DNA of 35,359 nucleotides from Candidatus Euphemobacter frigidus (GTDB taxonomy: Bacteria; Auribacterota; Erginobacteria; Erginobacterales; Erginobacteraceae). The stretch is taken from NCBI GenBank assembly GCA_030765805.1, contig JAVCDH010000009.1, forward strand, positions 1-35,359, given 5' to 3'. A program made the translations under genes and the position numbers. Positions 1 to 35,359 of this stretch are shown here, piece by piece; the first letter of the stretch is position 1, and the number at the start of each line of letters is the position of its first letter. The notes below the pieces were generated by a model. It ran no database searches and had not been told where the DNA came from. It was given only the letters and a program-made list of their open reading frames with translations.

Positions 1-25
1 AGGTTTTATTAAGGAGTGATCAGAA

Positions 26-1276
26 ATGACAAAAGTCGACGTACAGGAAATCCATCCCTGCCGAAGAGAATTGAAGATTGAAGTCTCTCCGGAAGCCATG
101 GAAAGCGAGATTGCCTCTACTTATAACCGATTGGGACGTGGTAGGAAGATTCCCGGTTTTCGACCGGGAAAGGCTCCCCGGAGTGTTCTTGAGAAATACA
201 TTGGTGGTGAAGTTCGGTCTCAATCTATCAGCAAACAGGTCCAGGCCGGCTATCTCCAGGCAGTTAAGGACCGGGATCTGGATGTGGTCGGGGACCCTGA
301 TTTCAGCGATATCGATTGGACGGAAGGCGGTTCTCTTCGCTTTACGGCAACGGTGGATATCAGCCCGGAGATTCAGTTAAAGAATTACCGGGGGATCCGC
401 CTGACCAGGGAGGGAAGTCAGGTGGTCGATGAAGAGATCGACCGGACGGTGGAATCGTTGAGAGAACGGTTGGCCACCTATGAAACCGGGGAAGAGAGAC
501 CTCTGCGGGAAGGGGATTGGGCCCTGGTCGATTACCGACCGTCCGGCGCCCCCGACGATCAATGGGTGGAAGGGAGATTAATCGAGATTAACTCCCCGGA
601 GTCGGATGCACTTGGCCCGCAGTTGGCAGGAATGAGGCCCGGTGAGACGCGTTCGGTGAAGGTAGCGAATCCGCAACCGGGAGAGTCCGGATCAGACCTC
701 CTTGAGTTTGAGGCGCGTCTCCAGGAGGTCAAAAAGAAGAATCTTCCGGAGATTACCGATGAGTGGGCCCGGAGTTGGGGTAATTTCCCGGGGATAGCAG
801 AACTGCGGGAGCAGATCAAAGAGGATATTCGGCAGAGAAAAGAGCTCTCCGCGAAGAGAGCGATGGAGGCGCAAGCGATCGATTTTCTCCTGAAGAAACA
901 TACTTTTCTGGTTCCCCCCCGCACCCTGGACTCACTTACTGAACAGTATCTGAGAGCAGCCTCCCCGCCGGGGGCAAAGGATACCGGGGAGGAAGAACTG
1001 AAGCGGAAAGCCCGTGAAAGAGCGGAAGCTGATCTGCGCCTTATCTTTATGCTGGCCGAGATTGCCCGCCGGGAAAAGATTGAAGTCGATCCCCGGGCCG
1101 TTGCGGAGGAGATTGCCGTCATGGCCCGGCAGAAAGGGGTCTCTCCGGAGGAATACCGGAAGGAATTAGAGAAAAACCGGCAGGTCGACGCAGTCAGAGA
1201 CCGGATTCTCCGCCAACGGACTATTGATTTCTTAATCGAACATGCTAAAATAAAAGAAACAGGAGCTATAAAATGA
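26..1276 (+). CDS. tig: Trigger factor, ribosome-associated chaperone
   Basis: Cytosolic chaperone that binds the ribosome exit tunnel and helps nascent chains fold. The protein is 416 aa, slightly short for the family. The N-terminal ribosome-binding signature GFRPGKAP is at residues 44-51. A shortened FKBP-like middle region spans roughly 150-235, and a charged helical C-terminal domain follows. The middle domain looks reduced, so prolyl isomerase activity is uncertain. The ATG follows the ribosome binding site AAGGAGTGAT at 11-20. It overlaps clpP by 4 bp (ATGA), so the two are probably translationally coupled. tig-clpP-clpX is a common bacterial order, which supports the call. Confidence 0.96.
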
Positions 1277-1878
1277 CCAAAAATTATTCTCAACTTATCC
1301 CGATGGTTGTCGAGCAGACCGGCCGGATGGAGCGGGCCTATGATATTTTCTCCCGGCTCTTGAAAGACCGGATAATTTTTCTGGGCACCCCGATCGATGA
1401 CACAATAGCTAACTTAGTTGTTGCCCAGATGCTCTATCTTCAGATGGAGGATCCCGATAAGGATATTAGCCTCTATATCAATACCCCCGGGGGCGCGGTG
1501 ACGGCGGGGCTGGCGGTCTACGATACGATGCAGTTCGTCAAATGCGATGTCACCACCTACTGTGTGGGACAGGCCACCAGCATGGGGGCCCTGCTCCTGG
1601 CGGCGGGGACTGTAAAGAAGAGGTTTGCCCTCCCGCATGCCCGGATTATGATCCATCAGCCCTGGGGTGGGACGCAGGGGGCCGCGGCCGATATCAGTAT
1701 TCAGGCCCGGGAGATATTACGATTGAGGAAAAAGCTCAATGAGCTGATGGCCGCGCATACCGGTCAGCCATTTGAAAAGATTGAGAAAGATGCCGACCGG
1801 GATTTTTTCATGACGGCGGAGGAGGCGGTGGCTTACGGCTTGGTAGACGAGGTTGTCAGCAGAAAAAAGGACAGGTAA
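1273..1878 (+). CDS. clpP: ATP-dependent Clp protease proteolytic subunit
   Basis: Serine peptidase that forms the double-heptameric chamber of ClpXP. At 201 aa it has the normal family length. The catalytic triad is visible as Ser103 (in [10 protein letters not shown]), His128 (in MIHQPWGG) and Asp177 (in DADRDFFM), with the same spacing as the E. coli enzyme. The substrate-binding strand INTPGGAV is at 69-76. The start codon overlaps the tig stop by 4 bp. clpX follows 4 nt after the stop, so the protease and its unfoldase are made from one message. Confidence 0.98.
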
Positions 1879-1882
1879 TTCG

Positions 1883-3139
1883 ATGAACACTCAGGATAAC
1901 CGAGGGAACGGACTGCCCCATTGTTCTTTCTGTGGCCGTCCCGCTTCACAGACCGGCCGCTTGATTACCGGCCAGGAAGGCCTGATCTGTGAGGAGTGCG
2001 TCCTTCTCTGCTACGACATGCTGAAGGAGAGGAAACCAAAAAAAAAGAAGCATCCCGTCCTTCCGGTCCGGACCTCGACTCCCAAGGTGATTAAAGAGTA
2101 TCTGGATCAATATGTTATCGGACAGGAACACGCGAAGAAGACCCTGGCCGTCGCCGTCCATAATCATTACAAACGGATTCGGGAGACGCGGAAGTCAAGC
2201 CCGGTGGAACTGGAGAAGAGCAATATTCTTATGATCGGGCCGACCGGGTCCGGCAAGACCCTTCTGGCCCGGACCCTGGCCCGATATCTGCATGTTCCCT
2301 TCGCTATCGCCGACGCCACCACGACGACGGAAGCGGGATACGTGGGAGAAGATGTGGAAAATATTATCCTGAGGCTTCTCCAGGCCTCGGATTATCAGGT
2401 TGAGAACGCCCAGATAGGCATTATTTATATCGACGAAATAGACAAGATCGCAAGTCGGACGGAGAACGTCTCCATAACCCGGGATGTATCCGGGGAAGGG
2501 GTCCAGCAGGCGCTGTTGAAGATATTTGAAGGAACGATCTGCAACGTTCCTCCCAAGGGAGGAAGGAAGCATCCCCACCAGGAGTTTATACGCGTTGATA
2601 CCACCAATATTCTCTTTATCTGCGGTGGTACGTTCAACGGCCTGGAAGATATCATCCTGCGTCGCCTAGGAAAGCGGGTGATCGGTTTTGATTCGCCCGA
2701 ACGCGCCGCGGAAAAACTCGGCCGCGGAGAAATCCTCTCCCTGGTCGAGCCCGAAGATCTGATCAAGTACGGGTTGATTCCGGAGTTTGTCGGGCGCCTC
2801 CCGGTTGAGACGGCTCTCTATGACTTGGAAAAAGATGATCTGATCAGAATCCTTACCGAGCCGAAGAACGCCCTGATCAAGCAGTACATCCGGCTCCTCG
2901 AGATAGAAGGGGTGGAGTTGAAATATACCGACGGGGCGTTGGCGTTCCTGGCGGAAGAGGCTATTCGCAAGGGTACCGGGGCCAGGGCCCTGCGGAGCAT
3001 TCTGGAGCGGGTCATGCTTGATATTATGTATGAAGTTCCCTCCCGCGAGGATCTCCATGAATTTGAGTTGACCAGGCCGTCCTTGAAGAGATTGATCAAA
3101 CAGATCACCACGTTCGACCCCTCCCGCCGGGCCGCTTAG
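1883..3139 (+). CDS. clpX: ClpX, AAA+ unfoldase of the ClpXP protease
   Basis: ATP-dependent unfoldase that recognises substrates and threads them into ClpP. It is 418 aa from the ATG at 1883. The reading frame is open to a TTG at 1853, but that lies inside clpP and has no advantage. The N-terminal zinc-binding domain has Cys14, Cys17, Cys36 and Cys39. The Walker A motif GPTGSGKT is at 119-126 and the Walker B motif IDEID ends at Asp187. The pore loop GYVGED and the ClpP-docking IGF loop (KRVIGF) are both present, so it should dock onto the neighbouring ClpP. A GGACAGG-like ribosome binding site lies about 10 nt upstream. Confidence 0.98.
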
Positions 3140-3177
3140 CGTATCGGTTCAAAAGCAGCTAACCCGATTTATTTCCA

Positions 3178-3906
3178 GTGAATTCAACAAAAAAAGATAA
3201 GTTCAGACCATTTCCCCGCCATATCGCTATTATTATGGATGGAAACGGCCGCTGGGCGAAACAGCGCGGTCTCTCCCGGTTGGAAGGCCATCGGGCCGGC
3301 GCGGAAACGGTCCGGAAGATAACCACCTCGGCCGCCGAGATAGGGCTTGAGTACCTGACTCTCTACGCTTTTTCAGTTGAGAACTGGCGACGGCCGAAGC
3401 GGGAGATCCAGGGATTGATGCGCTACCTGAAAGAGTACCTCAAAAGCGAGCTCCCGGTGATGCAGGAGAATAACATCCGTTTGCGCGCCATCGGTCGCCT
3501 CCACCGGTTCCCATTCGGAGTACAGAAAGTCCTGGCCCAGACCATCGATGCCACCTCCGGAAATACCGGTCTGACATTAGTCCTGGCGCTCAGTTACAGT
3601 GGCCGGGCTGAGATTATCGATGGGATAAGAAAGATTGTGGAAGGAGCGCTGGCGGGGGAGATAACACCCGGGATGATCGATGAACCGTTCTTTGCCCGGT
3701 ATCTTTACGCGGGTGATATTCCGGATCCCGATCTCCTGATCCGGACCAGCGGGGAGATGCGGGTAAGCAATTTCCTGCTCTGGGAGATATCTTATACCGA
3801 ACTCTGGGTTACGCCGCTCTGCTGGCCCGATTTTAAGCGGGAAGATCTGATGGCGGCGATCGAGGACTACCAAAAACGGGATCGTCGTTTTGGAGGGTTG
3901 AATTAG
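3178..3906 (+). CDS. uppS: Undecaprenyl diphosphate synthase (cis-prenyltransferase)
   Basis: Condenses isopentenyl diphosphate onto farnesyl diphosphate to make the C55 carrier lipid for peptidoglycan and surface glycans. The protein is 242 aa. Family motifs are clear: HIAIIMDGNGRW near the N terminus with the Mg-binding Asp at 21, the segment FSVENWRRP, and C-terminal DPDLLIRTSGE followed by SNFLLWE. The start is taken as the GTG at 3178, since an ATG further in (3235) would remove the catalytic Asp region. No strong ribosome binding site is seen. cdsA begins 2 nt after its stop codon, a conserved pairing. Confidence 0.96.
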   Translation: MNSTKKDKFRPFPRHIAIIMDGNGRWAKQRGLSRLEGHRAGAETVRKITTSAAEIGLEYLTLYAFSVENWRRPKREIQGLMRYLKEYLKSELPVMQENNIRLRAIGRLHRFPFGVQKVLAQTIDATSGNTGLTLVLALSYSGRAEIIDGIRKIVEGALAGEITPGMIDEPFFARYLYAGDIPDPDLLIRTSGEMRVSNFLLWEISYTELWVTPLCWPDFKREDLMAAIEDYQKRDRRFGGLN

Positions 3907-3908
3907 TA

Positions 3909-4772
3909 ATGTTTAAAAAGAGAATATTAACCGCCATTCCGCTAATTCTGATTATGGTCGGGGTCATCTACTTCAGTGACCAGGCGCCGATCCTCTTCTT
4001 TCTGGCCGGGAATCTCTTCGTTGGGCTGGGGCTGCGGGAATTTTTGCGGATGACGGACGGAATAAAGGCGGTGGGAATCCCGGGGGGGCTCTGCCTCTTC
4101 TCGTCGGTTTTTATCGCCTCCGTTGGACAACAGGCACTGCCGGCCCACCTCTCCCTATTTGCGGGAACCGCCTGGGGAGATGTGGTGCTCTTCGCCATCA
4201 TCACGGGGTTGTTCATCTTTCAAGCTACCCGGCGCGAAGGGGGAGATACCATCAGCAAGATCAGCAGTACTCTGGCCGGGATAATTTACGTGGCGTGGCT
4301 GTTTTCTTTTCTTCCCCGGATTAACTACTATTTCTACGCGTCGGGATCCGGAAGCGGCGACGGGCGGTTTTATATATTCTTTTTATTTTTAGTCGTTAAG
4401 GTCAACGACAGCGTGGCGTATTTTGTCGGTTCTAAATGGGGGCAGCGCAAGCTCATCCCCAGGATCAGTCCCGGCAAGACTATCGAGGGCGCGGTCGGGG
4501 GAGTCCTGGCCGGTGGCCTGGCCGCGGTATTAGGTAAATATATCTTCTCTCTCTCCCGAATCACCTGGCCGGCGGCGCTGACCTTGGGAATAGTTCTGGG
4601 AACGGCGGCGGTGATGGGAGATCTGGCGGAGTCCCTTCTGAAGAGATCCGCCGAACGGAAAGATTCCGGCCGTACCTTGCCGGGGATGGGGGGGATACTT
4701 GATCTGCTCGACAGCCTTTTCTTTACCACCCCTCTCCTCTATCTCTACATGAAATTAATATTAAAGTTATGA
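3909..4772 (+). CDS. cdsA: Phosphatidate cytidylyltransferase (CDP-diglyceride synthase)
   Basis: Integral membrane enzyme that makes CDP-diacylglycerol from phosphatidate and CTP, the branch point of phospholipid synthesis. The protein is 287 aa with multiple hydrophobic segments from residue 8 onward. The C-terminal family signature is present as KDSGRTLPGMGGILDLLDS; the consensus PGHGG and DRxDS positions are altered to PGMGG and DLLDS here. It lies between uppS and dxr as in many bacteria. Its stop codon overlaps the dxr start by 4 bp. Confidence 0.93.
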   Translation: MFKKRILTAIPLILIMVGVIYFSDQAPILFFLAGNLFVGLGLREFLRMTDGIKAVGIPGGLCLFSSVFIASVGQQALPAHLSLFAGTAWGDVVLFAIITGLFIFQATRREGGDTISKISSTLAGIIYVAWLFSFLPRINYYFYASGSGSGDGRFYIFFLFLVVKVNDSVAYFVGSKWGQRKLIPRISPGKTIEGAVGGVLAGGLAAVLGKYIFSLSRITWPAALTLGIVLGTAAVMGDLAESLLKRSAERKDSGRTLPGMGGILDLLDSLFFTTPLLYLYMKLILKL

Positions 4773-5923
4773 AGAAGATTGTTATATTAGGCTCAACCGG
4801 CTCCATCGGCACCAATACACTGGAAGTTATCCGCCGGGATCCGGGAGCTTTTCGGGTAATCGGGTTGGCGGCCGGGGGGAATATCGAACTGCTCCTGCGG
4901 CAGATTGATGAGTTCAAGCCGGCCCGGGTGGCGGTTGCCGCGGAACGGCAATGCCAGGCCCTTCAGAATCGGCTGAACGGAGCGGTCGAGGTGCTCCCGG
5001 GTGACCGGGGACTTCTAAAGCTGGCGAAATCTGATGAAGCGGATATGGTGGTGGTGGCGATCCCGGGTACGACGGCCCTCCTCCCGGCTCTCGGGGCCAT
5101 CGAGCGCGGGAAGGAGATCGCCCTGGCTTCCAAAGAGATTCTGGTCGCGGCGGGGGAGCTGGTGGTCTCTTCGGCGGCCGCGAGCGGCAGCATGATCCTT
5201 CCGGTGGATAGCGAACACTCGGCGATCTTTCAGTGTCTGCGGAGAGATAAGAAGGAACTGGTCAGGAGGATCATCCTCACCGCTTCCGGGGGCCCTTTTC
5301 TACAAGCTTCCCGGGCTGAGCTGGAGGCCGCGACTCCCCGCCAGGCGCTCAGTCATCCCCGCTGGAAGATGGGTCGGAAGGTCACCCTGGATTCGGCGAC
5401 TATGATGAACAAGGGCCTGGAAGTACTGGAAGCCCATTGGCTCTTCAACGTCCCGCTTGACCGGATCGGGGTTGTTATTCATCCTCAGAGTATAATCCAT
5501 TCCCTGGTGGAGATGCGCGACGGCGCCCTTCTGGCCCAGATGAGCCTCCCGGATATGCGATTGCCGATCTCCTACGCGCTTTATTACCCGGAACGGTCCC
5601 CCCAGAGCTTTCAGACGACGTTGCTCCCCGAGCTGGAGCCGCTTACATTCTTCGAGCCGAACCGGGAACTCTTCCCGGCGCTTGACCTTGCTTACCAGGC
5701 CGGCCGGATCGGGGGAACAATGCCGGCTGTTTTGAACGCGGCCAACGAAGTGGCGGGAGAGGATTTCCTGGACGGGAAGATTCCGTTTATGGGGATAATG
5801 AACGTCGTCCGGCAGACCATGGAGGCTCACCGCCCGGTCGCAGACCCCGACCTGGACGCCATCCTTGAAGCGGACCGGGAAGGCCGCCGCCGGGCGGAAT
5901 CAATAATAAGGGGCATGATCTAA
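4769..5923 (+). CDS. dxr: 1-deoxy-D-xylulose 5-phosphate reductoisomerase
   Basis: Second enzyme of the MEP pathway, converting DXP to 2-C-methyl-D-erythritol 4-phosphate with NADPH. The protein is 384 aa, typical of the family. The nucleotide-binding motif GSTGSIGTNTLEV is at the N terminus. The metal and substrate motifs are visible: VDSEHSAIFQ, LTASGGPF, and the lid and substrate region around TLDSATMMNKGLEVLEAHWL. It overlaps cdsA by 4 bp and abuts rseP with no gap. A second MEP gene, ispG, lies just downstream. Confidence 0.97.
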   Translation: MKKIVILGSTGSIGTNTLEVIRRDPGAFRVIGLAAGGNIELLLRQIDEFKPARVAVAAERQCQALQNRLNGAVEVLPGDRGLLKLAKSDEADMVVVAIPGTTALLPALGAIERGKEIALASKEILVAAGELVVSSAAASGSMILPVDSEHSAIFQCLRRDKKELVRRIILTASGGPFLQASRAELEAATPRQALSHPRWKMGRKVTLDSATMMNKGLEVLEAHWLFNVPLDRIGVVIHPQSIIHSLVEMRDGALLAQMSLPDMRLPISYALYYPERSPQSFQTTLLPELEPLTFFEPNRELFPALDLAYQAGRIGGTMPAVLNAANEVAGEDFLDGKIPFMGIMNVVRQTMEAHRPVADPDLDAILEADREGRRRAESIIRGMI

Positions 5924-7546
5924 ATGGAAATCTGGTCCAGTTATATTTTGAATATTCTGAAGTTCGTTGTAGTTCTTGGGATCCTCATCTTTGTCCACGA
6001 GATGGGTCATTTCCTGGTTGCCAGGTGGACGGGTGTTTACATCAAGAAATTCTTCCTCGGCTTCGACATCGGCGGCCTGAAGATCTTCAGCTTCAAGGGA
6101 AAAGAAACCGAGTACGGGATCGGGATTCTCCCTCTGGGGGGGTACGTCAAGATGGCCGGTCAGGAGGATCTCCCTGCCGATAATGAAGAGGGTCGGAAGA
6201 AACTGGAGGAGGAGGAGAAGGACATCCCCCCGGAGAGACGGTTTGACCGCAAGTCCCTCCTGAAGCGGGCGGCGATTGTCATCGCCGGTCCCCTGATGAA
6301 CCTGATCCTTGGTCTGCTCGTATTTATCGCGGTTGCCATGATCGGAGTCCCGGTCCCCCGGGATACAAGCGGGCCGTTGGTCGGGGCGGTGGCGAAAGGG
6401 CTTCCGGCGGAGACGGCCGGGCTGAGGTCGGGGGACCGGATTGTAGAAATAGATGGTGAAGAGATCGAAGATTGGCAGGATCTCAACTGGAAGATCAGAT
6501 TCGCGGAGCCGGGTAAGGAGTTAGCGATCATGCTGCTCCGAGACGGGAATCGGATTTCAGTCCGGGTGACGCCGGAGAAATTCCGGGGCATCGGTTATCC
6601 CCGGATCGGGATCGCCTTCGGGGGGCGGATCGCCGTCTGGGGGATTCAGACTGACTCTCTTGCCGCCCGGTCCGGCGTGCAGGTCGGCGATATCATCACC
6701 ACCGTGAATGGAATCCCCTTCTTCTCTCCCTTTCTTGAGGACATGATCGGTGATCAAGTCGGGGAAGAGGTTGCGGTCAGTGTCTCCCGGCCGGAGACAG
6801 AAGAGACCCTCCAGTTCAATCTACCCACCTATTCGTGGAAGATTATTCCGGGGCTCGATCTCGATAAAGACCGGGTGAAAAATGTCGACTATCGGGCCGA
6901 TAAGGATGTCCAGGCGTTACGGAAGGGTGATCGGGTGGTAGCGATAGACGGAGAAGAGGTGGTTCTGGAGAAGATTGCCGAGAGAATTCAGGCGGCGGCG
7001 GATGGAACGATACTCGAACTGGACGTTCAACGTGCTGGGTGGATGTTCTTCAAACCATCTGCCCGCTTTACGGTCCGGGCGGTGGTCTCCGCCATCCCCG
7101 CGATAGAAGGGGTACGTTTTGTCCAGCTGCAGGAGGTCGACCTGGTCCGGTACTCCGGCCTGAAAGCCATTGCGGTCGGCGCCAGGATGGCCGTTGAGAG
7201 CGTGGAGAAGATGATCAGCGTCTTCTACATGATGATCATCGGCCGGGTAGAGACTTCCGAGATATCCGGACCGGTCGGGATCTTCAATATTACCAGCCGG
7301 ATCCATGGCCTGACCAACCTTCTCTCTCTTCTGGCCCTGATCAGCATCAATCTCGGCATCATCAACCTCCTGCCGCTCCCGGTTTTGGATGGCGGCCATC
7401 TCCTCTTCTTCTTTCTGGAAGCAATTATCCGGCGGCCCCTCTCTCCCCGTTTTTTGATGGTTACTCAGCAGGTTGGCCTGGCGCTGATCGCGGTTCTTGT
7501 TTTGCTTATTACCTATAACGATATTCTCCGGGTGCTGGGATATTAA
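5924..7546 (+). CDS. rseP: RseP-family site-2 zinc metalloprotease with three PDZ-like modules
   Basis: Intramembrane protease of the S2P family, which in other bacteria cleaves anti-sigma factors and leftover signal peptides. The zinc motif HEMGH is at residues 25-29 in the first membrane helix. The third ligand motif is LDGG at 488-491. GYVKMAGQ near 72 and the second helix GPLMNLILGL are typical. At 540 aa it is about 90 aa longer than E. coli RseP. Two PDZ domains lie at about 149-225 and 228-302. A further PDZ-like unit at about 308-392 includes KGDRVVAIDGEEV. The place between dxr and ispG is conventional; the substrate is unknown. Confidence 0.95.
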   Translation: MEIWSSYILNILKFVVVLGILIFVHEMGHFLVARWTGVYIKKFFLGFDIGGLKIFSFKGKETEYGIGILPLGGYVKMAGQEDLPADNEEGRKKLEEEEKDIPPERRFDRKSLLKRAAIVIAGPLMNLILGLLVFIAVAMIGVPVPRDTSGPLVGAVAKGLPAETAGLRSGDRIVEIDGEEIEDWQDLNWKIRFAEPGKELAIMLLRDGNRISVRVTPEKFRGIGYPRIGIAFGGRIAVWGIQTDSLAARSGVQVGDIITTVNGIPFFSPFLEDMIGDQVGEEVAVSVSRPETEETLQFNLPTYSWKIIPGLDLDKDRVKNVDYRADKDVQALRKGDRVVAIDGEEVVLEKIAERIQAAADGTILELDVQRAGWMFFKPSARFTVRAVVSAIPAIEGVRFVQLQEVDLVRYSGLKAIAVGARMAVESVEKMISVFYMMIIGRVETSEISGPVGIFNITSRIHGLTNLLSLLALISINLGIINLLPLPVLDGGHLLFFFLEAIIRRPLSPRFLMVTQQVGLALIAVLVLLITYNDILRVLGY

Positions 7547-7548
7547 CT

Positions 7549-8628
7549 ATGAAAAAACACTCTACTCGCCGAATCATAGTAGGAAGTGTCCCGGTTGGGG
7601 GAGGGGCTCCGGTCTCGGTCCAGTCAATGACCAAGACCGACACCCGGGACGTGGAGGCGACGTGTGCCCAGATTGCCGAACTCTCCCGAACCGGCTGTGA
7701 GATCGTCCGGGTCGCCGTTCCGGATCAGGTCGCGGCCCGGGCACTGAAATCTATCTGTGCCCGTTCACCGATTCCCGTCATCGCCGATGTTCATTTCGAT
7801 CATCGCCTTGCCCTGGCCGCGGTCGCGGCGGGGGTGGATGGCCTGAGGATCAACCCGGGGAATATCGGATCGGAGTTGAAAGTAAAAGAAGTAGTAAGCT
7901 GTTGCCGGGAGAGAAATATCCCGATCCGGGTCGGGGTAAACGAGGGCTCTCTCAGCCAGGAGATGGAGGCTAGGTACGGTGGTCCCACCCCCCGGGCGCT
8001 GGTCGAGAGCGCTCTTCAGGAAGTAGGCGTGATCGAGAAGATGGGGTATGAAGAGATAAAAATATCCGTCAAAGCGTTTGACGTCTTTACCTCTCGGGAG
8101 GCGTACCGGCTTCTCTCTCGTCGGACCGATTATCCCCTCCATATCGGGATCACCGAGGCCGGTCCTCCGGTCCCCGGTACGGTCAGGTCCGCGATCGGGA
8201 TATCAATGCTCCTGCTGGAAGGGATCGGCGACACGATCCGGGTATCCCTCAGCACCTCCCCTCTCGAGGAGGTCCGGGTCGGCCGGGAGATTCTCCAGAC
8301 TCTGGGGTTGAGGAGCTACGGCCCCGTGATCATCAGTTGCCCGACCTGCGGCCGGACCCAGGTCGATCTCCTCGCCCTGGTTCGGGAAGTAGAGAAGAAG
8401 GTTGGTTCTCTCTCCCGCCCGGAAGAACTGGCCGGAGTCCGGGTCGCTGTGATGGGCTGTGAGGTAAACGGCCCCGGAGAGGCCCGCCACGCCGAGATCG
8501 GTATCGCGGGGGGGAAGGAGACGGCCCTCCTCTTTAAGGGGGGGAAAGTGCTTCAACGACTGCCGGTCTCCGAAGCAGCCGACGCCCTGATGGCTGAACT
8601 GTTGACGTTGAGAACAGATCATATATAA
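7549..8628 (+). CDS. ispG: 4-hydroxy-3-methylbut-2-enyl-diphosphate synthase
   Basis: [4Fe-4S] enzyme of the MEP pathway that reductively opens ME-cPP to HMBPP. The protein is 359 aa, the short two-domain form. The N-terminal TIM-barrel begins with the typical PVSVQSMTKTDT. The cluster ligands are the two cysteines of SCPTCGRTQ (about residues 264 and 267) and the cysteine of MGCEVNGPGEA (about 302), followed by the expected NGPGEA segment. It starts 2 nt after rseP. The large insertion found in plant and chlamydial forms is absent. Confidence 0.97.
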   Translation: MKKHSTRRIIVGSVPVGGGAPVSVQSMTKTDTRDVEATCAQIAELSRTGCEIVRVAVPDQVAARALKSICARSPIPVIADVHFDHRLALAAVAAGVDGLRINPGNIGSELKVKEVVSCCRERNIPIRVGVNEGSLSQEMEARYGGPTPRALVESALQEVGVIEKMGYEEIKISVKAFDVFTSREAYRLLSRRTDYPLHIGITEAGPPVPGTVRSAIGISMLLLEGIGDTIRVSLSTSPLEEVRVGREILQTLGLRSYGPVIISCPTCGRTQVDLLALVREVEKKVGSLSRPEELAGVRVAVMGCEVNGPGEARHAEIGIAGGKETALLFKGGKVLQRLPVSEAADALMAELLTLRTDHI

Positions 8629-8641
8629 CCGGGGGAATGTG

Positions 8642-9667
8642 ATGATCAAATTAGGCATAATCGGGGTGGGAGGGTGGGGGAAGAACCTCCTCAGGAATTT
8701 TCAGGAACAGCTGGAGGCGGAAGTCGTTGTTGCCGCCGACCTGGTAGAGTCACGCCGGGCCGCGGCCCGGGCCAGGTATCCGAATCTAATCATAACCGGT
8801 GATTACGGAGATATCCTGCGGGATGGGGATATTCGGGCGGTCGTGGTCGCCACCCCGGGAGGAACACATTTTAAGATTGTCCGGGATTGCCTGCGGGCGG
8901 GGAAGGACGTCTTCGTGGAGAAGCCGATGACGTTGACCGCTCGAGATTGCCGGGAACTCTGTGAACTGGCCGATGAGCGCGACCTGATCTTGATGGTGGG
9001 GCATCTGCTCCTCTATCATCCCGGAGTGATAAAGTTAAGAGAGGAACTGCAAGCCGGCACGGTTGGCGATCTTTATTATCTCTATAGTCAGCGGGTAAAC
9101 CTGGGCAAGATCCGGCGGAGCGAGGACGCTCTCTGGACGTTCGCCCCCCATGATATATCGGTTGCCCTCTACCTGATCGGGAGTGAGCCGGTAGCTGTCT
9201 CCGCGCGGGGAGAATCTTATATCCAGCCCGGGGTAGCCGACGTGGTCTTTACCACCATCACCTTCCCCAACCGTGTTCTGGCCCATCTTCATGTCAGCTG
9301 GCTGGATCCCCATAAGGTAAGACGGGTGACGATCGTCGGCAGTAAGAAGATGATGGTCTTCGATGATATGGCCGGTTCTGAGCAGATCAAGATCTACGAT
9401 AAAGGGGTCCCGGAGAATCTCGAGTACGACACCTATGGGGAGTATCTTCATCTCCGGTACGGGGATGTGCAGATCCCCTGGGTGAAGGCCGGAGAACCTC
9501 TCCAGGCCGAGGCCGGTCATTTTATCGAGTGTGTCAAGGAGAGAAAACAGCCGTTCACCGATGGAAAAAATGGCCTGGCGGTGGTGAGGGTTCTGGAAGC
9601 GGCCCGCCAGTCGCTGGAGGATGGGGGGAGAATTGTTTATCTTTTAAAGGGAGAAGGTAACTACTAA
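8642..9667 (+). CDS. Gfo/Idh/MocA-family NAD(P)-dependent sugar dehydrogenase
   Basis: Likely oxidises or isomerises a nucleotide sugar for surface polysaccharide. The Rossmann motif IGVGGWG is at residues 5-11 and the family motif VEKPMT is present near 95. A C-terminal segment ending HFIECVKERKQPF is typical of members paired with a WlbB/WbpD acyltransferase, which is the next gene. The best comparison is WlbA/WbpB, the 3-dehydrogenase of UDP-GlcNAcA, but the substrate is inferred from context only. The ATG at 8642 is preferred over the GTG at 8639 because the GGGGG at 8631-8635 is better spaced. No WlbC-type aminotransferase is adjacent. Confidence 0.85.
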   Translation: MIKLGIIGVGGWGKNLLRNFQEQLEAEVVVAADLVESRRAAARARYPNLIITGDYGDILRDGDIRAVVVATPGGTHFKIVRDCLRAGKDVFVEKPMTLTARDCRELCELADERDLILMVGHLLLYHPGVIKLREELQAGTVGDLYYLYSQRVNLGKIRRSEDALWTFAPHDISVALYLIGSEPVAVSARGESYIQPGVADVVFTTITFPNRVLAHLHVSWLDPHKVRRVTIVGSKKMMVFDDMAGSEQIKIYDKGVPENLEYDTYGEYLHLRYGDVQIPWVKAGEPLQAEAGHFIECVKERKQPFTDGKNGLAVVRVLEAARQSLEDGGRIVYLLKGEGNY

Positions 9668-9673
9668 GGTTTA

Positions 9674-9780
9674 GGGGTTCACGGTTCAAGGGTTCACGGT
9701 TAGAGAGTGATGAAGATTGAATGGTTTGAAGATATTGAAGCGCGCAAGGCAATAAACCGTGAACCGTGAACGTTGAACCT
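9674..9780. repeat. Inverted pair of 7-bp-periodic repeat arms
   Basis: The gap between the dehydrogenase and the acyltransferase holds two facing arms. The left arm (9677-9705) reads as units GTTCACG, GTTCAAG, one extra G, GTTCACG and GTTAGAG. The right arm (9758-9778) reads CGTGAAC, CGTGAAC, GTTGAAC, which is the reverse complement type. About 52 nt separate the arms. The RNA could form a long imperfect hairpin. Its function is unknown. Confidence 0.8.
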
Positions 9781-9812
9781 GACAACCTGAGTAGTTACGG
9801 GAGAAGATAAAG

Positions 9813-10445
9813 ATGAAAAAACCTAAGCCAACCGATTCTTCGATTCCAGTTGATTACTTTGTCCATCCCTCCAGTTATGTGGATGAGGGGGCGGTGATCG
9901 GAAGAGGGACGAAGATCTGGCATTTCAGCCATATTCAAGCCGGAGCCGTGATCGGGGAGAATTGCTCCATCGGACAGAATGTCAATATTGCCAATAACGT
10001 TCGGATCGGTAATTACGTTAAGATCCAGAACAATATATCCGTCTATGAAGGTGTGGAGCTGGAAGATTACGTCTTCTGTGGACCATCCATGGTGTTTACC
10101 AACATCATGGACCCCCGCAGTGAGTTTCCCCAGCGGGGAAGTGAGTTTTACCTAAAGACCCTGGTTAAAAGATCAGCCAGCATCGGCGCCAATGCCACGA
10201 TTGTCTGCGGGAATACCATCGGCCGATCCGCTTTTATCGGCGCCGGCTCCGTGGTTACCCGGGATATTCTTGATTTCGCCCTGGTTTACGGAAACCCGGC
10301 CGTTCTTCGCGGCTGGGTCTGCGCCTGCGGCGCCCGACTGGTATTTGAAGAGAACCGGGCACTCTGCGGAAAATGCGGAAGAGAGTATCTCCTTCAGAAT
10401 GGATTGGTCAGTGCGGTAGCCGGGGAAGAAAACGACAGCAGATGA
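9813..10445 (+). CDS. Left-handed beta-helix N-acyltransferase (WlbB/WbpD-like) with C-terminal zinc ribbon
   Basis: Probable acetyl-CoA-dependent N-acetyltransferase acting on a UDP-amino sugar. The 210-aa protein is built of hexapeptide repeats from about residue 18 to 155. It shows the subfamily hallmarks GTKIWHFSHI, the segment VKIQNNISVYEGV, and YVFCGPSMVFTN. The last ~45 residues hold two Cys pairs (CACG and CGKCG), a probable zinc ribbon beyond the usual core. A GGAGAAG ribosome binding site precedes the ATG. The upstream Gfo/Idh gene supports a role in an acetamido-sugar uronate pathway, but the exact product cannot be read from sequence. Confidence 0.88.
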   Translation: MKKPKPTDSSIPVDYFVHPSSYVDEGAVIGRGTKIWHFSHIQAGAVIGENCSIGQNVNIANNVRIGNYVKIQNNISVYEGVELEDYVFCGPSMVFTNIMDPRSEFPQRGSEFYLKTLVKRSASIGANATIVCGNTIGRSAFIGAGSVVTRDILDFALVYGNPAVLRGWVCACGARLVFEENRALCGKCGREYLLQNGLVSAVAGEENDSR

Positions 10446-10449
10446 TTAT

Positions 10450-11598
10450 ATGACAGAGAATATTAAAAAGAAACTTTTTCTATTTCTCCGGCTGGTGATC
10501 AGCTTTAGCTTGATCGGCTATATCTTCTATACCATCAACACCGAGGGCAAATTGAGTAAATTACCGGACTACTTTGCCGAGGCAAACTACTGGTGGTTAG
10601 CGTTGGCTTCGTTGTTCGTGCTGAGTCTGCTATGGACGGGCTCTATCCGCTGGGGGTTACTTCTGAGGGCTCAGGGGGTCAGGCTCAGCCGAATCAGTGT
10701 CTTCATGTATTACATGATTGGGATGTTCTTTAACAACTTTCTCCCCAGTACCGTGGGAGGAGATTTCGTCAAGGCATATTATTTATCTAAGACGACTGGA
10801 AAGACCGCCGGCTCATTTATCTCGGTTCTGATGGATCGCCTGATGGGAATGGGGGGGCTATGTGTGGTGGCGGTGTCGGCCTGCCTGTTCGGGGGAAGAA
10901 GTCTCTGGCTTAATCCCCATACTCATACCTACGCTCTCCCGATTTTTTTTATTGTAGGAGGGGTGTCGTTAGGGTTAGTGCTTTTTTTTCTGGTGGTGTT
11001 TAACGATAGAGTTTTGAATTTATTTTTAAAATTGTCCGGGGCCGACACAGACGGAGAAACGCCGGCGGAAGCCACAGAGCCATCGATAATGAAAGAGCGA
11101 AATTTTTCCTTATCAAGAAAGACCAGGGCCTGGCTGAGAAAGATCGGGGAGAAAATTCAGGAGTTTCATCAAGCGATGTATATATATAAAGGGCATGGAA
11201 AGATCCTGGGAGAGACTCTCCTGATATCGACCGGGATCTGGGTTATGATTGTATTTGTGGCCTGGATGGTCTATATGGCGTTTCACGGCGTCCCGGTCTC
11301 GGCGGTAGCGGGAAAGATATCCACCATACCGCTCCGTTACTTCTTTCTCTTCGTGCCGCCGATTGCGGTTATTATGTCCATTCCCATTTCATTCGCCGGG
11401 CTCGGCACCCGAGAAGCTGCTTTTATCATCTTCTTCGGCACGCTGCCCGGGATCAAGGAGTTAGATGCTTTGATTATCTCGCTGACCTTCTACTTTGTCT
11501 ATCTGGCGATCTCTATGATTGGCGGGGCCATCTATATCTTTAAAGATAAACTTCGTCTTCACCGCGAGGGTGGTTTACCAGTATTTAAAGGAGAATGA
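10450..11598 (+). CDS. LPG-synthase-TM-region family membrane protein (flippase-like)
   Basis: Integral membrane protein of the family related to the MprF N-terminal half and archaeal AglD (UPF0104). The 382-aa sequence has about eight hydrophobic segments. Family motifs are seen in NNFLPSTVGGDFVKAYYL and MDRLMGMGGL, and near the C terminus PISFAGLGTREAAFI. A hydrophilic insert lies at about 195-240. Members are often beside glycan genes and are proposed to move lipid-linked substrates. The start lies 4 nt after the acyltransferase stop, so translation is probably coupled. Base composition looks more AT-rich than its neighbours in places. Confidence 0.85.
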   Translation: MTENIKKKLFLFLRLVISFSLIGYIFYTINTEGKLSKLPDYFAEANYWWLALASLFVLSLLWTGSIRWGLLLRAQGVRLSRISVFMYYMIGMFFNNFLPSTVGGDFVKAYYLSKTTGKTAGSFISVLMDRLMGMGGLCVVAVSACLFGGRSLWLNPHTHTYALPIFFIVGGVSLGLVLFFLVVFNDRVLNLFLKLSGADTDGETPAEATEPSIMKERNFSLSRKTRAWLRKIGEKIQEFHQAMYIYKGHGKILGETLLISTGIWVMIVFVAWMVYMAFHGVPVSAVAGKISTIPLRYFFLFVPPIAVIMSIPISFAGLGTREAAFIIFFGTLPGIKELDALIISLTFYFVYLAISMIGGAIYIFKDKLRLHREGGLPVFKGE

Positions 11599-11601
11599 CT
11601 T

Positions 11602-12333
11602 ATGAAAGGTATTATTTTAGCCGGCGGCCTGGGGACGCGACTGTCGCCCCTGACCAAGATAACCAATAAACATCTCTTGCCGATTTACGACAAGCCGATG
11701 ATCTACTATCCCCTTCAGACTCTGGTCAATGCCGGGATCGAGGACATCATGGTAGTGACCGGAGGGAACAACGCCGGGGATTTTTTAAAGCTTTTAGGGA
11801 ACGGCAAGGAATTCGGTCTTAAGTGGTTGCGGTATGCCTACCAGGAAGGGGAAGGAGGAATTGCCGACGCTCTGAGCCTGGCCGAGCATTTTGCCGAGGG
11901 AGAGAAAATCCTGGTGATGCTGGGGGATAACGTGATCGAGAAGAATATCATTGATCCGGTGCGTAAGTTCAAGGAACAGGACGGGGGAGCCAAGATACTT
12001 CTGAAAGAAGTGGACAATCCCCGGGATTACGGCGTTGCCGTGCTGGAGAGAGACCGGGTAGCGATGATCATCGAAAAGCCGGAAGTTCCCCCCACTAACT
12101 ACGCGGTCATCGGCATTTATATGTACGATGCCCGGGTATTTGATATGGTCAGAAACCTGGCTCCGAGCGCCCGCGGGGAACTGGAGATCACCGATGTCAA
12201 TAACATGTATATTAAAACCGGTGATATGACCTATGATTTCCTGGATGGCTGGTGGGCCGACGCGGGTTCCTCGATCGACGGCTGTTTCCAGGTGAGTCAG
12301 CGGGTAGCGGAAGGAGGAGCCAACAAGGTGTAA
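11602..12333 (+). CDS. rmlA: Short RmlA-like sugar-phosphate nucleotidyltransferase
   Basis: Likely glucose-1-phosphate thymidylyltransferase, making dTDP-glucose for the downstream rmlB and rmlD products. The nucleotide-binding loop GGLGTRLSPLT is at residues 8-18 and the Mg-binding Asp109 sits in MLGDN. The sugar-binding segment IIEKPEVPPTNYAVIGIYMY and the WWADAGS end are typical. At 243 aa it is about 45 residues shorter than classical RmlA and lacks the C-terminal helical region, as in the SpsI/StrD-like short forms. The sugar specificity is inferred from neighbours. A GGAGA ribosome binding site overlaps the end of the upstream gene. Confidence 0.82.
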   Translation: MKGIILAGGLGTRLSPLTKITNKHLLPIYDKPMIYYPLQTLVNAGIEDIMVVTGGNNAGDFLKLLGNGKEFGLKWLRYAYQEGEGGIADALSLAEHFAEGEKILVMLGDNVIEKNIIDPVRKFKEQDGGAKILLKEVDNPRDYGVAVLERDRVAMIIEKPEVPPTNYAVIGIYMYDARVFDMVRNLAPSARGELEITDVNNMYIKTGDMTYDFLDGWWADAGSSIDGCFQVSQRVAEGGANKV

Positions 12334-12369
12334 AGAGCGTAGCTTTACAATTCAGATACAGGGACCTAA

Positions 12370-12398
12370 CCCCCGACCCGCGGGTCGGGGGGACTTTT
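12370..12398 (+). terminator. Perfect GC palindrome followed by a T run, probable terminator
   Basis: A perfectly self-complementary 22-nt sequence (12370-12391) pairs CCCCCGACCCG with CGGGTCGGGGG. It is followed by ACTTTTTC. It lies 36 nt after the rmlA-like stop codon and could end that transcript. The T run belongs to a repeat that also occurs at 18904-18918, so the hairpin may instead be part of a mobile repeat module. Confidence 0.45.
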
Positions 12399-12549
12399 TC
12401 AGACAAGATAACCCCGATAAATCTGGGCGGAGCAGGATTAACAAGAATTTTTCAATTTTATCCCGCTTTATCCTGCCGTCGCGGGCCATAGCCCGCTATG
12501 GCGGGCGAAGGCCTGTAAATCCTGTCAAAAATACAAATTCCTATACGAT
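12391..12549 (-). repeat. Dispersed intergenic repeat, copy A, with nested palindrome
   Basis: Read on the minus strand this matches the repeat at 18814-18919. Shared blocks in the same order are TATAGGAA, GACAGGATTTACAGG (identical 15 nt), a CAGGATAAA-like tract, CTTGTTAATC (identical 10 nt) and TGTCTGAAAAAGTCC (identical 15 nt). Copy A carries an extra 36 bp at 12476-12511 with arms GCCATAGC and GCTATGGC around a CC loop. It fills most of the rmlA-rmlB gap of 238 nt. It encodes no protein. Confidence 0.85.
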
Positions 12550-12571
12550 TAAATTAGATTAAGGAGAAAAC

Positions 12572-13579
12572 ATGAGCAGGAAGATACTGGTAACCGGCGG
12601 GGCCGGGTTCATCGGCTCCAATTTCATTCATTATTGGGTCGACCGCTATCCCGAGGATACGATCATCAACCTGGATAAGCTTACCTATGCCGGCAATCTC
12701 GACAACTTGAAAGCGCTGGAGGGCAATCCCCGCTATTACTTTGTCAAGGGAGATATCTCCGATTCCGAAGTGGTCGGTGGGCTTTTCCAGAAAGGGCTGA
12801 ATGTGGTAGTTAACTTTGCTGCCGAGACTCATGTTGACCGGTCGATCGGTGACCCAGACGACTTCATCCGGACGGATGTTTATGGCACCTATGTGCTTCT
12901 GGAGGCGGCGCGGCATAATGAGGTGGAGTGTTTCATCCAGATCTCAACCGACGAGGTTTATGGGAGTGTGGAGGATGGGTTCAGCCGGGAGACCGATCCC
13001 CTGATGCCCCGCAACCCTTATGCCGCCAGCAAAGCGGGCGCGGACCGGTTGGCTTATTCATACTTTGCTACCTATGACCTCCCCGTGATAATTACTCGCG
13101 CTTCCAATAACTTTGGCCCTTACCAGTATCCCGAAAAGGTAATCCCGCTTTTTGTAACCAATGCCCTTGACAGTATTCCGCTCCCCCTCTATGGCGACGG
13201 CCTTAACATCCGTGATTGGCTCTTTGTCGATGACCATTGCCGGGCGGTCGATCTGCTGATCCAGCGGGGAGAGAAGGGGGAGGTGTATAATATTGGGGGA
13301 GGAAACTTGCTGACCAACCAGGATCTCACCGGCCAGATTCTAAAATATCTCGGCCTTCCCGAAACTCTGGTCCGTCGGGTCCGGGACCGGGAGGGACATG
13401 ACCGACGGTACGCTCTTGACTCTTCTAAGATAAAAAAACTGGGCTGGACCCCGGGAGCTGATTATGATAATGAACTGAAGTCCACGATCGATTGGTACCG
13501 GGATAACCGGTGGTGGTGGGAAAAAATCAAGAGTGGGGAGTTCAAGGCCTATTATCAAAAACAATACAGTAACCGCTGA
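12572..13579 (+). CDS. rmlB: dTDP-glucose 4,6-dehydratase
   Basis: NAD-dependent short-chain dehydrogenase that converts dTDP-glucose to dTDP-4-keto-6-deoxyglucose. The 335-aa protein has the Rossmann motif GGAGFIGSNF at 8-17, the STDEVYG segment with its catalytic Asp and Glu, and the YxxxK pair as Tyr150 and Lys154 in NPYAASKAGAD. RDWLFVDDHCRA is also typical. A strong AAGGAG ribosome binding site at 12561-12566 precedes the ATG. It begins after the repeat-filled gap and leads directly into rmlD. Confidence 0.95.
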   Translation: MSRKILVTGGAGFIGSNFIHYWVDRYPEDTIINLDKLTYAGNLDNLKALEGNPRYYFVKGDISDSEVVGGLFQKGLNVVVNFAAETHVDRSIGDPDDFIRTDVYGTYVLLEAARHNEVECFIQISTDEVYGSVEDGFSRETDPLMPRNPYAASKAGADRLAYSYFATYDLPVIITRASNNFGPYQYPEKVIPLFVTNALDSIPLPLYGDGLNIRDWLFVDDHCRAVDLLIQRGEKGEVYNIGGGNLLTNQDLTGQILKYLGLPETLVRRVRDREGHDRRYALDSSKIKKLGWTPGADYDNELKSTIDWYRDNRWWWEKIKSGEFKAYYQKQYSNR

Positions 13580-13589
13580 AGATGAAGTA

Positions 13590-14462
13590 ATGTCGAACAC
13601 TCTCTCCATCCTGATTGTCGGGCACCGGGGACTTCTGGGACAGGAGTGCATGAACCGCCTGCGCCCCCTGGGGCGGATCTCCGGGGTGGACATTGATACC
13701 TGCGATATTACCAGGCCGGAACAGATCGAGGCGGTCATCGATTCCAGCCGTCCCGACTGGGTGATCAACGGCGCCGCCTATACCGATGTCGATGGGTGTG
13801 AATCCAACCGGGAGTTGGCCTGGGCGGTGAACGCGGGGGGAGCGGGAAATCTGGCCCGGAGCTGTCGGAGCCGGGGAATCGGTTTTGTCCAGCTCAGTAC
13901 TGATTTTGTATTCGACGGCCGGAAGGGAGAGCCGTATCTGGAAGATGACGTCACCGCTCCCTTGAGCGTTTACGGGGCCAGCAAACTAGGAGGGGAGCGG
14001 GCGGTGCGGGAAGCCGGTGGGCGGCATATCATCGTCCGGACTGCCTGGCTTTTCGGAAAGGGAGGAAAAAATTTTCCGGACACTATTTTAAAAGCGGCTC
14101 AATCCACTGATCCTTTGCGCGTGGTTGAGGATCAATGGGGGAGTCCTACCTACGCGCCGGATCTGGCGGACGCGATAGGGGAGCTGATCCGGAAGGACGC
14201 GCGCGGGATTGTTCATCTCACCAACCGGGGCAGTTGTTCCTGGTTTGAATACGCGGTATTTATCCTCCGGGCGGCGGGGATAAAGAAGGAGGTAATCCCC
14301 GTTTCGACCGAGGAACTTCCCCGACCGGCGCGGCGCCCCCGGTTTTCGGTTCTCTCTCTTGCTAGATACGAAGGTATTGTCGGGAAGAAGATGCGCCCCT
14401 GGCAGGAAGCGGTAAAGGAGTACTTGTTGAATTGGCAAAATTCCGGCAATATTATAACCTAA
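13590..14462 (+). CDS. rmlD: dTDP-4-dehydrorhamnose reductase
   Basis: Last step of dTDP-L-rhamnose synthesis, reducing the 4-keto group. It is 290 aa from the ATG at 13590; the frame is open further upstream but that would overlap rmlB. The cofactor motif GHRGLLG is at residues 11-17. STDFVFDG and the YxxxK pair Tyr128/Lys132 in VYGASKLGGER are present, with RTAWLFG beyond. It is preceded by rmlB, but the 3,5-epimerase gene rmlC is not in the window. Related reductases acting on other 6-deoxysugars are possible. Confidence 0.88.
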   Translation: MSNTLSILIVGHRGLLGQECMNRLRPLGRISGVDIDTCDITRPEQIEAVIDSSRPDWVINGAAYTDVDGCESNRELAWAVNAGGAGNLARSCRSRGIGFVQLSTDFVFDGRKGEPYLEDDVTAPLSVYGASKLGGERAVREAGGRHIIVRTAWLFGKGGKNFPDTILKAAQSTDPLRVVEDQWGSPTYAPDLADAIGELIRKDARGIVHLTNRGSCSWFEYAVFILRAAGIKKEVIPVSTEELPRPARRPRFSVLSLARYEGIVGKKMRPWQEAVKEYLLNWQNSGNIIT

Positions 14463-14482
14463 TAATTTGACGGAGGGAAATT

Positions 14483-14704
14483 ATGATTGATAAAGAACTT
14501 TTAGAGATATTGGCTTGCCCGGCCTGTAAATCAAGCCTGAAGTATGACCGGGAAAACCAGAAGTTAATCTGTCTGGATGAGAACCGGGATTCCCGCGAAT
14601 TCAAGCGCGGTGAACGTTGCGGTCTGATTTATTCCATAAAAGACGATATCCCGGTGATGCTGATCGAGGAGGCGGAGAAACCCGGGGTCCCGGATGAGGG
14701 GTAA
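14483..14704 (+). CDS. Trm112-family small zinc protein (YcaR-like)
   Basis: 73-aa protein of the Trm112/YcaR family. It has the expected start [18 protein letters not shown] with one Cys pair (CPAC), later cysteines at LIC and GERCG, and the family ending [11 protein letters not shown]. In eukaryotes and archaea Trm112 activates methyltransferases; the bacterial role is poorly known, and it often sits beside lipid A or surface-sugar genes, as here. A GGAGGG ribosome binding site lies 8 nt upstream of the ATG. Confidence 0.88.
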
Positions 14705-14712
14705 TTTTTAAA

Positions 14713-15165
14713 ATGAAAAATCAAGTTACGCGGATTCTGGTTATCCACGGTCCGAACCTCCAGTTGCTGGGAGACCGGGAGCCGGAGATGTATGGCCGAG
14801 CGACCCTTGAGCAGATTAACGAAAAACTAAGAAAAGAAGCCGACCGTCTGGGGGTGGAACTCAGGATTGTTCAGTCCAACCATGAGGGGGAGATTGTAGA
14901 TGTAATCGGTGAAGCCAGCCGAACTGCCGATGCCATCCTGATTAATCCAGCCGCATATACGCATACCAGTGTTGCCATTCGGGACGCGCTGGCCGCCGTC
15001 TCCATTCCGGCGGTCGAGGTCCATCTCTCCAACATATATTGCCGGGAGGATTTTCGTCGCCATTCCCTGATCGCCCCGGTCGTCGCCGGGCAGGTGTCCG
15101 GCTTTGGTTTGGAGAGTTATCTGCTCGGCCTGCGGGCTGTCATCGGTCTGGTTCGGGGAGGATGA
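14713..15165 (+). CDS. aroQ: Type II 3-dehydroquinate dehydratase
   Basis: Dehydrates 3-dehydroquinate to 3-dehydroshikimate in the shikimate pathway. The protein is 150 aa, normal for the dodecameric type II enzyme. The signature [17 protein letters not shown] carries the catalytic Tyr27 and nearby Arg. [20 protein letters not shown] and the [15 protein letters not shown] segment with the catalytic His complete the active site. Its stop codon overlaps the start of the peptidase gene. Confidence 0.97.
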
Positions 15166-16262
15166 TGATCGATCGTGGACACCGTTTAAAAAAACTCCGG
15201 CGACAACTATCGCGCCGGAGACTTGATTGTCTCCTGGTCACCGGAAAGGAGAATATCTATTATCTGAGCGGTTTCTCCGGAGACGACAATTGGCTCCTGG
15301 TAACGGGAGACCGGGCTTTTTTAATAACCGATTTCCGTTACCGCGGGCGGGCGGAAGAGGAGTTGACGTTGGAGTGTGAGTTGCGGGTGCGTTCCTCCGC
15401 TTCCCTATCCGATACGGTGGCCGCTCTCTGTCGTGAGCTTTCTCTGAAACGGCCCGGTTATGAGGAGCACCACCTGAGCTGTGCCCAGTTTAATTCTCTG
15501 AAGAGAAGCTTGAAAGGGAGAAAGTGGAGGCCAGCCGGTTCCCGGGTGGAAGAAATTCGGATGATTAAAGATCCGGAAGAGATCTCCCTCCTCCGGGAGT
15601 CCGCCCGGCTGACCGGCCGGGTTCTGAATCAGGTCATGTCAAGAGCGCGGTCGGGATTGACTGAAAAAGAACTGGCCGGGCATCTCACCTCCGCCTTTAT
15701 CAAGCGGGGTTGCGAAGCAGCCTTTCCTCCGATTGTGGCCGGGGGGGGGCACAGTTCTCAGCCTCATGCCGCCTCTTCCGGGAGACAGTTTGGTCCGGGG
15801 AAGATTCTTCTGGTCGATCTGGGCATGAAGCGAAGGTTCTATAATTCGGATATGACCAGAACTTTTGTCTTGAATACTTTTCCTCGAAGATTTAAGACAA
15901 TCTACCGGGCGGTCATGGGAGCCCGGAAGAAAGCTCTTCAAGAGATCCGCCCGGGAGTTAAGGCGTCCTTTGTCGACGCCCGGGCCAGGGACTACCTGGC
16001 TGAGAAGGGATACGGCTCCTATTTTGGTCACAGCCTGGGGCACGGAGTCGGGCTCGAGGTCCATGAACGACCCTTGATCAGCGCCGGTTCCGGGGATATT
16101 ATTGAAGTTGGGATGGTCTTTACGATTGAGCCCGGTGTCTATATACCCGGGTGGGGAGGAATCAGGATCGAAGATATGGTCCTGGTGACAGACAACGGAT
16201 GTGAGGTGCTGACAACTTATCCGAAGGATTTATTATCAATGGTATTAAATGGTGACTGGTGA
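15162..16262 (+). CDS. pepP: Xaa-Pro aminopeptidase / M24-family metallopeptidase
   Basis: Cytosolic peptidase that removes N-terminal residues next to proline. The N-terminal creatinase-like domain covers about 1-135 and the pita-bread catalytic domain follows. All five metal ligands are present as Asp219, Asp230, His294 (GHGVG), Glu323 (IEPGVY) and Glu337 (RIEDM). The start is ATG at 15162 or 15165 after GGGGAGG, overlapping aroQ; an upstream in-frame extension lies inside aroQ. The protein is 366 aa. In many bacteria aroQ, pepP and efp are clustered; efp is missing here. The last codons are encoded by the start of the repeat at 16252. Confidence 0.93.
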
Positions 16263-16335
16263 TTGGTGATTAGTGACTGGTAATCTGTAACCGTCACCAG
16301 TCACTAGTCACTAGTCACCAATCACCAGTCACCAC
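16252..16335. repeat. Twelve heptads in two facing arms (7-bp-phased inverted repeat)
   Basis: The gap between pepP and the phosphofructokinase reads as 12 consecutive 7-mers with no phase slip. The first six are GTGACTG-like (GTGACTG, GTGATTG, GTGATTA, GTGACTG, GTAATCT, GTAACCG). The last six are TCACCAG-like (TCACCAG, TCACTAG twice, TCACCAA, TCACCAG, TCACCAC). The arms are reverse complements and would form a long hairpin. The first units overlap the pepP stop codon. Confidence 0.93.
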
Positions 16336-16350
16336 ATGGAGGTTTTAACA

Positions 16351-17706
16351 ATGATTAAGAGAATCATCGTCGGAGAATCAGGGGGGCCCACCCCGGTAAT
16401 TGACTGGGAAGTTGCCGGTGTAGTCGATGCCGCGCAACAGGCCGGGCTTGAGATCTACGGCATGTTCAACGGCCTGGAGGGCTTGCTCAATGCCAATATT
16501 GAGGGAAATATTGTGGATCTTTCAAAGATCAACGCCATGTCCTTTACTTTTACCGGCCCCGGCGCGGGTCTGAGAACCACCCGGATTAAACCAAGTAAAG
16601 ACCAGTATCGAAAGATAGCCGACAACCTGGCGGCCCTGGGCATCGACGGAGTAATTTATATCGGTGGTAATGACAGCGCCGCCCAGCTTCTGGGCTTAAC
16701 CTCCGAGTGCGATATCAAAGCCATCCAGGCGATTAAGACGGTTGATAATGACCTTCCCGTCACCCATCATTGTCCCGGTTACGGTTCGGCCACCCTCTAC
16801 AATGCCATCGCGCTCAAGAATGTCCATAGTGATTTCTCTTCCTATCGAGTCTGGGGCAACTTTGAGAAAGACGGCAAGATAATACAGGCATTGAGTATTC
16901 TGCCGGTTATTATCTATCAGGTAATGGGAAGACAGGCGGGTTGGCTTGCTCAAGGAACAGCCTTTGCCCGGGTCGATCCGAAAGGAGACCTTCGGGCTGA
17001 CTACGCGCCGCACATCATCCTCAGCAAGGAGATCCCCTTTGACAAGGATGAGTTTCTGAACGAACTGGAGAATGTAATCACCAGACTCGGGGAGGCGGTT
17101 ATTGTGGTCCAGGAAGACCTGACCGACAAGAAGACCGGCAAAGCGATCGCCGAGGTCTACGCTGATAAAGTTGTAACCGACGAACACGGCAATATCCAGC
17201 ATGGCCGGCCGGAATCGTTCGCGCCTTGCCTCTTCCTGGCCCGACTGATCAAATCGGAACTGAAGATCGAGAGTCTGATGGGAAAGATCAAAGAAGCCGT
17301 TCTCGTCCCCCAGCATATCCAGAGGAGCAATGTGATCTCCCGGCCTGACGCTTGCGAGGCTTATCAGGTGGGTTTTGCCGCCGTCCAGGCGATGCTGGAA
17401 GGCGAAGACCGGAAATCAATTATTCTGGAGAGGAGAGACGGACTTACCGTTACCGGCCTGACCGAACTCTCAAATATTGCCGCCCGGGAGAAGAGGGTTC
17501 CGGCTCACTATATCGACGGCCTGAACGGCCCGACCCAGGAGTTTGTTGATGAGTTTATCTACTTGATCGGAGGAGCCGGGGCCATTCCCCATTACTCCTA
17601 CCGAAGGTTCCGGAGTGTGCCCATTCCCGATGAGATTAAGAAAAATCCTTATCTGAAAGGACGGGATGAGTATAAGTGGCCGTTGAAAAAGGATATTGTT
17701 CAGTAA
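16351..17706 (+). CDS. pfp: 6-phosphofructokinase, probably pyrophosphate-dependent
   Basis: Phosphorylates fructose 6-phosphate, probably with PPi, giving a reversible glycolytic step. The 451-aa protein carries GGND at 105-108, where ATP enzymes have GGDG and typical PPi enzymes GGDD; Asp108 at the last position and Lys129 in KTVDND are PPi-type features. Asp132 is the likely catalytic base and MGRQAGW the substrate-binding segment. The Asn at 107 is unusual. The ATG at 16351 is chosen because the GGAGG at 16338-16342 fits it; an ATG at 16336 overlaps that site. ppdK downstream also fits PPi-linked glycolysis. Confidence 0.88.
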   Translation: MIKRIIVGESGGPTPVIDWEVAGVVDAAQQAGLEIYGMFNGLEGLLNANIEGNIVDLSKINAMSFTFTGPGAGLRTTRIKPSKDQYRKIADNLAALGIDGVIYIGGNDSAAQLLGLTSECDIKAIQAIKTVDNDLPVTHHCPGYGSATLYNAIALKNVHSDFSSYRVWGNFEKDGKIIQALSILPVIIYQVMGRQAGWLAQGTAFARVDPKGDLRADYAPHIILSKEIPFDKDEFLNELENVITRLGEAVIVVQEDLTDKKTGKAIAEVYADKVVTDEHGNIQHGRPESFAPCLFLARLIKSELKIESLMGKIKEAVLVPQHIQRSNVISRPDACEAYQVGFAAVQAMLEGEDRKSIILERRDGLTVTGLTELSNIAAREKRVPAHYIDGLNGPTQEFVDEFIYLIGGAGAIPHYSYRRFRSVPIPDEIKKNPYLKGRDEYKWPLKKDIVQ

Positions 17707-17751
17707 TAAGTGGCTTCTCATCTAAAGGACGAATTAGATAGGGGGTTGGAG

Positions 17752-18318
17752 ATGGAAGAAAAGATACTTTCAACGCTGGAGGAAGGTCTCCGGCTCAGGG
17801 AAAAGTTAAAAGAGCTGACACCCCGGATTGCCCGGGCGGCTCACGCCTTGATCGATTGTCTGAAGGGAGGAGGAAAGATCCTGATCTGCGGCAACGGCGG
17901 GAGCGCCGCCGATTCCCAGCATATCGCGGCTGAACTGGTGGGACGTTTCAAGAGAGAGAGAAAGGCCCTGCCGGTGATAGCTCTCAGTACCGACACCTCG
18001 ATCCTCACTTCGATCGCCAATGATTATTCCTTTGATCGGGTCTTCAGCCGACAGGTTGAAGCCCTCGGCCGGCCGGGCGACCTGTTGATTATGATCTCTA
18101 CCAGCGGCAATTCCGCCAATCTCTTACAGGCGGCAATGGCGGCAAGAGAGGACGGCCTCGGGACGCTGGCTTTTCTAGGGAGAGACGGGGGGGAGTTGGC
18201 CGGCAAGGTCGATCTGTCCATCATTGTTCCTTCGTCCGATACCGCCCGGATTCAGGAAGGGCATACCGTTATCTATCATATCATCTGTGGTCTGGTGGAA
18301 GAGGCTTTTGCCAAGTGA
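17752..18318 (+). CDS. gmhA: Phosphoheptose isomerase (sedoheptulose 7-phosphate isomerase)
   Basis: SIS-domain enzyme that makes D-glycero-D-manno-heptose 7-phosphate for LPS core. From the ATG at 17752 it is 188 aa. The SIS signature ICGNGGSAADSQHIAAEL and the second-half motif ISTSGNSANLLQA are clear. A GTG at 17710 would add 14 residues and cannot be excluded; the ATG gives the N terminus expected for the family. The stop overlaps the next gene by 4 bp (GTGA), and both act in ADP-heptose synthesis. Confidence 0.93.
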   Translation: MEEKILSTLEEGLRLREKLKELTPRIARAAHALIDCLKGGGKILICGNGGSAADSQHIAAELVGRFKRERKALPVIALSTDTSILTSIANDYSFDRVFSRQVEALGRPGDLLIMISTSGNSANLLQAAMAAREDGLGTLAFLGRDGGELAGKVDLSIIVPSSDTARIQEGHTVIYHIICGLVEEAFAK

Positions 18319-18809
18319 AGAAAAAGATCATAAAACGCGGAGAACTGCCGGGGGTGTTGAGTCCTATAAAGAGCCGGGGAAAGAAGATTGTCTTCACAAA
18401 CGGCTGCTTCGACCTCCTTCATATTGGGCATATCCGATATCTGGGGAAAGCCCGGGCGGAGGGAGATGTCCTGGTGGTGGGCTTGAACAGTGACCGATCG
18501 GTCCGGGGGTTGAAGGGAGAGAACCGTCCCCTCATCCCCGAGGCGGAGCGGGCGGAACTCCTGGCGGCGCTCTCGATGGTTGATTTTATCGTCATCTTCG
18601 ACGAGCCGACCCCACTGGAGTTGATCAAAGAGGTTCGCCCCGATGTCCTGGTCAAAGGAGGGGACTGGAAAAAGGAGGATATCGTCGGGGGGAGCGAGGT
18701 GGAAGCGTCGGGAGGGAAGGTGGTGGTGGTGCCGGAGATCCCCGGCAAGTCCACCAGCGACCTGATCTCGGAGATTGTCCGGAAGTCCCGGTCTGGGATC
18801 GAGATCTAA
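18315..18809 (+). CDS. rfaE2: D-glycero-beta-D-manno-heptose 1-phosphate adenylyltransferase (HldE domain II alone)
   Basis: Adds AMP to heptose 1-phosphate, giving ADP-heptose for LPS core or for signalling heptoses. The 164-aa protein corresponds only to the nucleotidyltransferase half of E. coli HldE. The HIGH motif is at residues 36-39 in TNGCFDLLHIGHIRYL, and VKGGDW occurs near the end. The kinase half (HldE domain I) and the phosphatase GmhB are not in the window. The GTG start overlaps gmhA by 4 bp, so the two are likely coupled. Confidence 0.92.
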   Translation: MKKKIIKRGELPGVLSPIKSRGKKIVFTNGCFDLLHIGHIRYLGKARAEGDVLVVGLNSDRSVRGLKGENRPLIPEAERAELLAALSMVDFIVIFDEPTPLELIKEVRPDVLVKGGDWKKEDIVGGSEVEASGGKVVVVPEIPGKSTSDLISEIVRKSRSGIEI

Positions 18810-18813
18810 ATTG

Positions 18814-18919
18814 ATCATATAGGAAATTGTATTTTTTTGACAGGATTTACAGGATAAAAGCAGGATAAAATAAAAAAATCCTTGTTAATCAATTCTATTA
18901 TCCTGTCTGAAAAAGTCCC
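18814..18919 (+). repeat. Dispersed intergenic repeat, copy B
   Basis: Matches, in inverted orientation, the repeat at 12391-12549. Identical stretches include 18839-18853 (GACAGGATTTACAGG), 18881-18890 (CTTGTTAATC) and 18904-18918 (TGTCTGAAAAAGTCC). It includes a CAGGAT-rich degenerate tandem tract. It lacks the 36-bp palindromic insert seen in copy A and is shorter between CTTGTTAATC and the right end. It occupies most of the gap before thiC. Confidence 0.85.
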
Positions 18920-18945
18920 CTGCCAACGACGGGGCTAATTTATAA
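18917..18945 (+). repeat. GC-hairpin module with CTAATTTATAA tail
   Basis: CCCC at 18917-18920 and GGGG at 18931-18934 can pair across a 10-nt loop. The following CTAATTTATAA is identical to the tail at 31026-31036. This directly abuts the right end of repeat copy B and lies about 20 nt before thiC. It might act as a weak terminator or simply as part of a composite repeat. Confidence 0.55.
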
Positions 18946-18967
18946 TTATTAGGTTGGATTAAATGTT

Positions 18968-20269
18968 ATGAGCGTGATTACGGAAGCAAAGCGGGGAAAG
19001 CCGTCACCCGAGGTAGAAGCGGTAGCAAGAGAAGAACACCTTCCGGTGGAGGATATCCTTCGGGGTTTGGCTGAGGGAACGATTGTGGTCCCGGCTAACC
19101 GGTCGCGTAAGATAGACCGTCCCTGCGGGATTGGAAAAGGGTTAAAAGTCAAGGTCAACGCCAATATCGGTACCTCCCGGCAGGAGCTTGACTATGCCGT
19201 GGAATTGGAAAAGCTCGCGGTGGCGGTGGCAGCGGGGGCCGATACCGTGATGGACCTCTCTACCGGCGGAGATATCCGATCGCTCCGCGAGAGAATACTC
19301 AACGCTTCCCCCGTCCCGGTTGGTACCGTTCCGATCTATGAAGCCGCGATCGAAGCCGGAAAGCATAAAGGCAGGATAGTGAGGATGACCGGGGACGAGA
19401 TGCTGGAGGTGATTGAAGATCAGGCCCGGCAGGGGGTTGACTACATGACCGTCCACGTGGGGGTTACCCTGCGGACCCTGGAAGTGCTCCGGCAATCTCC
19501 CCGTCTCCTGGGGGTGGTGAGCCGGGGCGGTTCGTTTCTCTTGGAATGGATGCTGGTAAATGAGAAAGAGAACCCACTCTACGCCCGCTTCGACGAACTG
19601 CTGGAGATCGCCCACCGTTATGATGTGACGTTGAGCCTGGGCGACGGGTTGCGTCCGGGCTGTCTGGCCGATGCCACCGATCGTCCCCAGATCCAGGAAT
19701 TGATAATCCTGGGCGAACTGGCCGAACGTTGCCGCCAGGCCGAAGTACAGGTGATGATCGAAGGCCCCGGTCATATCCCCCTCGATCAGATCGCCGAGAA
19801 TGTTCGGCTGGAAAAATCACTCTGCCGGGGTGCTCCATTTTATGTCCTCGGGCCGCTGGTGACCGATGTGGCTCCCGGCTACGACCATATCACCTGCGCG
19901 ATCGGAGGAGCCCTGGCCGCTTACCTGGGAACGGATTTCCTCTGCTATGTCACTCCGTCGGAGCACCTGGGGTTGCCCTCGGTTGAGGACGTAAAGGATG
20001 GGGTGATGGCCACCCGCATAGCGGCTCATGCCGCCGACGTCGCTCGGGGGCTCCCCGGTGCCCGCGATTGGGACGACCGGATCTCCCGTTATCGGAAAGC
20101 GAGGGATTGGAAGGGCCAGGTCGAGACCGCCCTGGATCCGCAGAAGGCCCGGGAATATCTGGGCGATATCAGCAAAAAAGAAGATTATTGCTCGATGTGC
20201 AGCGAGTACTGCGCGATCAAGATCCTGGAAAAGTATCTGGGGGGAGATCCGGAAAGTAAGAAAGAATAA
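18968..20269 (+). CDS. thiC: ThiC-family radical SAM enzyme (HMP-P synthase)
   Basis: Converts aminoimidazole ribotide to the thiamine pyrimidine HMP-P. The 433-aa protein lacks the N-terminal extension of proteobacterial ThiC, as in many anaerobes. Family motifs include NANIGTS, ADTVMDLSTGGDI, LSLGDGLRPG, EGPGHIP and TPSEHLGLPS. The cluster motif near 408-415 is CSMCSEYC, a CX2CX3C arrangement. The close paralogue BzaF (5-hydroxybenzimidazole synthase) is a possible alternative. No other thiamine gene is nearby, and no TPP riboswitch is visible in the 158-nt upstream gap. Confidence 0.9.
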   Translation: MSVITEAKRGKPSPEVEAVAREEHLPVEDILRGLAEGTIVVPANRSRKIDRPCGIGKGLKVKVNANIGTSRQELDYAVELEKLAVAVAAGADTVMDLSTGGDIRSLRERILNASPVPVGTVPIYEAAIEAGKHKGRIVRMTGDEMLEVIEDQARQGVDYMTVHVGVTLRTLEVLRQSPRLLGVVSRGGSFLLEWMLVNEKENPLYARFDELLEIAHRYDVTLSLGDGLRPGCLADATDRPQIQELIILGELAERCRQAEVQVMIEGPGHIPLDQIAENVRLEKSLCRGAPFYVLGPLVTDVAPGYDHITCAIGGALAAYLGTDFLCYVTPSEHLGLPSVEDVKDGVMATRIAAHAADVARGLPGARDWDDRISRYRKARDWKGQVETALDPQKAREYLGDISKKEDYCSMCSEYCAIKILEKYLGGDPESKKE

Positions 20270-20296
20270 CAAAATCCGTTTTTCGGAATTTTAATA

Positions 20297-20368
20297 AACC
20301 GCGGATTAAACGGATTGAACGGATTATTTTTCCTTTAATCAGCATAATCCGCTAAATCCGCGGTTAAA
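20297..20368. repeat. Inverted arms of 9-bp-periodic CGGATTnnn repeats
   Basis: The left arm (20297-20327) holds CGGATTAAA, CGGATTGAA and CGGATTATT after AAACCG. The right arm (20345-20368) reads AATCCGCTA, AATCCGCGG, then TTAAA. AACCGCGGATT faces AATCCGCGGTT, so the ends form a long stem over a short AT-rich loop. It lies in the 135-nt gap between thiC and the kinase gene. Confidence 0.8.
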
Positions 20369-20404
20369 TAAGTTGCGGAGCTAAATTCTAAAGGAGACTA
20401 ACAG

Positions 20405-21304
20405 ATGACTGTCTTGGTGGTCGGTTCGGTCGCTTTCGATACGGTAACGACCCCTTTTGGTCATAAAGAGAAGATCCTGGGCGGCTCCGCCACCTATTTC
20501 GCGTACTCCTGCAGTTTCTTCGCGCCGGTTAATCTGGTTGCGGTAGTAGGAGAAGATTTCCCCCCAAGTTACCGGGAACTGCTGGAGAAGAGAGAGATCA
20601 ATCTAGAAGGTCTCCAGGTCCGTCCCGGAGAGACCTTTCATTGGGGCGGTTCATATAAGTACGACATGAATGAAGCGGAGACCGAGTTTACCGATCTAAA
20701 TGTCTTCGAGGATTTTCATCCTGATCTTCCGCCCTCCTATCGGTCCAGTGAATATATCCTTCTGGCTAATATCGACCCCCACCTTCAGCTGGAAGTCCTG
20801 GAGCAGATTGAGAATCCTCGCCTGGTGGTGGGCGATACCATGAATCTCTGGATCGAACTGAAGAAGGAGACCGTTCAAGAGGTGATCAGGAAGTTGCAGA
20901 TCCTGATTATCAATGACGCCGAGGCCCGGCAGCTTACCGGGGAAGTCAGCCTGAAGAAAGCGGCGGCCCGGATCCTGAAACTTGGTCCCGAATACGTGGT
21001 AGTCAAGAAAGGCGAACACGGCGCTCTTTTCTTCTCCCGGCGGGAGACATTCTCCGCTCCCGGATTGCCTCTGGAGACAGTCGTCGATCCGACCGGTGCC
21101 GGTGATACCTTCGCCGGTGGATTCGTCGGTTACCTGGCGAAAATGGGGGAGATAAGTCCATCAGCCTTGCGCCAGGCTGTTATTTACGGCAGCGTTATGG
21201 CTTCATTTAACGTGGAAGATTTCAGTTTAGACCGATTAAAAAACCTGCAGTGGGATGATATAATAAGGCGTTATCAAGAATTCAAGTCTCTTACTTTATT
21301 TTAA
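20405..21304 (+). CDS. PfkB-family carbohydrate or nucleoside kinase
   Basis: Ribokinase-fold small-molecule kinase of 299 aa. The C-terminal PfkB signature DPTGAGDTFAGGF contains the catalytic base Asp234 and the anion hole. The N-terminal GGSATYFAYS segment is the first PfkB motif and binds the sugar. The substrate cannot be decided from sequence; related orphan PfkB proteins occur in many uncultivated lineages. AAGGAG at 20391-20396 is a good ribosome binding site. The preceding leader (20376-20399) resembles that of ppdK. Confidence 0.88.
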   Translation: MTVLVVGSVAFDTVTTPFGHKEKILGGSATYFAYSCSFFAPVNLVAVVGEDFPPSYRELLEKREINLEGLQVRPGETFHWGGSYKYDMNEAETEFTDLNVFEDFHPDLPPSYRSSEYILLANIDPHLQLEVLEQIENPRLVVGDTMNLWIELKKETVQEVIRKLQILIINDAEARQLTGEVSLKKAAARILKLGPEYVVVKKGEHGALFFSRRETFSAPGLPLETVVDPTGAGDTFAGGFVGYLAKMGEISPSALRQAVIYGSVMASFNVEDFSLDRLKNLQWDDIIRRYQEFKSLTLF

Positions 21305-21322
21305 CGTCAGAAAAAATAATAC

Positions 21323-21393
21323 GCGGGTGTTGCTCAATGGTAGAGCTCTAGCTTCCCAAGCTGGCCACGAGGGTTCGATTCCCTTCACCCGCT
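21323..21393 (+). tRNA. tRNA-Gly (anticodon CCC)
   Basis: A complete cloverleaf can be drawn. The acceptor stem GCGGGTG pairs with CACCCGC, the D arm is GCTC/GAGC, the anticodon stem is CTAGC/GCTGG around the loop TTCCCAA, and the T arm is GAGGG-TTCGATT-CCCTT. The anticodon CCC reads glycine GGG codons. The discriminator is T and no CCA is encoded, so CCA must be added by a nucleotidyltransferase. It lies 18 nt after the kinase stop and may be cotranscribed with its neighbours. Confidence 0.95.
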
Positions 21394-21446
21394 CTAAATG
21401 GGCGAAGGAGTATTCCCAAGTCCCGATGCTCGAACGGAGAGGTGAA

Positions 21447-21965
21447 ATGTTGAAAAAAAATCAAGAAAAGATTTCCCGGAACCGGGCCCTGTGGGCCCCC
21501 TGGCGAATAAAATATATCCTCGAGGAGAAGGAGGAAGGATGCCTCTTTTGCCGGAAGGCGAAAATGGGTGACGACGCCGCAAATCACATCATCGCTCGGA
21601 GCAAACATAGTTTTACCCTCCTCAATATATTTCCCTATAACAGCGGTCATCTGATGGTCGCCCCCTACCGGCATACGGCGGAACTGGAGAACCTTCCGGA
21701 GGAAGAAATCTCCGACCTTATGATCCTGGTTCAGAAATCCGTCCGGGCCCTGAAGAGAACCCTGGAGCCGGAGGGCTTTAATGTCGGGCTAAATCTGGGA
21801 AAATCCGCCGGGGCCGGGGTGATCGACCACCTCCACATCCATATTGTGCCGCGCTGGCAGGGGGATACCAACTTTATGCCGGTGGTCGCCGATACCGATA
21901 TTATTCCCCAGTCTTTAGAGGAGACTTGTCGTCTCCTTCGCGGAGCTTTTGCCTCATTAGAGTAA
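21447..21965 (+). CDS. HIT-domain nucleotide hydrolase or transferase
   Basis: Histidine-triad protein of 172 aa. The triad is HLHIH at residues 128-132, followed by IVPRW. The N-terminal RALWAPWRIKYI and the CLFC pair are typical of the diadenosine-tetraphosphate phosphorylase-like HIT group. The ATG at 21447 is chosen because GGAGAGG at 21436-21442 precedes it. The frame is open back through the tRNA, but that cannot be coding. The exact nucleotide substrate is not evident. Confidence 0.9.
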   Translation: MLKKNQEKISRNRALWAPWRIKYILEEKEEGCLFCRKAKMGDDAANHIIARSKHSFTLLNIFPYNSGHLMVAPYRHTAELENLPEEEISDLMILVQKSVRALKRTLEPEGFNVGLNLGKSAGAGVIDHLHIHIVPRWQGDTNFMPVVADTDIIPQSLEETCRLLRGAFASLE

Positions 21966-21999
21966 TCGTCATCGTCGTCCGATTAAGTGCCGTTTCGCC

Positions 22000-22028
22000 T
22001 TGACAGGGACCGTCCGGAGACATAGTAT
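22000..22028 (+). promoter_or_regulatory. Strong sigma70-type promoter upstream of the LysM gene
   Basis: TTGACA at 22000-22005 is followed by a 17-nt spacer and TAGTAT at 22023-22028. This is a perfect -35 box and a near-consensus -10 box at optimal spacing. It lies about 40 nt before the LysM gene start and could drive the LysM-phoH-pgpH run. Confidence 0.75.
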
Positions 22029-22070
22029 CTTCACGCAAATACAAGCTCCTTAATATCGAGGAGGATGGAG

Positions 22071-22640
22071 ATGATTACAAATAAATTCATGGCATGTCTC
22101 TCCGTGGTTTTAATTGTGGGTGCGGCATCAGGTTTTTTTTCTTCCACCCCCAGCAGATGTATTGCCGAGGAGAGCGCCGCCGCGCCGGATGCCGTGATTG
22201 TGAAGACCAGAGCGATCGGAGAGTCGGGAAACGTCGATGCATTTCTCTCCGATGTAGTCCCCGGGTGGCCCGGTTGGAGTCGTCATTACTGGACAGATAA
22301 GGAGTTGTGGGGTAACCAGGGATATATCATCGGCGGTCCCCGGGCGAGAATGATGAGTGAGGGTCTCCTGGCCGCCGGCCTCTCCGAAGAGATCACTGCT
22401 ATTATCGAAACGCCGGCGATGCCGGAAGCACCGCTGGAAAAAGTCGATCTGGATATTGCCGTCGAGAAGGCTTCCACCCACCGGGTGGTGAAAGGGGAGT
22501 GCCTCTGGTTTATCGCTGGCTATGACCATATCTACGCGAATCCCCTGCAATGGCCGCTCATTTATAAAGCCAATAAAGATAAGATCAAAAACCCGGACCT
22601 GATCTATCCCGGTCAGGTTTTTATCATCCCCCATAATTGA
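22071..22640 (+). CDS. Exported LysM-domain protein
   Basis: Probably a periplasmic or wall-bound protein. The N terminus (residues 1-33) is hydrophobic with a positive Lys, consistent with a signal peptide. A middle region of unknown function (about 34-130) has a Trp-rich patch around GWPGWSRHYW. The C-terminal LysM runs from HRVVKGECLWFIAG to YPGQVFIIP and carries an insert typical of LysM proteins of other uncultured phyla. The ATG at 22071 is preferred over 22065 because AGGAGG at 22059-22064 sits 6 nt upstream. It has its own strong promoter. Confidence 0.85.
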   Translation: MITNKFMACLSVVLIVGAASGFFSSTPSRCIAEESAAAPDAVIVKTRAIGESGNVDAFLSDVVPGWPGWSRHYWTDKELWGNQGYIIGGPRARMMSEGLLAAGLSEEITAIIETPAMPEAPLEKVDLDIAVEKASTHRVVKGECLWFIAGYDHIYANPLQWPLIYKANKDKIKNPDLIYPGQVFIIPHN

Positions 22641-22658
22641 GCCTTAGGTTAAAATTTT

Positions 22659-22672
22659 GCCCCGCCGGGGGC
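22659..22672. repeat. GC-hairpin module GCCCCGCCGGGGGC
   Basis: GCCCC and GGGGC pair around GCCG. Flanking AAAATTTT and AATTTTAA can extend the pairing loosely. The same core with one base changed is at 31013-31026. It lies in the 46-nt gap before phoH. Confidence 0.6.
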
Positions 22673-22686
22673 GAGGCTGAATTTTA

Positions 22687-23631
22687 ATGAAGATCACGCT
22701 TAATTTCCAAACTCCCCATCTGGTCGGGGCCCTCTTCGCCCGGAAAGAGGATAATCTCCTGCTCCTGGGCCGGACCCTCGGAGTCCAGGCGGTAGCCCGG
22801 GATAATTTCATCCGCCTGGCCGGTCCGGAACCGGGGGTGAGGCGCGCCCGGAAGCTACTCCGGGAGCTGGCCGATATTGTAGAGGCGGGCAAGCCGCTCA
22901 CCGATCTGGAGTATCGGAGGATTCTGAAGGCATACTCGGAAAATGGAGATATGTCGATCGGAGAGGTCTATGGCGATAGAATAAAGGTCTCTTCCCGGCA
23001 GGGATATGTCCGGCCGCAGACCCTCAATCAGAAAAAATACGTCGACGCGATCAGGAATCATGACGCGGTGATCGCGATCGGGCCGGCCGGGACCGGGAAG
23101 ACATATCTGGCGATGGCTCTGGCGATCTCGGCCCTCTTGCGGGGTGACGTGAAACGTTTGATTCTGACCCGACCCGCCCGGGAAGCGGGGGAAAAGCTTG
23201 GTTTTCTACCGGGCGATCTTTACCAGAAGATTCTCCCCTACCTGCGCCCGCTCTACGACGCGCTCTACAATCTGATGGACAGAGATCGGATCAGGAAATT
23301 TGAGTCGGACGGTATTATCGAGGTAGCGCCCCTGGCGTTTATGAGAGGGAGGACATTAAATAACGCCTTTATCATCCTGGATGAAGCTCAAAATACCACC
23401 CCGGAACAGATGAAGATGTTCCTGACGCGCCTCGGGTTTAATTCCCGGGTGGTCGTCACCGGAGATATAACTCAGATCGACCTCCCCAAGAATCAGGTCT
23501 CCGGTTTGAACTCCGTGCGGATCGTTTTAAAGGATATTTCTGAGATTAAATTTATCTATCTTACCCGGGAAGATGTGGTCCGTCATCCCCTGGTCCAGAA
23601 GATCGTGCAGGCATACGAACGGGCTGAGTAA
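22687..23631 (+). CDS. phoH: PhoH-family ATPase
   Basis: P-loop ATPase of the PhoH/YbeZ type, linked to RNA metabolism and often partnered with YbeY. The 314-aa protein has an N-terminal KH-like region up to about 110. The Walker A GPAGTGKT is at 132-139 and ILDEAQNTTPEQM includes the Walker B acids. LTRPAREAGEKLGFLPGD and VVTGDITQIDLP are family motifs. The only ribosome binding site candidate is GAGG at 22673-22676. phoH, pgpH and ybeY in this order are conserved in many bacteria. Confidence 0.95.
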   Translation: MKITLNFQTPHLVGALFARKEDNLLLLGRTLGVQAVARDNFIRLAGPEPGVRRARKLLRELADIVEAGKPLTDLEYRRILKAYSENGDMSIGEVYGDRIKVSSRQGYVRPQTLNQKKYVDAIRNHDAVIAIGPAGTGKTYLAMALAISALLRGDVKRLILTRPAREAGEKLGFLPGDLYQKILPYLRPLYDALYNLMDRDRIRKFESDGIIEVAPLAFMRGRTLNNAFIILDEAQNTTPEQMKMFLTRLGFNSRVVVTGDITQIDLPKNQVSGLNSVRIVLKDISEIKFIYLTREDVVRHPLVQKIVQAYERAE

Positions 23632-23642
23632 TACCCCGGATT

Positions 23643-25910
23643 ATGATTCGGATATCTATCAATAAGAAAGCTCAAGACTCTCGCCGGCGAGGGAAGAAGA
23701 GAAAGGGGGCGGAAGGGGGGAAAGTAGCCCGGGCTCTTGAGAGCGGCATCTCCGGAAGATGGACGTTGGGGGTGCTTGTCTTTCTGGTGAGCGTCCTGGT
23801 CATCTCCTGGCGGGGAATGCCCTTGGAGGTTCCGGTAACCGGTCAGATCTCCGAGCGGGATGTGGTGTCTACCTGTGACTTCTCCTACCCGGATTGGATC
23901 AAGACCGAGCAGGCGATGGAAGCCGCTGAAGACCGTCAGCCGGTCGCCTATGCGATTATTCAAACCGTCCCGGCGGAGAAAGAAGAGCATTTAAATAATT
24001 TTTTTAAATTGGTTCGGGGAGACGACCTCTCTCCACCCGCTTTCGGACCGGGGTTGGTGTTGGTGCCGTCTCTGCGGTTGCTCTCTCTTTCTTTTCAGGT
24101 TCTCCTCCCTCCGGGATGGGAAGAAAAATCGCTCTCTATCCTTAAGAACGCCTATCGTAATGGGATCCTCTCTCCGGCTATTAAAAGGACGCTTCTCAAC
24201 ACTCGCCAGGAGAAGATTATGCTGGTCGATCGGCCGGCGGGGAAAGAACGGCTGATCCCCCTTTCTCAGATCCCCACCGCACCGGCGGCCCGGGCGTCCG
24301 CGGCGGTGGCGGTGGAAGATCTATTTCCACAAGCAGGTCGCTTTAGAAGCGGACTGGAGGAGTTGCTGGATGTCTTCATCGAACCTGATCTGGAGTTTGA
24401 TCCGGAAAAGACGGAAGATCTGCGGCAAGCCGCGCGTCGGAACGTGTCTGTCATCATGAGCCAGGTCAGGAAAGGGGAGAAGATCATCCCCCGGGGGGAA
24501 GAGGTCCGGCCGGTTCATATCCATAAGTTCCGTTCTTATCAGGAACAGCTTTATCGACTTCAGCCGCCGATCTCGCTCTTCTATTATACGCTCGGGATAG
24601 GCCTTCTGGTCTTTCTCTTCTTCTTGATTACTCTCTATTTTCTGAAACGCTATTACCGGGAGGTCAGCCGATCCAACTCGAAACTGCTTCTCGTCTCAAC
24701 AGTGGTGGTTTTGATCCTGATTCTGGCCCGCGGCCTCCGCCAGGTATTCTGGTATCTTCCTCCCGGGACAATGGAATTTACCAGATATATCTCTCCGGTG
24801 ACTATCGGCTCGCTCCTGCTCTGTCTCCTGTTCGGGGTGCGGATCGCGATATTCCTTACTGTGGTTCTATCTTTTCAAACCGCCCTCATTCTGGGGGGGA
24901 GTTCGGGCTACCTCCTGGTAGGGGTAATTGGGGGGATTGCCGGGGTCTTCGGCTTAAGCGGCGCGCGTCGGAGGATTGATCTTCTTCGAGCCGGTGGTAT
25001 CGCGGCGGCGACCGGATTTCTAATTATCGTTGCTCTCGGGATCGCTCAGGGCCTGGAACCGATGGTATTCCTCAGCCAAGGTGCCGGCGTCGCCGTGGCC
25101 GGTGTTATCTCCGCCTTTGTGGCCTTGATCGCGCTGGGTTTGTTTGAATCCCTCTTCCGGGTCTCTTCCGATATCGGCCTTCTGGAGTTGTCCGATCTGA
25201 ACCATCCACTTCTGCGCCGTCTTATGATCAGAGCGCCCGGGACCTATCATCATTGCCTGATGGTAGCGACATTGGCGGAAGGAGCCGCCGAGGAAGTGGG
25301 TGCCAACTCACTTCTGGCCCGGATCGGCGCGTACTTTCACGATGTTGGGAAGATCGTTAAACCGGAATACTTTACGGAGAATGAAACGTCCGGGATCAGC
25401 CGACATGACGGACTGATCCCCAGCATGAGCAGTTTAATTTTGGTCGCTCATGTCAAGGAAGGAGTCGAACTGGCCCGCCAGTATAAACTGGACCGAAGAA
25501 TTGTCTCTATCATTGAGCAGCATCACGGTACCAGCCTGATCTCCTACTTCTACGACCGGGCGGAACGTTCCCGACAGTTGAAGTTCAATATCGTGGAAGA
25601 AGATTATCGTTATCCGGGCCCGAAGCCGAAAAACCGGGAGGCGGCGATTGTAATGCTGGCCGACGCCGTGGAAGCGGCCTCGAACTCTCTGGAGAGACCG
25701 ACCCCCGCGCGGCTTGAAACTATGATTAAAAATATCATCCGCGAACGTTTTTCGGACGGCCAACTGGATGAGTGCAATCTGACCCTGGCGAATCTGAAGA
25801 AGATCGAAGAGAGCCTTATCCGCCTTCTCTCCGCCCGGTATCACACCCGGGTCAAGTATCCGGAAGGGGGTGGGAAGGGAGGGAATAATCAGAAAGTAAG
25901 CTTTCAGTGA
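23643..25910 (+). CDS. pgpH: 7TM-HD receptor, PgpH-type cyclic-di-AMP phosphodiesterase
   Basis: Membrane enzyme expected to hydrolyse c-di-AMP. The 755-aa protein has an N-terminal helix at about 43-60, an extracytoplasmic 7TMR-HDED-type domain up to about 310, then a seven-helix membrane region at about 315-515 (first helix YTLGIGLLVFLFFLITLYFL). The cytoplasmic HD domain has YHHCLMVATLAE and the HD pair His566/Asp567 in FHDVGK. A later EQHHG is also typical. The gene follows phoH by 11 nt. The presence of this domain implies c-di-AMP signalling in the host. Confidence 0.93.
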   Translation: MIRISINKKAQDSRRRGKKRKGAEGGKVARALESGISGRWTLGVLVFLVSVLVISWRGMPLEVPVTGQISERDVVSTCDFSYPDWIKTEQAMEAAEDRQPVAYAIIQTVPAEKEEHLNNFFKLVRGDDLSPPAFGPGLVLVPSLRLLSLSFQVLLPPGWEEKSLSILKNAYRNGILSPAIKRTLLNTRQEKIMLVDRPAGKERLIPLSQIPTAPAARASAAVAVEDLFPQAGRFRSGLEELLDVFIEPDLEFDPEKTEDLRQAARRNVSVIMSQVRKGEKIIPRGEEVRPVHIHKFRSYQEQLYRLQPPISLFYYTLGIGLLVFLFFLITLYFLKRYYREVSRSNSKLLLVSTVVVLILILARGLRQVFWYLPPGTMEFTRYISPVTIGSLLLCLLFGVRIAIFLTVVLSFQTALILGGSSGYLLVGVIGGIAGVFGLSGARRRIDLLRAGGIAAATGFLIIVALGIAQGLEPMVFLSQGAGVAVAGVISAFVALIALGLFESLFRVSSDIGLLELSDLNHPLLRRLMIRAPGTYHHCLMVATLAEGAAEEVGANSLLARIGAYFHDVGKIVKPEYFTENETSGISRHDGLIPSMSSLILVAHVKEGVELARQYKLDRRIVSIIEQHHGTSLISYFYDRAERSRQLKFNIVEEDYRYPGPKPKNREAAIVMLADAVEAASNSLERPTPARLETMIKNIIRERFSDGQLDECNLTLANLKKIEESLIRLLSARYHTRVKYPEGGGKGGNNQKVSFQ

Positions 25911-25945
25911 ATCAATCACCACCTTCTCGTAGCATATTAAAAGCT

Positions 25946-25987
25946 GAACATCCAACGCCGAACGTCCAACATCGAACTTCGAAGGTT
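25946..25987 (+). repeat. Six tandem heptads of GAACATC type
   Basis: Six 7-mers run in phase: GAACATC, CAACGCC, GAACGTC, CAACATC, GAACTTC, GAAGGTT. They share a degenerate SAAC-rich pattern and lie in one orientation in the 114-nt gap between pgpH and ybeY. No clear facing arm is visible. Confidence 0.75.
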
Positions 25988-26024
25988 GTCTGACCGAAAG
26001 GCCGCCGCGCACTTCGAAATTGAA

Positions 26025-26492
26025 ATGTCGTACAACATCAGAATAAAAAACCGGCAACGTCGGTTTAAGTTGAATCTGAAAGGGATTGAAGCGCTGACCG
26101 CGTGGGTTCTCGAGAAGGAAGGATGTCGGGGAGGGGAGGTCAGTTTTCTTTTTCTTAACAACGACCGGATCCGCGGCCTTAACCGGCAATTCCTGGGGCG
26201 GGACTATCCCACCGATGTCCTCTCATATCCCCAGAATGAAGGTGAAGACGGGGAACTGCAACCCTGGTTCCTGGGGGATGTTGTGATATCGACCGAACAG
26301 GTTGCCCGGCAGGCGCCGGCCTATGGCCAGAACGTGGAGGATGAATTCTCTCTCTGTTTGATTCATGGGATCCTTCACCTGCTCGGCTACCGGGATTATC
26401 CGCCTGCCTCCCGCCGGGCGATGAAAAAACAAGAAGAAACGCTCCTTAAGAAGTGGAAGAGGAAGAGACAATGGTCCCTCATAAGATCATAG
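26025..26492 (+). CDS. ybeY: YbeY endoribonuclease
   Basis: Metal-dependent RNase involved in 16S rRNA 3' maturation and ribosome quality control. From the ATG at 26025 it is 155 aa; a TTG at 25986 in the same frame lies in the heptad repeat. The motif HGILHLLGYRD at 114-124 gives His114 and His118, but the usual third His (position 124) is Asp. That variant also occurs in other phyla such as Bacteroidetes. LSYPQNE and the FLGDVVIS segment are normal. It overlaps the next gene by 22 bp. Confidence 0.92.
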   Translation: MSYNIRIKNRQRRFKLNLKGIEALTAWVLEKEGCRGGEVSFLFLNNDRIRGLNRQFLGRDYPTDVLSYPQNEGEDGELQPWFLGDVVISTEQVARQAPAYGQNVEDEFSLCLIHGILHLLGYRDYPPASRRAMKKQEETLLKKWKRKRQWSLIRS

Positions 26493-27178
26493 ACAGTTTT
26501 AATGCCGCCGTTGAGGGCATAGTCCATGTCCTGAAGACGCAGAGAAACATGCGAGTTCACTTTGTGGCCGCGGCCCTGGTACTGATCTTCAGCATAATAC
26601 TGAAAATGGCCGCGGACGACCTGTTATTTCTGCTTTCTGCCATCGTGCTGGTGCTGTTGGTGGAGATGATCAATACCGCGATCGAGCTGACGATCAATCT
26701 GATCAAAGATACGTATCACCCCATGGCCCGGGCGGCCAAGGACGTGAGCGCGGGAGCGGTATTTATAGCTTCTATTTACGCGATTGCTGTGGCTTATCTG
26801 GTCTTCTTTAAAAAAGGGTATCTTACCGGGCCGCTCTCGATCTCCCTGGAAACCATCCGGAGTTCTCACTGGCATATCGCGTTCGTCTCCCTGGCAGTAG
26901 TAGCTATCCTGACGGTCGTTATCAAGGTGTTCTTGCACCGGGGAACTCCTTTTCGGGGTGGACTCCCCAGCGTCCACGCGGCCCTGGCCTTCTCCATCTT
27001 CATTCTGTCGGCGCTGATCCCCGGGACCCCCTTAATCGTCATAGTGCTGATCTTTCTTCTCGCTTTAATGGTGGCCCAGTCCCGGATAGCCAGCCGGATT
27101 CACAGTTTCTATGAAGTCATCTCGGGAGCGATCTGGGGGATGGCATTGACTTTCTTTTTATATAAGATCATAGCGTAG
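26471..27178 (+). CDS. dgkA: DgkA-type lipid kinase fused to a PAP2-like phosphatase
   Basis: Small membrane protein (235 aa) joining two activities. The N-terminal half is a DgkA or undecaprenol kinase with Glu65, Asn68 and Glu72 in EMINTAIELTINL and AKDVSAGAVF. The C-terminal half resembles PAP2 phosphatases, with LPSVH (His169) in place of PSGH and SRIASRIHSFYEV (Ser204, Arg205, His211, Glu215) in place of SRxxxxxHxxxD. Such fusions are known in several phyla. It may phosphorylate or dephosphorylate undecaprenol and recycle the carrier lipid. The ATG at 26471 follows a GGAAGAG site. Confidence 0.9.
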   Translation: MVPHKIIDSFNAAVEGIVHVLKTQRNMRVHFVAAALVLIFSIILKMAADDLLFLLSAIVLVLLVEMINTAIELTINLIKDTYHPMARAAKDVSAGAVFIASIYAIAVAYLVFFKKGYLTGPLSISLETIRSSHWHIAFVSLAVVAILTVVIKVFLHRGTPFRGGLPSVHAALAFSIFILSALIPGTPLIVIVLIFLLALMVAQSRIASRIHSFYEVISGAIWGMALTFFLYKIIA

Positions 27179-27200
27179 ATGAAATCAGGAGGAGATACAT

Positions 27201-27953
27201 TTGCCGCCGCAGAAGATCAGGGGAATTATCCTGCAGAGCCGTGATTACACGGAGACCAGTAAACTGGTGAATTTTCTCACCCCCGAGCAGGGGCTCCTGA
27301 AAACCCTGGCCAAAGGAGCCCGTCGCTCGACCAGTCCGTTGCGGGGAAAACTGGAATTGCTGAACTATGGAACGCTGGTCTTCTACCCCAGTCGTTCGAG
27401 TGATCTCCATCTCCTGGCTCAGTTTGATCTCCTCATTCCCTTCCCGGAAGCCCTGAACACACTGGAGAAGTCAGCCTTCTTTCACTACCTGGCGGAACTC
27501 GCGTCTTCAGCCGCGTACGGAGGGGAACACAGCCGTGACTTATTCGAGCTCTTGTTCCACACGTTACGGAACGCCTCCAAGATCCACGCGTTCTTTCAGG
27601 GGCGCCTCTGGTTCGAGATCCGCTACCTCCATCTTCTCGGGGTACTGCCTCCTCTCGATCGCTGTTCAAAGTGCCGGAGATCACTGAAGTTCGGCGCCCG
27701 GTTTTCTCTCAGGAAATCGAACTGGTTCTGCCCGGATTGCGGCGGATCCGGCGATGATATGCTTTCGATTGAACCCGGTTTGCTGGCGGCGATCAGCTAT
27801 ATCTCAAGAAGCAGCCTGGAACAGGTGGTGAAATTGAAGTTATCCTCCCGACAATCCGCGGTTTTAGGACGCCTTTTACGATATCTCATTGACAGTTCCG
27901 TAGATAAAAAGATAAAGTCGAGGCGTTTCCTGGATCAAGTTATTCCGGATTAA
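27201..27953 (+). CDS. recO: DNA repair protein RecO
   Basis: Recombination mediator that helps RecA load at gaps. The 250-aa protein begins with the OB-fold segment IILQSRDYTETSKLVNFLT and contains KGARRSTSPLRGKLE. The zinc finger has two Cys pairs (CSKC and CPDC) near 154-180. The TTG at 27201 is chosen because AGGAGGAG at 27187-27194 sits 6 nt upstream. recO next to ybeY and dgkA is a common arrangement; era and cdd, often present between them, are missing. Confidence 0.93.
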   Translation: MPPQKIRGIILQSRDYTETSKLVNFLTPEQGLLKTLAKGARRSTSPLRGKLELLNYGTLVFYPSRSSDLHLLAQFDLLIPFPEALNTLEKSAFFHYLAELASSAAYGGEHSRDLFELLFHTLRNASKIHAFFQGRLWFEIRYLHLLGVLPPLDRCSKCRRSLKFGARFSLRKSNWFCPDCGGSGDDMLSIEPGLLAAISYISRSSLEQVVKLKLSSRQSAVLGRLLRYLIDSSVDKKIKSRRFLDQVIPD

Positions 27954-27962
27954 AATTTTAGC

Positions 27963-28829
27963 ATGGATTTTCAGACACTGATAATAACTTTGCAGGGATA
28001 CTGGAAAGACCAGGGCTGTCTCCTGGCTCAACCCTATGACCTGGAGGTTGGTGCCGGAACCTTCGCGCCTCCGACTTTCTTTAGAGTGCTGGGTCCGGAT
28101 CCCTGGCGGGTCGGATACGTGCAGCCGTCTCGACGTCCATCAGATGGACGATACGGAGAAAACCCTAACCGCCTTTATCAGCACCATCAATATCAGGTTA
28201 TCATCAAACCCGCTCCTCCGGAGATCCAGGATATATATATTAAGAGCCTGCTGGCGCTGGGGATAGATCCCCGGACACACGACATACGTTTTGTCGAGGA
28301 TGATTGGGAGTCACCCACCCTGGGGGCTTCCGGACTGGGCTGGGAGGTGTGGTGTGACGGCCTGGAGATCACCCAGTTTACCTACTTCCAGCAGATGGGT
28401 GGTTTTGACCTGGAGCCGGTCCCGGTCGAGCTGACCTACGGGCTGGAACGGATCGCCATGTTTTTGCAGAAGGTGGAGAGTGTCTTTGACCTCGAATGGG
28501 CTGATGGGGTCAGCTACGGGGAGATACGCAAGAGACTGGAGTACGACTTCTCCCGCTATAGCTTTGAAGAAGTTCCGGTGGACGGATACCGCGAACTCTT
28601 CACCCGGTTCGAACGGGAATCGGGAGACCTGTTGCGGAAGGGTCTGGTCTATCCCGCCTATGATTGTGTCCTCAAATGCTCTCACGTCTTCAATCTTCTC
28701 GACGCCCGGGGTGCGATCAGTGTCAGTGAACGGGCCAATTATATCGGCCGGGTGAGAAAACTTGCCAAAGCCTGTGCGGAACTGTACTTAAAGGGAGAGG
28801 AAGAGCGAGATGGCGATGGAACGGCGTAA
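27963..28829 (+). CDS. glyQ: Glycyl-tRNA synthetase alpha subunit
   Basis: Catalytic subunit of the bacterial alpha2-beta2 GlyRS. The 288-aa sequence shows [37 protein letters not shown] and the [10 protein letters not shown] class II motif 3 region. No Shine-Dalgarno is visible before the ATG; translation probably follows recO, which ends 9 nt upstream. It overlaps glyS by 20 bp. Confidence 0.97.
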
Positions 28830-30906
28830 TATGCTTCTGGAGATTGGAACGGAAGAACTTCCGACTACCTATATTCAACCCGCTCTCGATCAACTCAGGA
28901 CATGGGGAGAGAGATGGGCCCTGGCCTCCTCAATTACTGTTTGGGGGACCCCTCGCCGATTAGTTTTATTCATAAAAGATCTTCCTCAATTTAAGACGGA
29001 GACTGTTTTTGGTCCTCCTCTACAGCGGGCTAAAGATGAGAACGGTAACTGGAATAAAAGTGCGATTGGATTTGCTCGCAGTCGGGATAAGACGGTTGAT
29101 GATCTGCAGGCCGGGATAAAAAACGGGAAGAAGTATCTAAAATTGGAGGTCCGTCTCAACAGTCAGCGGGGCTTGCGTGACGAGCTTATTATACTTCTCA
29201 ATTCTATCAAATTCCCAAAGACAATGCGATGGATCCCGGACAGCGCCTTCAGATTTGCTCGTCCCATCCGGTGGTTGGTTTTTATGTGGGGGGAGCATGT
29301 AACTGATCTGCAAGTGGCCGGGGTTAGAGCAGACCGGTATGCTCGTGGCCACCGCTTTTTTGGTGATAAACCGGTGAAACTGTCTTCGGCGGATATCAGT
29401 GACTATCAGCGTATTTTAAGGAGAGAATACGTGATAGTGGATCCGACCGAGAGGCGAAAAAAACTCGTCGCCGGTCTTCTTAAACAGCAGGAAAAATACC
29501 GCCCGGGGATTCGGGAGACCGACCTTGATGTTGAACTGGTGGATGAGGTCGGCAATTTAGTGGAATATCCCCGGGTAATTTCCGGGAGTTTCGATGAGTC
29601 ATTTTTAAATATTCCGTCACCGGTATTGATTACAGTGATGAAAACGCATCAGCGGTACTTCCCGGTCCGTGATGGACGGGGCCGGCTGCTTCCAAAGTTT
29701 CTCGTTGTGGCCAATGGCCCCTTTAAGAAGACTAAGTCCATCAGAGAGAATAACGAACGGGTTCTCAGGTCGCGCCTGGCCGATGCCGAGTTTTTCTGGG
29801 AGGAAGACCTTCTCCGAAGTCTTGAAGAAAGGGTTCCCGACCTGGAAGGGGTTATCTTTCACGCCCGGCTGGGGACTTATCTTGATAAAGTCCGGCGGCT
29901 GGAGAAGCTGGCAACTTTTATTGCCGGGCGGTTGGGATTGTCGGAGGAACAGGTTAAAAATGTGAAGCGGGCGGTCCTTCTCTGCAAGAGTGATCTCACC
30001 ACCGCTATGGTGACGGAGTTCACCGAACTTCAGGGCACGATGGGGATGGAGTACGCCCGAAAGCAGGGTGAGGCGGAAGACGTAGCGCGGGCTATATTTG
30101 AGCATTATCTCCCGCGCTCAGCGGAAGATGTACTTCCGAAGACGGCGGTCGGTCAGGTTCTTTCTCTCGCCGATAAGCTCGATACGGTGGTGGCCTTCCT
30201 GGGTGCCGGCATTACACCCTCCGGTTCTCAGGATCCCTATGGTTTGAGGCGCCAGGCGCAGGGGGTCATCCGTCTGGTGGCGGAGAAACAGCTTTCGCTT
30301 CGTTTTAACGTGTTGGTGGAGAAAGCTGTAACCGGGCTCAAACAGGAAAGATCAAGTCATAAGGACGCAGCCCGGCAGGTCCTTGACTTCTTCAGAAACC
30401 GGCTGGAGGCGTTTCTGGAGACTCGCAACGTCCCGCCCGATGTTGTTCAGGCGGTCCTGGCCGCCGGGTGGTTCGATCTCCCGGACGTTATGAAGCGGGT
30501 AAGGATGCTTCAGGATCTGGCGGGGACGACGGAGTTGATGGCGGCGACCACGATCGTAGAGCGGACCTTTAATATCGTTCATCCGGAGAAGCTGACGGGA
30601 AGAGAGAAAGTTCGGCAGGATCTTCTGAAGGAACCGGCGGAGAAGCGGCTCTTTTCTGCCTTGGAAACTTCCACCTCCATCCGCAAGGTGATCGAGGAGA
30701 AAAAATATCGCGAGGCAACCAAAATGTATGCCCGGGCCTTCTCCGGTCTGTTAAGCGCCTTCTTCGAAGATGTGATGGTAAATGTTGAGGAGAAGAGCCT
30801 GCGAAAGAATCGGATGGTCCTCCTGAGTCTGATCAACCGTCTCTATAGCGAACGAGTAGCCAACCTGGCACTCCTTCAGTTCAAGCGAGGGGAACATATG
30901 GTGTAG
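28810..30906 (+). CDS. glyS: Glycyl-tRNA synthetase beta subunit
   Basis: Non-catalytic tRNA-binding subunit of GlyRS. The 698-aa sequence begins with [10 protein letters not shown] and includes [11 protein letters not shown] and KTHQRYFPV. The HD-like region includes [17 protein letters not shown], and a C-terminal anticodon-binding helical domain ends the chain. The start is placed at ATG 28810 after GAGAGGAAGAG; a later ATG at 28831 lacks such a site. The 20-bp overlap with glyQ implies coupled translation. Confidence 0.97.
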
Positions 30907-30978
30907 GAGACAGAAGACAGATATCGGAATTTCAATAAACTATTGAATAGACAACATTTTATAGGAATTGGGTGAACC

Positions 30979-31006
30979 AATCCCTATTTCCTAATCCCTA
31001 TTCCCC
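30979..31006 (+). repeat. Four tandem heptads of AATCCCT type
   Basis: AATCCCT, ATTTCCT, AATCCCT and ATTCCCC run in phase. Just upstream, TTGG and CCAA can pair around GTGAA. This lies in the 142-nt gap between glyS and ppdK, directly before a GC-hairpin module. Confidence 0.65.
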
Positions 31007-31032
31007 AAATTAGCCCCGCCAGGGGCTAATTT
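31007..31032. repeat. Perfect hairpin AAATTAGCCCC / GGGGCTAATTT
   Basis: An 11-bp perfect stem (31007-31017 with 31022-31032) encloses the loop GCCA. The core GCCCCGCCAGGGGC matches 22659-22672 except for one base. The tail CTAATTTATAA also follows the hairpin at 18917. It may serve as a bidirectional terminator or repeat module. The ppdK ribosome binding site starts a few bases downstream. Confidence 0.75.
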
Positions 31033-31048
31033 ATAAAAGGAGACTTCA

Positions 31049-33784
<2,736 letters not shown>

Positions 33785-33850
33785 CAAACAAATTCTAATG
33801 ACCGAAACTCGAAATCTCAAACAGGTTTAATTATAGAAAATATAGTTACT

Positions 33851-34723
33851 ATGTCCAAAACATCAGCCAACGGAAAGCCCCGATTGACCACCGAACGGCA
33901 AGCCCGGGCGATCAAGATCTATCTTCGAGAGATAGGTGCAACTCCCCTCCTGAGCCGCGAAGAGGAGATCCGACTGGCAGAAAAATTTGCCGGAGGCGAT
34001 CCGAAGGCCCGCAGGCACTTGATCCGGGCTAATCTGCGGCTGGTAGTGAAGATCGCGAGGAAATACGAGCATCTGGGACTCCCTTTGCTGGATTTGATCG
34101 AGGAGGGGAACCTGGGATTGATCAAGGGAGTGGAGCGGTATGACGTATCCCGAGGGGTCAAATTAAGCACCTACGCCGCCTGGTGGATCAAGCAATCAAT
34201 TATGAGGGCCCTGTCCAATAAGGGGAAGATAATCCGCATCCCTGTCTATATGCAGGAGAAAGTCAATACCTTTAAGAAGAAAGTGGCTTTATTGAGCCAG
34301 CAATTGAGACGTCCTCCCACCAATGATGAGATCTCTGAGAAATTCGGCATATCCATGAAAGAGATAAACTACTTGAACGAAGTGGCCCGCTCCCCCAGTT
34401 CTCTTGATGCCGCGATCGACCGGGACGGGGTGAGCAAGCTGGCCGATATGATCCAGGATACTGAAGCCCTGTCTCCGGATGAGATGGTGGATATTGCCGA
34501 TCTCCACCGGGAGCTGCTCCATATGATCGAGAAACTTTCCTCCCGGGAGATAGCCATTCTGGAGATGCGGTTTGGGCTGGGGGGAGAAGAAACTCGGACT
34601 CTTGCGTATATAGGAAAGAAGTTCGGGATCAGCCGAGAACGGGTGCGTCAGATTGTCAACAAGACGATCCAGCAACTGCGCCAGTTCATCAGGGAGCAAG
34701 ACCCGGATCGAAATGAGGTGTAA
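33851..34723 (+). CDS. Small sigma-70 family RNA polymerase sigma factor (RpoD/RpoS-like)
   Basis: Group 1/2-type sigma factor of 290 aa. It lacks region 1.1 and the long non-conserved insert of RpoD. Region 1.2 is visible as IKIYLREIGATPLLSREEEI. Region 2 includes DLIEEGNLGLIKGVERYD and STYAAWWIKQSIMRAL. Region 3 follows, and the region 4 helix-turn-helix is IGKKFGISRERVRQI. The size suggests an RpoS-like or housekeeping-like alternative factor, and which it is cannot be told without other sigma genes. It lies 66 nt after ppdK and 11 nt before apt. Confidence 0.93.
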   Translation: MSKTSANGKPRLTTERQARAIKIYLREIGATPLLSREEEIRLAEKFAGGDPKARRHLIRANLRLVVKIARKYEHLGLPLLDLIEEGNLGLIKGVERYDVSRGVKLSTYAAWWIKQSIMRALSNKGKIIRIPVYMQEKVNTFKKKVALLSQQLRRPPTNDEISEKFGISMKEINYLNEVARSPSSLDAAIDRDGVSKLADMIQDTEALSPDEMVDIADLHRELLHMIEKLSSREIAILEMRFGLGGEETRTLAYIGKKFGISRERVRQIVNKTIQQLRQFIREQDPDRNEV

Positions 34724-34734
34724 GGAGAATTTAT

Positions 34735-35256
34735 ATGAGCAGAGAAGATTTAAAGAAAGCAATCCGTGATATCCCCGACTTTCCCGAAGAAGGGATTATC
34801 TTCAAAGATATCACCACTCTGATCAGCAACCCGCTGCTCTTTAAAGAGGCGATCGACTTGCTGGTGGAGGAGTTCACTGAACAAGAAATCGATCAGGTGG
34901 TCTGCGTGGAGGCTCGCGGCTTTATTTTTGGAGCCGTCCTGGCATATAAATTGGGTGCCGGCCTGGTTCCGGTCCGGAAGGAGGGAAAACTTCCCCACAA
35001 GACCAGGAAAGCCAGTTATGCCCTCGAGTATGGCACTGCCACGGTCGAGATCCATGAAGACGCCATTCAGCCCGGCACCCGGGTTTTAATCGTTGACGAT
35101 CTGCTGGCTACCGGGGGTACCCTAGCGGCGACAGTGGAACTGGTAAAACAGAATGGAGGGGAGATCGTTGGGGTCGCGGTCTTGATCGAGCTTGATTTTC
35201 TGAACGGTCGGGACAAATTAAAAGATACCCCGGTCTTTTCTTTGATTCACTATTAA
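34735..35256 (+). CDS. apt: Adenine phosphoribosyltransferase
   Basis: Purine salvage enzyme making AMP from adenine and PRPP. The 173-aa protein has the PRPP-binding motif VLIVDDLLATGG at 117-128. The N-terminal IPDFPEEGIIFKDITTLI and the flexible-loop segment VRKEGKLPHKT are also typical. TAAGGAG precedes the ATG with good spacing. It follows the sigma factor by 11 nt and may be cotranscribed. Confidence 0.96.
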   Translation: MSREDLKKAIRDIPDFPEEGIIFKDITTLISNPLLFKEAIDLLVEEFTEQEIDQVVCVEARGFIFGAVLAYKLGAGLVPVRKEGKLPHKTRKASYALEYGTATVEIHEDAIQPGTRVLIVDDLLATGGTLAATVELVKQNGGEIVGVAVLIELDFLNGRDKLKDTPVFSLIHY

Positions 35257-35324
35257 AATCTTTGCTCCCCTGATTTTATCGGAAGAGTAAAATTTTAAGA
35301 GCGTCCCATTTTCTTGAGGTAGAC

Positions 35325-35353
35325 TTGAAATAAAAAGCATGGGGCATTACACT
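35325..35353 (+). promoter_or_regulatory. Promoter-like sequence at the right edge
   Basis: TTGAAA at 35325-35330, a 17-nt spacer, and TACACT at 35348-35353 fit a sigma70 promoter. It lies in the 103-nt tail after apt and would drive a gene beyond the window. The rest of the tail shows no gene or clear terminator. Confidence 0.45.
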
Positions 35354-35359
35354 GAGGTA

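Follow-up and report, generated by a model that had tools for sequence, protein, structure and literature searches.

The window (the whole stretch of 35,359 nucleotides analysed here) holds a palindromic unit of 36 bp, CCGTCGCGGGCCATAGCCCGCTATGGCGGGCGAAGG, at positions 12476 to 12511 of the forward strand. The unit interrupts one copy of a larger interspersed repeat and, judged from sequence comparison, appears to be a genuine mobile element of very small size and not a single-locus quirk. We regard it as probable that the unit is a hairpin element, non-autonomous and inserted in a site-specific manner at CCTG (more broadly CCYG), the likely agent being an HUH (Y1) enzyme supplied in trans. 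What points to this reading is that sites occur both filled and empty, that the boundaries are constant and the orientation single, and that the unit recurs in unrelated host palindromes and in two phyla.

Filled and empty copies of the larger repeat in the window's genome

Copy A of the larger repeat (the host, H5; 12395 to 12535, forward strand) encloses the unit and is intergenic, lying between an upstream nucleotidyl transferase gene (PF00483; 11602 to 12333, forward) and a downstream gene for a nucleotide-sugar dehydratase/epimerase (PF16363, PF01370; 12572 to 13579, forward). Its head palindrome, at 12370 to 12391 of the same strand, is terminator-like (CCCCCGACCCGCGGGTCGGGGG then GACTTTTT). 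The unit itself is built of the parts CCGTC-GCGGGC-CATA-GCCCGC-TATG-GCGGGC-GAAGG and is framed on the forward strand by a CCTG directly 5' (12472 to 12475) and a second CCTG directly 3' (12512 to 12515), where empty sites carry a single CCTG. Copy B, on the reverse strand at 18834 to 18914, has such an empty junction: copy A reads CTTTATCCTG-(36 bp)-CCTGTAAATCCTGTC, whereas copy B reads CTTTTATCCTGTAAATCCTGTC without interruption (in a shorter reading, TTTATCCTG-(36)-CCTGTAAATCCTGTC against TTTATCCTGTAAATCCTGTC). The proposal of the earlier note, that a 36-bp unit was inserted into copy A exactly where copy B is continuous, is thus borne out, with CCTG on both sides and a difference of 40 bp made up of the 36 bp and the second CCTG.

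Both the unit and its host fold better than most shuffled sequences. As single-stranded DNA, the unit with its CCTGs (44 nt) has a folding z of -2.6, with 3 of 200 shuffles as good, and positions 12395 to 12535 folded as RNA give a z of -3.3 (1 of 200 shuffles as good). Rfam returned two matches for the unit, both far below the gathering score. Elsewhere in the window, an inverted repeat with 32-nt arms that are 94% complementary, made of GGTGATTGGTGACT-like units, lies between two ORFs at 16250 to 16334.

The genome from which the window comes (G000; 2.26 Mb in 116 contigs) contains 57 pieces matching the larger repeat at E <= 10, some copies being split into two pieces. The unit occupies two places, copy A and a copy on contig C30 (1423-1448), with an identical core at the same junction; a scan of this genome for the 26-bp core (up to 3 mismatches) and for the arms pattern yielded no third copy. 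Fourteen copies were aligned over the junction; 2 of them carry the insert, and of the 12 that do not, ten have an intact CCTG. The claim that the insert is confined to copy A therefore holds within the window and fails for the genome, where the C30 copy is filled as well. The two filled copies are 97% alike over query positions 39-135 and have the head CCCCCGACCYGCGGGTCGGGGG in common; of the other copies, ten are headed by a different, recognisable sequence and two lack a head. The simplest history is probably one insertion, after which the composite was copied to give copy A and the C30 copy. The event had also been called datable, and this can be kept as a relative order: insertion would have followed the spread of the larger repeat and preceded the duplication that gave rise to copy A and the C30 copy.

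Copy A contains a second nested module, CCCCGATAAATCTGGGCGGAG, at 12412 to 12432 (forward strand), which borders CAGG, that is, CCTG on the other strand. It is absent from copy B and from the C30 copy and present in the copies on C46, C12 and C28; since it is found in copy A and these three but not in C30, exchange or repeated insertion has also occurred. This second palindromic module, CCCCGATAAATCNGGG, was found at 12412-12432 of the window and at loci L003, L010, L012, L016 and L018, and CAGG lies within 12 nt on its 3' side in 10 of 14 places among the loci of this genome. CCTG/CAGG may accordingly be a landing site common to more than one module.

Recurrence in other genomes and other host palindromes

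A scan of 84,980 genomes, one per species, from which records near the window's own were possibly omitted, found the exact 26-bp core in three places, all within another palindrome of one Candidatus Zipacnadia MAG. Zipacnadia is described in passages of PMC10290634 as a class within Armatimonadota. This MAG has 15 places with the core at up to 3 mismatches, 14 of them in GACAGGCAAGGATGCCTG^TC or its variants (^ marking the junction).

Covariance-model scans were run with Infernal under stricter filters on 44, 291 and 384 genomes, part of the candidates being scored, and the counts are lower bounds. Of the 291 Armatimonadota genomes, at least nine match at E <= 0.001 and at least seven at E < 1e-6; G252 (E 4e-4) and G263 (E 9e-4) were excluded as weak. 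The 44 genomes of the window's own phylum, which is separate from that of the 291 (no match among the latter is from G000), have a strong match in the window's genome only, among the matches listed. Four other genomes of these 44 have weak matches (E 0.0016-0.095), which look like unrelated GC-rich stretches, and none was counted; one of them, G039:C52, has GCCATAGCGGGCTATG in common with the unit, which could be chance or a remnant. Among 384 relatives, the listed matches at E <= 1e-4 are in the window's genome and in G471, which is related at the domain level only and which we infer to lie outside the 291. Viral contigs matched neither the exact nor a degenerate core, and the 66 bp around the unit gave three weak partial matches to plasmids (E 0.4) and none to phages.

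Seven Armatimonadota genomes carry the unit too, nested in no fewer than three further palindromes, each of which is also seen empty. The host in G059 is GACAGGCAAGGATGCCTG^TC, i.e. GACAGGCAAGGATG-CCTG-TC. Similarly, G343, G344 and G345 have GCGCAGGTTGAGAACCTG^CGCTACGCG, i.e. GCGCAGGTTGAGAA-CCTG-CGCTACGCG, and G336, with variants, has GTAGGAGCGACATTCCTG^TCGCGAC, i.e. GTAGGAGCGCAATT-CCTG-TCGCGAC, a type that is filled by a 75-bp form in G345 and has GCTG on the left in G342. The host of the window's genome is TTTATCCTG^TAAATCCTG, i.e. TTTAT-CCTG-TAAATCCTG. In the extracted loci, empty copies of these four types occur in 4 places (a figure that excludes filled copies caught by the same pattern), 4, 6 and 10 places, respectively, and for the three Armatimonadota types they lie within genomes that also carry filled ones. 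The element is present in two host palindromes of G345. The hosts of G059 and of G343-G345 carry GTAG (or GTAC) at one end, on the other strand; the ends of the G000 host palindrome have no GTAG.

For the flanks, we tabulated 38 orientation-normalised copies from G000, G059, G336, G341, G342, G343, G344 and G345, which represent extracted loci and not every matching place; the G471 places and seven 75-bp forms are outside this set, and L106, L097 and L104 were kept in the denominator. CCTG stands on the left in 31/38, on the right in 32/38 and on both sides in 29/38. The unit has a single orientation relative to CCTG, with CAGG on both sides in 0/38 in the better-scoring orientation. By simple arithmetic, the chance that insertion would fall at CCTG in all hosts, once the first names the target, is of the order of 1e-5 to 1e-4, given about one oriented CCTG per 20-27 positions in three hosts and 3 in 75 in the fourth. 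Independent insertions may number about five or six rather than 38, because within one host type most copies may share one composite ancestor.

The earlier note had pictured one small palindrome inserted into another, with such elements moving. In outline this idea is correct, with more support coming from outside the window than from within, through filled and empty sites and recurrence in other hosts of other genomes. The search for the unit at further sites, which the note had suggested, would by itself have spoken against movement in the window's genome, where both copies share one junction; the other hosts in other genomes reverse that outcome.

Conserved fold, flank exceptions and longer forms

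Taken with its flanks, the unit is a series of five hexamers that alternate at intervals of 10 nt, (N)CCTGC-CTTC-GCRGGC-CATA-GCCYGC-TACG-GCRGGC-GAAG-GCCTG(N); the first and the last include the flanking CCTGs. The boxes start at -3 (CCTG), 7 (CRGG), 17 (CCYG), 27 (CRGG) and 37 (CCTG), and the internal CRGG boxes (7-10 and 27-30) are complementary to CCYG. The family design is a pair of alternative hairpins with the middle hexamer in common, GCRGGC/GCCYGC. Positions 8, 19 and 28 covary (G/C/G to A/T/A), as hexamer pairing requires; double-change cells number 6 in the left hairpin (reached by 8 of 500 shuffles) and 5 in the right (37 of 500), a covariation support that comes from a single triple of sites.

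The 8-bp arms given in the earlier note, GCCATAGC (12485-12492) and GCTATGGC (12495-12502), belong to the window copy more than to the family: of the 18 distinct sequences, 12 break pair 13-24 of this long symmetric pairing and 6 break pair 14-23. As a conserved fold this pairing was set aside, double changes not being in excess there (the observed value is attained in 320 of 500 shuffles). Paired cells amount to 93.9 and 94.4% for the hexamer pairings versus 90.0% for the long pairing, a small gap, and the hexamer fold is preferred because of the two broken pairs and the 8-19-28 triple. Having TATG in place of TACG, the window copy is well symmetric, a property that only a few other copies have. 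CTAC, which reads GTAG on the opposite strand, lies directly against the inner hairpin in 30/38 copies (CTAT in the G000 copies), and a core like that of GTAG REPs within the unit is possible. The unit has inverted ends, CCTTCGC/GCGAAGG, and its loop sequences are conserved.

CCTG is missing on one or both sides in 9/38 copies. L063 (G059) has CCCG on both sides, L093 has CCCG on the left and CCTG on the right, and L081 has GCTG on the left and CCTG on the right. The flanks of L060 (TCTG on the right), L082 (CCCG/CTGG) and L087 (CCTA on the right) may reflect decay, and L106 is shifted by a 2-nt insertion. At L097 and L104 (G345:C252 and C18), unit-like 36-mers without CCTG occupy the same place in two similar coding sequences.

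Two relatives of the unit, 55 nt long, are present in G471 (L121, L122), each with CCCG on both sides, so CCTG is not the sole possible flank. One of them lies inside CCCCCTCCCG^GAGGGAGGGGG, a CCCCCTCCCGGAGGGAGGGGG palindrome, and an empty copy of that host, one mismatch apart, stands at the same locus as the filled one (L122). Equal CCCG flanks, as at L063 and in G471, fit target duplication or a changed specificity, and the unequal CCCG/CCTG (L093) and GCTG/CCTG (L081) agree with a right CCTG carried by the element, or with mutation. The CCCG flank has its exact complement in the internal boxes, CGGG, at L063 and in G471; in the commonest class (18/38), CGGG boxes accompany CCTG flanks and pairing would need G-T. 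Taken together, the CCCG cases, this class and the unequal flanks of L081 and L093 leave the second tetranucleotide either element-borne or a duplicated target.

Seven 75-bp forms (L100, L101, L105 and L108-L111, in G059, G343, G344 and G345) have the same ends and 39 nt extra inside, with CCTG on both sides in 4/7. They may represent nesting at a third level, or else a longer parental form.

Candidate enzyme, competing explanations and known systems

The earlier note had also suggested looking for a RAYT near the unit. The profile search found 17 Y1_Tnp loci at E <= 0.01, 15 of them over the Pfam cut-off, and neither the unit nor its long form lies beside any of the 17 (within about 1.5 kb, less at contig ends), which rules out RAYT as a neighbour. 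Y1_Tnp matches occur in G000 (4), in G059 (4, one below the cut-off) and in five of the six other unit-bearing genomes (four over the cut-off); G342 carries the unit and had no match in this search. The link to RAYT is indirect. Among eight loci listed, two RAYT (Y1_Tnp) genes, in G345 and G343, have GTAGGAGCGACATTCYTGTCGCGAC (H3) on both sides, in G345 as empty copies, and a filled copy of this same palindrome lies in another part of G345 (L101); because it flanks RAYT genes, H3 is a true REP. The enzyme for the unit is possibly trans-acting, lost, or of another class.

Three of the Y1_Tnp loci have palindromes of their own. At L036 (G000:C19:7075-10332), the match lies between GCGCAAGCTTGCTTGCGC-type palindromes in a REP/RAYT-like arrangement unrelated to the unit. 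The Y1_Tnp protein of L033 (G000:C33) matches a DnaA-type helix-turn-helix at its C terminus, slightly below the Pfam cut-off, and its gene is flanked by GGGGTCAAACCTACA and TGTAGGTTTGACCCC. Downstream of the gene at L120 (G343:C65), a GAGGGGCCGGTT...ACCCGGCCC palindrome is broken by other palindromes, which is another nested case.

In the course of events that we favour, the hairpin element would insert at a CCTG of the larger repeat and come to have CCTG on both sides, and the filled repeat would later be copied as a composite. Movement would proceed via a folded single strand cut at CCTG, or more widely CCYG, by an HUH transposase (Y1, RAYT or IS200-like) acting in trans. The second CCTG would be either carried by the element, as in IS200/IS605, or a duplication of the target, and a guide role could fall to the internal CRGG boxes or to the GTAG-like box. 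According to passages of PMC8266576, TnpAREP cuts a folded single strand at a CT 5' or 3' of the hairpin, and in IS200/IS605 a guide beside the hairpin pairs with the cleavage site. The CCTG flanks place a CT on both sides of the unit. On an IS200/IS605 derivation, insertion would be expected 3' of a fixed tetranucleotide, with a guide complementary to it and the target not duplicated; the left CCTG of 31/38 copies and the CRGG boxes may be read in this way, but the 18/38 with CGGG boxes beside CCTG flanks would need a G-T pair.

A bolder form of this reading, which we hold to be speculative and rather unlikely, makes the unit one of the smallest self-guiding elements: its CRGG boxes would pair with the CCYG target and choose the site, a foreign HUH transposase would, across phyla, paste the 40-nt hairpin into REPs that belong to other transposases, and the 75-bp forms would be a third nested element, a Russian-doll parasite of REPs. 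It is suggested by CCCG flanks occurring with CGGG boxes (G471, L063) and CCTG flanks with CAGG boxes (G345 and others).

Insertion by a DDE transposase is also unlikely. The unit would then be a cut-and-paste MITE-like element with a 4-bp target duplication (CCTG, sometimes CCCG), in keeping with its nearly symmetric 36 bp and inverted ends, and with the equal flanks of 29/38 copies, of L063 and of both G471 places. A single orientation at the non-palindromic CCTG in all four host types is, however, unexpected for a symmetric product, and the flanks of L081 and L093 are unequal. Moreover, the two transposase-bound ends of a DDE element hardly fit in 36 bp.

Template switching or gene conversion between palindromes through CCTG/CAGG microhomology, with no transposase, seems improbable. 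The unit does carry CCTG-like and complementary boxes every 10 nt, CCTG/CAGG recur in the hosts, and the second module of the same repeat also borders CAGG; but such events should vary in extent, whereas the boundaries are identical in four host types and two phyla, and the conserved loop sequences imply that a donor element exists. That the unit is a constant component of a single sub-family of the larger repeat, never moved alone in this lineage and arrived as a composite by horizontal transfer, agrees with the shared junction, close likeness and common head palindrome of the two G000 copies and is very improbable against the empty majority (12/14) and the unit's presence in other host palindromes elsewhere.

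The hairpin element inserted at CCTG has several counterparts among known repeats. As passages of PMC3733652 describe them, GTAG- and CGTC-tagged REPs carry a tag at one end, several REP families are inserted within other palindromes, and CGTC REPs seem to lack a dedicated transposase. The unit is like the REPs of those passages in being a palindrome of 20-40 bp, intergenic, present in distant phyla and nested in palindromes. Unlike them, it has CCTG at both ends, its internal GTAG-like box is missing in the window copy, and it resides within GTAG-bearing host palindromes. The GTAG tag is not at the ends of the unit, where CCTG stands in 29/38 copies, and in 30/38 it appears inside the unit as the internal CTAC. 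For the CGTC tag, the consensus has CTTC, and CGTC arises through single substitutions only, in the G000 copies and on the other strand of L078 and L079.

Small dispersed repeats of cyanobacteria, which are said to be very short and are thought to be mobile, can be likened to the unit by description; repeats of this kind are mentioned in a passage of PMC2884548. With REP/RAYT (TnpAREP) systems and REPINs (PMC8266576, PMC3116915), the unit shares a folded hairpin, CT-containing flanks and a mostly intergenic dispersal. A RAYT gene is flanked by its palindrome in those systems, whereas the unit flanks no Y1 gene. Insertion sequences that target REP palindromes are reported in PMC1525189; the type of target is the same, and the insert here is 36-40 bp long and has no gene.

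A text search, as opposed to a sequence search, of the open-licence PMC literature did not bring up this CCTG-flanked unit among the papers listed. Nested REPs are already in print, and the CCTG family adds a new variant. PMC8266576 calls the spread of REP-like palindromes poorly understood. A test of transposition would have a clean substrate in this family, given its exactly matching filled and empty sites, its one main tetranucleotide target, its several hosts and its two phyla, and the family shows that REPs themselves serve as landing pads for a smaller element.
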